From NCBI GenBank assembly GCA_027343695.1, contig DAHWKJ010000056.1:1-64000 (forward strand): 64,000 nt of DNA, written 5' to 3'. The notes under the pieces were generated by a model, which saw only the letters and a program-made list of their open reading frames with translations, had not been told where the DNA came from and ran no database searches. This DNA is from Sulfobacillus sp. (GTDB taxonomy: Bacteria; Bacillota; Sulfobacillia; Sulfobacillales; Sulfobacillaceae). The translations under genes were made by a program, and so were the position numbers. Below, piece by piece: positions 1-64,000 of the stretch (positions are counted from its first letter, which is position 1; every line of letters begins with the position of its first letter).

Positions 1-2
1 TG

Positions 3-95
3 AGTTTACATTACTACAATAACCTCGAGGATGTGGATCAGATCACACGATCGCTTCGGGAGTACCGGGTAGCGTATCCTGACGGGGTAAAATAA
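3..95 (+). CDS. C-terminal tail of a class V aminotransferase / cysteine desulfurase-like protein (partial)
   Basis: The open frame enters from the left edge and ends at TAA 93-95. The readable residues include SLHYYNNLEDVD followed by a short helix ending PDGVK. This matches the end of class V (SufS/NifS-like) aminotransferases, where an R-x-S-x-H-x-YN segment contacts substrate and is followed by E-[ED]-[IV]-D and a closing helix. Only about 30 residues are visible, so the exact family member cannot be named. No terminator or operon partner is evident downstream. Confidence 0.55.
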   Translation, partial: SLHYYNNLEDVDQITRSLREYRVAYPDGVK

Positions 96-326
96 GTCGA
101 TTCGCATCGATTTGCCAATGCTTAGGGATCATGGAGGGGCCACTGATTACAGCGGCTCTTCTACTGAGATTGTCTTCATGGCCCTACCTGAGAGTGGGAA
201 GTAGTCGAAAGGTTTCAGGTGTTGGGCATGGATACTCGATTGAGCAGACGCTGGCTGGAACTATCCCGGGGTTCGGGGCCTTACTAAGGACTCTTCAAGT
301 TGTTTCGTGGTTGGTATTGCAGGATC

Positions 327-1574
327 TTATGCAGTGCGGGTGTCTCGGGAGCCAGATTGGTAATGAAGCGTTGTTGGGATGGCCATGGCTGCCGCGGCGA
401 TGGTCAGGCTTATCAGGATGAGGTATCCCATGGGAAAGGCTTCTCCCAACGGGAGCAGGAAGCCGTAACCTAATGGACCCAATACCGCACCGATATACCC
501 GATGGTGAGGAGGATTCCTGAGGCGCGACCGACGTAGAGGTTCGGCACTATTTCTGCGGGAGCGGCCATTCCTAGAGTAAAAATCAGCGCTGTAGTGAAT
601 CCAATGAAAATCGACCACAGATAGGCCCAGCTAGGAATGCATAATAACCCGCCGAGAGATAGCGCCATCAACAACGAGGCTGTGACAAAGGGTCGGCGAA
701 AGCCTCGACCCAGTTTCAGCATCCATGGAGAGACGATACTTCCGAGTATAGATCCGAACGAGACTGCCGCGAGTGGGTAGGAGGCGGTTGAGAGAGGCCA
801 GCCATGGCGGACGAAATAATCCGGTAGCCATGTGACTAGGGCATAGAATACGCCACCTTGGGCGGCAAAAGCCACGGCAATCGGAATGAATCCGGGCTCA
901 CGAATCGAAAACGGCGTAGGTGCGGAGACTTGAACGTCAATACCTTGCCTGCGCTCCCCGCGAAATACGATCAACCAGCCTACGCTCGTTAAGAGGCAAA
1001 TGCATCCCCAAAACATAAACACACCGGTCCAACTTAGTCGTCCCATTAGCGGTAGGAGTACGGATGTCGTGATGAGGCTTGCGATAAATCCACCCATCAC
1101 GAGGGCGTTGGCATAGAGGCTAGTCGGCAACGTCGGATTCATGGGGTTCATACTTCTGGCCAGCTTTGCCAAAGTGGGCTGCGCCAGTCCGATGGCTACA
1201 CCGGTCGTTGACACATCGATAAAGAGGCCGATGCGTGAAGGATCTGCTACGGGGACGAACGCGCCTATGGAGAGCAATAGGAGAGCTACAAGTAATGTGG
1301 TGCGGTGGCCAAATCGGTCGGCAATCCGGCCAGAAGGCATGGAAACTACGGCAATAATAGCCAGCGGTAATGCGGTAAGACTACCCGCCCAGAAGGCTCC
1401 TAGATGAAGTTTATGCAAAAACAACGGGAGCATCGGACCGATCGTAACGATCGTGGTACGGCAAGAAAACGCGGTGAACCATACGAGGGCTAAAGGCAAA
1501 ACCCAAGAAAATAATCGTCGCGCCGCCAGACCCACCTCCCACGTAGAATATTTGGCTTGTTCGCGAATATCCAA
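327..1574 (-). CDS. MFS transporter
   Basis: A 415-residue protein with about twelve hydrophobic segments, the size of a classic major facilitator superfamily carrier. The loop between TM2 and TM3 reads SGRIADRFGHRTT, a good match to the MFS signature G-x-x-[AS]-D-[RK]-x-G-[RH]-[KR]. It is transcribed divergently from the NCS1 permease and shares its 120-bp control region with the 1601-1624 inverted repeat, so it probably serves the same catabolic cluster as importer or product exporter. The TTG start has no clear ribosome binding site; an internal GTG start near residue 13 is possible. Substrate unknown. Confidence 0.85.
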   Translation of the reverse strand: MDIREQAKYSTWEVGLAARRLFSWVLPLALVWFTAFSCRTTIVTIGPMLPLFLHKLHLGAFWAGSLTALPLAIIAVVSMPSGRIADRFGHRTTLLVALLLLSIGAFVPVADPSRIGLFIDVSTTGVAIGLAQPTLAKLARSMNPMNPTLPTSLYANALVMGGFIASLITTSVLLPLMGRLSWTGVFMFWGCICLLTSVGWLIVFRGERRQGIDVQVSAPTPFSIREPGFIPIAVAFAAQGGVFYALVTWLPDYFVRHGWPLSTASYPLAAVSFGSILGSIVSPWMLKLGRGFRRPFVTASLLMALSLGGLLCIPSWAYLWSIFIGFTTALIFTLGMAAPAEIVPNLYVGRASGILLTIGYIGAVLGPLGYGFLLPLGEAFPMGYLILISLTIAAAAMAIPTTLHYQSGSRDTRTA

Positions 1575-1587
1575 TATAGGGAACTAA

Positions 1588-1616
1588 TTGACAAATCAGA
1601 TGATATCATTTATCAA
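1588..1616 (+). promoter_or_regulatory. Predicted sigma-A-type promoter of the NCS1 permease gene
   Basis: TTGACA at 1588-1593 and TATCAA at 1611-1616 are separated by 17 bp. The -10 element lies inside the inverted repeat 1601-1624, so a protein bound there would block RNA polymerase. Confidence 0.5.
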
Positions 1617-1624
1617 TGATATCA
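1601..1624. promoter_or_regulatory. Perfect 10-bp inverted repeat, likely operator
   Basis: Arms TGATATCATT (1601-1610) and AATGATATCA (1615-1624) are exact reverse complements around a 4-bp spacer. The site sits between the divergent MFS and NCS1 genes and overlaps the predicted -10 element. The nearest encoded regulator is the GntR/FCD protein at 3213, which is the best candidate ligand-responsive repressor (inference). Confidence 0.6.
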
Positions 1625-1694
1625 GGAAGGGATTCCCGATATACCCAACTTACGGCTTTTAAACCGACATGTTTTTTCAGAAAGGGGGTTCAAG

Positions 1695-3137
1695 ATGGCA
1701 GCAAGAAATCAGTTGGCTGATGTCATTGAAGACCACGCGTTAGGACGGGTACCCGACGCGCAGCGTAAAAGTGGGTGGGCACTGTCCTGGATGGCCATGG
1801 GCATTGCAACGACATTAGTGCAACTGCTGATTGGGAGTTACGTCGCAGCGGTGGCCGGGATGGGATGGGCAATTACCGCTGACGTACTAGTCGCTCTCTT
1901 TGGAGGGACTTTGGGTTGGATGGTGGCGCTCATTAGTCGTCAGGAAGGTCTTTCCAGCACGGTGACCTCGCGGTTTTATGGTTTGGGTGCTCGCGGATCG
2001 ATTATTGCCTCGGTGATCTTCGGATTTATGATTTTGGGGTTCTTAGCGCTCGAAAATTCCCTCTTGTACTATGGCACTCTGTTTGCTTTTGGATGGCATA
2101 ATACGCTACTGCTTCGCATCGTGATTTTCGGCATTCTGACCATCGGTTGGATTTTACTGACGACGTTCGGAGTCAACTTAGTATTAAAAGTGGCTTCGTA
2201 CTTGATGATTGCCTTTCTCATCCTATTGGCCTATATGTTTTATCGCAGTGGCTTCACTTCCGGGGTCGCATTCATGACGATTTTTACTCATGGGTCACTG
2301 ATTCCAGGACTCGGGGGTGCTTGGCAGCGGTTTGCCGATGTGTTGGTGACACTGGCAGGCTCGGCCGGAGCACTGGCCCTCTGTGATGCCGATTACGCTC
2401 GATACGCCAAGACGCCTAAAGACGTCATTATTATGGCCTACGTTGGCAGTTTCATGATGGACATTGTCATCATGATTGCTGGTGCCGTGATTGTGTTTGG
2501 GGGCATGGGCCCGGCGATTCATTACCTTGTTGCGCATCATATGGCTACGTCGACCAATGCTGCGACAGCAGCTAACGCGTTGGCTCAGAATAATACTGGT
2601 GCGTTCTTCATTGTACTCTCGGCGATTGTCGGATTCATTTTGATGTATGCTGCACAGGTGAAGGCACAGACCCTCAATACGTATTCCGGGTCGCTGGCAC
2701 TGACCAATTTGTTCGATGCCTTGGGTAAGTGGCGACCGGGTCGGTTTTGGATGGTCGTCCTCGGCAATGTGATCGCATTGTTAATGGCGGCTGGGGGGAT
2801 TCTGGGTCTGATTGCGAGTTGGCTCAACATCCTCGGGATCATGACGATGGCCTTCGTGGCGGTGATGATTGCGGACTATTACATTGTCCGGAAAAAGACT
2901 CTGGCGGACCATGCTCAAGTGGAAGCCATCAACGTGGCGGGTGTCGTGAGCGTGGTGCTTGGCGTCGTACTCGCAGTGGTTCTAGAAAGCACCCATGTCT
3001 TTCCATTGGGATTTTTAACATCCTTGGTCGTCGTGCTTGTAGCCTATCCCATCTTACGCCGCAACGTCTTTAAAGTGGGATCCATGACGGGGATGGTAGA
3101 CGCGTCATTAGCTCTCAGAGAAGTTGAGGGAGGTTAA
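1695..3137 (+). CDS. NCS1-family nucleobase/cation symporter-like permease
   Basis: A 480-residue membrane protein with about twelve hydrophobic helices. Its layout is that of the purine-cytosine permease (NCS1) family: an N-terminal hydrophilic stretch containing P-x-x-x-R, then a conserved glycine-rich first helix, a G-G-x-W-Q-R-like loop, and D-Y-A-R-Y-A-K-T, close to the family's A-D-Y-[GS]-R-Y motif. NCS1 carriers import purines, pyrimidines, allantoin, hydantoins, thiamine or nicotinate-like bases with H+ or Na+. Placement immediately before the GntR gene and the molybdenum-hydroxylase operon suggests uptake of the pathway substrate, probably an N-heterocycle. RBS AAAGGGGG precedes the ATG. 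Confidence 0.85.
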   Translation: MAARNQLADVIEDHALGRVPDAQRKSGWALSWMAMGIATTLVQLLIGSYVAAVAGMGWAITADVLVALFGGTLGWMVALISRQEGLSSTVTSRFYGLGARGSIIASVIFGFMILGFLALENSLLYYGTLFAFGWHNTLLLRIVIFGILTIGWILLTTFGVNLVLKVASYLMIAFLILLAYMFYRSGFTSGVAFMTIFTHGSLIPGLGGAWQRFADVLVTLAGSAGALALCDADYARYAKTPKDVIIMAYVGSFMMDIVIMIAGAVIVFGGMGPAIHYLVAHHMATSTNAATAANALAQNNTGAFFIVLSAIVGFILMYAAQVKAQTLNTYSGSLALTNLFDALGKWRPGRFWMVVLGNVIALLMAAGGILGLIASWLNILGIMTMAFVAVMIADYYIVRKKTLADHAQVEAINVAGVVSVVLGVVLAVVLESTHVFPLGFLTSLVVVLVAYPILRRNVFKVGSMTGMVDASLALREVEGG

Positions 3138-3212
3138 ACCGTAAGACAGGTGGGCTTTCGCACACTAAACCCGGTACACTGAGAACACACCACATTAAAG
3201 GAGGATTATGTC

Positions 3213-3908
3213 GTGCCGGACAACACCTTAGATATGCTGACGCGTGGTCGAAAGCCCCCTACCTTAGCGGAGCACGTGACCCAAGAACTGCGAGACGCCA
3301 TCATTCAAGGAGAACTAGCTCCCGGGGAATCGCTCTTGTTGGCGGATCTCGCTAAACGCCTCGACGTAAGCATTATGCCGGTACGTGAAGCGTTAAAACG
3401 ATTACAGTCCGAGGGTTTGGTGGAACAACCCCCCCAAAAAGAGGCGCGCGTCACCATGCTCTCGTCAGTGGATTTAGATGACACTTACGCGACCCGCATT
3501 TTGCTCGAGACTCGGGTGATTCGCCGGAGTGCCGAACTTTTTGCGGAAACCGACTATGCGCGTCTGGTCGGGATTTTGGGACGCTACGAAGAGGCTTATG
3601 CGGCGGGTCATGATGCCGAGGGTCGTAGTCTTCATAAAGCCTTTCACTTTGGGATGTACGCGGTTGGGGGGTCACCGTGGATTCTTCAGCTGATCAGTAT
3701 GCTCTGGGATAACTCCGAGCGATATCGTCGGTTATCCCTAACCCAGCGAGGAACCGTGAGAGATCGTCGCCGCGAGCATAATGCGGTGTTAGAGGCGTGC
3801 CGTGACCACAACGCTGAGTTGGCGGCCAGTGAGCTCGAACACCATCTGCGCCGTACGGCGGATTTGGTATATCAGGCGGCAAAATCGCTGTTAGATGCAA
3901 AGGAGTGA
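3213..3908 (+). CDS. GntR-family transcriptional regulator, FCD (FadR/VanR) subfamily
   Basis: A 231-residue protein. Residues about 18-72 form the winged helix-turn-helix (LRDAIIQGELAPGESL, then LAKRLDVS and PVREALKRL). The helical C-terminal half has the spaced acidic and His residues of the FCD ligand/metal-binding domain. The GTG start is fixed by AAAGGAGG at about 3198-3205; the upstream in-frame alternatives fail. It is the first gene of the catabolic run and overlaps the RBS of the cupin gene, so it likely senses a pathway substrate or intermediate and controls this cluster and the divergent transporters. Confidence 0.9.
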   Translation: MPDNTLDMLTRGRKPPTLAEHVTQELRDAIIQGELAPGESLLLADLAKRLDVSIMPVREALKRLQSEGLVEQPPQKEARVTMLSSVDLDDTYATRILLETRVIRRSAELFAETDYARLVGILGRYEEAYAAGHDAEGRSLHKAFHFGMYAVGGSPWILQLISMLWDNSERYRRLSLTQRGTVRDRRREHNAVLEACRDHNAELAASELEHHLRRTADLVYQAAKSLLDAKE

Positions 3909-3912
3909 GCGC

Positions 3913-4959
3913 ATGGACTACTACGATGATAGATACGCAACCGTAGGACAAAAAATGATCTTCGAAAACCCGCTGGTCCGGGTGTGGGAGGTAATTCTTT
4001 ATCCGGGTGAGGAACATCCTATGCATCACCACGTACTACCGTATTTGTCGGTGGTGTTGGAAGGAGAAAGCTCGACGTGGGCTTGGGAAGATGGTCGCAC
4101 CACAAAGAATGTGGAGCCTCCCGGGTCATATTCCTACCACGAGGGCGGGGATACTCACACGCTTAAGAACAACAGTGATCAGCGTTATTGGAGTCGGATT
4201 ATCGAATTGAAAACCGCACGCTACCGGCACTTAATTAACCCCGAGGCCACCTTCTACGACGATAATTACGCACACGTAGCGCAGACCGTACTGTTTGAGA
4301 ACGATCTGATTCGGCTCTGGGAAATCTCGCTGCAGCCCGGCGATGGCCATCCTACCCACCATCACCTCCTCCCTTATGTGATTCTCTCGGTGGAAGGGGG
4401 GCATAACCAGATGAAGTGGGAAGATGGACGGATTACCCGGTCCTATGAAGCCCCGGGGTTTGTGTTATTTCGAGAACCGGGCGGGATTCATCGGCTTTAC
4501 AATACGGACGAGTCGAAACATTACTGGAATCGGCTGGTCGAACTAAAAGTCCCCTCCTATCCGTTGCCGGATCTTCCACAGGAATTGCCTCCCGAAGTGT
4601 TATTGAATACCCCTGAAGAAGCTTGGAGGCAGAAATCGTTACCCGGACTATCCGAGATTCGCCTCTGGAATAACGAGGAAACCGGGGCGTCGATAAGTTT
4701 AGTGAAGTTTCTGAAAGGGAGTGGCATCCCTGATCAACATAAGCATGCCTCAAATCAGTTTATGTACTGCCTGTCGGGAGAATATGAATATACCAGCACC
4801 GGAGTTGTTCTTAGGCCGGGCAGTTTTTACTGGAACCCCAAAGGCAATGTGCATGGCCCTACCACAGCGCACCAAGACTCGGTCTTAGTGGAGATCTATG
4901 ACGGGCAACACTACCCCGAAAAACCTTCGTGGTACCGGGATGATCAAGACGCTAAGTAA
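3913..4959 (+). CDS. Triple-cupin protein, possible metal-dependent dioxygenase
   Basis: A 348-residue protein made of three cupin units. The first two are close internal duplicates: each begins YDDxYAxVxQ, then FENxLxRxWE, then PGxxHPxHHH or PTHHH, then LPY, and each has a later G-x-x-H. The third unit (residues about 230-340) carries DQHKHASNQF and NVHG. The clustered His residues are suited to one metal per unit. Cupins of this kind include ring-cleaving dioxygenases and isomerases, but no family function can be assigned here. The start at 3913 is preferred over 3895 because AAAGGAG lies at 3899-3905. It follows the GntR gene directly. Confidence 0.75.
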   Translation: MDYYDDRYATVGQKMIFENPLVRVWEVILYPGEEHPMHHHVLPYLSVVLEGESSTWAWEDGRTTKNVEPPGSYSYHEGGDTHTLKNNSDQRYWSRIIELKTARYRHLINPEATFYDDNYAHVAQTVLFENDLIRLWEISLQPGDGHPTHHHLLPYVILSVEGGHNQMKWEDGRITRSYEAPGFVLFREPGGIHRLYNTDESKHYWNRLVELKVPSYPLPDLPQELPPEVLLNTPEEAWRQKSLPGLSEIRLWNNEETGASISLVKFLKGSGIPDQHKHASNQFMYCLSGEYEYTSTGVVLRPGSFYWNPKGNVHGPTTAHQDSVLVEIYDGQHYPEKPSWYRDDQDAK

Positions 4960-4999
4960 GGGTACCCCAACTCCACACAAAATATAGGAGGAATATTAC

Positions 5000-5401
5000 G
5001 TGGCTAAAGAAGAACTTCGCAACCGAAAACTGAATACTCCGCTAGGTGTGTTTTCTCAGGCAACAAAAATCGAAGCATCGGGGACCTTGGTCTTTATCTC
5101 CGGATTAACCTCTCGCGATCCTGAGGGACACGTGGTGGGGGTCGGTGACGTCAAGAAACAGACCGAAACTATTTTGGAAAATATGCAGACGATTTTAGCG
5201 GATGCCAATGGGACCCTTGAGGACGTAACCAAAGTCACCGTCTACATTCGAAACATGAAAGATTTTGACGCCATTCACGAGGTCCGGCGTCGCTACTTCA
5301 AGCCACCCTTGCCCGCCTCGACGATGGTCGAGGTATCGATGTTAGTAAGCCCCGAACTCCTGATTGAAATCGAGGCGATTGCCGTTATTCCGAAGCAATA
5401 A
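5000..5401 (+). CDS. RidA/YjgF/YER057c-family deaminase
   Basis: A 133-residue protein, the family's usual length. It has the early G-x-F-S-Q-A-T segment, the conserved FISGLTSRDPEG stretch, TEtILENMQTILADANGTLEDV, and the IEIEAIAVI end. The substrate-binding Arg of the deaminase branch (usually R105 in a PxRxxV loop) is replaced by P-L-P-A-S-T-M-V-E, so the enzyme may belong to a pathway-specific subgroup such as 2-aminomuconate deaminase-like proteins. GTG start with AGGAGG 8 bp upstream. Its place between the cupin and the ACMSD-like hydrolase supports a role in releasing ammonia from an enamine/imine intermediate. Confidence 0.85.
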   Translation: MAKEELRNRKLNTPLGVFSQATKIEASGTLVFISGLTSRDPEGHVVGVGDVKKQTETILENMQTILADANGTLEDVTKVTVYIRNMKDFDAIHEVRRRYFKPPLPASTMVEVSMLVSPELLIEIEAIAVIPKQ

Positions 5402-5421
5402 GAAAAAAGGGGGTGTTGGCA

Positions 5422-6369
5422 ATGTGGGATGTTCACGCCCATGTAATTCCTCCTGCAGTGTTGGAAGCGGCACGTGCTGGGCTTTATGGGTTGGCTCTTG
5501 AGGGCGATTGGCTCTTGGTCGACGGCGGGCGGATTTTGGTGCGGAATATGTCTAATATCGGGAGCCTCACTCGGTATGCGACCGATTTCCACTTGTCCCT
5601 CCTACTGTCGGTGCCCCCGCTCCTGATACGGGATGTAGAGAGTTCACGCGGCGATTGGTTTAGATTTTTGAATGATGCCTTAAGCCAACTTTGCCAAGCC
5701 CTGACCGTGGAATCGGCCATGTTGGCAGCTTTACCTCTTGCCGAGTCCGGACTGGCCTTGAAAGAATGGGACCGGGTTCAGGGCGTAGCATGGGGACTGA
5801 CGTTGGGTACTGGGATTCAACAGGAGATTTTTACGAAAGGCCGTTTCCGACCATTTTGGGATGGCTTCGCTGCATCTGGTGGCGGGATGGCATTCATTCA
5901 TGGCGGACCGGGCCAAGACCCACGGTTAGGGGACTACTATTTGGATAATTTAGTAGGCTATCCCGCGGAAGATACCTTAGCGGCGGCGGCGTTAGTTTTT
6001 TCCGGACTCCCGGTGCGCTATCCGGATATTCAATGGTGCCTCAGTCATGGGGGGGGAAGCGCCGCATTTCTAGTAGGACGTTGGCAGCGTGGGTACGAAA
6101 CCAAACGCCCTGGCATAGACACGGCGTTGCCGTCGCCCATGGAGACGTTTGGGGTTTTATGGTTTGACAGCGTGGTGCACGATGATCGCTCGCTGGCGTT
6201 GTTGATGGACCGAGCCCCGGGCCGCGTGGTATTCGGCACGGACTACCCTTTTCCCATGGGGACCCAGCATCAATTGAGCGACGGTTCGGTTCCGGCCCAT
6301 ATCTTTCGAGCATTAGAGGCCAATGGGCAGCGCCTAATCCAGAGCGTTAGGAAAGGACGATCCACTTAA
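5422..6369 (+). CDS. Amidohydrolase-family protein, ACMSD/2-amino-3-carboxymuconate-semialdehyde decarboxylase-like
   Basis: A 315-residue TIM-barrel metal-dependent enzyme. The N-terminal DVHAHVIPP gives the first two metal-ligand His residues. AFIHGGPG supplies the barrel His, LSHGGGS the next, and FGTDYPFPMG the conserved Asp. This is the amidohydrolase-2 (ACMSD/gamma-resorcylate decarboxylase) pattern; such enzymes decarboxylate or hydrolyse ring-cleavage products. The ATG at 5422 is chosen for its spacing from AAGGGGG; GTG 5413 is an alternative. It overlaps the next gene by one base, so the two are translationally coupled. Confidence 0.82.
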   Translation: MWDVHAHVIPPAVLEAARAGLYGLALEGDWLLVDGGRILVRNMSNIGSLTRYATDFHLSLLLSVPPLLIRDVESSRGDWFRFLNDALSQLCQALTVESAMLAALPLAESGLALKEWDRVQGVAWGLTLGTGIQQEIFTKGRFRPFWDGFAASGGGMAFIHGGPGQDPRLGDYYLDNLVGYPAEDTLAAAALVFSGLPVRYPDIQWCLSHGGGSAAFLVGRWQRGYETKRPGIDTALPSPMETFGVLWFDSVVHDDRSLALLMDRAPGRVVFGTDYPFPMGTQHQLSDGSVPAHIFRALEANGQRLIQSVRKGRST

Positions 6370-7262
6370 TGAGACTCTATACCGTTCGATTACCCGAAGG
6401 CGAAGAACGCGTCATGGCAGAATTGGATACCGGTGCCTGGTATGACGTGACGGAACGTTTTCCCTCCATGTTGCATGTGATTCAAGAGGGTGCGGACGTT
6501 ATAGACGCAATTCGCGCACTCACCAAGACATTGGAGCCGGTTGAGGTCGATGACACACTGACAATTCTGGCGCCCATACCGCGTCCGCAGCGGGATGTTT
6601 ATTGCGTAGGATGGAACTATTTGAAGCATTTCAATGAGGGCGTCGGTAAGCGCGGAAAGCAAGAGACAGAACTCCCGGAATATCCCACGTTCTTTAGTAA
6701 AGCAACGCGATCCGTGATCGGCCCGCATGCCGAGGTACCCTATGACCACGCATTTACCGAGAAGTTAGATTACGAAGCGGAGATTGCCGTCATTATCGGG
6801 CGTGAGGGCAAGAACATTACGGAATCGGATGCGATAGATTATGTGTTTGGATATACGCTGGCCAATGACGTGTCGGCTCGTGATGTTCAACGACGGCACG
6901 GTGGGCAGTGGTTAAAAGGGAAGGCCATGGATGGGTCTTGCCCCTTAGGCCCGGCCATTGTGACGCGGGACGAGGTGCCCCGTATTGAAGACTTAAACAT
7001 TCGTGGGTTCGTCAACGGAGAGGTGCGCCAGGAGGCCCGATTGAGCCAACTGATTTTCTCCATTCCGCGGTTGATAGCTGAATTGTCACGTGGGATGACC
7101 CTGATCCCGGGGGATGTGCTGTTAACCGGAACACCCGATGGCGTAGGATTTGCGATGACGCCCCCCCAGTTTCTTCGACCTGGTGATCGATTGATAGTTG
7201 CCAGTGATCTCTTAGGACGTCTCGAAAATACGGTGGGTCTCGATGCTCACGAAACGAGGTGA
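6369..7262 (+). CDS. Fumarylacetoacetate hydrolase (FAA) family protein
   Basis: A 297-residue protein. The catalytic C-terminal fold is shown by YCVGWNYLKHFNE, KLDYEAEIAVIIG (metal-binding E-x-E), GYTLANDVSARD and the closing GDVLLTGTPDGVGF. FAA proteins hydrolyse or decarboxylate 2-keto products of ring cleavage, for example fumarylpyruvate, 2-oxopent-4-enoate or oxalocrotonate. In this cluster it would act late, after ring opening and deamination. It starts on the last base of the amidohydrolase stop region. A second, only distantly similar FAA paralogue is at 26354. Confidence 0.88.
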   Translation: MRLYTVRLPEGEERVMAELDTGAWYDVTERFPSMLHVIQEGADVIDAIRALTKTLEPVEVDDTLTILAPIPRPQRDVYCVGWNYLKHFNEGVGKRGKQETELPEYPTFFSKATRSVIGPHAEVPYDHAFTEKLDYEAEIAVIIGREGKNITESDAIDYVFGYTLANDVSARDVQRRHGGQWLKGKAMDGSCPLGPAIVTRDEVPRIEDLNIRGFVNGEVRQEARLSQLIFSIPRLIAELSRGMTLIPGDVLLTGTPDGVGFAMTPPQFLRPGDRLIVASDLLGRLENTVGLDAHETR

Positions 7263-8152
7263 TGGCATTGTTATTGCGCGAGTTGGAGTATGTCAGGCCC
7301 GATTCATTGGAAGACGCCGTTAGGCTATTAAGCGAGCTTCCTGATGCCGGCCTCTTGGCCGGCGGCCAGAGCCTTATCAATGTGTTGAAGATGCGTATTG
7401 GCGGGTATAGCACACTGATAGATATTTCACGGCTGCGGGAACTGAAGGCGATTGAGGTAGGAGAAAAATCTCTCCGTGTCGGGGCCGGGGTAACCTATGA
7501 CGAACTTATGCATTCTATGGAGGTTTCCTTACATCGTCCGACGTTGGTCGACGTGGTGGGGCGAATTGCGGATCCCCAGGTGAGAAACAGGGGGACTCTA
7601 GGCGGCAATTGTTGTTACAACGACCCCACGTGTCATCTCCCACCAATTCTCACGGCCATCGGGACGGTGTTTGAAGCGAGGGGGTCCCACGGCACCCGTA
7701 TGATTCCAGCTTCAGAGTTCTTTGTAAGCTATTACCAGACTTCACTGGGACCTGGAGAAATGCTGGTGGCGCTGCATGTACCGAAATTGAAATCCCGCTC
7801 TGGCGATGGATTTGTGCCACTTTCGGTCGGTGGCACCGATGTCTTAAACATCATTGCAGGTGCCGCCACGGTGACCCTGGCAGAAGAAGGTGGGATCGAG
7901 GAAGTGGTGATCGTGGTCACGGGTGCCTCGGAGCGTCCGATCCGGTTAGAATCCGTTGAAGAAGGTCTCAAAGGGACCGCGGGACAACCGGATGATGCGG
8001 ACCGTGCTTTTAGTCTCCTAGACCTAGCACTCTTAGATCCGCCGGACGATGTTCATGCCTCGGCTGAATACCGGCGAGATATGGTTCCTGTTTTTACGCG
8101 TCGGGCCCTAGAACAGGCAATGAAGAATGCAAGGAGGGGTATTCATGACTGA
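7262..8152 (+). CDS. Molybdenum hydroxylase, FAD-binding medium subunit (CoxM/CutM-like)
   Basis: A 296-residue protein of the xanthine-dehydrogenase medium-subunit family. The FAD pyrophosphate loop AGGQSLINVLKMR is near residue 35. NRGTLGGNCCYNDP is the second FAD motif, equivalent to TIGG-N-x-x-x-A-x-P. The ATG at 7262 overlaps the FAA stop codon. It is followed by the small and large subunits, giving the order M-S-L typical of CO dehydrogenase and nicotinate/quinoline-type hydroxylases. It passes electrons from the 2Fe-2S subunit through FAD to an external acceptor. Confidence 0.9.
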   Translation: MALLLRELEYVRPDSLEDAVRLLSELPDAGLLAGGQSLINVLKMRIGGYSTLIDISRLRELKAIEVGEKSLRVGAGVTYDELMHSMEVSLHRPTLVDVVGRIADPQVRNRGTLGGNCCYNDPTCHLPPILTAIGTVFEARGSHGTRMIPASEFFVSYYQTSLGPGEMLVALHVPKLKSRSGDGFVPLSVGGTDVLNIIAGAATVTLAEEGGIEEVVIVVTGASERPIRLESVEEGLKGTAGQPDDADRAFSLLDLALLDPPDDVHASAEYRRDMVPVFTRRALEQAMKNARRGIHD

Positions 8153-8639
8153 GCCAGCGAAGTCAAAAACCATTCGCGTCACCGTAGACGGGATCGAGTA
8201 TACCCGCGATGTTGAAGCACGCACCTTGTTGGTACGGTTTATCCGAGAAGCATTGAATCATACGGGGACTCATTTCGGTTGTGATACCGGACACTGTGGA
8301 TCCTGTTCGGTTATTGTGGATGGCAAAGTGGTGAAATCGTGCATGGTGCTGGCGGTGCAAGCCGATGGAGCGGACATCGAAACCGTGGAGGGGTTAGCGA
8401 ACCCGGACGGTTCTCTGCATCCGATTCAACAAGCTTTTTCGCAATACCATGCCCTACAATGTGGATTTTGCACGCCAGGTGTTTTAATGGCCGCTAAATA
8501 TCTACTTGAAACCAATCCCCATCCCAACGAAGAAGAAATCCGCCGCGGCATTAAAGGTAATCTTTGTCGATGCACCGGCTATGTCAATATCGTCCGCGCC
8601 ATTCAGTCGCTCGCTAATGAAGAGGAGGTGAGGGTATGA
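8145..8639 (+). CDS. Molybdenum hydroxylase, [2Fe-2S] small subunit (CoxS/CutS-like)
   Basis: A 164-residue protein with two [2Fe-2S] centres. The plant-ferredoxin-like centre is CDTGHCGSCSVIVDG with a later KSC. The helical-domain centre is QCGFCTPG with LCRCTGY. This is the complete ligand set of the xanthine oxidase small-subunit family. The ATG at 8145 is preferred over 8127 because AAGGAGG lies at 8131-8137. It overlaps the end of the FAD subunit by a few bases, and the large subunit start overlaps its stop (ATGA), so the three are made together. Confidence 0.93.
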   Translation: MTEPAKSKTIRVTVDGIEYTRDVEARTLLVRFIREALNHTGTHFGCDTGHCGSCSVIVDGKVVKSCMVLAVQADGADIETVEGLANPDGSLHPIQQAFSQYHALQCGFCTPGVLMAAKYLLETNPHPNEEEIRRGIKGNLCRCTGYVNIVRAIQSLANEEEVRV

Positions 8640-11098
8640 GTCAGACCCTAACAGAAGACAAGGTGAGCATTAAGACCTGGTCGGGACAGAGTATTCCCCG
8701 CAAAGAAGATGGCCGCTTGGTTAAAGGGCAAGGGCGTTTTGCGGACGACATTCGGCGGCATCACGAAGCACATGTGTATCTGTTGCGTTCGCCCTACGGA
8801 CATGCTCGAATTCGCGCGGTGGATGTGAGCGCCGCGGAAGCGGCACCTGGGGTGATTGCGACTCTCACAGGAGCTGAGGTGCATTTTCTTCAGAAACCTT
8901 TTATGCAAATTGCCCCGTTGCCCGGTGGTTACATTGAAGATTATTGTCTCGCCGTCGACAAGGTCCGTTTTATGGGGGAGCCTGTCGTCGCGGTCCTAGC
9001 TGAGACTGCAGAAGCAGCAAGAGATGCGGCGGACTTGGTCGAGGTGGATTACGAGCCACTGCCAGCCTTGATTACCGGGGAAGACGCCTTAAAAGATGAC
9101 GGACCCGTGTTGCATGGCAAGGTGGGATCGAACGTGGTATGGCACGGTCTTTACGATTGGGGTTCGATCGATGAAGCCAAGCGAAAAGCGGACAAAATAG
9201 TGAAAATCGATCGGCTACATTTTCATCGATTTACCAGTACCCCTATTGAATGTAACGCGGCGGTGGTGGAGTATTACCCGGGATCTGAGGAGTACACCAT
9301 CTGGTGTAACAATACGATGCCACAATTTGCTGCCATGTTCATGGGCCCGGCTCTTGGCATTCCAACCGACCGGATGCACTTTATTACCCAAGATATTGGG
9401 GGGTCCTTCGGTAATAAAATCACGAATTATGTGTATATTGCGATCTGCGCCATCTTGGCCAAGAAATCCGGGCGCCCAGTGCGGTGGACCGAGTATAGGA
9501 CCGACCACATTTTGGGCGGATCGCATGGCAACGAGCGCACGTTTTTGGACATTGAAGTCCCGGTGAAGAATGATGGCACGATTCTTGGAATCGACGCGCG
9601 TGCTATCGATGATTGTGGCGCGTATCCTCGCTACGAACCATTGGGCTCGGTGATTTGGTCGCAAGTGGTTCCGGGAGCGTATCAATTTCGTAACGTCCGG
9701 GTGGACTACACCCAAGTGGTCACCAATAAGTGTCCAGTGGGGCCCAATCGTGGCTACTCGCGGCTGCAACACCTCTGGATGTTGGAACGGGTGATTGATA
9801 TCGTCGCTCACGAATTGAACTTGGATGCGGTGGCAATTCGTAAACAAAACTATATCCAACCTGAGCAAATGCCGTACGAAACACCCAATGGGTGCGTCTA
9901 TGATTCTGGTGACTATCCGCGCTGTCTGGATCTAGCACTCGATCTTATCCATTATGACCACTGGCGTCAGCGCCAACGGGAGCTTTCGGGAACGGGAAAA
10001 TTGATTGGGATTGGGATTGGTTCAACGCTGGACTCGGGCACCAATAACTTTGGCCAAGCGCGGATTATTAACCACGATTTGCCGTTTTCGGGCAATGGTG
10101 AGGTGTCCAATGTAAAGCTTGACCTTTATGGGGAGGTGGTAGTTACCATCGGAACCACGCCCCAGGGTCAGGGTCACGAGACTACCGCTGCGCAAGTGGT
10201 GGCGGATCTGTTGGGACTTCATCCAGATCAGGTGCGGGTCCTGATCGGGCACGATAATGGACGGAATGTGTATACCGGATTCTCCGGGACCTACGCCAGC
10301 CAGTTTGCGGTGACAGGTCTCGGCGCGGTCCGAGGCGCGGCATTAAAGCTCAAAAACGAGATAGAACTCTTAGCAGCTGGTATCTTTGGGGCCGCACCTG
10401 ACGCCATTGAGCTGGTGGACGGCACGGCTCGCGTCAAGGGGAAGGCGGAGATGGCAATCCCATTTATCGGTCTTGCCAATATTGTATTTGCGAACAATGC
10501 GACTATACCGGACGGACTTGATGTCTCGTTGAATTGTACTTATACCTATCGACCTTCATTTAAGATTCCGGATGTTGAACGGAAGTTTGGGAATCTCACT
10601 TTAACCTATGCGACGCAGATTCATGCCTGTGTTATCGAAGTGGATGAGGCTACCGGGGAAACCAAAATATTGGAGTATGGCGCCGCAGATGATTCGGGAA
10701 CTTTGATTCATCCGCAAATAGTGGAAGGGCAGGTTCATGGGGCAGCGGGGCTCGGGATAGGCGCCGCACTCTATGAAGCGTTGGAGTACGACGCTGAAGG
10801 TCAGATGATAAGTCCGAATTTCTACGCCTATAAAGCCGTCACTGCAGTGGATGTGCCGATGATTAAGACGGCGGCCATTGAATCTCCCTCGCCTTTTAGC
10901 CCCAATGGGGCCAAAGGTATGGGTGAAGGCGGGGGGGCTCCCCTGCACGCGATATGTAGTGCCCTACAGGACGTGATGTACCAAAGAACCCGGGCCATCG
11001 TGAGTGACTCGTATAATCCGGCGGAACGGGTCTATCGTTTGTTGCGTCAAAGCGAGACCGCTAATAGGGGCGTTCACGTGATCGAGAATCGAGCCTAG
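8636..11098 (+). CDS. Molybdenum hydroxylase, large Mo-pterin-binding subunit (CoxL/xanthine dehydrogenase type)
   Basis: An 820-residue catalytic subunit. IPRKEDGRLVKGQGRFADDI is the usual entry to the a/b hammerhead domain. DIGGSFGNK, GPNRGYSR, TTPQGQGHET and GAKGMGEGGGAP follow in family order. The Glu of the last motif corresponds to the general-base Glu of this family. The active-site loop is not the CO dehydrogenase V-A-Y-R-C-S-F-R, so it is not a CO oxidiser; it reads GPNRGYSR instead. Hydroxylation of a heteroaromatic ring with water as oxygen donor is the expected chemistry; the substrate is not determined. Confidence 0.92.
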   Translation: MSQTLTEDKVSIKTWSGQSIPRKEDGRLVKGQGRFADDIRRHHEAHVYLLRSPYGHARIRAVDVSAAEAAPGVIATLTGAEVHFLQKPFMQIAPLPGGYIEDYCLAVDKVRFMGEPVVAVLAETAEAARDAADLVEVDYEPLPALITGEDALKDDGPVLHGKVGSNVVWHGLYDWGSIDEAKRKADKIVKIDRLHFHRFTSTPIECNAAVVEYYPGSEEYTIWCNNTMPQFAAMFMGPALGIPTDRMHFITQDIGGSFGNKITNYVYIAICAILAKKSGRPVRWTEYRTDHILGGSHGNERTFLDIEVPVKNDGTILGIDARAIDDCGAYPRYEPLGSVIWSQVVPGAYQFRNVRVDYTQVVTNKCPVGPNRGYSRLQHLWMLERVIDIVAHELNLDAVAIRKQNYIQPEQMPYETPNGCVYDSGDYPRCLDLALDLIHYDHWRQRQRELSGTGKLIGIGIGSTLDSGTNNFGQARIINHDLPFSGNGEVSNVKLDLYGEVVVTIGTTPQGQGHETTAAQVVADLLGLHPDQVRVLIGHDNGRNVYTGFSGTYASQFAVTGLGAVRGAALKLKNEIELLAAGIFGAAPDAIELVDGTARVKGKAEMAIPFIGLANIVFANNATIPDGLDVSLNCTYTYRPSFKIPDVERKFGNLTLTYATQIHACVIEVDEATGETKILEYGAADDSGTLIHPQIVEGQVHGAAGLGIGAALYEALEYDAEGQMISPNFYAYKAVTAVDVPMIKTAAIESPSPFSPNGAKGMGEGGGAPLHAICSALQDVMYQRTRAIVSDSYNPAERVYRLLRQSETANRGVHVIENRA

Positions 11099-11111
11099 AG
11101 GAGGGATTTTG

Positions 11112-11879
11112 GTGCGGGTTTCCTATGATTTTCGCGATAGTGTCGTCGTGGTAACCGGCGGAGGCCACGGAATCGGCGCGGGCCTTTGTCGAGCAGTCGC
11201 CAAGGCTGGAGGGGTGGCGGTGTCGGCAGACATCGCCCCCAATAGCGCATTAAGTGAGATTCAAGCGCCGGGTCGTATCGAAGTAGCGTCGGTCGATGTT
11301 GGTAATGCGCAAGGCATCCAAGGCCTCTTGCAGGAGACGATAGGGCGATATGGTAAGATTGATGCCTTTGTTCAAGCGGCGGCGATTCAACCACGGCAAG
11401 AGATTGAGGAAATGTCCCAAGAAACGTGGCTTCGTGTCATGGACGTCAACCTGAATAGCCTCTTTTATGCGGGTCAGGTACTCATGCCCCATATGAAATC
11501 ACGACGAGCTGGTGCTATTGTGGCGTTTGCGTCGGGCTTAGCACAAACCGGATGGGCTAAAGCATCCGGGTACGCCACAACCAAGGCGGCCCTCATTGCT
11601 TTTATTAAGTCTATGGCCAAAGAGGGTCTCGCTTACGGAGTACGGGCCAACATCATCGCCCCAGGAATAACAGACACTGATTTATTTACCGGACCCAATA
11701 ATGAGCAAGAACAGGAGTTCTTTCGGGTTCGAGGGGGTGGGGTCGGTACCGTGGCGGAGGTGGTTCCCTTATTGATGTTTTTAATCTCAGATGCCTCCCG
11801 TAGCTTGACCGGCGCTTTGTTGAGTCGCGACCTAATTATTCATCCGCCGGAGACAGCGGACTTGAAGGATCAGATGTGA
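11112..11879 (+). CDS. Short-chain dehydrogenase/reductase (SDR)
   Basis: A 255-residue classical SDR. The Rossmann motif TGGGHGIGAG lies near the N-terminus, and the active site has GYATTKAAL (Tyr-x3-Lys) after an FASG segment containing the catalytic Ser. The C-terminus has IAPGITDTD. Two possible starts (TTG 11109, GTG 11112) follow GAGGAGGG. It lies between the Mo hydroxylase and the flavin monooxygenase and overlaps the latter's translation signal. It would interconvert an alcohol or dihydrodiol with a ketone using NAD(P)H. Confidence 0.87.
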   Translation: MRVSYDFRDSVVVVTGGGHGIGAGLCRAVAKAGGVAVSADIAPNSALSEIQAPGRIEVASVDVGNAQGIQGLLQETIGRYGKIDAFVQAAAIQPRQEIEEMSQETWLRVMDVNLNSLFYAGQVLMPHMKSRRAGAIVAFASGLAQTGWAKASGYATTKAALIAFIKSMAKEGLAYGVRANIIAPGITDTDLFTGPNNEQEQEFFRVRGGGVGTVAEVVPLLMFLISDASRSLTGALLSRDLIIHPPETADLKDQM

Positions 11880-11893
11880 AGGGAGGGGATGGG

Positions 11894-13546
11894 GTGAAGG
11901 AACCAATAGCGGTGCCGGTAGCCATCGTCGGTGCCGGGCCGGTAGGTCTGGCCGCCGGTCTCGAGTTGATGCGCTTTGGCATTCCCTTTCAGATATTTGA
12001 AGAGGACGATACACTGTCCAGCAAACCTAAGGCAGGGACCATTCTCCCGCGATCGCTTGAGATTTTTGCAGGTGAGGGAATCATCGACGGAGTGCTTCGA
12101 GAGGGTCTGCGATTTGACGAGGTGCACTTTGTCGATCGGCCGACGGATAAAGTCTTGATGCGGATGCTGATGAGCCCCATGGGCGATGAAACCCGCTATC
12201 CATTCATCGTTAACTTACCGCAGAACGACTTAGAGGCTTTAATGCAAGCCGCACTATGTCAAGGCGGGCATTCCATAAGGTTTCAGCATCAACTGAAGAC
12301 GATCTCCCAAGATGCCGGGGGTTGTCACCTCTGGTTCGAGACTCCCGAGGGCCCTATGGAGGTTGCTGCTCAATTCGTATTGGCTTGTGACGGGGGCCGC
12401 AGTATCATTCGTCATCAACTGGGAATTGAGATGGCAGGGGTAACCCATCCCGAACGGTTTTTAGTGGCGGATTTTAAAGTAGATCTGGACCGCCGGACTG
12501 GTCGCCCACTGACGTATCTCTCCTATATTTTTGACCCTGAGGAGTGGGTTATTTTTGTCCGACAGCCACGTTTTTGGAGATTCTTGATCCCTATTCCACA
12601 AGGGGCGTCGGAACCGAGCCAAGTCGAGGTAATAGATAAGGTCCGCCGAGTCGTCAAGAATTCAATGCTCCCGATTGACTTTCTTGATATGGGTGTCTAT
12701 CACGTGCACCATCGTACGGCAAAGACCTGGCAAAAGGACAGGATTTTTCTTCTCGGTGATGCGGCTCACCTCATCACTCCGGTCGGAGGGCTAGGGATGA
12801 ACACGGGAATTCAGGATGCCAATAACTTGGCGTGGAAAATCGCCTGGGTACTGAATCACCACGCGGATAGGGCATTGCTCGAAACCTACGAAAGCGAGCG
12901 CGCCCCAATTGCCCGATTTAACGCTCGCAACCAGGCAGACCGTAATCGTGATGTGATGCGGATGAAAAGTCCGATTAAGCGTGTGGGACGGAATCTAATC
13001 CTGGGGTGGATGGACCGCGCTGATGGGCTGCAATGGCAAGCATCCCATGCCCGGTCCTTGCTGGGAACGAGTTATAAACCGGCAAGAAAACCGCCCTCCT
13101 TACTAACCCAAATAGGCACCGCCCGACACTTTGTGCGCCCGCCGATTGAGGTGGGAGACCGAGTCCCTGATGGCGCGGTCATGGGATCGGACGGGAAGCG
13201 TCATCATCTCCATAGCTTACTGGAGAAAGAATTTGTTGCGCTACTGTTGATGGACCCGAGAAAGCGTATGGCGGTGGATCCCGATGTCCCGGGATTACAC
13301 CAGTATGTCATGCATCGGTTTGACGCGGCTTTTGATACCGGTCTACGTGAACGCGCACTCCTGGATCCGGGAGGGCATCTACAAAAAAAGTTAGGTATTG
13401 ACGAAGAGCATTTCATATTGATTCGGCCTGATGCCCACGTCGAAGTCATTGCTCCATTTCTCGAAAGCTCCAGTATCGTCCAGGCTTACCAAGGGTTCAT
13501 TCAACAACAGTTGCCCACCGAGCTACCTAAAACGGGCGTACTGTAA
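11894..13546 (+). CDS. FAD-dependent aromatic monooxygenase (PheA/TfdB/MhpA type)
   Basis: A 550-residue group A flavoprotein hydroxylase. IVGAGPVGLAAGLEL is the N-terminal dinucleotide motif. ACDGGRSIIRHQLG matches the DG motif, and LLGDAAHLITPVGGLGMN the second FAD motif. The C-terminal about 150 residues resemble the thioredoxin-like domain of phenol hydroxylase-type enzymes, here without a redox Cys pair. The GTG at 11894 is chosen for GGGAGGGG upstream; GTG 11876 is alternative. In the cluster it should add a hydroxyl to the ring, preparing it for cleavage. Confidence 0.88.
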   Translation: MKEPIAVPVAIVGAGPVGLAAGLELMRFGIPFQIFEEDDTLSSKPKAGTILPRSLEIFAGEGIIDGVLREGLRFDEVHFVDRPTDKVLMRMLMSPMGDETRYPFIVNLPQNDLEALMQAALCQGGHSIRFQHQLKTISQDAGGCHLWFETPEGPMEVAAQFVLACDGGRSIIRHQLGIEMAGVTHPERFLVADFKVDLDRRTGRPLTYLSYIFDPEEWVIFVRQPRFWRFLIPIPQGASEPSQVEVIDKVRRVVKNSMLPIDFLDMGVYHVHHRTAKTWQKDRIFLLGDAAHLITPVGGLGMNTGIQDANNLAWKIAWVLNHHADRALLETYESERAPIARFNARNQADRNRDVMRMKSPIKRVGRNLILGWMDRADGLQWQASHARSLLGTSYKPARKPPSLLTQIGTARHFVRPPIEVGDRVPDGAVMGSDGKRHHLHSLLEKEFVALLLMDPRKRMAVDPDVPGLHQYVMHRFDAAFDTGLRERALLDPGGHLQKKLGIDEEHFILIRPDAHVEVIAPFLESSSIVQAYQGFIQQQLPTELPKTGVL

Positions 13547-13562
13547 ATGAGGAGGATGTCTC

Positions 13563-14012
13563 ATGAAGGTTACTGAACAAGGTCAATTTGTGGTCAGCGC
13601 TTCGCCGGACCATGTGTTGCAGTTAGTGACTGACCCCGACTTCTTAGGAAAGACTCTACCCGATTCCAAAGGCTACCGGGTCACGGGCCCGGCGTCTTGC
13701 GTGGTGGATATGAAGGTGGGAGTATCCCACATCAAAGGCGTCATGCCGACTACTCTGACGGTACAGCCGCACCAGCCTGGCACTCCCCTCATCATCCGCG
13801 TGGGGGCACAAGGCTTAGGGAGTCGAGTGGATATGGAACTCGGATTTGATATCCAGGATTTGGGGCATTCCACGCAACTGGCTTGGACAAGTATGGCGAC
13901 AGTCAGTGGAGTCCTAGCCAGTGTGGGTTCTGGATTACTGCGACCATTAGCCAAGAGAAATTTTGACGCCATTGTGAGTGCGATTCAACAAGCCATTGAG
14001 CAAGCCATTTAA
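13563..14012 (+). CDS. CoxG-like SRPBCC-domain protein
   Basis: A 149-residue START/SRPBCC-fold protein of the CO dehydrogenase subunit G family. It begins KVTEQGQFVVSASPDHV and keeps the pattern of a short N-terminal strand, a P-D-x-L helix and a long C-terminal helix ending FDAIVSAIQQAIE. CoxG-like proteins accompany molybdenum hydroxylase operons and are thought to aid maturation or membrane recruitment of the enzyme. Its presence here supports assignment of 7262-11098 to one complex. AGGAGGATG leads into the ATG. Confidence 0.8.
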   Translation: MKVTEQGQFVVSASPDHVLQLVTDPDFLGKTLPDSKGYRVTGPASCVVDMKVGVSHIKGVMPTTLTVQPHQPGTPLIIRVGAQGLGSRVDMELGFDIQDLGHSTQLAWTSMATVSGVLASVGSGLLRPLAKRNFDAIVSAIQQAIEQAI

Positions 14013-14033
14013 CTCGGAAGGAGGTGGATTCTC

Positions 14034-14843
14034 ATGGAACCGGGGCGCCTAGCCGTCAGTACCATATCCACCCAAAACTGGACAGCATGGGAGGACTTAA
14101 TCCGATATCGAGCTTTAGGCATCCATGGCATCGGCCTCTGGCGAGACAAACTTCGTGAGGTGGACCTCCGGGAATACCGAAAGGCTCTTGATGAACACGG
14201 CATGGTGGTCACGAACCTCTGCTTTGCAGGTCAGTTTACCCACGGTGTCGAGCAGGCTATCCAAGATGGAAGGCATGCACTAGAAGAGGCCACGAAACTG
14301 GGTGCATCCACGGTATTAGTGATCAGCGGTGCTCTGGGTGACACGAATTTGGCGCGTGCCCACAGCATGGTAGTGGAGGGACTCGGGAGGTTGGCCGAAT
14401 TGGCAGACCACTATGGAATCCATCTGGCGTTGGAAGCACTACACCCCATGGATATGACCGCGTGGACGATCATTCCGACCGTGGATATGGCCCTAGATAT
14501 CATTGACGAAGTCAGTCACCCGTCAGTCGGCTTAATGTTAGACCTCTACAACAGTTGGTGGGATCCTCGGCTTGAGGGAGCCATTCAACGAGCCGGGGAA
14601 CGCATTCTCGCGGTGCAAATGGCGGATTGGAGGAACCCTACCCGAAGCTTTACGGATCGTGCAGTACCGGGCACAGGTGTCGCTGATCTCTCGCGTCTCA
14701 TTAGAGCGGTTGAAGCAACGGGCTACCGAGGATTTTATGATTTAGAAATCTTTTCGGATGAAATTTGGGAGAACCGGGATGGGTATTCGTCTGTTCTATC
14801 GGAAGTCATGCAGTGGTGGCAAGGGGTGCCTTTAAATGGCTGA
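14034..14843 (+). CDS. Sugar phosphate isomerase/epimerase-like TIM-barrel protein
   Basis: A 269-residue xylose-isomerase-like barrel (AP endonuclease 2 superfamily). HLALEALHPMD carries the catalytic/metal Glu after the third strand, GLMLDLYNSWWDP the metal Asp, VQMADWRNP the next acidic/His-region strand, and FYDLEIFSDE the last Glu. Members isomerise hydroxypyruvate, inosose or keto acids. Here it could tautomerise a ring-opened or hydroxylated intermediate; that is inference. It overlaps the following oxidoreductase by 8 bp and follows GGAAGGAGG. Confidence 0.82.
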   Translation: MEPGRLAVSTISTQNWTAWEDLIRYRALGIHGIGLWRDKLREVDLREYRKALDEHGMVVTNLCFAGQFTHGVEQAIQDGRHALEEATKLGASTVLVISGALGDTNLARAHSMVVEGLGRLAELADHYGIHLALEALHPMDMTAWTIIPTVDMALDIIDEVSHPSVGLMLDLYNSWWDPRLEGAIQRAGERILAVQMADWRNPTRSFTDRAVPGTGVADLSRLIRAVEATGYRGFYDLEIFSDEIWENRDGYSSVLSEVMQWWQGVPLNG

Positions 14844-16413
14844 ATATGATGTGGTGGTGGTCGGGGCTGGTCATAACGGACTCGCGGCGGCCTTGGTGCT
14901 GGCCAAATCAGGATTGAAGGTCTTGGTTCTGGAATCACAGGCGGCCGCCGGGGGTGCTGCTAAGTCCGGGGAGTTGACTCGGCCGGGGTTCATTCACGAT
15001 TACTACGCCAGTAACATTGGACTTTTTCTCGGGTCGGCACTGTATCGTGAGTTCGGTTCAGAATTCATGAAGGCCGGATTTGCCATTGATGTAGCGGACC
15101 AGGCCTATGGCAGTGCTTTTCCCGATGGGCGAGGCTTACCGATTTATACGATGGCGGAAGCCACCGAGGAATCTATTCGCTCTTTTTCGGAACGTGATGT
15201 GGCAACATGGAAAAGCCTGGTGCAAGAATTCCAAGAGGTGTCACCCTATCTCTTTCCCCTGTTACAGTTGCCGATTCCTTCATGGGCATTTGGCCGGGCG
15301 CTGTTCCGAATGGGACGAAAATTGGGTTGGGTTCGCACGCAAGAGTTATTTTCCACACTGCTGAAGTCTCCCCGGCAATTTGTGGAATCACGATTTGAGT
15401 CCAAGGAGATGCAGGCACTACTAATTCCCTGGGGTTATCACCTGGATTTTGCCCCAGACACAGCAGGAGGCGCCACCTTTCCGTTTTTGGAATCCATGGC
15501 CGATTATGTTAACGGGATGGCAATTGCTCATGGCGGTATTAGCCGTCTTGTCGACAGTATGGTCTCGGTTTTGAACTCGTATGGGGGAAAGCTGCTCTTA
15601 AATACCGAGGTGTCATCGGTCATGGTTAATCAGGGGCGCGCGGTGGGCGTTCGAACGGTTTCAGGCGACGAGATTCGAGCCAAACGAGCCGTGATTGCCA
15701 ATGTGACCCCACGTCTTCTGTTTGGGAAACTCGTTGATGCAAATCTATTTCCCACCCGTTTCCTAGCTAAATCGAAACAGTTTCGGTATGGGCCCGGCAC
15801 CATGATGGTTCATCTCGCGTTGTCGGCTCCGGTGCCGTGGACTGCAGGGGGTCTCGAAAGGTCGCTCTATGTACATATCGCGCCCTATGTCGATGATGTG
15901 GCAATGGCGGACCGAGATTCGCAGTCCGGACTTTTACCCAAGAGTCCTTTACTAGTGGTAGGACAGCAATCTGTGTGGGATCGGACGCGGGTTCCCGAAG
16001 GCAGTGAGACTTTATGGGTTCAAGTGCGCACGGTACCGGCGAAGCCGGTGGGTGACGCCTTGCAACAAATTGTTCCGAGAGGGTCATGGGACGACATTAA
16101 AGACGCCTATGCAGATCGAGTCATCGAGAAGATTGAACGCTATGCGCCAGGGCTTCGTTCGAAGATCCTGGCACGCGTGGTGTTCTCGCCGACGGATCTG
16201 GAACGCGACAACCCAAATCTGGTTGGGGGTGACAGTGTCTCTGGAAGTCATCATTTGGACCAATTCTATCTCTTTCGACCGATTCCCGGATGGTCTCGGT
16301 ATCGGACACCGATAGCAGGCCTCTGGATGGTGGGAGCATCCACTTGGCCCGGAGCGGGTCTTAATGCCGCTTCGGGGTATTTGGCTGCGCGGGAGCTGCT
16401 TCGAACGGTCTAA
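14836..16413 (+). CDS. NAD(P)/FAD-dependent oxidoreductase, phytoene dehydrogenase/PYROXD2-like
   Basis: A 525-residue flavoprotein. VVVVGAGHNGLAAALVLAKSG near the N-terminus is the FAD-binding beta-alpha-beta motif, followed by the GG doublet in AAAGGAAKSGELTRPGF. The C-terminal WMVGASTWPGAGLNAASGY is the second FAD contact typical of carotenoid desaturase-like proteins. No carotenoid genes are near, so a role in oxidising a pathway intermediate is more likely than carotenoid synthesis. It is the last gene of the first catabolic run. Confidence 0.82.
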   Translation: MAEYDVVVVGAGHNGLAAALVLAKSGLKVLVLESQAAAGGAAKSGELTRPGFIHDYYASNIGLFLGSALYREFGSEFMKAGFAIDVADQAYGSAFPDGRGLPIYTMAEATEESIRSFSERDVATWKSLVQEFQEVSPYLFPLLQLPIPSWAFGRALFRMGRKLGWVRTQELFSTLLKSPRQFVESRFESKEMQALLIPWGYHLDFAPDTAGGATFPFLESMADYVNGMAIAHGGISRLVDSMVSVLNSYGGKLLLNTEVSSVMVNQGRAVGVRTVSGDEIRAKRAVIANVTPRLLFGKLVDANLFPTRFLAKSKQFRYGPGTMMVHLALSAPVPWTAGGLERSLYVHIAPYVDDVAMADRDSQSGLLPKSPLLVVGQQSVWDRTRVPEGSETLWVQVRTVPAKPVGDALQQIVPRGSWDDIKDAYADRVIEKIERYAPGLRSKILARVVFSPTDLERDNPNLVGGDSVSGSHHLDQFYLFRPIPGWSRYRTPIAGLWMVGASTWPGAGLNAASGYLAARELLRTV

Positions 16414-16907
16414 ATTTAAATAGCAACAAGACGTAACCGCTACGAGACAACAAGTTTGTCGGGGCACGTGATTCTGGAAACCCACCTCTGGTAAGGCTTG
16501 GATACCTATTGCGGAGTACTTGCAATATGGGTCTAGAGCGTTGGGTTGTTTTACCAACACGCCTGATTCTCGTAGGGTTACTATGGTGAGTGGCCGCGTT
16601 GGAGCTCATGCACAGTCTTTGACACCGCTGAGATATCCTGAGTAATTGAGGTAGCTGCACTTACACTTTTGATGGTCGGTAAACTAACACCGTGGCCTTG
16701 TTCCGTGCTTACAAGGCCGCCCCAAGGCAACTGTCTATCTATATCATTCAGCCACAGGTTTATATGTCAAGGCCACTCTACACCCGATTAAGTCTAAAAT
16801 ATTTTCGTAGATACTGTAGTTTTGGACGGTTCCCAGTTATGGCGATGATCGACTCGAGGCAGGGAGCGTCATAGGCTCGCCCAGAATTCCATAATGCTAG
16901 CAGGTAA
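16414..16907. other. Intergenic stretch, no gene recognised
   Basis: The space between the convergent flavoprotein and gamma-glutamyltransferase genes. Frames here are short, lack ribosome binding sites and match no family I recognise. Confidence 0.5.
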
Positions 16908-16954
16908 GCACTCTCCCCGAAATCCGACAGGTAGTCGGATTTCGGGGAGAGTGC
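16908..16954. terminator. Perfect 21-bp hairpin between convergent genes
   Basis: The arms 16908-16928 and 16934-16954 (start GCACTCTCCCC, end GGGGAGAGTGC) are exact reverse complements around the loop AGGTA. It lies between two convergent genes and probably acts as a shared transcription barrier. No T-run follows on either strand, so it is not a textbook rho-independent terminator; a mobile-element or RNA-processing origin remains possible. Confidence 0.6.
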
Positions 16955-17043
16955 ATGGAGTAAAGAAGAAAGCTAAAACGGGAAGCCGTCGGAAGCAACG
17001 GTGCTCCCTTCAAGGCTGACATGCTAACAAAAGCTTAGATCGC

Positions 17044-18687
17044 TTAATACGCCGCGATAGTGCCATCGGCCCGGGGTTCGGTACCGCCCACTAAGACGCC
17101 CTCCGGATCTTTCCAGATGATCTCGCCGCGACCGAATGGACCGTGTTCTTCGGTGATAGTCACCTCATGGCCACGGCTAATGAGATCCTCGATGATGGCG
17201 GCCGGCATGGTGTGCTCAACCACTACCTGATTACCTTCTTGCCAATGGAAACGGGGAGCGTCCAACGCAGCTTGGGGATTCATGTGGTCCTCCAATACGC
17301 GACTCATGATTTGGACATGACCCTGGGGCTGCATAAACCCTCCCATGACGCCGAATGGGCCAATGGGGACGCCGTTGTGGGTTAAGAATCCAGGGATGAT
17401 GGTGTGAAAAGGACGTTTCCCCGGTTCTAGGGCATTCGGATGGCTTTCATCAAGGGAGAAAAGGCTTCCGCGGTTTTGTAAGGAAATGCCGGTTTCCGGC
17501 ACCACCAAGCCGGATCCAAACCCTGCATAGTTGCTTTGGATATAAGACACCATGTTGCCTTCACCATCAGCGGTGGCGATGTATACGGTGCCCCCGGGCT
17601 TCGGGACTCCGGCGTTGCGTATTTGAGCTTCGGGACCGATAAGGCTCCGGCGTTGGGCGATATACGAGTCGCTGAGGAAGTCTTTTGCTGGGTAGGGCAT
17701 ATGACGTGGGTCGGTCAAGTATTGCAAAGCATCTGCAAATCCTAGTTTGATGGCTTCAATCTGATAGTGAATACGTTCGGCCTCGGTGGCTGGATTTAAT
17801 CCCTCGAGCATTTTTAACGCCATGAGGGCGATGAGCCCCTGACCGTTTGGTGGCAGTTCCCAGACTTGATATCCATGATAGTCTACGGACAAGGGATCCA
17901 CCCATTCGGGCTGATATCGAGCGAGATCTTCTTGCGTAATCACGCCCCCGGTTTCACGGGCAAATTGCGCGATCTGCGCGGCGAGTGCACCATGGTAGTA
18001 GGCATTGGCGTTGGTTTCCCCAATCTGTTGCAGGGAATCTGCGTGGCCCGGAGATCGCCAGATTTCTCCGGCGTGGGGAGCTCGGCCGTTTGGCGCAAAA
18101 ATCCTAAACCATTCGTTATACTCTGGATCCGTTAGGGTTTCTTTATATTGCTGAAAGCCGCGGTTCCAAAAATATGCGACGGTAGGCGCCACGGGATAAC
18201 CATCACGGGCTAATTGCACCGCAGGGTTTAGGTTCTCGGCGAGGCTAAGATTTCCGAACCGTTCGGTCAAAGTGGCCCATGCGGCTGGAGCCCCTGGGAC
18301 TGTCACGGTACACCATCCCTTGGCGGGCATGGTGTCATGCCCCTGGGCTCGGACCCACTCGCGCGTCAAGCCACGCGGGGCTGGACCACTGGAATTGAGC
18401 CCATAAATTTTTCCCTGCGACCACACGATGGCAAAGGCATCACTGCCGAGTCCATTTGAGGTTGGCTCCACTACGGTGAGCGCCGCAGCAGTCGCGATAG
18501 CGGCGTCGATGGCATTGCCGCCCTGCTGTAAAATACGCAGCCCCGCCGCAGCGGCTTGAGGTTCTGCGGTCGCGACCATTCCGTGACGTCCGTAAACCAC
18601 GGTGCGGCGAGAGGGATGCGGATAGGCTTGGGAATCGGTGGTGAGTGGGTTCGTTATCAGGGTTTCGCGAGGAGTTAATGGCGACAT
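17044..18687 (-). CDS. Gamma-glutamyltransferase family protein (GGT)
   Basis: A 547-residue Ntn-hydrolase precursor. The N-terminal half has the GGNAIDAAIAT motif and PTSNGLGSDAF. The nucleophile region is GGTVYIATADGEGNMVS, with the Thr of the GGT triplet in the position of the autocatalytic cleavage site. The C-terminal HPNALEPGKRPFHTIIP and GVMGGFMQPQGH are family motifs. It removes gamma-glutamyl groups or acyl groups; many clostridial and actinobacterial relatives of this T-V-Y subtype are not proven glutathione enzymes. No signal peptide is seen. The ATG follows AAGGGAAGAG. It stands alone. Confidence 0.9.
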   Translation of the reverse strand: MSPLTPRETLITNPLTTDSQAYPHPSRRTVVYGRHGMVATAEPQAAAAGLRILQQGGNAIDAAIATAAALTVVEPTSNGLGSDAFAIVWSQGKIYGLNSSGPAPRGLTREWVRAQGHDTMPAKGWCTVTVPGAPAAWATLTERFGNLSLAENLNPAVQLARDGYPVAPTVAYFWNRGFQQYKETLTDPEYNEWFRIFAPNGRAPHAGEIWRSPGHADSLQQIGETNANAYYHGALAAQIAQFARETGGVITQEDLARYQPEWVDPLSVDYHGYQVWELPPNGQGLIALMALKMLEGLNPATEAERIHYQIEAIKLGFADALQYLTDPRHMPYPAKDFLSDSYIAQRRSLIGPEAQIRNAGVPKPGGTVYIATADGEGNMVSYIQSNYAGFGSGLVVPETGISLQNRGSLFSLDESHPNALEPGKRPFHTIIPGFLTHNGVPIGPFGVMGGFMQPQGHVQIMSRVLEDHMNPQAALDAPRFHWQEGNQVVVEHTMPAAIIEDLISRGHEVTITEEHGPFGRGEIIWKDPEGVLVGGTEPRADGTIAAY

Positions 18688-18707
18688 GAGTTCTCTTCCC
18701 TTTCATG

Positions 18708-19393
18708 ATGCTTCATAGTATATGCCAGGACCCGAGGGCGGTCCGGCTTCCCTCTAGGCTGGGGATGAACGCACAAAACGCACGGTCTTAGTGAGGTTAT
18801 GCTAAGCCACTGGGAATCAGTTGGCAAGAGTTTGGCGCGTTGACGGGGTGCCAAAAACAACCAGGGCACCACTGCTTTGGCACTAAGGATCCAGCGACTC
18901 CGAATGCTTGGCTAAGGGGCCCTGCCACGACTTTGATGGCAAGGCCCGCCCTCTATGGGATTGGGAATCGTTGTTGGCGAGCGCGATGACCGTTCCAGAG
19001 GGGTGTTGGTCCAACCTGGGGCAGTTTTCTTCGCTCACAGTCTCCTGGGGGTTTGAGACCCATAGGAACCGGAGGACAAAAAAGAAATCGTTGGGTTCGT
19101 CACAACCCATTGAGTCCTTCAGGGTGAGCGCGATTCTTCCGCACTGCGTTTATGCTTTGTGGGTAGTCCGGATGAGGACCGTTGCCCGTGAGTGGCCTCA
19201 ACAGATGGAGAGGCAAACCGTGCCTGTCTGACCGTTTTTGTTTCCTCACGAAGGAATCAAGTGGCGGACGGTGCGTGATTAGCCGGATTGTATGAACCAA
19301 AACCCATTGCGCATCGTCTCCGTCGGTTGATGAGAGAGTGTAATATGTTTTTCAAAACCTATGTTGCCTATTGAATTCCGCGGACCCGGATTA
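18708..19393. other. Intergenic stretch, possibly a decayed coding fragment
   Basis: A 107-codon open frame at 18908-19231 (+) has Arg/Trp-rich composition resembling the end of a decayed transposase, but I cannot match it to a family and it lacks a good ribosome binding site. Nothing else is supportable. Confidence 0.3.
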
Positions 19394-19423
19394 TTGACAA
19401 AAAAGTTACTATTCTCATATAAT
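19394..19423 (+). promoter_or_regulatory. Strong predicted promoter of the PaaK-like/Paa-gentisate operon
   Basis: TTGACA (19394-19399) and TATAAT (19418-19423) are both perfect consensus elements, separated by 18 bp. The start codon is 42 bp downstream, and the operator-like site 19433-19446 falls at about +3 to +17. Confidence 0.7.
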
Positions 19424-19432
19424 TAAATTGAC

Positions 19433-19446
19433 TTACCGATCAGTAA
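19433..19446. promoter_or_regulatory. Operator-like palindrome, likely TetR-family site
   Basis: TTACCGATCAGTAA is palindromic except for one base pair and lies just past the -10 box. A related imperfect repeat (TTAC...GTAA arms) lies at 22476-22493 after the tetR gene. Binding by the encoded TetR protein (21879) would repress the operon; this is inference. Confidence 0.5.
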
Positions 19447-19465
19447 ATAGATTGGAAGTGATAGA

Positions 19466-20839
19466 TTGGCATCTGCTGAGTCTTCTCATTGGAATCTTTG
19501 GGCGGAAACGTTGAATCGCGAAGCGCTCGATGCGTTACACATGCGCAGGTTGAAGTTGGTGTTAGAGTACGCGTACGCTCGGAGTGCCTTTTATAAAGAA
19601 TATTGGCAGCGTGTCGGATTTCACCCAGATTCCATTCAAAATCTCGAAGATTTCAAGACTCGCGTGCCTCTCACCGACAAGTCAGATTTTCTCCAATTTC
19701 AAGAAGACTTTCCGCCTTACGGCAAGACGCTTGCAGTGGGGGAGTTTGATGTCGCGCATCACGCTGAAACTTCGGGTTCGACGGGAATTCCATTACGGAT
19801 TCCCTTTACCGACTACGACACGGAACGTTATGGCGAGTCGTGGGTTTACGGGTGGTGGGCTTTAGGAATACGTCCGACAGATAGTTTTTATTTCGCTTTC
19901 AATTGGGGGAATTACGCGGGTTTTTGGAGCGCGTATTGGGGTGTCCGGAGGCTGGGTGCCAAGGTCTATTCTGGCGGCGGTCAGACCACCGAAGATCATG
20001 TTCGGAACATTTTACGACTTAAGCCCACCGTGCTTCTGAGCACGCCGAGCTTTGCGTTGCGGATTTTGGAAGCTGCGCAGAACTTGGGCATCGATCTCTC
20101 GACCTCGTCGATACAATACACCTACCATGCAGGCGAACCGGGTCCGTGTTCGCTCTCTTCGGTGCGCCGGAAACTGGACGCGGGGTTTGGTGCTATCAGC
20201 GGCGAGCTTTTAGGCATTGCAGAGGTGGATGCAGTCGCTCCTGGGTGTCGGATTCGTCAAGGAGTGCATATGTCCGAGATGTCGAATTTTTCTTGGTCTA
20301 TGGGTGCGGATGGGCAAGAGGTCGCCGAAGGTACTATCGGGGAAAATGTCGTCACGACCTACGCCAATAGTGCGCAGCCCCTCATTAACTACCGGACCCA
20401 TGACTTGGTCAGAGCTTTTAACCTTCCTGTATGCGGATGTGGGTGTACATGGCGATACCTCGACGGGGTAGTGCTGGGGCGAAGTGACTATATGATTACG
20501 GTCAAAGGCACCAACGTGTATCCTTCTGCGGTGGAGAACCTGATTAGTGACGTGTCGGGAGTGAGCCCGCATTTTCAACTGATCTTGAGTCGTCGCGGTG
20601 CGTTTGATGATTTATTGATTCGGTTCGAACCCGATTTGCAGGTGCCCCGTGACAAATGGGAGGGGGTTGGTGCAGAGGTGATACGCCGGATCAAAGAGGT
20701 GGTCGGGGTGCGACTCGGGGCGGAAGTAGCTGAGCCCGGAAGCCTTCCACGGACTGAACTCAAGGCTAAACGGATTGTGGATCTCCGGGGAGATGAATTC
20801 CGGCGTGAACTCGATCGTCAGCAGGGAGGTCAACCATGA
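19466..20839 (+). CDS. Phenylacetate-CoA ligase (PaaK)-family AMP-forming acyl-CoA ligase
   Basis: A 457-residue adenylate-forming enzyme, the PaaK length. The phosphate-binding loop is ETSGSTGIPLRIPF, the motif after it is YTYHAGEPG, and YRTHDLVRAF plus GRSDYMITVKGTNVYPSAVE mark the mobile C-terminal domain. It should activate an aryl-acid with ATP and CoA. First gene behind the strong promoter. The TTG start follows GGAAGTGA. The substrate could be phenylacetate, benzoate or a hydroxybenzoate; the downstream gentisate gene favours a benzoate-type acid. Confidence 0.87.
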   Translation: MASAESSHWNLWAETLNREALDALHMRRLKLVLEYAYARSAFYKEYWQRVGFHPDSIQNLEDFKTRVPLTDKSDFLQFQEDFPPYGKTLAVGEFDVAHHAETSGSTGIPLRIPFTDYDTERYGESWVYGWWALGIRPTDSFYFAFNWGNYAGFWSAYWGVRRLGAKVYSGGGQTTEDHVRNILRLKPTVLLSTPSFALRILEAAQNLGIDLSTSSIQYTYHAGEPGPCSLSSVRRKLDAGFGAISGELLGIAEVDAVAPGCRIRQGVHMSEMSNFSWSMGADGQEVAEGTIGENVVTTYANSAQPLINYRTHDLVRAFNLPVCGCGCTWRYLDGVVLGRSDYMITVKGTNVYPSAVENLISDVSGVSPHFQLILSRRGAFDDLLIRFEPDLQVPRDKWEGVGAEVIRRIKEVVGVRLGAEVAEPGSLPRTELKAKRIVDLRGDEFRRELDRQQGGQP

Positions 20840-21057
20840 GTGCGGTGAAAGCGGAGCAGATTACCAAACTAGAATTGCTGTACCACGAGGCCGTGGAGTT
20901 ACGGGCTACTATGGAAACGCCAGCCATCGCACGATGCCTGGGCATCGTGATAGAAAATCTCCATTGGGCGCTTTGGTTGCAAGGGGTCGAGGAAGGGTTT
21001 GTGCCATTAGGGTTGTCGGAGCCTAATTTACCGAATCCGGGGACAGGCCGATCATGA
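20836..21057 (+). CDS. Small conserved-looking protein of unknown function
   Basis: A 73-residue protein. It overlaps the ligase stop by ATGA and its own stop overlaps the creatininase-family start, with GGGAGG upstream, so translation is clearly coupled. The sequence is mostly helical with a Trp-rich LHWALWLQ segment and a Pro-rich tail. I recognise no family. Position suggests an accessory to the ligase or to the creatininase-like enzyme. Confidence 0.6.
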   Translation: MSAVKAEQITKLELLYHEAVELRATMETPAIARCLGIVIENLHWALWLQGVEEGFVPLGLSEPNLPNPGTGRS

Positions 21058-21860
21058 TCCGGTTAGTGGATACTCCTTGGGTCGATGTGGAAGCCCTTGA
21101 TAAAGAGACCACCGTCCTGATGATGGTCATCGGGCCGACCGAGCAACATGGTCCTCACCTCCCCTTGGGCACCGATTTCTTGGTGGCTCAAGAAATGGCA
21201 CGGCGCATGCAACGGGTGTTGGAAGAAGAATGTGGCTGGACCGTGGTTGAAGCCCCTCCCATCTACTACGTGCCGGCCGTTTTGTCCCGACAGTACCCGG
21301 GGTCGGTGACGGTGCGCAAGGAGCATTATCGTGCATATTTGGAGGATGTGGTGGCGAGTTATGCGGCCAATGGATTCAAAAATGGCGTCTTAATTTCCAC
21401 CCATATTGACCCACCCTTCGTCTTGACGACCCAACTCGTGCTAGAGGGAGTCAATGCGCAATACAAAAGCCGCTTCATCCACGGCTATGAACGATTTCCA
21501 ATGGAGGATGTTATGTCTGGGCGGGCTCCTGACATTTTTGGCTACGGACTCGAGGGAGACGTGCATGCGGGAATCTTGGAAACTTCGTCGCTATCTATCG
21601 CACATTCCGACTTAGTCCGCTGGGACCGCGCCCAATCTTTAGAAGATCAACCGATTGGATTTCACGAATTAGCCCAATCGCGATCATTTCGGCAGGTAGG
21701 GAATGGTCTGGGGTATACCGGATATCCGCGACTTGCATCGACCCGCTACGGGGAGATTTGGTATGATCGCTATGGCCAGATGTTTCGGGCCATCTTGCAA
21801 TCCTATTGTCAGGGCCAAGACGTCTTTGAACAATTGAGTATTAAACATCTCATGCTGTGA
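21054..21860 (+). CDS. Creatininase-family protein
   Basis: A 268-residue metal-dependent amide-hydrolase fold. The N-terminal motif MVIGPTEQHGPHLPLGTD supplies Glu, His and Asp metal ligands, and EGDVHAGILETS supplies the later His and Glu, the standard creatininase/FAPy-deformylase set. Family members hydrolyse cyclic or formyl amides, and some reduce or process redox-cofactor precursors such as mycofactocin. In an aromatic operon the substrate is unknown. It overlaps the upstream small gene by 4 bp. Confidence 0.83.
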   Translation: MIRLVDTPWVDVEALDKETTVLMMVIGPTEQHGPHLPLGTDFLVAQEMARRMQRVLEEECGWTVVEAPPIYYVPAVLSRQYPGSVTVRKEHYRAYLEDVVASYAANGFKNGVLISTHIDPPFVLTTQLVLEGVNAQYKSRFIHGYERFPMEDVMSGRAPDIFGYGLEGDVHAGILETSSLSIAHSDLVRWDRAQSLEDQPIGFHELAQSRSFRQVGNGLGYTGYPRLASTRYGEIWYDRYGQMFRAILQSYCQGQDVFEQLSIKHLML

Positions 21861-21878
21861 CTCAGGGGGCCAAACAGA

Positions 21879-22460
21879 ATGCCGCGTCACAACCGACTGG
21901 ACCGTGTCGATTTATTATCGAAAGCTGTGGCGGTGATCCGTCGCAATGGATACCGAGAAACCTCTCTAGAGGACCTAGCGAAAGAGTTTAATTTTACGAA
22001 GCCCGCTCTGTACTACTATGTTGATTCCAAAGAAGCGCTCTTGTACGAAATTTACGATAAGACCATTGACGAATGGTTAGGGGTCATAAAGGCCATTAAT
22101 GACAATTCCACCATGTCACCGGATCAGAAAATCCGTGAAGTGGTGCGGCAATTCACCCATCTTTGTGTGGACCGCGACGAGATGGCCGTCTTTTTCAGTG
22201 AGAAAGCTTATCTTTCGGACCACCATTTTCAGGCGATTTCTGTCAAAGAGCGCGAGGTCGTCGATATCATTGCCGCAATCGTTTCCCAAGGGGTGGAACT
22301 CGGGGTCATGAAACCCATGTCGGCTAAAGTTATCGCGTATGGACTGGTGGGCATGACCGCTTGGTCCTATCGATGGATCGTTCCGGATGGGGCCTTGAGC
22401 GTCGATGAGATTGCCGACACCTATTACAAGATTCTAAGCCAAGGGTTTATGGCAGATTAA
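21879..22460 (+). CDS. TetR-family transcriptional regulator
   Basis: A 193-residue protein. Residues 28-58 contain the HTH: TSLEDLAKEFNFTKPALYYY followed by SKEALLYEI. The C-terminal domain is helical and of the TetR_C type. It lies inside the operon it probably controls, 18 bp after the creatininase-like gene. Palindromes at 19433 and 22476 are candidate operators. By analogy with PaaR/FadR-like TetR proteins, an aryl-CoA is a plausible inducer (inference). Confidence 0.88.
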   Translation: MPRHNRLDRVDLLSKAVAVIRRNGYRETSLEDLAKEFNFTKPALYYYVDSKEALLYEIYDKTIDEWLGVIKAINDNSTMSPDQKIREVVRQFTHLCVDRDEMAVFFSEKAYLSDHHFQAISVKEREVVDIIAAIVSQGVELGVMKPMSAKVIAYGLVGMTAWSYRWIVPDGALSVDEIADTYYKILSQGFMAD

Positions 22461-22475
22461 TGATTTGACTCAAAG

Positions 22476-22493
22476 TTACTGCACGGTTAGTAA
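22476..22493. promoter_or_regulatory. Second operator-like repeat before paaA
   Basis: TTACTGCACGGTTAGTAA has 5-bp TTACT/AGTAA arms and shares the TTAC...GTAA ends of the site at 19433. It lies just upstream of the AAGGAGG of the PaaA-like gene. Symmetry is partial. Confidence 0.35.
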
Positions 22494-22505
22494 GGAGGTG
22501 CATTG

Positions 22506-23444
22506 ATGATTTCGAATGAAGAATTACTTGAGAAGTTGGCCAACGGATTCGTGGTGGAAACTGAAGATGATATGTCGGAAGACTATCGTAAGCTCTTGGT
22601 GCAAACCTTGACCATCACGGCAGATACGGAACTCATTAGTATTTTTAGCATTTTAGATGCGCTTCAGTATGTACCCACGTTGAATCGACGGATTACCGAG
22701 TTGGCCATCATTCAAGATGAGCTAGGACATGCGCACATTGCCTATCGCTTATTACGGCTATTGGGGGTAGACACTGACTATCTTATCTATGAGCGAGAAG
22801 CGAAGGACTTTCGTAATCCCTATCTGATGGATCTAAAGCTGAATAATTATGCGGAGCTCTTGACCTTGCACGCGCTGTTGGATCGAGCTGGTTACGTACT
22901 GTTAGGCGACGTGTTTCACCATACTTCATACGGGCCGTGGAAACGCGCCTTGACAAAAGTGGATGCCGAAGAGGGATTTCATGTCCGTAATGGGGAATCG
23001 GGTCTGAGGGCAATGGTCAAAACCGCAGCCGGACGGCAACAAGTGCAAGCAGCGGTGGATTGGATGTTTATCATGGGGCTTGATTTTTTTGGCATGCCGG
23101 ATCATTTAAAGAAGCGTTCGCTACAACTCGACTTCCGACTCAAGGGCGAAACCAATGACCAGATGCGGCAACGATGGATGAAGTCAGCGGTAGGGTTTTT
23201 GGATTCTATTCAGATTCAGGCGCCGGTACATTGGGACTCCGAGAGTGATTCGTATGTTACCGATTTTCCCTATCCCTGTGAATGGGATACAGATCAGCGC
23301 AGGTGGCAACTAGACCGGCCGGTAACTTGGCAAGACGTGCTGGGGCGGTTTAGAACGCATGGCCCATATAGGCGGGAATATGTCGAAATCTTGCGTCGGG
23401 GGCGTGAGTCCTACCTGGCATTGCGCGGAGGAGGTGTCGCCTAA
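22506..23444 (+). CDS. PaaA-like diiron oxygenase subunit (phenylacetyl-CoA epoxidase family)
   Basis: A 312-residue ferritin-like diiron protein, close to the usual PaaA length of about 310. IIQDELGHAHIAYRLLRLLG gives the E-x2-H metal pair, corresponding to VQDEAGH of PaaA. DAEEGFHVRNGE gives the second, corresponding to KEESFHQRQG. The region LDFFGMPDH matches PaaA's M-M-F-G-P-P-D. The pattern is PaaA rather than BoxB, which is much longer. It should insert one O2 atom into an aryl-CoA ring. The ATG follows AAGGAGGTG. It heads the five-gene oxygenase block. Confidence 0.85.
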   Translation: MISNEELLEKLANGFVVETEDDMSEDYRKLLVQTLTITADTELISIFSILDALQYVPTLNRRITELAIIQDELGHAHIAYRLLRLLGVDTDYLIYEREAKDFRNPYLMDLKLNNYAELLTLHALLDRAGYVLLGDVFHHTSYGPWKRALTKVDAEEGFHVRNGESGLRAMVKTAAGRQQVQAAVDWMFIMGLDFFGMPDHLKKRSLQLDFRLKGETNDQMRQRWMKSAVGFLDSIQIQAPVHWDSESDSYVTDFPYPCEWDTDQRRWQLDRPVTWQDVLGRFRTHGPYRREYVEILRRGRESYLALRGGGVA

Positions 23445-23445
23445 C

Positions 23446-23757
23446 ATGGTGACCGAAGACCTAGTCTGGTCAGCACTTGAGACGGTTAAGGATCCGGAAG
23501 TCCCGGTGAGTATCGTGGCATTGGGTTTGATTAATGGCATTGCACTGGAAGGTAGCGAGGTCGCGATTCAGGTCACCTTTACGTCGCTAGGTTGTGCCTG
23601 TATGGATTGGATTGTTGATGATATCAAAGCAGCGGTCGGTGCCCTTCAAGAGATCTCATCGGTTCACGTGGATGTGGTGTGGAATGACCCATGGACAAAG
23701 GAGCGGATGACCGTGGCGGCACGAAACCAGCTGGGGAAGTGGGGGATTCAGGCATGA
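23446..23757 (+). CDS. PaaD N-terminal half: MIP18/DUF59 iron-sulfur assembly-like protein
   Basis: A 103-residue DUF59 protein with the DPEVPVSIVALGLI motif and a Cys pair in FTSLGCACM. This is the N-terminal domain of PaaD, the maturation factor of phenylacetyl-CoA epoxidase. Normal PaaD is about 165 residues and ends in a zinc ribbon. Here the ribbon is missing and is found as a separate gene at 24567. The ATG at 23446 is used, following GGAGGTG in the end of paaA. The stop overlaps the PaaB-like start. Confidence 0.82.
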   Translation: MVTEDLVWSALETVKDPEVPVSIVALGLINGIALEGSEVAIQVTFTSLGCACMDWIVDDIKAAVGALQEISSVHVDVVWNDPWTKERMTVAARNQLGKWGIQA

Positions 23758-24038
23758 CGCTTTGGGAACAACACGAGTTTGATGTGATGGCGCAGCAACG
23801 ACGAGGAGACTCGATTCGGCATGTCGGCAGTATTTGGGCACCGTCACGCCGTCTGGCAGCGTTTTATGCGTCCGTGACCTATGACGAGCAACGCTGGCAC
23901 ACACTCTACGTGGTGGATCGTGCGGATACAGTGCCGGTCGTGGTAAGTGGGGAGGCGGTGTTCGAAAAAGGAGGGATTGTTCATGGAAAAGGCTCCCGTG
24001 GCGTTACAGCCTGCACTGATAACCTTGGCGCGTCTTAA
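23754..24038 (+). CDS. PaaB-like oxygenase subunit
   Basis: A 94-residue protein, the same length as PaaB. It begins TLWEQHEFDVMAQQRRGDS and has HVGSIWAPS, then a helix with the aromatic FYASVTYDEQRW and TLYVVDRADTV. This follows PaaB's order of E-[VF]-F-x-Q-x-x-R-G...H-x-G-S...W-V-V. It is a small bridging subunit of the epoxidase core. The start overlaps the DUF59 stop (ATGA). The C-terminus overlaps the next gene by 56 bp in another frame, an unusually long overlap. Confidence 0.78.
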   Translation: MTLWEQHEFDVMAQQRRGDSIRHVGSIWAPSRRLAAFYASVTYDEQRWHTLYVVDRADTVPVVVSGEAVFEKGGIVHGKGSRGVTACTDNLGAS

Positions 24039-24567
24039 GTATTTAATTGGAGAACAGTTGGTGACTGTCGGGCCGGTGGCCCCAGACCTAATCGCTTCCC
24101 TATCTAGTGTCGCAGTCGCCCAAAGTGTGATGGGGCAGGCACGATTTCTCTATAACTGGCAGGCAGGCGAGAGCCGTGCTGCTGATGAGGAGTTGGCGGA
24201 GGCAAGCACCTGGGCTCTCGAAACCGAGCTGCTGTCGTTTCAGGCATGGCCGACGTGGGTTCATCTGATTACGGTGATGTGGATGGTGGACCAGGCGATT
24301 CTGGTGGTGTTGGCGGAGTGGATTCATGAAGACCCGACGCTAGATGGACAATTGAAGAAACTGCGTCAAGAACTGAGGCAAACCCTAGTGTTTACGAGCG
24401 AATGGGTGGGTGTTTTCCTGAATGAGACGCCTCCGATTCGTGACCTGGTACGCGAGCTGGCCCGTCACCTGGCGGAAAGACTGGCCCCTCTCATTGGTTC
24501 CTGGGCACCCTCGGCACTGCCGGCATTCCATCGGTTGTGGATGAAGCAGATGGAAGGTGTGGCGTGA
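23983..24567 (+). CDS. PaaC-like structural subunit, shortened
   Basis: A 194-residue all-helical protein. LIGEQLVTVG, then APDLIASLSSVAVAQSVMGQARFLYNW, resemble the PaaC N-terminal helices (G-H-A-P-E-L-E-E-D-I-A-L-A-N-I-A-L-D-x-x-G-Q-A-R). PaaC is usually about 250 residues; the shortening and poor conservation suggest a diverged non-catalytic partner of PaaA. The ATG at 23983 is chosen for GGAGGG upstream. The stop overlaps the zinc-ribbon start. Assignment depends as much on position as on sequence. Confidence 0.65.
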   Translation: MEKAPVALQPALITLARLKYLIGEQLVTVGPVAPDLIASLSSVAVAQSVMGQARFLYNWQAGESRAADEELAEASTWALETELLSFQAWPTWVHLITVMWMVDQAILVVLAEWIHEDPTLDGQLKKLRQELRQTLVFTSEWVGVFLNETPPIRDLVRELARHLAERLAPLIGSWAPSALPAFHRLWMKQMEGVA

Positions 24568-24731
24568 TGCCTGAGATTCAAGTGTTGTGTCCGTTTTGTG
24601 GGGATCCGCAAACCCAACGATTGGCGCATTGGGCATCGCGCTTATTAGGCGAACAGTGGTGGTGTGAGGCATGCCACTCGGCTTTTGACTGGGTGCCGGA
24701 GCCACGCCTCGAAAAAGACGGTGCGATATGA
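24567..24731 (+). CDS. PaaD C-terminal half: stand-alone zinc-ribbon protein
   Basis: A 54-residue protein with CPFCGDPQTQRLAHW and WWCEACHSAFDWV. The C-x2-C...C-x2-C ribbon, the order of residues between, and the terminal F-D-[WY] match the C-terminal domain of PaaD (CPxCGS...T...F-G...C-x-x-C-x-x-P-F-D-Y-F). It starts on the PaaC-like stop codon (TGATG) and its stop overlaps the SDR start. With the DUF59 gene at 23446 it makes up a complete but split PaaD. Confidence 0.78.
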   Translation: MPEIQVLCPFCGDPQTQRLAHWASRLLGEQWWCEACHSAFDWVPEPRLEKDGAI

Positions 24732-25477
24732 ACCAAGAAGTCGCTATCGTGACGGGTGCCGCTCGGGGGATCGGTTATGCCATCGGAAGGGCCATGGCCC
24801 TGCAAGGCATTGAGGTGGTATTAGCGGGCAACATGCCTGACCTCCAAAAGCAAAAGGCCGATGAATTGTGCCGGATGGGCTATCGAGTGCGGGCAGTGGA
24901 ACTTGACGTGACGAGCCAAGCCTCAGTGGGACAAATGGTGGACGAGGTCGTGCATCGAGTGGGAATGCCGACCATCTTAGTCAATAATGCGGGAGCTGAC
25001 ACGATTAAACCGTTCATGGACACGGTGGAATCCGAATGGTGGAGTACCCTCGACGTCAATCTGATGGGAGCGATGCGTTGCAGTCATGCGGTCATTCCGC
25101 ACATGCAGGCGAAACAATATGGTCGGATTGTGAATATCGGATCGGACGCGGGACGGGTAGGGACGAGCGGGCAAGTTGTATATTCCGCCGCCAAAGCTGG
25201 TCTGATTGGGTTTAGCAAGGCCCTCGCTCGCGAGGTAGTGTCTTTTGGCATTACCATCAATACGGTGTGTCCCGGACCCACCAATACTCCGCTGGTCGAT
25301 GACATTTTGGCCAAGCCCCATCCAAGACTGTATCAGGCGCTCGAACGATCGATCCCCATGAAGCGCTTTGCCGAGCCGGATGAGATAGTGCCGCCTGTTT
25401 TGATGTTTATATCCCGTACTGCTAGTTATTTGACCGGTCAGACGGTGAGCGCGAGTGGGGGACTCACGATGATGTGA
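24728..25477 (+). CDS. Short-chain dehydrogenase/reductase (3-oxoacyl reductase-like)
   Basis: A 249-residue classical SDR. TGAARGIGYAIGRAMA is the NAD(P) loop, NNAGAD the NNAG motif, and YSAAKAGLIGFSKALARE the active-site Tyr-x3-Lys. The end TGQTVSASGGLTM is typical of FabG-like proteins. It starts in overlap with the zinc-ribbon stop, tying it to the oxygenase block. It could oxidise a hydroxylated or dihydrodiol CoA ester, restoring aromaticity after ring epoxidation (inference). Confidence 0.88.
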   Translation: MNQEVAIVTGAARGIGYAIGRAMALQGIEVVLAGNMPDLQKQKADELCRMGYRVRAVELDVTSQASVGQMVDEVVHRVGMPTILVNNAGADTIKPFMDTVESEWWSTLDVNLMGAMRCSHAVIPHMQAKQYGRIVNIGSDAGRVGTSGQVVYSAAKAGLIGFSKALAREVVSFGITINTVCPGPTNTPLVDDILAKPHPRLYQALERSIPMKRFAEPDEIVPPVLMFISRTASYLTGQTVSASGGLTMM

Positions 25478-25550
25478 CACGTCGGACATCTCAGTCTCGG
25501 AGATCTGTTATCCGCGCGAACCATATTCGGTACCAAAGGAGCGAGAACGA

Positions 25551-26357
25551 ATGAGTCAAAACCAAAACGAGTCATCCATTCTAGTCGACTCTGCAGGATC
25601 TCGGGTCACGGTGACCCTTAACCGGGCTCCCGCGAATGCTCTAGATGTCGCAACGAGCCGACTACTGTATTCCACGATGTGGGAATTATCCCAGGACCAC
25701 AATGTGAAGGTGATCCTAATCCAAAGCGCATCGCCCAAGATATTTTGTGCGGGTGCCGATGTCTCTACGGTCGAAGCGCACGATGTGGCGTTGATGGATC
25801 ATCTGGGGAAGACACTGAAGGACACCTTCCTACTGATGCGCTCGATGGGGCCCATTATCGTCGCCGCTGTCAATGGACATTGCCTAGGTGGAGGGTTAGA
25901 GCTTGCCTTGGCCGCCGATTTTCGCCTGGCGTCGGACGGTCCCGCCAAATGGGGGCTTCCAGAAATTAATCTCGGGCTCTTCCCCGGCGGTGGCGCGGTA
26001 GCTATGATGAGTCGCCTCATTGGTTCCCAAAAAGCATTTTTCATGGCATTGTCCGGCCAGCCGATTTCCGTCGGCGAAGCGTATGCGTGGGGGCTGGCCG
26101 ATGAACTCATTGCCCAGAAAGAATTTTCCGAGCGGGTGGAGCAATTTGTCACATCCATTAACGATGCCCCAGCAGTGCCCATCAAGGCGTTAAAACAAGC
26201 CGTATGGCGTGGGCAGGAAATGACTCTAGCCGGTGCCTTCGACTTTGAGCGGGTCATGCATGGACCGCTGGTTCAAACTCCCGATTGTTTCGAAGGGGTC
26301 GATGCATTTAGGGAACGCCGCCAGGCTCAGTTTGGCCAAGGGAGGATGGGAGAATGA
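25551..26357 (+). CDS. Enoyl-CoA hydratase/isomerase family protein
   Basis: A 268-residue crotonase-fold protein. FCAGADVS is the first oxyanion-hole motif. NGHCLGGGLELALAADFRLA contains the second oxyanion-hole Gly and the acidic residue typical of the family. WGLPEINLGLFPGGGA carries the second acidic position. Crotonases act on CoA thioesters, and PaaG-type members isomerise ring epoxides to oxepins. That makes it a candidate partner of the epoxidase-like complex. The stop overlaps the FAA hydrolase start. GGAGCG precedes the ATG. Confidence 0.9.
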   Translation: MSQNQNESSILVDSAGSRVTVTLNRAPANALDVATSRLLYSTMWELSQDHNVKVILIQSASPKIFCAGADVSTVEAHDVALMDHLGKTLKDTFLLMRSMGPIIVAAVNGHCLGGGLELALAADFRLASDGPAKWGLPEINLGLFPGGGAVAMMSRLIGSQKAFFMALSGQPISVGEAYAWGLADELIAQKEFSERVEQFVTSINDAPAVPIKALKQAVWRGQEMTLAGAFDFERVMHGPLVQTPDCFEGVDAFRERRQAQFGQGRMGE

Positions 26358-27241
26358 AAATTGCCGTGTTCGATGAATATCGGATTGGGATTGTTGACGG
26401 TTCAGACCTGATTGATGTGACCGAGGCCTGTCCGTCTTATTCTAATACGTGGCCTCCTGTTTTTATGTTGCCATTCATTGAAGAGTTCACCAACATACGG
26501 CCCAAGATTGAGGATTTAATACGGAGGCGAAGCCGGATGGTGGCGCTTCGAGACGTCCGCCTTCGGCCTCCTGTACCCATGCCGACCAAAATCTTGGCGG
26601 CCCCCGTGAACTATCAGCGGCACCAAAAAGAGATGACGGCGAAAGGGGCCGTTTATGAAGGGATGGTGCTTCACACTGTGGCCCAGTATGGCGTGTTCCT
26701 TAAACCTTCTTCTTCCTTAGTGGGTAGCGACAGTGTAATCGAACTGCCATTTTCTGACCGGCGAACCGATCACGAAGCGGAATTAGCGGTTGTAATCGGA
26801 CGTCGAGGACGTAATATCCGTCGTGAAGAGGCCTACGACTACGTCTTTGGGTATACCGGTTTGATGGACATTACGGTGCGGGGACACGAAGATCGCACAT
26901 ACCGCAAGGGGTTCGACGGATTTACTCCCATGGGCCCGTATGTGGTGACCAAAGATGAGATGAGCGATCCCCAACATATCGGGTTAGAGTTGACGGTCGA
27001 TGGGGAAGTTCGCCAAGTTGGTAACACCGAGGACCTCATCTTTGACATTCCGCGTCTCATTGAAGCGGCCTCATTTCAAACCACATTGTATCCCGGGGAC
27101 ATCATTTCCACTGGGACACCGGAAGGAGTCGGGCCCATTAGGGCTGGTAATACGGTGCGGTTAACGGTCGAAGGAATCGGCGAGTTGGTCGTGCGGGTCA
27201 GTCAAGGGCACCCTGATTCTCGACGCGGCTTAGATATCTAA
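26354..27241 (+). CDS. FAA-family hydrolase, candidate maleylpyruvate/fumarylpyruvate hydrolase
   Basis: A 295-residue FAA-fold protein. DHEAELAVVIGRRG holds the E-x-E metal ligands, YVFGYTGLMDITVRG the lid region, and GDIISTGTPEGVG the C-terminal motif. The usual NDVSARD is replaced by MDITVRG, so substrate binding differs from the paralogue at 6369. Since a gentisate dioxygenase is three genes away, the natural proposal is hydrolysis of maleylpyruvate or fumarylpyruvate to pyruvate plus a C4 acid. It overlaps the upstream gene by 4 bp. Confidence 0.85.
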   Translation: MKIAVFDEYRIGIVDGSDLIDVTEACPSYSNTWPPVFMLPFIEEFTNIRPKIEDLIRRRSRMVALRDVRLRPPVPMPTKILAAPVNYQRHQKEMTAKGAVYEGMVLHTVAQYGVFLKPSSSLVGSDSVIELPFSDRRTDHEAELAVVIGRRGRNIRREEAYDYVFGYTGLMDITVRGHEDRTYRKGFDGFTPMGPYVVTKDEMSDPQHIGLELTVDGEVRQVGNTEDLIFDIPRLIEAASFQTTLYPGDIISTGTPEGVGPIRAGNTVRLTVEGIGELVVRVSQGHPDSRRGLDI

Positions 27242-27302
27242 TTACACATCTAGTTTCCGCTTCACGATCGCGTATGACACCACATGAAGGGAATGATTTC
27301 CG

Positions 27303-28841
27303 ATGGCAGTGCAGTGGGCGTTTGAAGTGGCCTGTGAGCGGACCCCGAGCCGTCTGGCGGTTGTACAAGGATCCATCCGCTGGTCATTTGGCGATCTTTG
27401 GGAGCATGCTAGCAAGCTTGCCCGAGTCTTTACCGAAAAGGGACTTGTAGTCGGTGATCGGGTTTTGGTGGGGTTGCGAAACACCCCGGAAAACGTGGCG
27501 GTATTTTTTGCTACACAAATGAACGGACTGGTCTACGTACCAATAAATTACAGAGTTCATGCAAGTTCGGTTCAGTATTTTTGGCAGTATTCGGGGGCCT
27601 CGTTAGGAATTCTGGAGTCGGATCTTATCGAAGGATTGTTGCAGGCTGATCCGTTCTGGGTCGGCGCCCAGGCGGCGGACAATTTATGGATTGGCGATTC
27701 GCGCTTATGGGAACGCACCCACGGCACGGACCGACTATTCATCCAACCCCAGGTGGATGACGGAAACCTTTCTATGATTCTCTTTACGTCGGGTACGACC
27801 GGCAAGCCTAAGGGGGTTCCACTGACGCATGGCAATGTGCTAGCTCGTACCCTCGGTCCGTCACTCAATTGGGACTGTCCTCATGACGCTCAAGAACGGG
27901 TGCTGGGGATTATGCCGCTCTATCACACTATTGGACTGCAAGCCTGTTTGCTGTATGGGATATTGCAAAATCACACCTATTACCCTGTCGCGCAATTTTC
28001 TCCAGCCTCAACTCTCAAGTTAATCGAGTCGGAGCGTATTACCCATGTTTTTGGGACCCCGACCCATTTGTACGCTTTAGTGACAGAGCCCACTCTTGGA
28101 CAAATCGACACGTCTTCTCTGACCCACATACTGTACGGCGGGGCGCCGATGAGTCCTTACGTGATTCAAGGCTGTGCCGAACGTTTGTGCTCTCGCATCA
28201 CTTATGTTTACGGGAATACCGAGACGTATAACGCGCTATATCACCGAGAAGCGGCACGGACCTTGGAGCAATCAGTTGGTGGGATTTACCATCGCGTTCG
28301 AGTGGTAGAGATTGGGGGCACACCGGACCAATTGGTGGATCGTGGCCACGAAGGAGAACTCATCATTGACGTGCGTTCACCGGAGTCCTTTAAAGGCTAT
28401 TGGAACTTGCCGGAAAAGACAGGGGAAAAGGTTAAGGAAGGATGGTATTTTTCTGGAGATAGTTGCCGCTGGGAAGGAGAAAACACTTATCGGGTAACGG
28501 GCCGCGTGGACGATATGATCATTAGCGGGGGAGAAAATATCCAGCCCGTGACGGTAGAAAACGCGTTATTGGGTCATCCCGATGTATTGGATGTGGCGGT
28601 GGCGGGGATTCCGGATGAACACTGGGGGCAGAAAGTGAAGGCCTATGTGGTAACGCGTAACGCGGGTCTCGCGGTGAGCGATTTGGATCAATGGGTTAAA
28701 ACCAGGTCGACACTAGACCCTTATATGCGGCCCCGTTCCTATCAATTTGTTGCCGACATTCCCCGAAATCCCAGTGGCAAAATTCTTCGACAGTCTCTCA
28801 ACACACTCGATCAAAATTCCTTAGGGGAGGCTCTGTCATAG
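27303..28841 (+). CDS. AMP-dependent acyl-CoA synthetase/ligase (aryl or acyl acid)
   Basis: A 512-residue class I adenylate-forming enzyme. ILFTSGTTGKPKGVPLTH is the phosphate-binding A3 motif, YGNTET the A5 motif, YFSGDSC the A7 region, VTGRVDDMIISGGENI the A8 hinge and NPSGKILR the A10 lysine. It is distinct from the PaaK-like ligase at 19466. Two ligases in one operon suggest activation of two acids or of substrate and a downstream product. Its stop overlaps the gentisate dioxygenase GTG start by one base. Confidence 0.9.
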   Translation: MAVQWAFEVACERTPSRLAVVQGSIRWSFGDLWEHASKLARVFTEKGLVVGDRVLVGLRNTPENVAVFFATQMNGLVYVPINYRVHASSVQYFWQYSGASLGILESDLIEGLLQADPFWVGAQAADNLWIGDSRLWERTHGTDRLFIQPQVDDGNLSMILFTSGTTGKPKGVPLTHGNVLARTLGPSLNWDCPHDAQERVLGIMPLYHTIGLQACLLYGILQNHTYYPVAQFSPASTLKLIESERITHVFGTPTHLYALVTEPTLGQIDTSSLTHILYGGAPMSPYVIQGCAERLCSRITYVYGNTETYNALYHREAARTLEQSVGGIYHRVRVVEIGGTPDQLVDRGHEGELIIDVRSPESFKGYWNLPEKTGEKVKEGWYFSGDSCRWEGENTYRVTGRVDDMIISGGENIQPVTVENALLGHPDVLDVAVAGIPDEHWGQKVKAYVVTRNAGLAVSDLDQWVKTRSTLDPYMRPRSYQFVADIPRNPSGKILRQSLNTLDQNSLGEALS

Positions 28842-29878
28842 TGGCGAAAAAGGAATATTACGAAGATGTCAGGAAACAAAATTTAGAACCTTTATGGACC
28901 ATTCCCGACTGGTTTTTATCCGCAGAACCACTAAAAACCTACGGTCCATATCAGTGGAAGTGGCAAGACGTGTACCCCCGACTCTTAGGCGCCGGCGAGC
29001 ATATGGTTCCGGGTCTAGCAGGATCTCGTCGGGTATTAGTGTATGCCCACCCAGAGCTACGACAATCGCTCGGAACGACTCACACTCTCAATGTTGCCAT
29101 GCAAATGATATTACCGGGAGAAAAAGCTCCTGCACATCGCCACACGCCGCTTGCGATCCGGTTTATCATTAGTGGTAGCGGTGCGTCGACAACCGTCAAC
29201 GGAGAGCGCATGGCCATGGAGTCTGGAGACTTTTTGGTTACCCCGCGGTGGGCATGGCATGATCATCGCCACGATGGCGATGGACCCATGATTTGGATGG
29301 ATGGACTCGACATTCCGATTACCCGATTTCTCAATGGCGTGTTCGTGGAATCCTATAGAGAAGCGATGCAAGCCGTTACAGTCGCCGATAACGAATCTAG
29401 AAAGCTCTTTGGTATAGCAGGAATTTATCCTAAACAGATAGATTCGCTGACGCCCGCCAATGAATCCTTGATGGCATATCCTTGGGCAAACACGCTCGAG
29501 GCGTTGAGAAATGCTCGGGAAACGGTTACCGATCCCTTTGAAGGGGCGATTGTCGAGTACCGTAACCCGAGAACCGGAGGATCCGTGCTCCCCACGTTGG
29601 GTGCCACGATGCAGTCGTTGTTGCCGGACGAAGAGACCCAATCTCATCGCCACACGTCCAGTGCGGCCTATTATGTCTATCGCGGGCAGGGTCGTACCTT
29701 TATCGATGGAACAGCATATGACTGGAACGAAGGGGATGTGTTGATTGTCCCACCGTGGTCATGGCATGCCCATCGTAACCTCAGTAACCAACACGAGGCT
29801 TTTCTGTTCGCAATCACCGATGAACCGATGTTGAGGGCCATGGGTCTATATCGCGAGGAAAGAGGTCCTCAAAAATGA
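28841..29878 (+). CDS. Gentisate 1,2-dioxygenase
   Basis: A 345-residue bicupin, the length of known gentisate dioxygenases. The N-terminal cupin has APAHRHTPLAIRFIISG and WAWHDHRHDG, and the C-terminal one has SHRHTSSAAYYVYRG and WSWHAHRN. The N-terminal run before the first cupin (residues about 15-60, EPLWTIPDWF, then a short W-x-W segment) is characteristic of the family. With Fe(II) it cleaves gentisate between C1 and C2 to maleylpyruvate. The GTG start overlaps the ligase stop. It fixes the lower pathway of this operon. Confidence 0.88.
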   Translation: MAKKEYYEDVRKQNLEPLWTIPDWFLSAEPLKTYGPYQWKWQDVYPRLLGAGEHMVPGLAGSRRVLVYAHPELRQSLGTTHTLNVAMQMILPGEKAPAHRHTPLAIRFIISGSGASTTVNGERMAMESGDFLVTPRWAWHDHRHDGDGPMIWMDGLDIPITRFLNGVFVESYREAMQAVTVADNESRKLFGIAGIYPKQIDSLTPANESLMAYPWANTLEALRNARETVTDPFEGAIVEYRNPRTGGSVLPTLGATMQSLLPDEETQSHRHTSSAAYYVYRGQGRTFIDGTAYDWNEGDVLIVPPWSWHAHRNLSNQHEAFLFAITDEPMLRAMGLYREERGPQK

Positions 29879-31101
29879 GTGCGGCTGAATCGAAGCAGCG
29901 GCGTGGGCCTTTAGCTGGTCTACGAGTGGTGGAACTCGGTACCTTAATCGCGGGACCTTTCGCATCGCGCTTGTTAGCGGATTACGGAGCCCACGTCATT
30001 AAAATCGAAGCCCCGGACGCACCCGACCCGATGCGGGATTGGGGCCAGGTAACGTTTAGTGAGGAAGATTGGCATCTTTGGTGGGCGGTACAATCTCGGA
30101 ATAAAGAGCTCATTACCCTAAACTTGCGCCATCCCAAAGGACAAGAGCTCTTTCGGCGACTCATTTCTCACGTAGATATTCTGATTGAAAATTTTCGCCC
30201 CGGCACCATGGAAAAATGGGGATTGGGGTACGATGACCTGCACCAAATCCATCCGGGATTGGTCATGGTTCGGGTGTCTGGTTTTGGTCAAACGGGGCCT
30301 TATCATGATCGGGCAGGATTTGGATCGGTGGCTGAGGCGATGGGGGGGATTCGTTATCTTAATGGTTTTGCAGATCGTCCTCCCACTCGGTTCGGAATTT
30401 CGCTCGGAGACGCTTTAGGCTCTCTGTATGCGGTGATCGGAGGGCTTGCGGCGATTCAAGCGAGGCACCTTACAGGGCAAGGGCAAATGGTTGACTGTGC
30501 CATTACTGAAGCCGCGTTTAGCCTTTTGGAAAGTGCGGTTCCGGAGTATGGGCTTACGGGCCACATTCGCGAGCGGCAAGGAAATATTTTACCAGGGATA
30601 GCCCCATCTAATACGTATTCTACGCGAGACGGCCAGTTTATTGTGATTGGGGCGAATCAAGATCGCGTGTTCCGACGGCTGTCCGAGGTAATGGGTCAAC
30701 CTCAATTAGCGGAAGATCCGCGTTATTCGACTCATGTGGCCCGCGGGGAGAATCAAGCGTCTCTAGATGCCGTAGTGGAATCGTGGACCATACAATACGA
30801 TCTGACAGACATAGCGCAACGTTTGAATCAAGCAGGAATTCCGGCGGGGCCCATTTTTTCCATCGAGGACATTTTTTCGGATCCTCATTTTCAATCCAGG
30901 GACATGATTGTTACGGTTGAAGATCCGCAATGGGGGTCCGTTCCCATCCCAGGCGTAGTGCCGAAGTTTTCGGATACCCCCGGTGAGGTTAGGCATCTCG
31001 GACGGCATGATATAGGGTCAGATAATGTGAAGGTATACGCAGAATGGCTGGGCTTGACTACTGAGGAAATGCTTCTGTTGCAAGAGCAACAGGTTATCTG
31101 A
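29875..31101 (+). CDS. Class III CoA-transferase (CaiB/BaiF family)
   Basis: A 408-residue CoA-transferase. GTLIAGPFASRLLADYGAHV is the N-terminal CoA-binding entry, LNLRHPKGQELF and ENFRPGTMEKWGLGYDDL follow, and ISLGDALGSLYAV has the catalytic Asp position. GQMVDCAITEA is the next conserved block. It overlaps the dioxygenase stop by 4 bp. Paired with the HMG-CoA-lyase-like gene downstream, it could load CoA onto a C4 or C5 dicarboxylate such as malate or citramalate before carbon-carbon cleavage (inference). Confidence 0.88.
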   Translation: MSAAESKQRRGPLAGLRVVELGTLIAGPFASRLLADYGAHVIKIEAPDAPDPMRDWGQVTFSEEDWHLWWAVQSRNKELITLNLRHPKGQELFRRLISHVDILIENFRPGTMEKWGLGYDDLHQIHPGLVMVRVSGFGQTGPYHDRAGFGSVAEAMGGIRYLNGFADRPPTRFGISLGDALGSLYAVIGGLAAIQARHLTGQGQMVDCAITEAAFSLLESAVPEYGLTGHIRERQGNILPGIAPSNTYSTRDGQFIVIGANQDRVFRRLSEVMGQPQLAEDPRYSTHVARGENQASLDAVVESWTIQYDLTDIAQRLNQAGIPAGPIFSIEDIFSDPHFQSRDMIVTVEDPQWGSVPIPGVVPKFSDTPGEVRHLGRHDIGSDNVKVYAEWLGLTTEEMLLLQEQQVI

Positions 31102-31136
31102 GCGGAAAGAAAAGAATGGGCACGGAGGTGTCGCAT

Positions 31137-32012
31137 GTGGACCAGGTGACAATTGTGGATGTAACGTTGCGGGACGGATTGCAAGACCAGCCGCAGCGGG
31201 TGGCCACGGACGATAAGGTGCAACTGGCGCGACTCTTGATTCAGGCGGGATATCAGGAGCTCGAATTGACTTCTATGGTGCGGCCTGATTGGATTCCCCA
31301 AACGTCTGATGCAGAGGCAGTGATTCGGGGTGTTGGCGCGCAGTCAGGTTTACGGCGTCACGTGCTGGTTCCAAATCGGCGAGGACTGGAACGGGCTTTG
31401 GCCACGGATTCCGAGGTGATCACGTTTGTCATTTCAGCCAGTACCCAGCATAATCAAAGAAATTTGAACTGCACTACCGAGGAAAGTTTGGCGCGCGTGA
31501 CCCCCCTTATTAATGCCGCCAAAGAGGCTGGGCGATTCGTGCGTGGAACCATATCTACGGCGTTTGGGTGCACCCTTCAGGGGACCGTAGCCCCTCGTGC
31601 AGTACTTTCGGTGGTCGATACCTATGTCAACGCGGGAGTGAACCAAATTTGTTTGGCGGACACCGTGGGGATGGCAACCACAGAGATTTTTGATATCCTT
31701 CTCGAGACGGTATTATCCTACGTGGATTCGAGTCGGTTAGCGATACATCTTCATGAGGGATCAGGGTCACCCATCCTTCGCCTGGTGGACCATGCGTTGG
31801 TCTATGGGATTAGGACTTTTGATGCCGCATTAGGAGGTCTTGGGGGATGTCCGTTTGCTCCCGGGGCGGAGGGGAATCTTAAGGCTGAAATGCTCATTCC
31901 ACATGTGGAGAGCCATGGCTATTGGACAGGGATCGACAGCACCCAATTGCCGGCGATTGCCTTGACCTTGGGAATGGCGCTGGGAAAGGGAAGCCCCATC
32001 GCGGCAGGTTAG
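31137..32012 (+). CDS. HMG-CoA lyase-like protein (DRE-TIM metallolyase)
   Basis: A 291-residue DRE-TIM barrel. VTIVDVTLRDGLQ is the N-terminal signature with the metal Asp and catalytic Arg. LGGCPFAPGAEGN is the Cys loop of the HMG-CoA lyase branch. The usual H-F-H-D-T is H-L-H-E-G, keeping both His ligands but changing the rim residue. The GTG at 31137 is preferred, 8 bp after GGAGG; ATG 31116 is an alternative that would add seven residues. It should cleave a 3-hydroxy-3-methyl acyl-CoA such as HMG-CoA or citramalyl-CoA. Confidence 0.85.
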   Translation: MDQVTIVDVTLRDGLQDQPQRVATDDKVQLARLLIQAGYQELELTSMVRPDWIPQTSDAEAVIRGVGAQSGLRRHVLVPNRRGLERALATDSEVITFVISASTQHNQRNLNCTTEESLARVTPLINAAKEAGRFVRGTISTAFGCTLQGTVAPRAVLSVVDTYVNAGVNQICLADTVGMATTEIFDILLETVLSYVDSSRLAIHLHEGSGSPILRLVDHALVYGIRTFDAALGGLGGCPFAPGAEGNLKAEMLIPHVESHGYWTGIDSTQLPAIALTLGMALGKGSPIAAG

Positions 32013-32066
32013 TCTGGCCCCTGGTGATGGGATTGACGGCAGGAAAAATGGCTAGGAGGTTGCTTG

Positions 32067-32507
32067 ATGGTGTTTCACGGGAATGAAACAATGATGTTTG
32101 GGGACGTGGATGCCTCGGGATTGGGACATTTCGCGCATCAGGTTAGGTTGCTTGAACGCGCTGAATTTCAATTTATGAGTCATGTCGGCATTGATCCTCA
32201 CGAATGGTTTATGAAGCGCTATTTGTTCCCGCGAGTAAAGCTAGAAGTGGACTACACGGCACCGTTGCACTTTGCTGATAATGTGCGGTTAGATGTTCAG
32301 GTGGGACATCTTGGCCGCACCTCTTTTTCTTTGGTTATTGACGTGATAAATATGACGACTCGTGCTAAGGCCATGGCGGCACGGATGGTCATCGTCGTAT
32401 TGGATCCGACTACGGAGCAACCGACGTTATTGCCTATGGAACTTCGTGGTGCGTTTGAGCCATACCTAGTAGAGCCAGTCAAATCTGTTGATGGAGGGGA
32501 GGAGTGA
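32067..32507 (+). CDS. Acyl-CoA thioesterase, 4-hydroxybenzoyl-CoA thioesterase (hot-dog) family
   Basis: A 146-residue hot-dog protein. The active-site motif FGDVDASGLGHFAHQVRLLERAEF-like region (residues about 11-34) carries the catalytic Asp of the 4HBT family (D-x-D-x-x-G-x-x-x-F/Y). TAPLHFADNVRLDV and later strands follow the usual plan. In an operon that makes CoA esters but has a dioxygenase for free gentisate, a hydroxybenzoyl-CoA thioesterase is exactly the step needed to release gentisate. TAGGAGG precedes the ATG at 32067; TTG 32064 is alternative. Confidence 0.85.
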   Translation: MVFHGNETMMFGDVDASGLGHFAHQVRLLERAEFQFMSHVGIDPHEWFMKRYLFPRVKLEVDYTAPLHFADNVRLDVQVGHLGRTSFSLVIDVINMTTRAKAMAARMVIVVLDPTTEQPTLLPMELRGAFEPYLVEPVKSVDGGEE

Positions 32508-32520
32508 GGAGTCCGCAGAA

Positions 32521-32788
32521 ATGGTGACCATCGACTGTGGAGCCCAGGGTTAGGGCTATAAATTACATAAACCGCTGATCATGGGCATAGGCATGCCACC
32601 CGACTCGATGCGGATAATCTATGACATTGTGGCAAAAGCCGGGTTGGAGCGGCTCGGCGCGGTGCGACCAGTCGCGATGTGGGTGTCGCAGTCCGTCATT
32701 CATTGAGCGCGCCGGGTATGGGGAGGCCTTCGGTCATGGGGTAGGGGTCGATGTCCTGAAACATCCCTATGCGGTAACTAGTTCATAA
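32521..32788 (+). pseudogene. Decayed C-terminal fragment of an M24 (Xaa-Pro) aminopeptidase
   Basis: Reading from 32521 gives MVTIDCGAQG, a stop, then GY, then IYDIVAKAGLERLGAVRP. A frameshift gives GATSRDVGVAVRH, and another gives FIERAGYGEAFGHGVGVDVL before TAA at 32786-32788. These match in order the M24 segments V-x-I-D-x-G, I-Y-x-x-V-x-x-A-Q, the G-x-x-x-x-D-V linker, and G-Y-G-x-x-F-G-H-G-x-G. At least one stop and one frameshift break it, and the N-terminal half is absent. Confidence 0.7.
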
Positions 32789-32862
32789 ATGGCGGGTGGG
32801 GGATGCCGACCGGCAACTGACGCCAAGTATTTGCGGACATGGTCGTTTGGAAGGTCCGTGCG

Positions 32863-33273
32863 CTATTCACTAAATGTTTTAACTTTGACGTTAAGCTGTT
32901 GCTGGAATTGGTTGTGGGGCGTGCAGAAGCGGGCGTGTGTGGCTTCGCCGACGAGGTCGACGTTGTCGTACACTTGAATCTGAAAATAGACCTTATGTCG
33001 GTCGACCGCAACGATGGTGGCATAGGCATGGACCCGGAATCCCAACGGCGTAGGCCTGCGATGCTTCATGGCCACCTCTACTCCAAGTGATACCCAATCC
33101 GGGGGCAATGATGGTTTCAGCGCATTAGCCGCGGCAATTTCCATCAGATCGAGGAGCATAGGGGTTGCTAAGACCGGTACCCCTTCGTTTCCCAAAGTGG
33201 TTGCCAAGTGTTCTGGGCCTACGATCCAAGTGGCCTCGCCTTTTGTCCCGATTTTTGGAGAAAAAACTTGCAG
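32863..33273 (-). CDS. FlK-like hot-dog thioesterase with non-standard start codon
   Basis: The frame continues past the TTG at 33207 to a CTG at 33271-33273, 8 bp after TAGGAGG, adding IGTKGEATWIVGPEHLA, the normal family N-terminus. The resulting about 136-residue protein resembles fluoroacetyl-CoA thioesterase FlK. The Thr of GVPVLATP, the Glu of LMEIAAA and the His of KHRRPTPLG match its catalytic T-E-H set. An ATT at 33277-33279 is too close to the RBS. Encoded convergently to the operon, it is a likely CoA-ester scavenger. Confidence 0.75.
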   Translation of the reverse strand: MQVFSPKIGTKGEATWIVGPEHLATTLGNEGVPVLATPMLLDLMEIAAANALKPSLPPDWVSLGVEVAMKHRRPTPLGFRVHAYATIVAVDRHKVYFQIQVYDNVDLVGEATHARFCTPHNQFQQQLNVKVKTFSE

Positions 33274-33329
33274 GGTAATGACCTCCTAACCATAGAGGCA
33301 ATATTAAGTTTGTTTTGGATATTGATTGT

Positions 33330-33338
33330 AGTATAGCA
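33330..33338 (-). promoter_or_regulatory. Extended -10 promoter of the FlK-like thioesterase
   Basis: Read on the minus strand the site is TGCTATACT, an extended TG-N-TATACT -10 element, about 50 bp upstream of the Shine-Dalgarno. No good -35 box was found. Confidence 0.4.
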
Positions 33339-33936
33339 GATTGAAAATAGTTAGGAAGCTAAGGTTTCCGTTGTGATGGGGTTTGCATGGCCAGATTCCG
33401 CGATACACGCCTTCAGAAAGCTACAAATCTTGAAAATGGACCACATGGTCCAAATTTAGGAGGGATGAGATTCGGTAATGCCTCACTGGACAACGAAAAG
33501 GCCAACTCAGGATATCCGGTGCAATACACGCTGTGGTGTAGGCCGTGTTGTTGCCGCATACCCCATGCGAATCTCATTGGACTGATTCTTCGGCGCTGCT
33601 TGGGCCACGATTCTATCAATCTTGGAGGCAGTGGGGTTAGTTGGAGTGATGTCAATAAGCATTAGCGCTATCGCATCCCACATCACGAAGCATGGCTTAG
33701 AGCTACCGCGGAACGCCGCGGATCATGAGGATGTGATGATGCGATCTACCCGTCGTCGCGCCTGCTGAGTCGTTTGTTACGAGTCGGGCATGGTATACGC
33801 AAAGCTGAGGTAGTGGATGGACGGCGAAGGGCCCCCCTAGCGGGGACATGTGTGGACAGTTATGATGTCATAAAGGTAAATGCGCTGGGAGTGACTAACC
33901 ACGAGGCGATGGGGCCAAGGAGGCTTTGTCACAGCT
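33339..33936. other. Intergenic stretch, no gene recognised
   Basis: Short frames only (for example a 92-codon one at 33387-33665), without ribosome binding sites or recognisable motifs. Probably degraded sequence. Confidence 0.4.
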
Positions 33937-35043
33937 ATGAATAATCCATGGGAGAATATTCGGGACGAGCAGCCCTACGTGGCACCTGGTGACGAAATTG
34001 CCATTCAGCGGTGGAATCAAGAAATGCGAGAAAAGCGCCAGGAGGCAGCCCGAATTCACAAAGAATTCTTGGCCGAGCCGTACCTTGGCAATCCTGATGC
34101 TCCGGTGGTGTTGTTAAATAGCAATCCGGGTTACGACTCTGAGGAACAGGCCCACCAGGAACCGGATTATCGGTCTTTGAGTTTTGACAATCTGCGCCAT
34201 TCCCCCTTGCCGTATCCATTGTTTTGGTTAGATCCAGTACCCAATGGCATCATGAAGCTGTTAACGGGCATGGAGACCTCTGAATATCGCTGGTGGTATA
34301 ACCATGTGGTTCGTCCCTTGTTACAACCTTATCGGATTGCCGAGGGCACTCTACGGGCTCAAACGGTTCAACGGGCCATCGCCCAGAATGTCTTTGTGGT
34401 GAACTCGTGTGCCTATCACGCCCAAGCTTTATTAAGAGGCGATGCATTGAACATGCCGTCTCAGGTCTATAGCGAATACCTGGTCGCACGTGCCATGGCG
34501 CGTGGCGCTTTAGTGCTTGTCTTGCGATTTGATGACTATTGGTTACCCATCCTACAACGAAATCCTCAGCACCCCAAAACGTCCGTGGTGGTCTTGACGG
34601 ATCCCAACGCCGCCTTCGTGTCGTCAAACAGTTGGCCGCCAGATTTCACTGGTGGAGGGAGCTTTGAGGATTATCTAGCCGCTCTAGACATTGCGACGGG
34701 TACCCTAACCTCCAAAGAATGGCCTACCATGACCGACACTGCCATGCGAGCCTTAATGGATTCACCGTTTGGAAGCATCGGGCGCAATACTCGCCAATTT
34801 CTGAGAGACCACGCGGAATATCAACCAGTATTTGAGGAAATTTATTCAAGCCAAGAATGGAGCGTTCGGCATGATCCTTATCGAGACTTTGAGCGTACTT
34901 ATAAAAAATTAGCACCCATTCTGGGCCTAGCATCTCATTCTGATGGGAGCCTTTGGTGGGCAGCTCTGTTCCATGCGGTGTGCGACGTATACGGCGGAAC
35001 TGATACGGAATGGTGCCGAAAGTTTTCCAGCGTTAAGTTGTAA
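33937..35043 (+). CDS. Uncharacterised protein with uracil-DNA-glycosylase-like core
   Basis: A 368-residue soluble protein. The stretch DAPVVLLNSNPGYDSEEQA (residues about 52-70) resembles the water-activating loop of the uracil-DNA glycosylase superfamily (L-N-x-N-P-G). A later NVFVVNSCAYHAQ and a Trp-rich middle (WWYNHVVRPLL) are consistent with a related alpha/beta fold, but the typical C-terminal H-P-S motif is not clear. Relatives are, to my knowledge, annotated only as hypothetical. It stands alone between decayed segments. The ATG lacks a strong RBS. Confidence 0.6.
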   Translation: MNNPWENIRDEQPYVAPGDEIAIQRWNQEMREKRQEAARIHKEFLAEPYLGNPDAPVVLLNSNPGYDSEEQAHQEPDYRSLSFDNLRHSPLPYPLFWLDPVPNGIMKLLTGMETSEYRWWYNHVVRPLLQPYRIAEGTLRAQTVQRAIAQNVFVVNSCAYHAQALLRGDALNMPSQVYSEYLVARAMARGALVLVLRFDDYWLPILQRNPQHPKTSVVVLTDPNAAFVSSNSWPPDFTGGGSFEDYLAALDIATGTLTSKEWPTMTDTAMRALMDSPFGSIGRNTRQFLRDHAEYQPVFEEIYSSQEWSVRHDPYRDFERTYKKLAPILGLASHSDGSLWWAALFHAVCDVYGGTDTEWCRKFSSVKL

Positions 35044-35675
35044 ACGGCCGTCCGACCGTGGTCCCCTTTTGCTCGGCCATTCACATGAGTGATGGTGATC
35101 AGGGGAATGACCAAAAATGCGACGTTATCCGCTCATTGATTTTCATTTGAGAGGGCCCTTTGATGGCATATTGCATAGTCCGGGTTTGTACCATCTCGCC
35201 TAGCCACATCGGAGGCAGAACTATCATTTTAGTGGAGCTTCACAGGGACGCTCCCAAATCCTTCTGGGGTGTTTTTTAGTATTTTTCGGTGAGTGGAGAG
35301 GGTAGAAGTTTAGCATCGACCTCCCGAAATTTGTTATCCATCGAAACAGCATAAATTATGGATAGAAGCGAGATATGGATTAGATTCCGAATGCAGACCT
35401 CTAATGGCTGAAATGCACATAATAATGAGTCAATACGGGGATGGGACAACATATAGGGCGGCGGGAGTTCAGCCCGAGGATCAGGCTCGGCACATTGTTC
35501 TGGGACGCTTTGGATTTTTGCATCTTTTGGGGAGTCCCAACCCCTATGAACGGGGAATTGACTGGCTCTTTGCATACGATGCGGCACGCGAGTGGGAACC
35601 CGGTGATTTTCGGAAAGAGGCGGATAGGTCTAGGAATCGGCGAACACTTCAGAGCCGACGGGGAAACAGGGCATA
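35044..35675. other. Intergenic stretch with possible gene remnant
   Basis: A frame at 35441-35797 (+) has protein-like composition (LGTLFWDALDF, then PTPMNGELTGSLH and NPVIFGKRRIGLGIGEHF), but it lacks an RBS, runs into the LysR gene and matches no family I know. It may be the tail of a lost gene. Confidence 0.3.
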
Positions 35676-36647
35676 TTACTGAGGTTCCATGGGCTGCATC
35701 GGTAACGGGTGCTTATGCGCGCTGTCTAGGGTTAAGAGGCGGTGATGAAACCGATGATGAGGGACGTCTTCAGAATAGGAACGAATATAGTGCATAAAGA
35801 CTTCGACAGCTGGCGTAATTTCTTCTCGATTTCGAAATACCATCGCGATTCGGCGATGCGCTTTAGGCGATAGACGAGAAATATTGATGAATCCTGCCTT
35901 CGCCTCGAGTGATACCGTGTCGCGGGGGACAATGGCAATACCAATACCCGCGGCGACAAAGCCCAAAAGAGCATGGATGCTGGCGGCTTCATTGACGACT
36001 CGTGGCTCAAAGCCTGCCTGTTGGATCAAACGCGAGGCTGTAAGGTTTAAGCTATATCCCGGTTTCATGAACACAAATGGACGATCTCGGAGTGAGGTCA
36101 TAACCACCGGATCTTCCAACGGTTCTTCAGGACTCGAGATCACGACGAGTTCTTCAGACCACAACGACTCGTATTGAGCCTTGGTGGTAAAAAGCGGGAG
36201 CGGGGTCAGTGCCAAATCTACACGGTTACTTCGTATCAAATCGGCCAGATGGAGCGCTTCGATTTCGAGCACCTCGATGCGAATCTCCGGGAAAGCTTGA
36301 TGAAAGGGGCGGTAAATCTTAGGGAAGTGTTGGATCGAGACCGGGGTCAAAGGGCTTACGCCGAGAACTACCTTGCCAGTAATGGATTGCTGGGCTTCTT
36401 GAATCCTGATCGGAATGCGTTTCACTTCCTGTAAAACCTTTTTAGCCTGTAGCACCGTCTTTTGTCCGTTCTCGGTTAGGGTTGCACCCCGCGGAGCGCG
36501 AACCAGGAGTGCTGTGGCAAGTTCCTCTTCTAACTGATGAATTTGATTCGTGACAGCAGGTTGGGTCACGCCAAAATATTCCGCACACGCCGAAATACTA
36601 CCCAAATCGGCAATACCGATGAGAAATTCTAGTTGGCGTAAAGTCAT
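35676..36647 (-). CDS. LysR-family transcriptional regulator
   Basis: A 323-residue LTTR. Residues about 4-62 form the HTH, with GSISACAEYFGVTQPAVTNQ as the recognition region. The C-terminal two-lobe substrate domain begins at GKVVLGVSPLTP. It is divergent from the formyl-CoA transferase gene, the usual arrangement for an activator of the neighbouring catabolic genes, so oxalate or oxalyl-CoA is the expected effector (inference). The ATG at 36647 follows AGGGGGC on the minus strand; the longer frame to 36665 has no RBS. Confidence 0.9.
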   Translation of the reverse strand: MTLRQLEFLIGIADLGSISACAEYFGVTQPAVTNQIHQLEEELATALLVRAPRGATLTENGQKTVLQAKKVLQEVKRIPIRIQEAQQSITGKVVLGVSPLTPVSIQHFPKIYRPFHQAFPEIRIEVLEIEALHLADLIRSNRVDLALTPLPLFTTKAQYESLWSEELVVISSPEEPLEDPVVMTSLRDRPFVFMKPGYSLNLTASRLIQQAGFEPRVVNEAASIHALLGFVAAGIGIAIVPRDTVSLEAKAGFINISRLSPKAHRRIAMVFRNREEITPAVEVFMHYIRSYSEDVPHHRFHHRLLTLDSAHKHPLPMQPMEPQ

Positions 36648-36667
36648 GATGATGCCCCCTGTCACCT

Positions 36668-36682
36668 ATAAGGAATTCTTAT
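36668..36682. promoter_or_regulatory. LysR-type T-N11-A box
   Basis: An imperfect dyad ATAAGGAATTCTTAT contains T-N11-A with inverted TAAG/CTTA ends, 20 bp upstream of the LysR start. It fits an autoregulatory LTTR site. Confidence 0.4.
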
Positions 36683-37156
36683 TCCTCAGTATATCAAAGA
36701 TTCTTAGGACCTGCATGGGTGGGCGGCGACTCTGACTGGGTTTTGGTGCGGTGTGGTTGGTTCAACGCTCGACACCGGGATTAAAAACATGGAAATGCTT
36801 TGTTGCAGAATATAGAAAGGATTGCTGTCCTGGATTTGGAGGGGTAATCACGGGCATCGCGCCCTTCTGTTCCATTATTGATTCTTATAATCACCCATAA
36901 TTGACAATGATTGAACTACTCCAGTATGAAATATAGAATGAAATGGAATAACAGGGTCCACCAAAGAGTGATCTCGCGTAAAGCGACATGATCGTGCCTC
37001 GCCTTGTCGTTGGAGAGCGGGTAGAGGCCCGCGTATTAACATGCTTTGAACTTCCCTTGGTTTTCGCGGTGATATCATGCCAGGGATAAGATGTGAGGTT
37101 GGTGTGTTAACCGATTATTCGCGTCACTGAAGGACAAAATTGAGGAGTGATACTTC
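36683..37156. other. Intergenic control region of the oxalate operon
   Basis: No gene seen. GAGGAGTGA at about 37141-37149 is the ribosome binding site for the transferase. A convincing promoter pair could not be picked by eye. Confidence 0.4.
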
Positions 37157-38407
37157 ATGAGTTTACCACTAGAGGGCATCAAGATTCTTGACTTTACAGG
37201 AGTGCAAGCGGGCCCTGCTTGCACCCAGCTATTAGCCTGGTTTGGTGCCGATGTGCTGAAAATTGAGCGGCCGGGCGTCGGTGATGTCACGCGCAATCAG
37301 TTGCGGGACATTCCCGATGCCGACGCGTTATATTTTACAACACTGAATAGCAACAAAAAATCGCTGGAGTTGGACACCAAGACTCCTCAGGGTAAAGAAA
37401 TCCTGGAAAAGCTGATTCGGGAAGCGGACGTAATGGTCGAAAACTTTGCGCCGGGGGCATTGGACCGGATGGGGTTTAGTTGGGAACGGATTCAGGAACT
37501 GAATCCCCGGATCATCTTCGGATCGGTTAAGGGATTCGGCGAAAACTCCAGATATTCGGACCTCAAGGTGTACGAGAACGTCGCGCAATGTGCCGGCGGC
37601 GCCGCGTCGACCACGGGGTTTTGGGATGGCCCGCCCACCATTAGTGGCGGTGCCTTAGGTGATAGCAACAGCGGGATGCACTTGGCCATTGGCATTCTGA
37701 CCGCATTGATCGGGCGGGAAAAGACCGGGAAGGGCCAAAAGGTAAGTGTTGCCATGCAAGACGCCGTGCTGAACCTCTGTCGGGTTAAACTCCGCGACCA
37801 ACAGCGACTCGACCGTTTAGGGTACCTCGAAGAATATCCGCAATACCCGAACGGTACGTTTGGCGAGGCCGTACCTCGGGGTGGCAACGCTGGAGGCGGT
37901 GGCCAACCCGGTTGGGTTTTGAAATGTAAAGGTTGGGAAACCGATCCGGACGCCTATATTTACTTTACGTTGCAAGAGCAGAATTGGGCCCGCACCTGTC
38001 AAGCCATTGGAAAACCTGAGTGGATTGATGACCCGGCGTATAAGACCACAAAAGCGCGGCAGACGCATATTTTTGACATCTTTGCAGATATTGAGAAGTG
38101 GTTGGCCGATAAGACCAAGTATGAAGCGGTGGACATTTTACGGAAGTTTGATGTCCCTTGTGCCCCGGTGATGAACATGAAGGAAATTGAAGAAGATCCG
38201 GATTTGCGGGCCAGTGGGAGTATTGTCGAAGTCGAGCACAAAACTCGCGGGCGGTATCTGACCGTGGGAAGTCCGATTAAATTCTCGGGATTTAAGCCGG
38301 AGATTGTGGGATCGCCGCTGCTCGGCGAGCACACTGACGAAGTTTTGGCTGGTCTTGGGTATAGTGCTGATCAGATTGCTGCCTTACATGAGGCAAAGGT
38401 CGTTTAG
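37157..38407 (+). CDS. frc: Formyl-CoA:oxalate CoA-transferase
   Basis: A 416-residue class III CoA-transferase with strong likeness to Frc of Oxalobacter and YfdW of E. coli. [20 protein letters not shown] opens the protein. [16 protein letters not shown] carries the catalytic Asp (D169 region of Frc). [16 protein letters not shown] matches the flexible tetraglycine loop, with four consecutive Gly, specific to Frc. It moves CoA from formyl-CoA to oxalate, giving oxalyl-CoA and free formate. Followed by a terminator-like hairpin and then oxc. Confidence 0.95.
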
Positions 38408-38412
38408 TCCGA

Positions 38413-38455
38413 AGAAGTCTCACAGGACCGGTCATTCTTGTGAGACTTCTGAATT
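38413..38455 (+). terminator. Rho-independent-type hairpin between frc and oxc
   Basis: Arms AGAAGTCTCACA (38413-38424) and TGTGAGACTTCT (38439-38450) pair perfectly over 12 bp and are followed by GAATTTT. It may attenuate rather than end transcription, since oxc needs expression too. Confidence 0.7.
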
Positions 38456-38557
38456 TTAGTAGAGGCTTGGTAGGGACCGGGTATGTTGAGCGATGATAAG
38501 TGTAAAAACTTTACGACGCGTGGTTAGGGTGATTAGCAAAGGTTGGGAGGGGTACTG

Positions 38558-40240
38558 ATGGATTCGGTAGCAATGACGGACGGATTCCATATTGTCGTCG
38601 ATGCGTTCAAACTGAACGGTATTGATACGATATATGGGGTGGCGGGCATTCCCATCACAGATTTGTTGCGTTTGGCCCACGAAGAGGGGATTCGATACAT
38701 TGGATTTCGCCATGAACAAAGTGCGGCCAATGCGGCAGCGATTGCGGGATATTTGACCAAGAAGCCGGGTGTCTGTATGACGGTGTCTGGCCCCGGGTTC
38801 CTGAACGGGATGGTGGCACTGGCCAACGCGACCACCAACTGTTTTCCGATGATTCTAATTAGCGGGTCCAGTGACCGCGCGATCATCGACCTGGAACAAG
38901 GAGATTACGAAGAATTAGATCAGTTGAATGCAGCGAGGCCCTACGCGAAAGCCTCGTTCCGGGTCAACCGGCCGCAAGATATCGGAATTGGATTGGCACG
39001 TGCTATTCACGCCGCCGTATCGGGGCGGCCGGGTGGAGTATATCTCGACTTGCCGGCCGATGTGTTGGGATCCACGCTTGACGTCGAGACCGCGAAGAAG
39101 TCTCTGGTGAAGCCCGTCGATCCCGCGCCAAGTCAAATTCCATCCCCGGAATCGGTCAAGCGGGCGGTTGCGTTATTGTCCGAAGCCAAGCGGCCTCTGA
39201 TCATTCTTGGAAAAGGCGCGGCGTACGCGCAAGCGGACCAAGAAATCCGCACGTTTGTCGAGTCAACCGGGATCCCGTTTTTACCGATGTCGATGGCCAA
39301 GGGACTCCTTCCTGACAATCATCCACAATCCGCCGCGGCTGCCCGTTCGTATGCGATTGGGCAGGCAGACGTTGTGGTGCTGTTGGGTGCGCGCTTGAAT
39401 TGGCTACTATCTCATGGTAAGGGCCCGTTGTGGTCGGAAACCACCCAGTACGTACAAATTGATATCTCGCCGACCGAGATGGACAGCAATCGCCTGATTG
39501 CGGCTCCTGTTGTTGGCGACATCAAGTCCGCGGTATCGGCTATTTTGGCCGAGATCAAGCCGAATCAGATTCGGCCGAGTGCTGACTGGACTAACGGGAT
39601 TGCAGAACGAAAACAAAAGAATGTGCAACGCATGGCGGAACGTCTGAATGCGGATCCCAATCCGATGAATTTTTCGAGCGCCTTGCGCGTGGTGCGCGAT
39701 GCTCTCGCAGATCGGCCCGACATCTACGTGGTCAATGAAGGCGCCAATAGCCTCGACTTTGCCCGAAACATTATTGACATGAGTGAGCCGCGTAAGCGGT
39801 TGGACAGCGGCACCTGGGGCATTATGGGCATTGGCATGGGGTATGCCATCGGCGCTGCGGTCGAGAGCGGGAAACCCGTGGTTGCCATCGAAGGAGATAG
39901 TGCCTTTGGGTTTAGTGGAATGGAACTGGAAACCATCTGTCGATATCGCCTTCCGATCGTTATCGTGGTCTTGAACAATGGAGGTATTTATCGAGGAGAT
40001 CCGGCGGGTAGTAAGCCCTCTCCGACCGGGTTTGTGCATGACTCACGCTACGATAAGCTGATTGAAGCATTTGGTGGCAAGGGCTATCATGTGCAAACCA
40101 GCGCCAGCCTTGAGAAGGCCCTTAAAGAGGCTATCGAAGCGGGAACTCCGGCATTGATCAACTGTGTCATCGACCCAACCGCCGGGACTGAGAGTGGTCA
40201 TATCCAGAGTCTAAACCCGAAGAGTGCGTTGCAGAAATAA
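38558..40240 (+). CDS. oxc: Oxalyl-CoA decarboxylase
   Basis: A 560-residue thiamine-diphosphate enzyme, the length of Oxc. [14 protein letters not shown] and [14 protein letters not shown] give the N-terminal PYR domain with the catalytic Glu-equivalent and the Oxc-type H-E-Q-x-A-A. The C-terminal [19 protein letters not shown] is the GDx-N ThDP/Mg motif, and [10 protein letters not shown] follows. It decarboxylates oxalyl-CoA to formyl-CoA, which Frc uses. The ATG at 38558 is preferred, behind GGGAGGGG; the in-frame TTG at 38543 lies before the RBS. Confidence 0.95.
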
Positions 40241-40247
40241 GAGGAAA

Positions 40248-40275
40248 GAGGCCTCTCGACAAAAGGAGAGGCCTC
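40248..40275 (+). terminator. Hairpin after oxc
   Basis: GAGGCCTCTC (40248-40257) pairs with GAGAGGCCTC (40266-40275) around an 8-nt loop. The T-run is lacking, so it may stabilise the mRNA end or attenuate readthrough into the PAS gene. Confidence 0.55.
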
Positions 40276-40422
40276 ATCCCCAAAACCAGGTGTGCGTGCC
40301 ACAGCGGTGGTTTGGGGTGAGCCGATGGAGAAAAGACCGGAGATCGGGTCGGACTGATTTTGTGGCGAATCCCTTAATCAGGACGATGTCTAACCTACTG
40401 GAGCGAAAAGGAGACAACGTCG

Positions 40423-40863
40423 ATGAGCTTTGATGTCGAGCGATTTGCCCGGGTGTTGTTACACACCATGCCGGATGCGGTGATCTATGCAGATGCCAAA
40501 GGTATCATTCAATTTTGGAACGCTGGTGCAGAGCGTATTTTTGGATTCGGACCTTCTGAGGCGTTGGGGCAGTCGCTCGATATAATTATTCCGGAAAATC
40601 TTCAAAAACGTCACTGGGAAGGCTACGATAAGACTATGAGCACTGGTGAGAGTCGTTATGAGGCAGGGGCCTTGCTTGCAGTGCCTGCTATTCGTAAGGA
40701 TGGGACCAGGATCTCGGTGGAATTCACCATTCTACCGTTTCGCGAAGAAAGTGGAGAAATGGCGGGAATTGCGGCGGTGATGCGGGATGTTACGAAGCAA
40801 TTCGAAGAAATGCGGTCGCTTCGCAAAAAAGTGGCCCAGAGTCTTGCAGCGGAAACCCGGTAA
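40423..40863 (+). CDS. Stand-alone PAS-domain protein
   Basis: A 146-residue single PAS/PAC protein. PDAVIYADAKGIIQFWNAGA (residues about 17-36) and FGFGPSEALGQ are PAS motifs, and RISVEFTILPF...GIAAVMRDVT is the PAC end. There is no kinase, GGDEF or HTH output. The closing EEMRSLRKKVAQSL helix resembles the start of a signalling coiled coil. It lies between oxc and the formate dehydrogenase genes, so it may sense redox or a small ligand for this module. AAAGGAG precedes the ATG. Confidence 0.85.
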   Translation: MSFDVERFARVLLHTMPDAVIYADAKGIIQFWNAGAERIFGFGPSEALGQSLDIIIPENLQKRHWEGYDKTMSTGESRYEAGALLAVPAIRKDGTRISVEFTILPFREESGEMAGIAAVMRDVTKQFEEMRSLRKKVAQSLAAETR

Positions 40864-40895
40864 TCGGGTGACTGCATGGAAAGGGGGAGTTAGAA

Positions 40896-42797
40896 ATGGC
40901 TGTTGCGTATACGAAGAGCGCGCGAACGCGCTTAACCACCCCGCTCATACGAGAAGCGGGAGAACTACGAGTCGCGACGTGGGAGGAGGCGTTATCCCGG
41001 GCGGCGGAGTTGTTCGGCGCCGTCAAGTCCCAGTATGGCCCGAACGGGCTTGGCGTATTTAGCTGTTCGAAATCCACGAATGAGCTCAATTATTTGGCAT
41101 CAAAATTCTCACGGGTCGTTTTTGGCACGCATAATATCGACTCCTGTAACCGGACCTGACACGCCCCTTCAGTCGTGGGTCTCACGACTGTGTTTGGGAG
41201 TGGCGCGGGAACGAGTTCTTATGATGATTTTCATCACACGGCATTCATTTTGTTGGTAGGATCTAACGCGGCGGAAGCGCACCCGATTATTTTTCACCAC
41301 ATTATGAAAGGTGTTCACAATGGCGCTGAATTAGTGGTTGTGGATCCGCGTAAAACTCTAACCACCAAACGTGCTCATGAACATCTTCAGATCGCGGTCG
41401 GTTCAGACATTGCGCTCTTGAATGCGATGGCCCACGTCATTATCCGAGATGGGCTGTATCGAACAGACTTCATTGATAGGGCAACCGAGGGCTTTGCGGC
41501 GTTCGCCGAGAGCGTCAAGGCTTGGACACCTGAACGTGCGTCCGTCCCCACTGGAATATCGGCCGAACGCATTGAGTCGTTGGCGCGACGTTACGCGAAA
41601 GCACCTACGGCCATGATTGGTTGGACGTTAGGAATTACTGAGCACCACAATGCAGTGGATAACGTCTTGGCCCTCATAAATCTGTCCCTGTTATGCGGTA
41701 ATGTGGGAAGACCCGGGGCGGGTCTGAACCCACTACGCGGGCAGAACAACGTGCAGGGTGGGGGCGATATGGGTGCGCTACCGGGCCGCCTGCCTGGGTT
41801 TCAAGACGTGTTGGACCCGGAAGTGCGCAGCAAGTTTGAAGCGGCGTGGGGGGTACCGATTAGCGCCGAACCCGGTTGGGACCAAACGCAGATGTTCGAA
41901 GCCATCGAGAACGACAAGTTGCGTGGCCTCTATATTATTGGGGAGAATCCTATTCAATCGGAAGCTAACGCCGAGCATATGCGGCATTTGTTTAATAAGT
42001 TGGACGCCTTAGTGGTCCAGGATATCTTCTTAACCGCGACCGGGGAGATGGCGGACGTGGTACTGCCCGCCAATGTCTCCTTTGCCGAAAGCGATGGGAC
42101 CTATACCAATAGTGAACGACGCGTTCAGCGCGTACGCGCTGCGCGTAAAGCCCCGGGCCAAGCCCAGGATGATTTGTGGGTGGTTGCCTCATTAGCCCAG
42201 GCGATGGGCCATCCGTGGCCGGTGCAGGGAGCGGAAGCCGTCTTCGACGAAATGCGGAAGTTAACCACAAATTACCGGGGAATGACCTACGAACGATTGG
42301 AACAAGCGCAAGGAATGCAGTGGCCGGTACCCTATGAGGGACACCCGGGCAGTAAGGTCTTGCATGATCGATTGTGGGAAGCGACCGTTGAGAAAAAAGC
42401 ACCTTTTATCCCGGTAGATTGGTCGCCGCCATCAGAAATGCCAACCCCTGAGTTCCCGCTGTTGCTAACGACCGGACGCCGACTGGCATTCTTTAACACT
42501 GGAGTACAGTCCAACGTTTACGACCATCCGCATAAGATCGGGGAATGGATGGAAATGCACCGTGACGACGCCAAACCATTAGGAATTCGCGACGGTGAAA
42601 CTGTGGCTGTGGTCTCTCGCCGAGGACGCGTAGAAGTGCCGGTACATTATTCGGATGCGGTGATGCCGGGGACCGTATTTATGACCCTACATTTTCCAGA
42701 ACACGTCATGACGAATAATTTGACGATTGATGCGACGGATCCGAAGTCCGGCACCGCCGAGTTTAAGGCCGCTGCGGTACGAATTGAGCGACTGTGA
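40896..42797 (+). CDS. Formate dehydrogenase catalytic (Mo/W-bisPGD) subunit with in-frame UGA selenocysteine
   Basis: Translation continues through TGA 41157-41159 in the same frame to give 633 residues with Sec88. The context NRT-U-HAPSVVGL aligns with the Sec-His active site of E. coli FdhF (R-V-U-H-G-P-S-V). After it, AFILLVGSNAAEAHPI, LLCGNVGRPGAGLNPLRGQNNVQG and the C-terminal DGETVAVVSRRGRVEVPV domain follow the FDH order. The protein lacks the N-terminal [4Fe-4S] and ferredoxin-like domains; these are in 44527-45366. RBS AAAGGGGG. Confidence 0.88.
41157..41190 (+). promoter_or_regulatory. SECIS-like element of the formate dehydrogenase mRNA
   Basis: After the UGA, an 8-bp perfect stem CAGTCGTG (41170-41177) / CACGACTG (41183-41190) closes the 5-nt loop GGTCT. 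Counting U of UGA as 1, the loop GGU is at 22-24, the same spacing as the G23-U24 loop contacts of the E. coli fdhF SECIS recognised by SelB. The bulged U17 of E. coli is paired here. Confidence 0.8.
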
Positions 42798-42841
42798 ACC
42801 CGGCCCAAATCTGTATTAATGACTAGAGAAGAGGTGGATGG

Positions 42842-43288
42842 ATGGACAGCGAGAACGGGACAGTCTCTGACGCCGTGAAGGTCCTCCTGCATGATATACC
42901 TCGCGAGCGGGGTCAATTGTTACCCGCTCTGTGGAGAGTTGTGGAGCAATATCGGGAGATTACGCCTGAACTAATTGGGGCGGTGTCAGAAAGTCTTAAT
43001 ATTCCCTATGCCGAAGTCTATGGGGTGGCGTCCTTTTATTCCTTATTTGATAATCCCGGAGGAAAAATGCCGGTTTACGTCTGTACCGATGTGATGTGCA
43101 TGTTGCAGGGGTCGGAGAACTTAAAGCATGCGGCCGAGAGTGCGGCGGAGAATGGGCCCGTCACAATTCGAGAATCGGCTTGCTTGGGTCAGTGCGACTA
43201 CGCCCCGGCCGCATGGAGTGGGGCTCGTGTGCTGCGCCGGGCAACGCCGGAAGAAATTGTTTCTGTGGTGAAGGAGGCGGGCCAGTGA
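42842..43288 (+). CDS. NuoE-like [2Fe-2S] subunit of NAD-dependent formate dehydrogenase
   Basis: A 148-residue thioredoxin-fold ferredoxin. The ligands are CTDVMC and, later, CLGQC, the C-x4-C...C-x3-C set of the 24-kDa/NuoE family. The preceding EVYGVASFYSLF is the family's other hallmark. It passes electrons between the FMN subunit and the catalytic iron-sulfur chain. The stop overlaps the GTG start of the NuoF-like gene. It is separated from the catalytic subunit by about 45 bp with GAAGAGGTGG before the ATG. Confidence 0.93.
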   Translation: MDSENGTVSDAVKVLLHDIPRERGQLLPALWRVVEQYREITPELIGAVSESLNIPYAEVYGVASFYSLFDNPGGKMPVYVCTDVMCMLQGSENLKHAAESAAENGPVTIRESACLGQCDYAPAAWSGARVLRRATPEEIVSVVKEAGQ

Positions 43289-44502
43289 ATCAGGTGCGTC
43301 GATTATTGCCTGACTTTGGCACCACATCCTCTCCGACCTCCGTTGAACGTTTGAAGGAACGCGGATTTGCAGAGGCCTTGCGAAAGGTCTTTGCGATGAG
43401 CGGCGAGGACATCATTAGCCAAATCACGGAAAGTGGGATTAAGGGCCGAGGTGGCGCCGCCTTCCCTACCGGTCTTAAGTGGTCGAGTGTCTATAAAGCG
43501 CCGGGCGAGACCAAGTATGTCGTCATGAACGCCGATGAAAGCGAATTAGGCACTTTTAAAGACCGCGTGTTACTGGAAGAAGATCCCCTAGGAGCATTAG
43601 TGGGGGTGTTAATTGCGGCTCATGCGGTGGGGGCCAAAAAAGCATTTTGCTACATTCGTGGCGAGTATCGCGACGTGGAAAATCGGATGGCTGAGGCTTT
43701 GGATACTTTACGGTCTCAGGGCTGGGTGGGACCGGACCGGGTGGACGTGCAAATTCGCCGTGGAGCCGGCGCTTACATCGCGGGGGAAGAGACCGCATTG
43801 TTCAACAGTATTGAGGGCAAGCGACCGGAACCTCGAGTCAAACCGCCATTCCCGACTATTAAAGGATTATGGGCATCTCCTACGCTCATCCAAAATGTCG
43901 AGACCCTAGCCAACGTTGCGGTGTTGTTCGCCCATGATACCGAATGGTTCAAGCAGTACGGTACGAAAGAAACGATAGGAACCAAGTTGGTCGCGATAAG
44001 TGGCCACGTCAAACAACCTGGAGTTTACGAAGTTCCGTTTGGGATGTCCTTGACGGACATTTTGAATGCACCGGACTTGGGAGGCGGAATTGCGGGCAGT
44101 GGCCGTCTCGGCGCGATGCTCTTGGGTGGCGCAGCCGGAACCTTTCTAACTCCTGAGGAAATTGCGAAAAGCAGTTTAGATTATGCTTCCTTGGGTGCCG
44201 TAGGAGCCAACATCGGATCGGGTGCCGTGATGGTATTCGATGATACCGTCGATTTGGTAGGGGTTACTACGCGACTAGCACGATTTTTCGCCGAAGAGTC
44301 TTGTGGGCAATGCGTGCCGTGCCGGGTGGGGACGCAACGAGTGGTCGAACTAATTGAAAACGATGGAATCCAATCCAGACCCCAGGACTTGCGGGAGTTA
44401 GGATTAGCCATGCGCGATGCCTCAATTTGTGGGCTCGGGCAGACGGCACCCTTGGCGCTCTTGTCCCTGTTGGACCGGCCCGAGTTGAGGCAACATGCGT
44501 AA
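43285..44502 (+). CDS. NuoF-like NAD/FMN-binding subunit of formate dehydrogenase
   Basis: A 405-residue NuoF homologue. GRGGAAFPTGLKW is the NAD/FMN loop, NADESELGTFKDR follows, and RRGAGAYIAGEETAL is the FMN motif. The C-terminal [4Fe-4S] motif is SCGQCVPCRVGT with the fourth Cys in ICGLG. It reduces NAD+ with electrons from formate oxidation. GTG 43285 is the true start, in GTGA overlap with the NuoE-like stop and behind AAGGAGG; the open frame extends upstream but overlaps the previous gene. Confidence 0.93.
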   Translation: MNQVRRLLPDFGTTSSPTSVERLKERGFAEALRKVFAMSGEDIISQITESGIKGRGGAAFPTGLKWSSVYKAPGETKYVVMNADESELGTFKDRVLLEEDPLGALVGVLIAAHAVGAKKAFCYIRGEYRDVENRMAEALDTLRSQGWVGPDRVDVQIRRGAGAYIAGEETALFNSIEGKRPEPRVKPPFPTIKGLWASPTLIQNVETLANVAVLFAHDTEWFKQYGTKETIGTKLVAISGHVKQPGVYEVPFGMSLTDILNAPDLGGGIAGSGRLGAMLLGGAAGTFLTPEEIAKSSLDYASLGAVGANIGSGAVMVFDDTVDLVGVTTRLARFFAEESCGQCVPCRVGTQRVVELIENDGIQSRPQDLRELGLAMRDASICGLGQTAPLALLSLLDRPELRQHA

Positions 44503-44526
44503 TCGAGAAAGGGGAGCGAATTCAAC

Positions 44527-45366
44527 ATGGAAAATTCCGTAACCCTCGCGATTGACGGACAGTCGATCACGGTGGCAGAAGGAACAACCTTGCGCGCAGC
44601 GTGTGATGTCGCTCATCATACGGTGCCGACGCTCTGTTGGCATGAAAACCTTACACCCGCCAATGCTTGTCGGGCCTGTGTGGTGGAGGTTAAAGGATCA
44701 CGAACGCTGGTGGCGTCCTGCTCGCGGATTGCTGAGAACGGCATGGAGGTCCAGACTGGCAGTGAGCGTGTGATGAACGCGAGGAAAGTGGTCGCGGAGC
44801 TGTTATTGTCCACCTCGGATAGCAATTTGGCGCCCGACCTTATCGCCTTAGCCCAAAATTCCGGAGCTCAAGCGGACCGCTTTGCGGGTGGAGCGACATG
44901 GGCACAGCCGGCACTTGAGGACAACAACCTTTATGTCCGGGACCTGTCAAAATGCATCTTGTGCTATCGATGCGTGGAGGCGTGCGGAGACGACGCCCAG
45001 AATACCTTTGCCATTGCGGTCGCGGGACGTGGATTTAATGCGCATATTGACGCAGGATTCGGTCGCGACCTACCAGAGTCCGACTGTGTCTATTGTGGTA
45101 ACTGTGTTGCGGTGTGCCCGACTGGTGCGCTTATTGGCAAAAAGGAGTGGGATTTGCGCCAGACGGGTCAATGGGATGAGAGTCAGATTACCCAGACGGA
45201 AACGATTTGCTCGTTCTGTGGGGTCGGATGTGAATTGAACCTTCACGTCATGGACAATCAGATCATTAAAGTGACATCTCCGATGGATCATCCGGTGACC
45301 CACGGAATGTTGTGTGTTAAGGGACGCTACGGCTACGAATTTGCGCAGAGTGAGGAGCAGTCTTAA
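44527..45366 (+). CDS. Detached N-terminal iron-sulfur half of the formate dehydrogenase alpha subunit (NuoG-N/FdhA-N)
   Basis: A 279-residue protein with, in order: an N-terminal [2Fe-2S] domain (Cys in PTLCWHE, ACRAC and VASC), an 8Fe ferredoxin region (CILCYRCVEAC and CVYCGNCVAVCPTGAL), then ICSFCGVGCELNLHV and GMLCVKGRYGYEF, the bis-PGD enzyme's own [4Fe-4S] site. In ordinary FdhA this last segment continues directly into the sequence that begins the catalytic gene at 40896. The alpha subunit is therefore split inside the molybdopterin domain and encoded out of order. Confidence 0.9.
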   Translation: MENSVTLAIDGQSITVAEGTTLRAACDVAHHTVPTLCWHENLTPANACRACVVEVKGSRTLVASCSRIAENGMEVQTGSERVMNARKVVAELLLSTSDSNLAPDLIALAQNSGAQADRFAGGATWAQPALEDNNLYVRDLSKCILCYRCVEACGDDAQNTFAIAVAGRGFNAHIDAGFGRDLPESDCVYCGNCVAVCPTGALIGKKEWDLRQTGQWDESQITQTETICSFCGVGCELNLHVMDNQIIKVTSPMDHPVTHGMLCVKGRYGYEFAQSEEQS

Positions 45367-45575
45367 GACGTTGGTGCCGTGCATGCAAGAAGGGACAAAT
45401 CCTGGAACTCGTCGTGCCCTACCTGTGTAAGTCGAAGGGGCACGGCGTGCAAGGCCTCGTGAATGTGTCGAAGAGTCCACTGGATTGAGGTCAGTTGCTC
45501 TTCTTTGTGGGGTGGGCAGGACAGGATATAAGAGGAAAATCTTAGGCGTAGGAAACAATTTGAGGAGGCGATGTT

Positions 45576-45821
45576 TTGCAGATTATTGTCTATTCACAAC
45601 CTGGCTGAAACCCTTGTGATACTGAGAAAGCGTGGCTTTCTCACGAAGGGATCCCGTTTGAAGAGCGAAACATCCGACAGAATCCTCGTTGGGTGGAGGA
45701 ATTGGTCGCGTTGGGCTCACAATCTACACCGACCACGGTGGTAGAGAATGGTGGGGAACGAACAATTGTGATCGGCTTTGACCGGGCTAAGCTACAACAG
45801 GCGATTCAAGCCAAGGCATAG
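45576..45821 (+). CDS. Glutaredoxin-like selenoprotein (UxxC)
   Basis: Starting at TTG 45576, 7 bp after GAGGAGG, the frame reads MQIIVYSQPG-U-NPCDTEKAWLSHEGIPFEERNI and continues to TAG at 45819-45821, giving 81 residues with Sec11. The TGA at 45606-45608 replaces the first Cys of the glutaredoxin C-x-x-C motif. The later STPTTVVENG has the cis-Pro TPT turn, and GFDRAKL the usual end. It is missed by standard gene finding because of the stop. It lies just downstream of the selenoprotein formate dehydrogenase genes. Confidence 0.82.
45606..45650 (+). promoter_or_regulatory. SECIS-like element of the glutaredoxin mRNA
   Basis: The upper stem TGAGAAAG (45623-45630) / CTTTCTCA (45636-45643) closes the 5-nt loop CGTGG. 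A lower stem CCCTT (45611-45615) / AAGGG (45646-45650) extends it across an internal loop. The apical loop lies 26-30 nt from the UGA, a little further than in the formate dehydrogenase. Confidence 0.7.
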
Positions 45822-45848
45822 TCCGGATTCAAGAAGGGGGTTCGTCTG

Positions 45849-46322
45849 ATGGGCCCTGGCTGCCGCCGATGGGAATTTTGTGACATCCCAGAGATTGCGC
45901 AACTGATGAGCGTCCATGCTTTGTGGCAGCATTATGGGCTGGATCGGGCGACTGCCGAAACCCGGCTCCACCAATTGTGGCGGGAAGATGAGTCGGGGTT
46001 CGTATGGGAACCGGAGCCGGGGAAGATCCTCGGCTTCGTTCTATTTAATCGTAGTAGTTTTGGTGGCAGCGGGTATGTGCGGTGGGTTGGCGTCGCCGCA
46101 GGAGCGACCGGGCTGGGGATTGGTCCGCGGCTGCTCCAGTGTGTGGAGCATGACCTCCGTCAAAATAGTGTCTTTCGGCTCCTCTTACTCTGCACTGCGT
46201 GGAATCATGGGGCTCGCCGGTTTTACGAACGGATGGGATTTTCTGAAATTGGGCGGTTGCCGGATTGGGTGCTGAAGGGGACCACTGAGGTGCTGTATGC
46301 GAAACATCTCGACTCCCCGTGA
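45849..46322 (+). CDS. GNAT-family N-acetyltransferase
   Basis: A 157-residue GNAT protein. The acetyl-CoA loop is in VAAGATGLGIGPRLLQ, matching Q/R-x-x-G-x-G/A loosely, and the C-terminal half has AWNHGARRFYERMGFSEIG, the usual motif B with the general Tyr. The substrate is not indicated. It lies 27 bp after the selenoprotein gene with GAAGGGGG before the ATG and may share its transcript. Confidence 0.85.
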   Translation: MGPGCRRWEFCDIPEIAQLMSVHALWQHYGLDRATAETRLHQLWREDESGFVWEPEPGKILGFVLFNRSSFGGSGYVRWVGVAAGATGLGIGPRLLQCVEHDLRQNSVFRLLLLCTAWNHGARRFYERMGFSEIGRLPDWVLKGTTEVLYAKHLDSP

Positions 46323-46441
46323 GGGGACGTGCCATCCCTGCGACGACCGGCCAGGGTCTTAACAAAGATGGCAACTGATGTGAGGGTTCTGGGTACCCTG
46401 TGGTCACCCACGCGGAGTCCTTTAGCGGTATGACGCCTATG

Positions 46442-46828
46442 TTAACGCACGATCGTAAAAGCTTTTTCGTCACGAACCACTTCGGTGATGTGGTTTTTAT
46501 CATCGACGAATACTACGGTAGGTTGATGCTCCGGTAGGGCATCTTCCTCCACCATTCGCCAACCCAGAATCACGACGAGGTCATCCGGTTGAAAGAGACG
46601 GGCGGGGGGGCCATTTAAGCAAATGTCCCCTGCGCCCTTGGGCCCGGGGATGATGTAGGTTTGCCATAGAGCTCCGTTGGAAAGGTTCGTGATCTGGACC
46701 ATCTCATAAGGCAGAAGTCCGGTGACGTCTAAGAGATTTTGGTCGATAGTAACGGATCCAATATAGTTCAAATTCGCCTCGGTCACTCTCGCTCGATGAA
46801 TTTTTGCAGTCATCATCCGATATTGCAT
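46442..46828 (-). CDS. panD: Aspartate 1-decarboxylase (pyruvoyl enzyme precursor)
   Basis: A 128-residue PanD proenzyme of standard length. NYIGSVTID contains the Gly24-Ser25 bond that self-cleaves to make the pyruvoyl cofactor, and KIHRARVTEANLNY precedes it. NGARxxx is NGPPARLFQPDDLVV here, as expected near the C-terminal third. It makes beta-alanine for pantothenate and CoA. It stands alone, with AAGGAGG before the ATG. A CoA supply role fits this CoA-heavy region but is not specific to it. Confidence 0.95.
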   Translation of the reverse strand: MQYRMMTAKIHRARVTEANLNYIGSVTIDQNLLDVTGLLPYEMVQITNLSNGALWQTYIIPGPKGAGDICLNGPPARLFQPDDLVVILGWRMVEEDALPEHQPTVVFVDDKNHITEVVRDEKAFTIVR

Positions 46829-47390
46829 GGATTGTCAGTCCTCCTTAGTAAGATCCGTAATTTTGGATAGTTGGGATGCCGCCCTAGTCATTTTTCCTGA
46901 TTAGGGGATTCGTGGAGCCTTAAACATGCTCATAGCCACCGGGGCAGTTCCAAAAACCACGCGAATTGCATGTTCTTGTAAAAGTAAGACATTTTCTTGA
47001 AGCATTTTGCATCACTGACATAGTACCAATGCCGGGTCTCACACCGTCGACGTCAGCATCCGCCATTGGCCCTGTGTCATCCCATGCCCTAATCCCGGTG
47101 CCCTAGTCGCTCACTAACGTTAAGCCTTCCGCACGAATCTTTTGGGACCGCCATGGAATACCTAAGGATTCCATCGGGTGGAAAGAATGGGTCCCCCATT
47201 TCGAGCCTTGCTTAAGATTCTCGCTTTTAGGAATAGTTCCCTAGTGATTGGAGAGTCAGCGTGTTGGCTTATGTTGACTTTACGTGTCCTGCTAAGAATT
47301 GGTCAAAAGAGGAGAGGTCCCGAGAGAACCCCTCAGGCAGCGTGAGTGGGAACCTCCCTGCCCTAGGGAGATTTTCCTCCGTATTTTGGC
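46829..47390. other. Intergenic stretch, no gene recognised
   Basis: No frame with a ribosome binding site or family motif was seen. The PanD promoter must lie within the first 100 bases, but clear boxes could not be assigned. Confidence 0.4.
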
Positions 47391-47784
47391 TTGTTAAGGT
47401 CCACAATCCTTTTTCACAACCATCGATTTGAAGGCCACGATAACCAGTGGGTAGCGCGGGAACTCTTAGGCGTGGCCGCCGAGTACGGAGACCGGATTCA
47501 TGAACAGTTGGTGAAGATGGAGCCACGCGAAGTCAGTGCCTTTAGGGTGGGGTGCCATCATGTGGAGCCGGCTGTGTCCCCTAAAGATGGTGTTGGAGGA
47601 TCTTGGTCTGGTTGGAGCCGAGGCCGTGTGGAATAACCTCCGACACGTTCTTGGTGCCTTGGCCGAGCGTCTCGCGGTGTCTTCTAACATGCAGTGGGAG
47701 GATGTAGGGATTCGGGTCTCTATTGACCAGCGGGGCCACACCGAATGGCGATTGTGGCTAGTTGTGACGCCGATTTGGCTATAA
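47391..47784 (+). pseudogene. Probable frameshifted gene of unknown function
   Basis: Two overlapping frames both look protein-like and join near 47560: the first ends with ELLGVAAEYGDRIHEQLVKM and REVSAFRVG, the second continues EDLGLVGAEAVWNNLRHVLG and ends VSIDQRGHTEWRLWL. One frameshift would make a single protein of about 130 residues. I do not recognise the family. No ribosome binding site was found. Confidence 0.35.
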
Positions 47785-48327
47785 AAGCCTTCACCTTTCG
47801 GATTGTCGGCGTCGGGGTGGCATGATCGTGATCGGTGATTGGAGCCGACCTGGGGACTTTCTGGCATTAGTGAGGGCGGCGGTGTAGCAGGGCCTGGCGG
47901 CAAATACTACTGCCAGTAGGGGCTCCATTAAGCACATTAGATGACACGGTTTATCCCGGTCTCTATCCGGTGATTAAGTGCCTGCCATTGGCACACGGAG
48001 TCCAAGCCTTTCATGGTGTTCTTGGTAGAGAAGAACGATAGCGGACCTTGGACTTGGGAATCAGGTTGCCATCTGCAATAGAACCTTGCGGTGCCGCACT
48101 TCAACCTCCGTGGTGCTAGATTGGGCCGGCATTTTACTTTGGCCGATGCCGATTGCCGGTTCACGATTGGAAGGTTACCGTGTGCATGGGGACCCTTCGT
48201 TTGGGACCCAAAACCGTGACAATTGCCATCGTGTTCGGGGACAATGCTCATAGTGTCATAGAGATCGTATCGTTGGCAGATATAATGCCTGCCCAGTCAT
48301 GGCCTAGACCATCGGCGGGTAAAAAAT
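47785..48327. other. Degraded sequence before the MBL hydrolase
   Basis: Frame-broken fragments with stops, for example around 47940-48320, look like remnants of a gene, but none can be named. Confidence 0.3.
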
Positions 48328-48957
48328 TTGAAAGGTGTGGGCATCACGAAAGCGATCACGCATGCGGTGTACCAATTAGAATCTACGCGGGGTAGTTATG
48401 TTTACCTGTGGCGTCAGGGCAGCAACACGATCCTGGTGGATAGCTCGCTGCCAGGCAAAGGACCTTCGATGATTGCTGAGTTGGATGCGGCGGGGGTGCA
48501 TCCCCAAAAAATCTTGATCACCCATTACGATGTTGACCATATCGGGAACATGGCAATGCTATCGGAGCACTACTCGGCTGAAGTCTGGATTCCCCAGGAG
48601 GACGCCCCTTATGTAACAGGAGAAAAGGCGCGTCCTGGCATTAAACGAATGATTGGCGCCATGATCAAGGTCGATATGCCAAAAGCCTGGTCCACCCTAG
48701 GTGCCGGCCACGAGGTAGGGGGCCTATATGCCGTGGCGAGCCCCGGCCATACGCCGGGGCACTTGGCTTACCGCGCCGACCAGGTGTTATTTGTCGGCGA
48801 CGCATTTCGTACCCGAGGCGACCAGGTGATTCCCAGTCCACGTTTCCTGGCTTGGGACCGGGATCTCGAAAAGACGAGCCGCGCGCGGCTCTTGGGGGAC
48901 TTTGCCGGATGGATTTGTCCGGCTCACGGCGAACCTCTGGCGTGGCCACCGCTTTAA
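48328..48957 (+). CDS. MBL-fold metallo-hydrolase
   Basis: A 209-residue metallo-beta-lactamase-fold protein. The metal motif is ITHYDVDHIGN, H-x-D-x-D-H rather than the common H-x-H-x-D-H. ASPGHTPGHLAYRAD gives the next His and VLFVGDAF the bridging Asp, then CPAHGEPL the last His. Function is open: glyoxalase-II-like or lactonase activity are both possible. The TTG start is only weakly supported; a GTG at 48337 is another choice. Confidence 0.82.
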   Translation: MKGVGITKAITHAVYQLESTRGSYVYLWRQGSNTILVDSSLPGKGPSMIAELDAAGVHPQKILITHYDVDHIGNMAMLSEHYSAEVWIPQEDAPYVTGEKARPGIKRMIGAMIKVDMPKAWSTLGAGHEVGGLYAVASPGHTPGHLAYRADQVLFVGDAFRTRGDQVIPSPRFLAWDRDLEKTSRARLLGDFAGWICPAHGEPLAWPPL

Positions 48958-49076
48958 TCGGGAGTCCGTCACGGTGGTTGGTGCAGCGAGTGCTTCGCTG
49001 TCTCCCAACTAAGCGCTATGATAGGTGAATATATCGTGGTCGCCTACAAAGTGGTGACTCAGGGGAGGGGCAGACG

Positions 49077-50126
49077 TTGGAGGAACAAGCATGGGCTTTA
49101 CACGATGAAAAAACCTTATTAAACGTTCCGTTGTCGGTGTTAGATCTGTCGCCCATAGCCGTAGGTGGCACGGCCGCCGATGCGCTGCATCGGAGTCTTG
49201 ATCTCGCGCGCCACGCCGAGCACTGGGGATTTAGTCGCTATTGGGTCGCCGAACACCACAATATGGACGGCATCGCCAGCGCCGCTACAGCGGTTGTGAT
49301 TGGCTTTTTAGCACAAGGCACCTCCACGATTCGTGTGGGATCCGGTGGGGTCATGCTACCGAACCATTCCCCACTAGTGATCGCCGAGCAGTTTGGTACC
49401 CTGGAATCTTTGTATCCAGGTCGGATTGACCTCGGGATTGGTCGGGCCCCAGGAACCGATCCGATGACGATGCGTGCCCTGCGCCGAGACAGCCGTAACC
49501 AGGAGCGAGATTTTCCCACGTTGATGGACGAGCTGCGGGATTATCTAAGCGAAACGGATGGAGGAAGCCCTGTGCCCCGCGTCCGCGCGACTCCCGGCTG
49601 GGGACTGACGGTCCCAATTTGGCTCCTGGGGTCCAGCGACTTTAGTGCGCAACTGGCCGCTCATCTCGGATTGCCGTTTGCCTTCGCGGGACACTTTGCA
49701 GCAGAAAACACCCAACTTGCATTAGGGCTTTACCGGGCCCATTTTAAACCGGGGCCGATCTTGGAGCGACCCTACGCGATGCTGGGGGTCACCGTAATCG
49801 CCGCCGATACCGACGAAAAAGCGCAATATTTGGCGACGACCCCCATGCAAAAATATCTCCAGATAATCCGTGGGCGAATCAATTCCGCGCAGATGATGCC
49901 ACCCGTGGAGAATATGGCTGGTCTCTACTGGGATGAACAGGAGCAGGCTGCCTTAGAAAAGCGGTTTGCAACGGCCGTGGTGGGAGGACCCCGGACCGTG
50001 CAGGAAAAACTTTCCCGATTGCTAGAGACGACTCAGGCCGATGAATTGATTATTCAATCCGAGATTTTTAATCATGCGGAGCGTCTCCATTGCTATGAAA
50101 TTCTATCCTCGTTGCGCATGCGGTAA
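49077..50126 (+). CDS. LLM-class flavin-dependent oxidoreductase (luciferase-like monooxygenase)
   Basis: A 349-residue TIM-barrel flavoprotein. [12 protein letters not shown], then [39 protein letters not shown] and [15 protein letters not shown] are the hallmarks of the bacterial luciferase-like group 1 (YhbW-like) proteins. It uses reduced FMN or F420 to oxygenate or reduce an unknown substrate. The TTG start follows GGGGAGGGG. It has no functional partner among its neighbours. Confidence 0.9.
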
Positions 50127-50171
50127 AAGGACTCTACGCGTAGAAATGGCCCAAATGAGGAGGAACATGGG

Positions 50172-51101
50172 CTATGGGGTGGCGCCCTCGAGAATATCCT
50201 TTTCGATATGCATGGAGACGACCCAGTTCGGCATGTCAACGACTTCGGAGATTTTGAGGTCGGCCGCGACACTGGTCAGAAGATATGCATCAATCGGATC
50301 GAGTCCCGTCATCTGGCTAATGAGTTCAATCATGCCCAAGGTCGCATCCCGTGTTGCGACCATCAGATCAGGGGCAATACCGGTTGTGGCCCATGCTCGA
50401 CCAGATCGCGCTGCAACGGGATGGGTTTCAAGTCGTGGATAGCGGAGACGCATCCCCTTTTTTAGATGTAATCGCACGGTCACTGTAGAACTGGTTTCGA
50501 TGGCGGTGCCAGCGACTTCACCATCGCCTTGAGCGGCATGGGTATCTCCGATCGAGAGAAGTCCGCCAGGTACGGCGATCGGAAGCCATAAGCGTGAACC
50601 GACTGTCACGTGGCGAATGTCCAGATTTCCGCCTTGTTGGCTCGGGGGCACCAGGGGATGGTCTCCGGGGGCGGCGAGCGCGAGGCCGATGGTTCCGATA
50701 AACGGTACGGTAGGAATCCGGAATCCGTGTAAGATCTCGGCGTAGTGGGCATTGACCTCAGAAATTCTCAAGTGTGCGTTGGGGAAGTAGTCGGCCAAGA
50801 GACCAAATCCAGGAATGTTTGCGGTCCAACCCCACTCGTCAAGATGGATGGCCAGAATTTCGATGATTAGTACGTCGCCGGGTTCCGCATGGGCGACCGC
50901 AATAGGTCCTGTGACGGGGTTGACTCGCGAAAAGTCGAGGGTTTGTACATCTGCGACGGTGGATGTTTTAGTCAGTTGGCCCCCCGACGCGTTGGCCACC
51001 TCTAACGTCACGGTGCTTCCAGACTCGACCTCGATCACAGGTGGGATGGCACGATTCCAGGTGAATTGTGAGCGATCGCGGGCAATATGAAACGAGGACA
51101 T
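50172..51101 (-). CDS. Acetamidase/formamidase-family protein
   Basis: A 309-residue member of the FmdA/AmdA family. The N-terminal SGSTVTLEVANASGGQL and the mid region AEPGDVLIIEILAI are typical. SIGDTHAAQGDGEVAGTAIE is the conserved active-site region with Asp, His and Glu. It should hydrolyse formamide or a short-chain amide to ammonia and acid. It stands alone on the minus strand, with AGGGAGGAAT before the ATG. A formamidase would feed formate to the nearby dehydrogenase, but this is speculation. Confidence 0.9.
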   Translation of the reverse strand: MSSFHIARDRSQFTWNRAIPPVIEVESGSTVTLEVANASGGQLTKTSTVADVQTLDFSRVNPVTGPIAVAHAEPGDVLIIEILAIHLDEWGWTANIPGFGLLADYFPNAHLRISEVNAHYAEILHGFRIPTVPFIGTIGLALAAPGDHPLVPPSQQGGNLDIRHVTVGSRLWLPIAVPGGLLSIGDTHAAQGDGEVAGTAIETSSTVTVRLHLKKGMRLRYPRLETHPVAARSGRAWATTGIAPDLMVATRDATLGMIELISQMTGLDPIDAYLLTSVAADLKISEVVDMPNWVVSMHIEKDILEGATP

Positions 51102-51307
51102 GTGTCGATTCCTCCCTAGTATGGGCCTGATGTGGAGCTACATCTCCCGAACTCTTTCCATTTCTTTCGGGGCGGACAGAGCATTCTCCTGCTTTTCCTC
51201 GAGAGGAGTCAGGCCGGCGGGGTACTGATGGGTGAAATTTTTCGGGTTAAGCGCCCTAACCTTGGGAAAACGCTTATGCGGGCCGTGTGGAGTCTAGATA
51301 AAACGGT

Positions 51308-51877
51308 TCACCCAGCGTGGGATGCCGCAGTGGTTTCAGTGTCTGCTAGGGCGGACGACCAACACGGTGTGTCGGGATAATCCCAATCTATCGGGTGGGG
51401 TATCCGATAGTAAGCGATGGGTGATGTCGGGATTTCTCCCAACGCGCCATTGCCGCGACGGATCCAAAATCGGCCTGCTGCGTCGGTAAATCCGAGTTCC
51501 AGTTCGAACTGAATCCCGGGAGCCCGTCCGCTGGAAGGGAGATTGACCTGAAAACATCCTGGTGGTAGGACGGACAGATAAGTGCGAAAGGGCCGAGGGG
51601 ACACGACGGCTTCTGGACAACTGGAGGGCACTTTGCCTTGAAGGGCAATCATGGACACTACAGCCGCGAACACGGGAGTATCCGAGGCGTTATTTAAGGA
51701 CGCCACCGCAGGAACCGAACTGGCGTCGATGAGCCATCCTGAGATCTTACTGGCTTGGCGTAATCGATCGTTGGCACGTCGCAGGTGTCGTTCGTTGCGG
51801 ATTTGCAACAGCCCAACGACGGCTGTGCCCCAAGCTCCAATGGTAGCGAAGTCCCCAAAGATTTTCGTAAGGTTCAC
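51308..51877 (-). CDS. Hypothetical protein with N-terminal membrane segment
   Basis: A 189-residue protein of no recognised family. IFGDFATIGAWGTAVVGLLQI is a single hydrophobic segment near the N-terminus, followed by a basic helix (RNERHLRRANDRLRQA), so a signal-anchor is likely. The rest forms predicted beta strands, such as FELELGFTDAAGRFWIRR, resembling a small sensor or effector domain. GTG 51877 is favoured, behind CAGGGAG; the longer frame to 51970 lacks an RBS. Confidence 0.5.
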   Translation of the reverse strand: MNLTKIFGDFATIGAWGTAVVGLLQIRNERHLRRANDRLRQASKISGWLIDASSVPAVASLNNASDTPVFAAVVSMIALQGKVPSSCPEAVVSPRPFRTYLSVLPPGCFQVNLPSSGRAPGIQFELELGFTDAAGRFWIRRGNGALGEIPTSPIAYYRIPHPIDWDYPDTPCWSSALADTETTAASHAG

Positions 51878-52103
51878 TCCAAACAGCTCCCTGGATTGGA
51901 AATAGTTACCATATAAAGGTATGCTACAATTCCACCAACGGTGCGGAATACAGGGCACAACATCCCTCAAACCGATTTCTATAGGGTGATTGCACCGACG
52001 GTCGACGCGTTTTTCTCGGGAATGTCACGCGTCCCTGCCTGTGCAATCGCCACGACTAGTGGCGAGGCTGCAGTTCGTTGTAGTATGAGTCATCGAGGTG
52101 CCC

Positions 52104-53300
52104 ATGGAATCTTCGTTACAAGGCAGGAAGTTCTGGTCCGATAATCTCGTTTTGGGCATTGCTACGCTGCTGGCAGGCCTATTCAATATGCTCTATGCGG
52201 TGGTCTTGGCACACACCTTAGGTCCAAGAGATTATGGTCGGATTGCGACGTTGAATAACCTTGTGGGTTTGTTTTTGTTGCCGTTGCCCTTAATTGGGCT
52301 TGTGGCCATTCGGCTCGGGAAGCGGGTCCAGCGTCGGGGACTGGGCTACCTCGTAGTTGGTGCCGGTCTTGGCGTATTTATCTTGAGTGTGCTATGGAGC
52401 GGTGCCTTAGGGCGGATTTTTCATCTATCCCAGGCTCTGATCGTCTTGTACGCGGTCAGCGTGGTTCCCAATTTCGGCTATGCCCTTTATATCGGATTTT
52501 TAGAACGGGCCCGTCGTTACCTCGTGGTGGGTGCTCTATTAGCGGTATCTAGTGGGCTGGGAGTGGGCGTCGTGGTCATTGCTGTCACCTTGGGACACCA
52601 TCATCCCTTATGGTGGGCAGGAGTCTTACAAGGCGGCTTGGTGGGGGCGATGTGGCTTTTAGCGGCGAGCCAGAGCCGGCACCTACCCGATGTAAAACCG
52701 ACGCCGTTGGCTCCTCGAATCCTCGTGACGACGATAGGGATTGGCACGCTTCAAGCACTATGGGGAATGAGCGATTCGCTTTTGGCCAAGGCGCATCTAT
52801 CTACCTTCCGCGCCGGGCTTTATACCGGGATCGCCACCATTGGCCAAGCCTTGCCGTTTATCGTGTCGAGTGTAGCGATTGTCATGTTGACGGCTATTTT
52901 GGATGATCCGGGGCATCCGAGGCGCTACTTATTTCGAAGCCTCGCGCTTACCGGGGGGTTGGGAGCCGGGTTCCTTATCATCCTTTATGGGCGACCCGGT
53001 TTGGTGGTAAAGCTATTCTTAGGCGTTCACTTCCTATCGATTGCGACGTTGCTCTCCCAATACGGAGTTGCAATGGTCGCGCTATCCTTGGTGATTGTCC
53101 TCACGACATTTGGGGTTGCCGTGGGCGACTGGTGGTCGGTAATTCCGGCGGCAGGAGGGACACTGCTTTGGATCATTTGGATGTTGGGCAGTACCCGGAT
53201 TGAATCGTTGGTGCATAGGACTTTATGGTCGATGCTCTTGACGTTGGGAGGAACTTTGGTGACCAAGATGCTCTCACGGCATCGTATAGATCATTCCTGA
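52104..53300 (+). CDS. Polysaccharide flippase-like multi-span membrane protein
   Basis: A 398-residue protein with about twelve hydrophobic segments. The opening FWSDNLVLGIATLLAGLFNMLYAVVLAHTLGPRDYGRIA resembles the first helices and the L-G-x-x-x-Y-G loop of MATE/Wzx-type oligosaccharide flippases, though at 398 residues it is a little short. The substrate would be a lipid-linked glycan. There are no glycosyltransferases nearby. The ATG at 52104 follows a weak GAGGTG. Confidence 0.7.
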   Translation: MESSLQGRKFWSDNLVLGIATLLAGLFNMLYAVVLAHTLGPRDYGRIATLNNLVGLFLLPLPLIGLVAIRLGKRVQRRGLGYLVVGAGLGVFILSVLWSGALGRIFHLSQALIVLYAVSVVPNFGYALYIGFLERARRYLVVGALLAVSSGLGVGVVVIAVTLGHHHPLWWAGVLQGGLVGAMWLLAASQSRHLPDVKPTPLAPRILVTTIGIGTLQALWGMSDSLLAKAHLSTFRAGLYTGIATIGQALPFIVSSVAIVMLTAILDDPGHPRRYLFRSLALTGGLGAGFLIILYGRPGLVVKLFLGVHFLSIATLLSQYGVAMVALSLVIVLTTFGVAVGDWWSVIPAAGGTLLWIIWMLGSTRIESLVHRTLWSMLLTLGGTLVTKMLSRHRIDHS

Positions 53301-53415
53301 ACTCGCCAGGTCGCAATGGGCGGAGGATATCCGTCTCAAAGCAGTACTGGGATCGCGGATGGCGTATCCTAAGTGTTCGTTACTGTGGTTCAATGGAGAC
53401 GGAGGCGAAATATTA

Positions 53416-54225
53416 GTGAAACCTTTTATAAAATGGGCAGGGGGCAAATATCGACTGGTTTCGCGAATCCAAGCCCTCTTACCCCATGGCCATCGCTTGG
53501 TAGAACCTTTTGTGGGGTCCGCAGCGGTATGGCTCAATACCACCTATTCGGCGGCCTTACTAGCCGACGCAAACTTAGATCTAATAACCCTGTACCGTAC
53601 GCTCCAACGTCACGGAGAAGGGTTTATTGATTTCTGTAAAGAATTCTTTGTCCCGGAAAACAATACGCCGGAGCGCTACTACGCTTTGCGCGAGCGATTT
53701 AATACGAGCCAAGATTCTTGGGAAAAATCCGCTCTATTCTTATATCTAAACCGGCATGGATACAATGGGCTCTGTCGCTACAATGCGGGCGGTGGATTTA
53801 ACGTTCCGTTCGGTCGTTATCGGATCCCTTACTTCCCTCAGAGAGAAATGGACTGTTTTTTCCAAAGGTCTCAAACGGCTACCTTTATACATCGAGATTT
53901 TCGCGCAGTGATGGCGAATCTAGAGCCGGGCGACGTGGTGTATTGCGATCCGCCCTATGTCCCGCTCTCGGCGACCGCTAATTTCACCGATTACGCCGCC
54001 GGAGGGTTTGGGCAGGGAGACCAAGACGATTTGGTGCAAATGGCTAGGGATCTGGGCGCCCGAGGAATTCCGGTGCTGATTTCTAACCATGCTACCGAGG
54101 ATATCCGTCATGCCTATCAGGGCGCCCGGCTCGAATCCTTTGCGGTGCAGCGTTTTATAAGTCGTGACACCCAAAACCGCCATACGGCTGAAGAGGTATT
54201 AGCGCTGTTTGGGGGATCCGTATGA
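53416..54225 (+). CDS. DNA adenine N6-methyltransferase, D12 class (Dam/DpnM-like)
   Basis: A 269-residue methyltransferase. KWAGGKYRLV is the N-terminal SAM motif (residues about 6-15), and VEPFVGSAAVWLNT the F-x-G-x-x-V-region. The catalytic motif is YCDPPY at residues 176-181. LYLNRHGYNGLCRYNAGGGFNVPFG matches the L-N-R-x-G-[FY]-N-G-L-x-R-[YF]-N of the D12 family. GATC is the usual target, which is inference. No restriction partner is adjacent, so it looks orphan. GTG 53416 follows GGAGGCG. Confidence 0.92.
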   Translation: MKPFIKWAGGKYRLVSRIQALLPHGHRLVEPFVGSAAVWLNTTYSAALLADANLDLITLYRTLQRHGEGFIDFCKEFFVPENNTPERYYALRERFNTSQDSWEKSALFLYLNRHGYNGLCRYNAGGGFNVPFGRYRIPYFPQREMDCFFQRSQTATFIHRDFRAVMANLEPGDVVYCDPPYVPLSATANFTDYAAGGFGQGDQDDLVQMARDLGARGIPVLISNHATEDIRHAYQGARLESFAVQRFISRDTQNRHTAEEVLALFGGSV

Positions 54226-54336
54226 GTACCCACACCTTGGGGCCTTTGCCTCTTTGGCTACGGTCAATCGATTCTAGAAACCCGCAGATATCGCCTGAGA
54301 TGTCAGCACAAATGGATGTAGGAAAGGACGGGGGGC

Positions 54337-55167
54337 ATGTTAATCCGGCATCTTGAGGAAGAAGATTATCCAACCATAATGGCTGTCATCGATCAGTGGT
54401 GGGATGGCCGCCCCATGGCCGCCATGCTCCCTAAATTGTTTTTCCAGCACTTTGTCGACACGAGCTTTGCCATCGTTGATGGCGACACCGTGGTGGCATT
54501 TTTGGTTGGATTGGTGTCCGCAGTCCATCCGTTAGAAGCCTACATACATTTTGTCGGCGTGCATCCTGAGTATCGCCAACGGGGTTTAGCTCGAAAGCTC
54601 TATGAAGAGTTTATTGCCACGGTGCGCAACCGGGGTTGTCGCGAGGTCCATTGCGTGACATCTCCTGGGAACCGCGGATCCATTGCTTTTCATCTTCACA
54701 TGGGTTTTCAGTGCCAAGAGGGTGATGCGATTGTGGAGGGCATCCCAGTGACGCGAAATTATGATGGCCGCGGTAATAGCCGGGTGAGATTTGTCCTCAG
54801 GGTGGCCCCTAAATCGGCTCAGGAAGAGCCTTGTTCTACCGTATTAAGGATCGCGGAGCCGCCGCCATATTATGCCGTCATTTTTAGTTCATCCCTGAGT
54901 GCCAATGACCAGGAGGGTTATGTTCAGGCGGCAAGAGACATGGAAACGCTAGCACGGAACCAACCAGGCTTTTTGGGCCTAGAGAGTGTGCGTTCCATAG
55001 ACGGCCTGGGAATTACTGTGTCGTACTGGACGTCATTGGAATCCATCCAGAAGTGGCGCGAGCAGACTCGGCATCGAGAGGTGCAATTAACGGGCCGCAC
55101 GGTGTGGTATGATGCGTTTTCGGTCCGAGTGGCTCGGGTCGATCGTGCATACGGATATCCACTGTGA
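54337..55167 (+). CDS. GNAT acetyltransferase fused to an antibiotic-biosynthesis-monooxygenase (ABM) domain
   Basis: A 276-residue two-domain protein. Residues about 1-155 are a GNAT domain: VHPEYRQRGLARKLYEEFI is the acetyl-CoA loop (Q/R-x-x-G-x-A) and GNRGSIAFHLHMGF is motif B. Residues about 175-276 are an ABM-type ferredoxin-like domain with PPYYAVIFSS, MET-LARNQPGFLGLESVR and YWTSLESIQKWREQTRHRE. Both domains appear complete. The ABM half may degrade or sense a small molecule. No RBS stronger than GGAAAGGAC precedes the ATG. Confidence 0.85.
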   Translation: MLIRHLEEEDYPTIMAVIDQWWDGRPMAAMLPKLFFQHFVDTSFAIVDGDTVVAFLVGLVSAVHPLEAYIHFVGVHPEYRQRGLARKLYEEFIATVRNRGCREVHCVTSPGNRGSIAFHLHMGFQCQEGDAIVEGIPVTRNYDGRGNSRVRFVLRVAPKSAQEEPCSTVLRIAEPPPYYAVIFSSSLSANDQEGYVQAARDMETLARNQPGFLGLESVRSIDGLGITVSYWTSLESIQKWREQTRHREVQLTGRTVWYDAFSVRVARVDRAYGYPL

Positions 55168-55509
55168 ATCGACCATCTCTTGTGTGGGAGAGAGGGGGAA
55201 GAAGTGGTCCAGTGGTGTTATGAAAGCGACAAAGACTTTGGTGCGTGGTTCAGGATATTTAGAGGCCCTAAGGTGGGCGTACGATCCCGGAGTGTGGGGT
55301 CAAGTCGATGGGTTCAGGTAAACAGATCATATCCCGTTATGCTCCGAACCCGGTAGAATAATCTCCATAGATACAAAGAAGCACCAAACTCCCTCTAAAA
55401 TCGAACGGGTGTTGGTCGTTATCCCTTTGATGAGCCATTGAAGGACGTAACGGAGTCAGGATCTTTTGCTTGTAACGCACATAGAAACCTGATAGAATAG
55501 CACTGCTGT
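55168..55509. other. Intergenic stretch before tRNA-Leu
   Basis: No gene recognised. A short frame from about 55220 to 55321 (ATKTLVRGSGYLEALRWAY) has no supporting signal. Confidence 0.35.
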
Positions 55510-55594
55510 GACGGGGTGGCGGAACTGGCAGACGCGTACGTTTGAGGGGCGTATGGGGTAACCCGTGCGGGTTCAAGTCCCGCCCTCGTCACCA
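55510..55594 (+). tRNA. tRNA-Leu (GAG anticodon)
   Basis: An 85-nt gene with encoded CCA. The acceptor stem GACGGGG pairs with CCTCGTC; the D-arm contains GGCAGA; the anticodon stem TACGT/GCGTA encloses the loop TTGAGGG, giving anticodon GAG; a long variable arm (GGGG...CCC) marks class II; the T-arm GCGGG-TTCAAGT-CCCGC is perfect. Confidence 0.95.
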
Positions 55595-55613
55595 ATTTTA
55601 TAGTGTATAGCGG

Positions 55614-55640
55614 CTCACTAATATTTTGGTGAGTTTTTTT
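55614..55640 (+). terminator. Rho-independent terminator of tRNA-Leu(GAG)
   Basis: Stem CTCACTAA (55614-55621) / TTGGTGAG (55626-55633) with loop TATT, then seven T residues. Confidence 0.85.
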
Positions 55641-56457
55641 GTATACAATTTTACGTGTCATTCATTCATAGAGACAGTATAAAAGATTCACGTGACTCCG
55701 TGAGAATTCGCGAAGTCATGTTTCTCGCAGGGGAGCATGGAGTACTGAAGAACAAGGGATGGATTGGGGCCTGGAAAGTGAGAGGCTTTAAAGGCATCAT
55801 GCGTTGGTTGATTCTAGCATTCGGCCTTCGGTCGATCCCATTCTCCGTGCAGATAATCCGGGTAACCGCTGCCACGTATCTTGCTTTTGTTGCAATCGGT
55901 CGACCACGATCTTTTTAAGGAAAAATTTTATTTGGCATTGGTGCTCAGGACTTGTGACATCATCGCATTGCGCACACGCTCTTCATTGCTCCCTATCGAG
56001 TACCCGCGGAAGTTATGGGAAGTTTTAATGTGGGTGATGGCCCACCGATGGCCATCAGGATGGTTTTAGAATAGATTTAGCGCACGGATATGCCTATGGA
56101 GTCGCGTATTTCGGGAGTACAGCGCAAGCTCTAACGCCACACCATAACCACAGGAACTAGTCGTTTCAAATTTTTCGATGGTGTCTAGTGTGTGCTGAAA
56201 AGATGCTAGAAATACCTAAAACTTTTCGACAGCAGTCCTCTTTTACCACAGACACACACCATGGGCCACTGTTCTAGCAATTTCAGGAACTTATCGCTCA
56301 GCGTCAATTATGCCAGAAAAATGGAACTTGGCCAGCCGAGGGTGTACAGTGAAAACTGGAAGTCATTAGGGGACATGATGCCCTCACTACCCCAAGAGAA
56401 GCGTGGTAACGAGGCTCTCGAACGCAGCAGTCGGAAGCGGTTGATTCGGGATCGGGG
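55641..56457. other. Degraded stretch with the first copy of a long repeat
   Basis: No intact gene. A basic, hydrophobic open frame at 55655-55918 may be a gene remnant. 56138-56285 is a diverged copy of 58001-58145. Confidence 0.4.
56138..56285. repeat. Copy C of a diverged direct repeat
   Basis: Aligns by eye at roughly 65-70% with 58001-58145. Shared blocks are CACAGGA.CTAGTCGTTTCAA, GAAATACCTA.AACTT.TCGA and GACAC.CACCAT.GGC.ACT.TTC.AG. Both copies carry internal AACTT-TCGA motifs. Confidence 0.6.
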
Positions 56458-57073
56458 ATGGCGGATAACTTGAGCGCGCTGAGCGAGGCGCTCCAAATGG
56501 ATCTCGAATAGGTTCAGACCGAGGCCCCGGTAGGCCGATACTTTCTCGACATTTTGGCAAAAGACACAGGAACCGGGTGATTATTAGCTATCGAGAGACC
56601 CGACGCCGAGGAAACACGGTTGGCACGTCGGAGCTACTGGAATCGTATCGCGAGTTTTTCCAGCCTGTGGTGGATGAAGTGCGGAAATCAGGATTCAAGG
56701 GCATGGTCAGAGCACGACCCAAAAAACTGGATTGAATTTGGCGCTCCAGCGTCGGGTGTCTTATACTCGCTATCCTTCTCGAAGACCGGTCTCAGAGCCG
56801 AGGTATACCTTAGGAACACCGATTCTGATTGGAACTCACGCCTGTTGGACTGGTTGCAACTGAGAGTGCAGGGGAGTCCAAATGCCATTCCACGAATCCT
56901 TGCAATGGGAACCCCTTGACGGTCGGACTGCTTGCCGGATTGCGGTATATACCGATGGAGACGTGACGGAACGTGATCGCTGGTCAAAACTCCTGCAGTG
57001 GAGAGTCGACCGTTTGCGACTTATGGAACGGGCCTTTGACCCGTTGTTGGAGGAATATGTGGGGTCAAACTAG
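56458..57073 (+). pseudogene. Broken DUF4268-type protein with NucS-like N-terminal domain
   Basis: From ATG 56458: MADNLSALSEALQMDLE, stop, VQTEAPVGRYFLDILAKDTGTG, stop, LLAIE. This resembles the nuclease-like N-domain (L-x-x-E-x-x-V-G-x-x-x-x-D-I-L-A-x-D) of DUF4268 proteins. Frame-shifted pieces follow: ELLESYREFFQPVVDEVRKSGF, NWIEFGAPASGVLYSLSF and LRAEVYLRN, then ESLQWEPLDGRTACRIAVY to TAG at 57071. The order fits one ancestral gene broken by at least two stops and two frameshifts. Confidence 0.65.
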
Positions 57074-57088
57074 GAAGGAGGAAATCAT

Positions 57089-57562
57089 ATGAATCCATCA
57101 ATAACTATCCGTGAGGCGACCATAGATGACGCCGTAGCCATCGCCGAACAGCGCATGGAGTATTTTGTCGAGGAAGTAGGCCGGAGGCCGGATATTCAAG
57201 ATTTTGTCCCACGCATGACCAATGTTGTCCGGAAATCCATCGAGTCCGGCGACTCGGTGGTTTGGATCGCTGAAGATAATGGCTTGCTGGTGTCGATAAC
57301 ATGGGTGAAGATTATGGTGAAGGTGCCGTGGCCCGATCCGTTTAATGCGCGATGGGCCTATGTTACGAATGTCTATAGCCGACCAACGCATCGGGGTCTA
57401 GGCATTGGTACTCGACTGATGAAGCTCCTGCAAGAGTGGGCAACGGAGCAGGGGTTCGAGTTCCTCATTTTGTGGCCGAGTGAGAAGTCGGTGGCGTGGT
57501 ATCGCCGTTTGGGATTTAGGGAAGATCCTGAAGTCTTAGTGTGGACACCCCAGGATCGTTGA
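57089..57562 (+). CDS. GNAT-family N-acetyltransferase
   Basis: A 157-residue GNAT. TNVYSRPTHRGLGIGTRLMKLLQEW is the acetyl-CoA loop region with R/Q-x-x-G-x-G, and WPSEKSVAWYRRLGF the motif B segment with the aromatic residue. The gene follows the broken DUF4268 gene by 15 bp with GAAGGAGG before the ATG. The substrate is unknown. It seems intact among decayed neighbours. Confidence 0.88.
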   Translation: MNPSITIREATIDDAVAIAEQRMEYFVEEVGRRPDIQDFVPRMTNVVRKSIESGDSVVWIAEDNGLLVSITWVKIMVKVPWPDPFNARWAYVTNVYSRPTHRGLGIGTRLMKLLQEWATEQGFEFLILWPSEKSVAWYRRLGFREDPEVLVWTPQDR

Positions 57563-57840
57563 ACTCCATCCCCCATCATCCCATATGGGGCCCGGGTCTC
57601 TTCAATTGCCCTTTGAGATGTGGCGCGACCTGGTTGGGTTTGGCGCCATATAGTGGAAATCGGAATTGGGGTGGTTTAATGTCATCGAGTGGGCAAGGCA
57701 TCGCACAGACAGCGACATCTAGCTAGACCGTGTGGGAAACCGAGATTATATGGTGTCGGGGTGAAACACCCTCGTCATAATCCGCTGAAAATGGGTCACA
57801 ATGAGCGGAAAACGCGATACCCGACACGCACCATCGACCG
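57563..57840. other. Intergenic stretch, no gene recognised
   Basis: No coding signal. It leads into the repeat-rich segment at 57841. Confidence 0.4.
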
Positions 57841-58000
57841 GACACCGGAATCGAAAAGTTTGAGCCAATTCAAGAACAAAACAAAAAAACCCCGAAAACC
57901 ATCGCCATAGGGTGTCGGGTCTCTCGGTTTTGCGTCTCGTTATCCACAGGATAGGTTGCAACAATGTGCTCTAAAAAGTTTATGGTGCCGAAGGTGGGAC
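57841..58000. repeat. Copy A of the tRNA-flanking repeat, ending in a tRNA-Leu 3' fragment
   Basis: Aligns with 59610-59768. The last 18 bases TGGTGCCGAAGGTGGGAC (57983-58000) are identical to 59751-59768, the 3' end of tRNA-Leu(CAG), but the rest of the tRNA is absent. Upstream it shares CCCGAAAACCAT..TC and the TATGGTATCGGGT/TAGGGTGTCGGGT block. Confidence 0.65.
57940..57948 (+). promoter_or_regulatory. DnaA-box-like site
   Basis: TTATCCACA is a perfect consensus DnaA box. A one-mismatch copy, GTATCCACA, lies at 58008-58016, 60 bp away. Confidence 0.4.
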
Positions 58001-58145
58001 ACACACCGTATCCACAGGACCTAGTCGTTTCAAGAACTTATCGATACTGCCTAAGGGGAGTCGAAATGATTCTCGAAATACCTAGAACTTATCGATAGGT
58101 GCCCGTTTTGACCACCGACACGCACCATAGGCAACTCTTCCAGTA
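58001..58145. repeat. Copy A of the second repeat with two 13-bp iteron-like units
   Basis: GAACTTATCGATA occurs at 58034-58046 and again at 58085-58097. The segment is homologous to 56138-56285, where the corresponding units are TTTTTCGATG and AACTTTTCGACAG. Confidence 0.6.
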
Positions 58146-58315
58146 ACATTAAGTACTTTTCGCGATCCGGGGACCGCGGGTGGCAGTCCGTCGAGTTGGA
58201 GCCGAGTGCGCCTATGATGGTGGCGGTCAATACCACCGTTGGCAGTCTTCCCGTACACGTGACGATGGCGTGGTGCGCAGATAGATCAGATGTCGTGATG
58301 CCGTCGCATTCTGAT

Positions 58316-58339
58316 GAAAATCCGAGGACTCGGCCTCGG
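58316..58339 (-). terminator. Terminator-like hairpin of the lipoprotein gene
   Basis: On the minus strand CCGAGG (58339-58334), a 6-nt loop, and CCTCGG (58327-58322) are followed by ATTTT. It lies 14 bp after the stop codon. Confidence 0.55.
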
Positions 58340-58352
58340 GTCTTTCCTTTGG

Positions 58353-59357
58353 CTATTTATTCCATAATGTCCACGATGTTGCTAATTGAATCGCTTGTTC
58401 GGGATTAATACTAGAGACTCGGGAGGCAGACACCCAAGAAACGGTCGACCCTTTTATCCAATCCAATGTTGTGACAGCAGCGGCTAAAGATACTGTGCGC
58501 GAGGATGCGGGAACCGCCATGTCGACAATCATCAATCCGGGATACGGTGGCAAGGCGTGGAAATGCAATGTGTTGGCGATTGTATAGGCGGCTTGTTCTT
58601 CACTTGTAGCGTTACTACCGATGAGCTCAATCGTCCATTCGCCTTCCGTAAACACGAGTTTCGTATTGGACCATTGATTTCCCGTCACCGGATACAAAGT
58701 GGCTGGTCGTCCGTATTGCGCGGTGCCAACTTGGGTTGATTGATGGGGTGTGCTTGAAATAATGGCGGTGTGGGTGGTCCATTGCCCATTGGCAGCCTCT
58801 AGCGCTTGAACGGCATGGGTTGGGGTAGACGCAAGCATTGTCGCGCCCCACGCAGCGGTGCCTCCGACAACATCATTCCCGTTGATCAAAGGACTATTTA
58901 TCGCATAAGGCTGAGAAGTTTCTACAAGTTGAACGCGCCAACTTGTCGCCGATGCATGGGTTTGCGCGGTTAAATAACCCTGGCGGGCGGTAGGGAGAAT
59001 CGTCGGTCCGCCAATACTCACCGTAGTATGCCCCTGAATGGCCTGCAATGCTTGGAGCACCACTGGATTAAACGATGACGATTCATTATTAGATGAGGAC
59101 AACGAGGATGCCGTAGATGACTGAGAGGTCCCGATTGAACTAGAAGTGGCAGTGGAAGAGGATCCCGAGGTATTTGATGTCGGTGTCGTGTTCGATGGAC
59201 TCGAAGAGGTAGGTACCCCACTCGTTTGAACCGTTCCACTGATATGCACCGTGCCATGCCCCGCCGGTGTTGCATTAAGGTTCCCGTTCAACCCACATCC
59301 CGCTAAAACAAGGCTGCCTAAGATTCCGCCACTAATGAGCACAAAGTGTTGACGCAT
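58353..59357 (-). CDS. Ser/Thr-rich lipoprotein of unknown function
   Basis: A 334-residue exported lipoprotein. The signal peptide ends in the lipobox SLVLAGC, with Cys21 as the lipidation site. Residues about 45-95 are a low-complexity Ser/Thr/Asn linker typical of cell-envelope proteins of Gram-positive bacteria. The folded C-terminal part (residues about 97-334) has repeated strands and no family I recognise, though TKLVFTEGEWTIELIGSN suggests a small beta-sandwich binding domain. GGAGGGGTTG precedes the ATG. It lies between the two tRNA 3'-end copies, so it may belong to an integrated element. Confidence 0.8.
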   Translation of the reverse strand: MRQHFVLISGGILGSLVLAGCGLNGNLNATPAGHGTVHISGTVQTSGVPTSSSPSNTTPTSNTSGSSSTATSSSIGTSQSSTASSLSSSNNESSSFNPVVLQALQAIQGHTTVSIGGPTILPTARQGYLTAQTHASATSWRVQLVETSQPYAINSPLINGNDVVGGTAAWGATMLASTPTHAVQALEAANGQWTTHTAIISSTPHQSTQVGTAQYGRPATLYPVTGNQWSNTKLVFTEGEWTIELIGSNATSEEQAAYTIANTLHFHALPPYPGLMIVDMAVPASSRTVSLAAAVTTLDWIKGSTVSWVSASRVSSINPEQAIQLATSWTLWNK

Positions 59358-59609
59358 ATTCCAACCCCTCCTAACAATCCGTTCCGTCCCACTGCGATTC
59401 CTTGAGGGATAACGACATCCATGTCTTCGAGGTTACCGATGCGTCGCTTGGGGTTACGATCAACTCAGGGACAGTGGGAATTAACTGACCAAAACCTGTT
59501 GTTGAGTCTGAAAGCCAAGGCCCGTTGCCGGACGTCGCCCGTATGTTATGTTACGTTGAAGTCAGAAGCAAGGATTTCGAAAACGTGAAGGATGACTGGT
59601 TGCTGTAGC
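59358..59609. other. Intergenic stretch, no gene recognised
   Basis: No coding signal apart from the lipoprotein's control region. The promoter could not be assigned. Confidence 0.35.
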
Positions 59610-59750
59610 ATTGATCGGACGCCGGATCGAAAGAATAACCTAGTTCAAGGAACAAACAAGTCCCGAAAACCATGGTCGTATGGTATCGGGTCCATCATTT
59701 TTGTGTCTGGTTGTCCAAAGGATAAATTGAGACGATGGTCTTAAAATAGT
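59610..59750. repeat. Copy B of the tRNA-flanking repeat
   Basis: A diverged copy of 57841-57982 directly abutting the 3' end of tRNA-Leu(CAG). Shared blocks include CGAAA, TTCAAG.AACAAA, CCCGAAAACCAT and TCGGGT. Confidence 0.6.
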
Positions 59751-59837
59751 TGGTGCCGAAGGTGGGACTTGAACCCACACGAGCTATTGCCCACGGCGCC
59801 CTGAACACCGCGTGTCTGCCTATTCCACCACTTCGGC
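59751..59837 (-). tRNA. tRNA-Leu (CAG anticodon)
   Basis: An 87-nt gene with encoded CCA. Minus-strand acceptor GCCGAAG pairs with CTTCGGC; the D-arm has AATAGGCAGA; the anticodon stem CGGTG/CGCCG encloses TTCAGGG, giving anticodon CAG; a long variable arm marks class II; the T-arm GTGGG-TTCAAGT-CCCAC is perfect. Confidence 0.95.
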
Positions 59838-60077
59838 GAAGAATACTGTGGTTAAGCGCAGAACACAGTGTATCAGTTTTATGGGTCTAAGGCAATAGCG
59901 GATTCGTTGCTAACGGTGCTCGGCGGTAGCCACGCCTAATAGTTTAGTAATTCCGAGATTTTTGGTTAAATTATATTGTGTTGGTGTGAAATTTCAGGCA
60001 ACCGTGTCACTTTGTGGTACAATTCAAACGCGAGTTTTTCTGCGCAAGGTTTGTCGTCGGACGAGATGGGGTGTGTG

Positions 60078-60476
60078 ATGACAAAGAAATTACGATTACA
60101 GATTGGGACGCTGGTCGTTCTGGCCGCATTAGTCTATATCGTGCTTCAAGGGTCGAACTTATCCAGCTACTTTATTCCGGTCAATCAGTATCGGCACCAA
60201 TACAGCAAGTATGCGAATCAAATCGTTCGGGTTCAGGGCACGCTCTTGAGTAGTAGTGTCAAATTTAATGCGGCTCACAGTACTCTTAGATTTACCTTGG
60301 AGTCCAAGGGCGTCAGCATGCCCATTTTGTATCAGGGTCCTATGCCTAATGAGCAGTTCAAGAATGCCAGTGCCATTGTGCAAGGGCGGCTTGTTAATGG
60401 GGTGTTTGATGCCAAAAAGCTCATGGTGCAATGCCCAGACCACTATGCTGCGGCAAAGTCTTCCACCAACGGGTAG
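60078..60476 (+). CDS. ccmE: Cytochrome c maturation protein CcmE, Cys-type heme chaperone
   Basis: A 132-residue CcmE-like protein with one N-terminal membrane helix (LVVLAALVYIVLQG) and an OB-fold outside: VRVQGTLLSS, then PILYQGPMPNEQFKNASAIVQGRL and FDAKKLMVQCPDHY. The heme site is C119-P-D-H-Y123, a C-x3-Y form, in place of the H-x3-Y of E. coli. It carries heme to CcmF. ATG 60078 is chosen; 60066 is an in-frame alternative adding four residues. First gene of the ccm operon. Confidence 0.85.
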   Translation: MTKKLRLQIGTLVVLAALVYIVLQGSNLSSYFIPVNQYRHQYSKYANQIVRVQGTLLSSSVKFNAAHSTLRFTLESKGVSMPILYQGPMPNEQFKNASAIVQGRLVNGVFDAKKLMVQCPDHYAAAKSSTNG

Positions 60477-60500
60477 AAAAGAGGTGCGTGCGGGTTGACC

Positions 60501-62528
60501 ATGCCGTTGTTAGGACGTTATGCGCTCTTACTCGCTTTGTTGGCTGCCGTGTACACGGTAGGGATGGGTTGGTGGACCAACCGAACCCACAATGTTTCGT
60601 TACGAGAATCGGTTAGAGGAGCCGCTGTGGGTATTGCGATTGCCATGACCGCGGCCGTGTTCGTGTTGGAATACCTTTTAGTGACTGGTGATTACTCGGT
60701 GCAGGCTGTTTACAACCACACTGACCGCGCTTTACCCCTTTTATATAAAATGGGGGCGCTGTGGGGTGGGGATTCGGGGTCAGTATTGTTTTGGGGGTGG
60801 ATCCTCTCCCTATATACCGCGTTTGTGGCATGGCGCGGATGGCCTCGTGAAGGCCAAATGACGCCGATGGCGGTGCCGTTATTAGGCACCCTACTCATCT
60901 TCTTTACCGGCATGTCTAACCTGGTGGTTGATCCGTTCCACCTGGTGGCGGGAAATCCTACGAACGGCAACGGGCTAGATCCTCTGTTACAAAACCTCGT
61001 CATGACCATTCATCCGCCTGCCATGTATACCGGCCTCATTGGGATGGCGGTTCCCGCTGCCTATATTTTATCGGCAGTGTGGACAAAAGTTCCATCCCGT
61101 GAATGGGTACCGGTCGTTCGCCGTTGGATGCTATTTGCGTGGATGTTTCTCTCAGTGGCCATTGTCTTAGGGGGAATGTGGGCTTACATGGAACTTGGGT
61201 GGGGTGGATACTGGGAGTGGGATCCGGTGGAGAATGCGTCGTTACTCCCGTGGTTAGTGGCTACGGCATTTCTGCACTCCATTCAAATTGAAGAGAAACG
61301 TGGGATGTTTCGTTGGTGGACCGCATTTCTTGGTGTAGGGAGTTTTCTTTTGACGCTGGTGGGCACCTATATTACCCGGAGTGGGGTATTAAAAAACTCG
61401 GTTCACTCCTTTACCGGTACGGGCGTGGGACCATACTTTGTCACTTTGTTTTGGGTGGCGTTGGCGGCTAGTGCGTTTGTCTTTATTAAGAGACGGGATA
61501 CCTTACGGGACCGAATGGCGATGGATAGCACACTATCCAAAGAGGGGATTTACCTGCTCCTTAATGCCTTTCTCACGGCTATCGCAGCGGTCGTGTTGTT
61601 TGGAACGTTCTACCCGATTATTTCCAAGGCCTTTTTAGGGACGTCTGTCGTCTTGACAGTTCACTTCTTTAACGCCATGACGGCGCCGATGTTCCTGGGG
61701 CTTATCGTCTTGTTAGGGGTGGCTCCGGTGGTCGGGTGGCGTAGTGCCAAATGGCAGACAGTGGCCAAGAGGCTGTGGAAACCATGGGTGATAGGCGTTT
61801 TAGTAGGGGTTTTTGCCTATCTGCATGGTTATCACTCGCTTCTCCAGTTCTTTGGTGTGACCATCGCGGTGTTCTCGCTGGGCTCAATGGTACAGGAGTT
61901 TTATCGGGCAGCCCGATTGAAACATGTAGCGACCAAAGCTGGCTGGTTTAGGTCACTTTTGAGTGCAATCTTAGGTAATCGTCGCCGCTATGGTGGATAT
62001 CTCGCGCATATTGCATTTCTTATCATTGTGTTGGGGGTCGTGGGGTCCCACACGAACAATCTGACGGTGACCCGCACCATGACTCCTGGACAAACCATCG
62101 CGGTGCGTGGGTACCGGATTCGTTACCAGGGCCTCCGGGGGACGACCCATCCTGGCTATCAGATGACCCAAGCCCATTTCGTGGTAAAGCAAGGAGGCAC
62201 GACGTTTACGGAGGCTCCAGGCTTATCGTTCTTCCCGGGATCGGCGCAACCGGTGGCGACAGTGGCAATTCGGGGTGGACTCATGAAGGATCTCTATATG
62301 GTGTTGGAAGGGAGTCCTGGTCATAACCAGGCCATTGTCCAAATCTTTGTAAACCCCATGGTGGCCTGGATTTGGATTGGGATGTACATATTGGCCTTCG
62401 CCACACTGATTGCCATGGGTGCTCCCATTGGAGGGGATTCTGCTCCAGCAAGGAGTTGGGAGTTTAATACGGCCCCCCGCGAAGCGCGTCGACAGATGTT
62501 GCCGATCGAAGGGAGGGACCAGGTATGA
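60501..62528 (+). CDS. ccmF: Cytochrome c heme lyase CcmF
   Basis: A 675-residue membrane protein with about 15 hydrophobic segments. WGGYWEWDPVENASLLPW is the WWD heme-handling motif. The conserved His-bearing loops are present, such as NLVMTIHPPAMYTG and LHSIQ. The C-terminal periplasmic domain has the GSHTNN-to-TRTMTPGQT segment of CcmF. It transfers heme from CcmE to apocytochrome c outside the membrane. The ATG at 60501 is favoured over TTG 60495. The stop overlaps the zinc-ribbon start. Confidence 0.92.
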   Translation: MPLLGRYALLLALLAAVYTVGMGWWTNRTHNVSLRESVRGAAVGIAIAMTAAVFVLEYLLVTGDYSVQAVYNHTDRALPLLYKMGALWGGDSGSVLFWGWILSLYTAFVAWRGWPREGQMTPMAVPLLGTLLIFFTGMSNLVVDPFHLVAGNPTNGNGLDPLLQNLVMTIHPPAMYTGLIGMAVPAAYILSAVWTKVPSREWVPVVRRWMLFAWMFLSVAIVLGGMWAYMELGWGGYWEWDPVENASLLPWLVATAFLHSIQIEEKRGMFRWWTAFLGVGSFLLTLVGTYITRSGVLKNSVHSFTGTGVGPYFVTLFWVALAASAFVFIKRRDTLRDRMAMDSTLSKEGIYLLLNAFLTAIAAVVLFGTFYPIISKAFLGTSVVLTVHFFNAMTAPMFLGLIVLLGVAPVVGWRSAKWQTVAKRLWKPWVIGVLVGVFAYLHGYHSLLQFFGVTIAVFSLGSMVQEFYRAARLKHVATKAGWFRSLLSAILGNRRRYGGYLAHIAFLIIVLGVVGSHTNNLTVTRTMTPGQTIAVRGYRIRYQGLRGTTHPGYQMTQAHFVVKQGGTTFTEAPGLSFFPGSAQPVATVAIRGGLMKDLYMVLEGSPGHNQAIVQIFVNPMVAWIWIGMYILAFATLIAMGAPIGGDSAPARSWEFNTAPREARRQMLPIEGRDQV

Positions 62529-62779
62529 TAGTGTGGTCGCTGGCACTCGTACTGACGCTCGGCATGGTGGCTGTGGTGTACTTGCCCTACCGCTCCGCTA
62601 AGACCATGACCCCAACCGTCCTGGTCGGGGCTCCATGGGATACCCGAGCCGTCGAGGCTAACGTGGAACACGTGTTACGGCTTTGGTATTGTGCGATGTG
62701 CGGAGGACGCTTGGAACGTCTCGATCAGAAGGTTTGCAGCCATTGCGGCACGGTGGTTGGGGACGGGGGTGGCTCATGA
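62525..62779 (+). CDS. Small membrane protein with cytoplasmic or extracytoplasmic zinc ribbon
   Basis: An 84-residue protein. Residues about 3-20 form one hydrophobic helix (WSLALVLTLGMVAVVYL), and the end carries YCAMCGGRL...VCSHCGTVV, a four-Cys zinc ribbon. It overlaps the CcmF stop by 4 bp and its own stop overlaps the next gene, so it belongs to the ccm operon. It is not CcmH, which has an L-R-C-x2-C motif. Function unknown; it may handle heme or thiols. Confidence 0.8.
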   Translation: MIVWSLALVLTLGMVAVVYLPYRSAKTMTPTVLVGAPWDTRAVEANVEHVLRLWYCAMCGGRLERLDQKVCSHCGTVVGDGGGS

Positions 62780-63624
62780 CCCGGACAAAGTGGGTGACGT
62801 CAATGGTAGCGATGCTGGCAACGGTGCTCGGGTGGTCCCCTTTAAGCTACGCGGCGTCCGCGCCAGGTAAAATTGGGATGGAGATGGTGGTGCTGCTCCC
62901 GATCCAGCACCATCAGTTAGCCGTGTTTGAGCAGGTCGACATGTCGACCACCGTAACGGATCCGGTTATCGGAGTCATTCCCCATGCGATTGGGATAGTC
63001 GGGGTGGGCGGAACCATTCTGAAGACGGCCAGCAACTATGTCGTAATGAGTGGCACGCCCAAGCGATTCGCTTTGAAGTATGATGTGCCTTGGAATGGGC
63101 GGTCCATAAGCCTCCTGTTCCCGTCTTACCTGGCGACTAACGCCCTGGTATTGTTAGCCCCGACCAACTTGACCCTACCTGAAGTTTTGAACCCATCCCT
63201 TGTGCCAGCCGGTCACGGCAAGTTGCCGGGAATTACTAATAGCCCGACCTTTTCTGAATACGCCACATCAAATCTAGCGGCCGGACAAGGTTTCCAAGCC
63301 GTGGTGGAGTCGAAAGTGATAGCCCAAACCGGGTCTTCGCTATTGCTCCCAGGGGGAGGGGCTTTCCCCGTCGTCGGCTCGCTCTTTGAAGCGCTCTTGA
63401 TTGTTCTAGGGCTGGGAGCGGTGGCACTTGGGATCAACTGGAAGCCGTTAAGCCGTTATTCGCGCAGGGCGATCCTGCGGACCCAACTGTTGGGGGAGTT
63501 AGCCGCTTTAGATGCGAGCTATCACCGGGGCGAGATGGCGGAAGAAGCTTATCTGAAACAACGAGCCGAATTGGTTGGGGGCTTAGTCGAAGTCTGGGAG
63601 CCCGGTGAACCACGTGTCGGCTAA
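62776..63624 (+). CDS. Exported membrane-anchored protein of unknown function in the ccm operon
   Basis: A 282-residue protein. It has an N-terminal signal (TSMVAMLATVLGWSPLSYAAS), an extracytoplasmic beta-rich part, one C-terminal membrane helix (LFEALLIVLGLGAVALGI), and a basic cytoplasmic tail with a short helical hairpin (LLGELAALDASYHRGEM-AEEAYLKQRAELV), similar to the small cytoplasmic ends of CcmI-like or CcdA-linked proteins. No family is recognised. The start overlaps the zinc-ribbon stop. Confidence 0.75.
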   Translation: MTRTKWVTSMVAMLATVLGWSPLSYAASAPGKIGMEMVVLLPIQHHQLAVFEQVDMSTTVTDPVIGVIPHAIGIVGVGGTILKTASNYVVMSGTPKRFALKYDVPWNGRSISLLFPSYLATNALVLLAPTNLTLPEVLNPSLVPAGHGKLPGITNSPTFSEYATSNLAAGQGFQAVVESKVIAQTGSSLLLPGGGAFPVVGSLFEALLIVLGLGAVALGINWKPLSRYSRRAILRTQLLGELAALDASYHRGEMAEEAYLKQRAELVGGLVEVWEPGEPRVG

Positions 63625-64000
63625 CGGCGACGTGTCCCAGATCGTGGTCCGGGCGGCGCACCTTGAAAAGAAAATCGGGGAAAAAGAGGTCTTACGTGAC
63701 ATTTCCTTGGAATTAGGGTCCCATGCGGCGTTGGCGGTCCTGGGGCCCAACGGGGCTGGCAAGACCACGCTCTTACGTATCTTGTCCGGCGTGTGGGGCC
63801 CTTCTAGCGGTGAGCTCTGGCGCTTTAACCAGCTGGTGAAGACCGAAGGACGGACTGACCCACGGGTAGGGTACCTCGGTCATCAGTCATTCTTGTATCC
63901 GACGTTGACAGCCATGGAGAACCTTACGTTCTATGCCCGCTTGTGGGGTCTCCCGAGCCCCACGGTGAGAGCCCGGGAGATGCTTCAGCAGGTGGGATTG
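63605..64000 (+). CDS. ccmA: Heme exporter ATP-binding protein CcmA (partial)
   Basis: The first 132 residues of an ABC ATPase, cut off by the window edge. AVLGPNGAGKTTLLRILSG is the Walker A, and GYLGHQSFLYPTLTAMENL is the Q-loop region with the CcmA-like H-Q. Operon position after CcmE/CcmF supports CcmA. The GTG at 63605 is taken as the start; other in-frame GTGs (63614, 63632) follow. It overlaps the previous gene by 20 bp. Confidence 0.85.
   Translation, partial: MNHVSANGDVSQIVVRAAHLEKKIGEKEVLRDISLELGSHAALAVLGPNGAGKTTLLRILSGVWGPSSGELWRFNQLVKTEGRTDPRVGYLGHQSFLYPTLTAMENLTFYARLWGLPSPTVRAREMLQQVGL

Follow-up and report, generated by a model that had tools for sequence, protein, structure and literature searches.

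An in-frame UGA as a probable selenocysteine codon in a divergent UxxC glutaredoxin of Sulfobacillus

Does the TGA that interrupts a very short reading frame in Sulfobacillus sp. mark a broken gene, or does it encode selenocysteine (Sec)? The frame occupies positions 45576-45821 of the window, by which we mean the whole 64,000-nucleotide stretch of DNA that was analysed; all features given here lie on its forward (+) strand. Reading the sequence, we found a Shine-Dalgarno element (GAGGAGG, 45562-45568) separated by a 7-nt spacer from a TTG start codon, and SD-like purine runs precede the start codon in most relatives too. Ten codons in all lead up to the TGA (45606-45608), which is followed by 70 sense codons and a TAG stop (45819-45821). 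With the TGA read as Sec, the 81-amino acid product is LQIIVYSQPGUNPCDTEKAWLSHEGIPFEERNIRQNPRWVEELVALGSQSTPTTVVENGGERTIVIGFDRAKLQQAIQAKA. When Cys was substituted for Sec, this protein matched the glutaredoxin family PF00462 with 37.1 bits against a cut-off of 22.9 (E 3.6e-9). A sequence-only reading of this DNA had proposed that decoding the TGA as Sec joins the Shine-Dalgarno element, the TTG start and a glutaredoxin fold into one gene, and the domain match, together with matches in 33 of 34 genomes of the family, bears this out. The frame is short and interrupted, and ordinary gene annotation would therefore probably miss or truncate it.

All the features of a glutaredoxin domain were present in the translated frame, namely a predicted Trx/Grx fold, a UxxC motif and a cis-proline. 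Sec11 would be the attacking residue of the UNPC active site and Cys14 (45615-45617) the resolving cysteine. Residues 51-53 (45726-45734) form a Thr-cisPro-Thr loop, as had been recognized earlier from the letters, and T51 and P52 are invariant and T53 nearly so in an alignment of 26 members. The other invariant positions of this alignment are Y6, G10, U/C11, C14, A19, W20, L21, E29, G47, G67 and F68, although more distant Cys forms, L040 among them, do not keep A19 and W20.

Most of the strong matches in the family genomes contain exactly one TGA, and a search of 42 genomes across the order gave the same pattern of a single internal TGA. At codon 11, TGA was found in 32 loci, the window included, and TGC or TGT in 10, with Cys14 always following; the TGA-bearing loci are spread over two families of the order. 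The placement of Sec at the first active-site cysteine position thus holds, since homologues L004, L009, L011, L013, L017 and L088 carry Cys opposite the TGA, and both the alignment across the UGA and the reading frame itself are kept in related strains. A general reassignment of UGA was considered and rejected, as the neighbouring GNAT gene (45849-46322) and the Cys homologues L009 and L011 all stop at TGA. When codons 25-58 of the window gene were compared with those of 12 Sec relatives, differences amounted to 33, 16 and 66% at codon positions 1, 2 and 3, respectively, which indicates that the frame downstream of the TGA is under purifying selection, as would be expected of a translated frame. 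A single-protein scan of the genome contigs gave no match, and an alignment-based scan recovered the Cys forms because its pattern requires a Cys codon. A plasmid search returned only remote (<45%) Cys glutaredoxins.

Six changes between the Sec and Cys labels were counted on a tree of the 81-amino acid proteins, at least three of them forced by well supported branches; this tree has few columns, is poorly resolved and can serve as a guide only, and as such it suggests repeated switches between Sec and Cys. Sec and Cys copies of the same redoxin occur together in two genomes, G001 (L004, L089) and G003 (L005, L088). The source assembly is 84% complete. Its nearest genome (G007), which is of the same genus and 100% complete, has no orthologue of the window gene and carries only a paralogue with a UPHC active site.

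If the UGA is decoded as Sec, a structured RNA element may be expected just downstream of it. A SECIS-like hairpin with the upper stem TGAGAAAGC-GTG-GCTTTCTCA and a GUG apex was predicted by folding and covariation at 45623-45643, 15-35 nt downstream of the TGA. The 50 nt from the UGA of the window sequence folded at -16.4 kcal/mol (z -3.0), and none of 200 shuffles was as stable. The sequence-only reading had described a two-part hairpin, and that structure does exist in the window; its upper stem proved to be conserved and covarying, but the lower stem that is predicted for the window sequence (CCCTT, 45611-45615, with AAGGG, 45646-45650; 45611-45650 overall) is not common to the relatives. 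The apex GCGUGGCU is invariant and flanked by the stem in all Sec relatives examined. Among 31 distinct Sec sequences, 92.3% of the cells of the 8-bp stem were paired; shuffles gave 84.4% and slid controls 34-63%. The covariation score of the stem was 0.238; shuffles scored 0.105, with none of 500 reaching the observed value, and slid controls did not exceed 0.08. Five combinations (AU, CG, UG, GC and UA) occur at the column pair 23-33. On the 3′ side (column 33) this pair uses the third, silent position of a Leu codon that is itself conserved, and the base there changes in step with the Lys, Ala, Met, Arg or Ile codon on the opposite side. Measured against synonymous recodings of the same protein, the 32 Sec forms retain a mean of 7.4 of the 8 pairs (z -2.2), whereas the 10 Cys forms retain 4.4 (z -0.4). 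These results support the view that the hairpin is an RNA element: Sec forms preserve it by compensatory and frequently synonymous substitutions, and it decays after the loss of Sec, a natural experiment in which the step from Sec to Cys is accompanied by decay of the hairpin. A SECIS-like hairpin also follows the UGA of the formate dehydrogenase (FDH) gene in the same window (CAGTCGTG-GGTCT-CACGACTG, 41170-41190); the two apices differ, GGUCU in the FDH loop as against GUG in the Sec-glutaredoxin, which is a point against the explanation favored here. Rfam reported no SECIS in the window, even at the clear FDH selenoprotein, and its silence therefore says little.

Cys forms exist, and one of the two genomes of the genus lacks the gene; it might be argued from this that the frame is a pseudogene, an ordinary Cys glutaredoxin spoilt by a sequencing error or a nonsense mutation. 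This reading is already refuted by the recurrence of the TGA at codon 11 in 32 loci of two families, and the in-frame purifying selection past the TGA and a covarying hairpin that follows the TGA forms only make it extremely improbable.

The genome also appears equipped for Sec insertion. The contig of the window also encodes SelB, ~15 kb past the window (G000:C35:78714-79814; 338.5 bits, over the cut-off), and a tRNA-Sec was detected with 72.9 bits. Genome G004, where neither SelB over the cut-off nor tRNA-Sec was found, has the orthologue in its Cys form. Genomes G003 and G015 carry TGA copies, yet no SelB over the cut-off and no tRNA-Sec were detected in them, a gap that is perhaps due to incompleteness or contamination. 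The claim that the glutaredoxin is a second selenoprotein gene, next to the FDH, is correct for the window but too low for the genome, which has at least six: the FDH, three glutaredoxin-type and two peroxiredoxin-type proteins. The FDH alpha subunit (40896-42797) has its UGA at 41157-41159 and matches TIGR01591 with 678.9 bits, over the cut-off. A second stand-alone Sec glutaredoxin (L002:1498-1731; G000:C28:56800-57033) has a UPHC active site and, with Cys for Sec, scores over the YruB and Uxx-star cut-offs. Two peroxiredoxin-family genes have an active-site TGA, one in L105 (TGA at 1624; G000:C16) and one in L107 (TGA at 1600; G000:C8), with the motifs TPGU and UPYC; a strong hairpin lies downstream of the UGA in the UPYC gene.

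The position of the gene invites the idea that it serves the FDH. Upstream of it in the window (37157-45366) are frc (formyl-CoA transferase), oxc (oxalyl-CoA decarboxylase), a PAS protein gene and an NAD-type Sec-FDH with NuoE/F/G-like subunits, which form an oxalate-to-formate-to-NADH catabolic cluster. A Sec-FDH adjoining NuoEFG-like genes has been reported for Sulfobacillus (PMC4378227). The glutaredoxin gene begins 210 bp past the FDH operon, and it could be envisioned to assist the NAD-type FDH and the oxalate pathway in redox chemistry or in metal/selenium handling. A tblastn search of the ~6-kb flanks of 20 Sec/Cys relatives recovered none of the FDH genes of the window and not its GNAT gene; the sole hits, in two of these relatives, were remote frc-like CoA-transferases (~25% identity). 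The neighbourhoods of the relatives consist of unrelated housekeeping genes. Shared neighbourhood was also rejected as a guide to what the protein does; the syntenic groups seen were all small (dnaX-tadA-like, folate-like and lipoate-like, named by eye from sequence), and they differ between genera. The Sec-glutaredoxin gene stands alone. With FDH linkage in none of the 20 relatives, a partnership with the FDH is very unlikely, and the earlier suggestion of a selenol system tied to the Sec-FDH is not supported.

To which known redoxins, then, is the protein related? An AlphaFold2 model has a glutaredoxin fold with a mean pLDDT of 97, and its best Foldseek matches in the PDB were cGrx1 (7c10) and Bacillus cereus BC3987 (3zij/3zit), followed by NrdH-redoxins. 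All 26 members match the YruB family TIGR02196 over their full length, and no other family gives a better E-value, yet the window protein scores 61.7 bits where the cut-off is 88.55, and it differs in an extended 55-65 loop and in its PG-U-x-(A/P)-C and EKAWLS signature. It shares the Grx fold and Sec in the first active-site position with the Uxx-star (seleno)proteins of NF041212, but it retains the resolving Cys and stays below that model as well (43.4 bits, cut-off 66). BC3987, a thioredoxin-like protein, is the best single-sequence PDB match (38% identity in the structural alignment), but it has Cys in its active site (YTQPDCPPC). By both Foldseek and profile comparison, the best match was cGrx1 of Clostridium (Alkaliphilus) oremlandii, likewise a small stand-alone UxxC glutaredoxin with a C-terminal GFDR-K motif. 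Identity to cGrx1 is only ~30%, and the UPHC tetrapeptide of cGrx1 is found in the paralogue L002 and not in the window protein, where, as in its relatives, the site is UNPC/UxAC. UxxC glutaredoxins with Sec are already recognised as one of the selenoprotein families of prokaryotes (PMC13188914; PMC1794560). On sequence comparison, the locus belongs to a divergent, order-wide subfamily of these proteins that lies below the NCBI curated cut-offs, and our literature search of open papers found no description of such a subfamily. It follows that a conserved selenoprotein subfamily can score under current curated models and seem a broken gene to ordinary callers.

The resemblance to NrdH-redoxins raises the possibility that the protein donates electrons to ribonucleotide reductase. 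NrdH structures are among the top fold matches (4fiw, 4hs1 and 1h75), an NrdH-like GF motif is located near the C-terminus, and the classical GSH-binding GG-D-D motif is absent, as is presumably the case in NrdH-redoxins. However, the 44.8 bits obtained with the NrdH model TIGR02194 are far under its cut-off of 85.75, YruB matches better, Sec takes the place of Cys, and no ribonucleotide reductase was recognised among the recurrent neighbours. An NrdH-like role is therefore unlikely.

Identification of the locus as a selenoprotein glutaredoxin is supported by the conserved TGA, the selection on the frame, the hairpin, the Sec machinery genes and the predicted fold, and we consider it very likely that it encodes a genuine 81-amino acid selenoprotein with a glutaredoxin fold, closest to YruB/NrdH-like redoxins, that is decoded by SelB with guidance from a hairpin and most likely recycled by thioredoxin reductase. 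Sec insertion in vivo, the reductant and the clients are inferred, and the mechanism that we propose is as follows. With the hairpin at 45623-45643 as a guide, SelB and Sec-tRNA would read the UGA at 45606-45608 as Sec. The selenolate of Sec11 would then attack client proteins at disulfide or peroxide-derived bonds, after which Cys14 would resolve the intermediate as a selenenylsulfide. Re-reduction would most likely be performed by thioredoxin reductase rather than by glutathione or bacillithiol. Glutathione (GSH) and bacillithiol were set aside as reductants when their synthesis markers were not found. PF04262 glutamate-cysteine ligase was absent from the 34 family genomes (G000-G033), PF04107 had no match over the cut-off and BshC was likewise missing from these genomes, and all three were detected in control genomes; BshA was below the cut-off in the source genome. 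The protein thus does not qualify as a bacilliredoxin by bacillithiol synthesis, nor as a GSH-dependent glutaredoxin by GSH synthesis, although GSH may be taken up or made by another route. Together with a thioredoxin reductase in the genome (386 bits), these absences favor that enzyme as the electron source. In contrast, cGrx1 has been described as GSH-reduced (PMC7642778). A "glutaredoxin" in a lineage that apparently makes neither glutathione nor bacillithiol turns the real reductant into a testable question.

Sec-peroxiredoxins are plausible clients. A sharper version of the Sec-glutaredoxin explanation, and one compatible with it, is that the main role of the protein is to serve Sec-peroxiredoxins or Sec-thiol oxidoreductases of the same cell as their dedicated reductant. 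The native selenoprotein cGrx1, with its U(or C)PXC motif, has been proposed as the reductant of the Sec-containing MsrA (cMsrA) (PMC7642778), and in Sulfobacillus thermotolerans expression of a Sec-peroxiredoxin, PrxU, has been reported (PMC7409299). The two peroxiredoxin-type frames with an active-site TGA (TPGU and UPYC) make it possible that electrons flow from the reductase through the Sec-redoxin to a Sec-peroxiredoxin. No linkage to peroxiredoxin genes was seen, however, and the pairing is one of coexistence only; we regard such a dedicated role as a real possibility that falls somewhat short of probable. Still more tentatively, one may speculate on an order-wide selenol network in a lineage without glutathione or bacillithiol, fed by thioredoxin reductase, in which Sec glutaredoxins (the window protein, the UPHC paralogue and a degenerate RluA fusion) pass electrons to Sec-peroxiredoxins and in which the hairpins have a GU-containing apex unlike the GGUCU of the fdhF type.

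With this fusion, the TGA glutaredoxins of the genome number three. In L003:937-1725 (G000:C72, about 52839-53627) and its relatives L080-L087, an RluA-type domain is fused to a U/CxxC glutaredoxin, an arrangement conserved in the family; the glutaredoxin in L003 is the C-terminal domain of a 263-amino acid frame. The pseudouridine synthase domain of L003 scores just over the cut-off for PF00849 (27.3 bits) and under that for TIGR00005 (42.3 bits). A literature search found no description of an RluA-glutaredoxin fusion. In nine of the nine family members examined, R, M, E, A or H stands in place of the Asp of the HRLD motif, which we take to be the RluA motif holding the catalytic Asp. The degenerate fusion is probably a new selenoprotein architecture. 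Five of its members have the TGA and a CGAAAG...CUUUCG-type hairpin, and the other four have TGC and have lost the hairpin.
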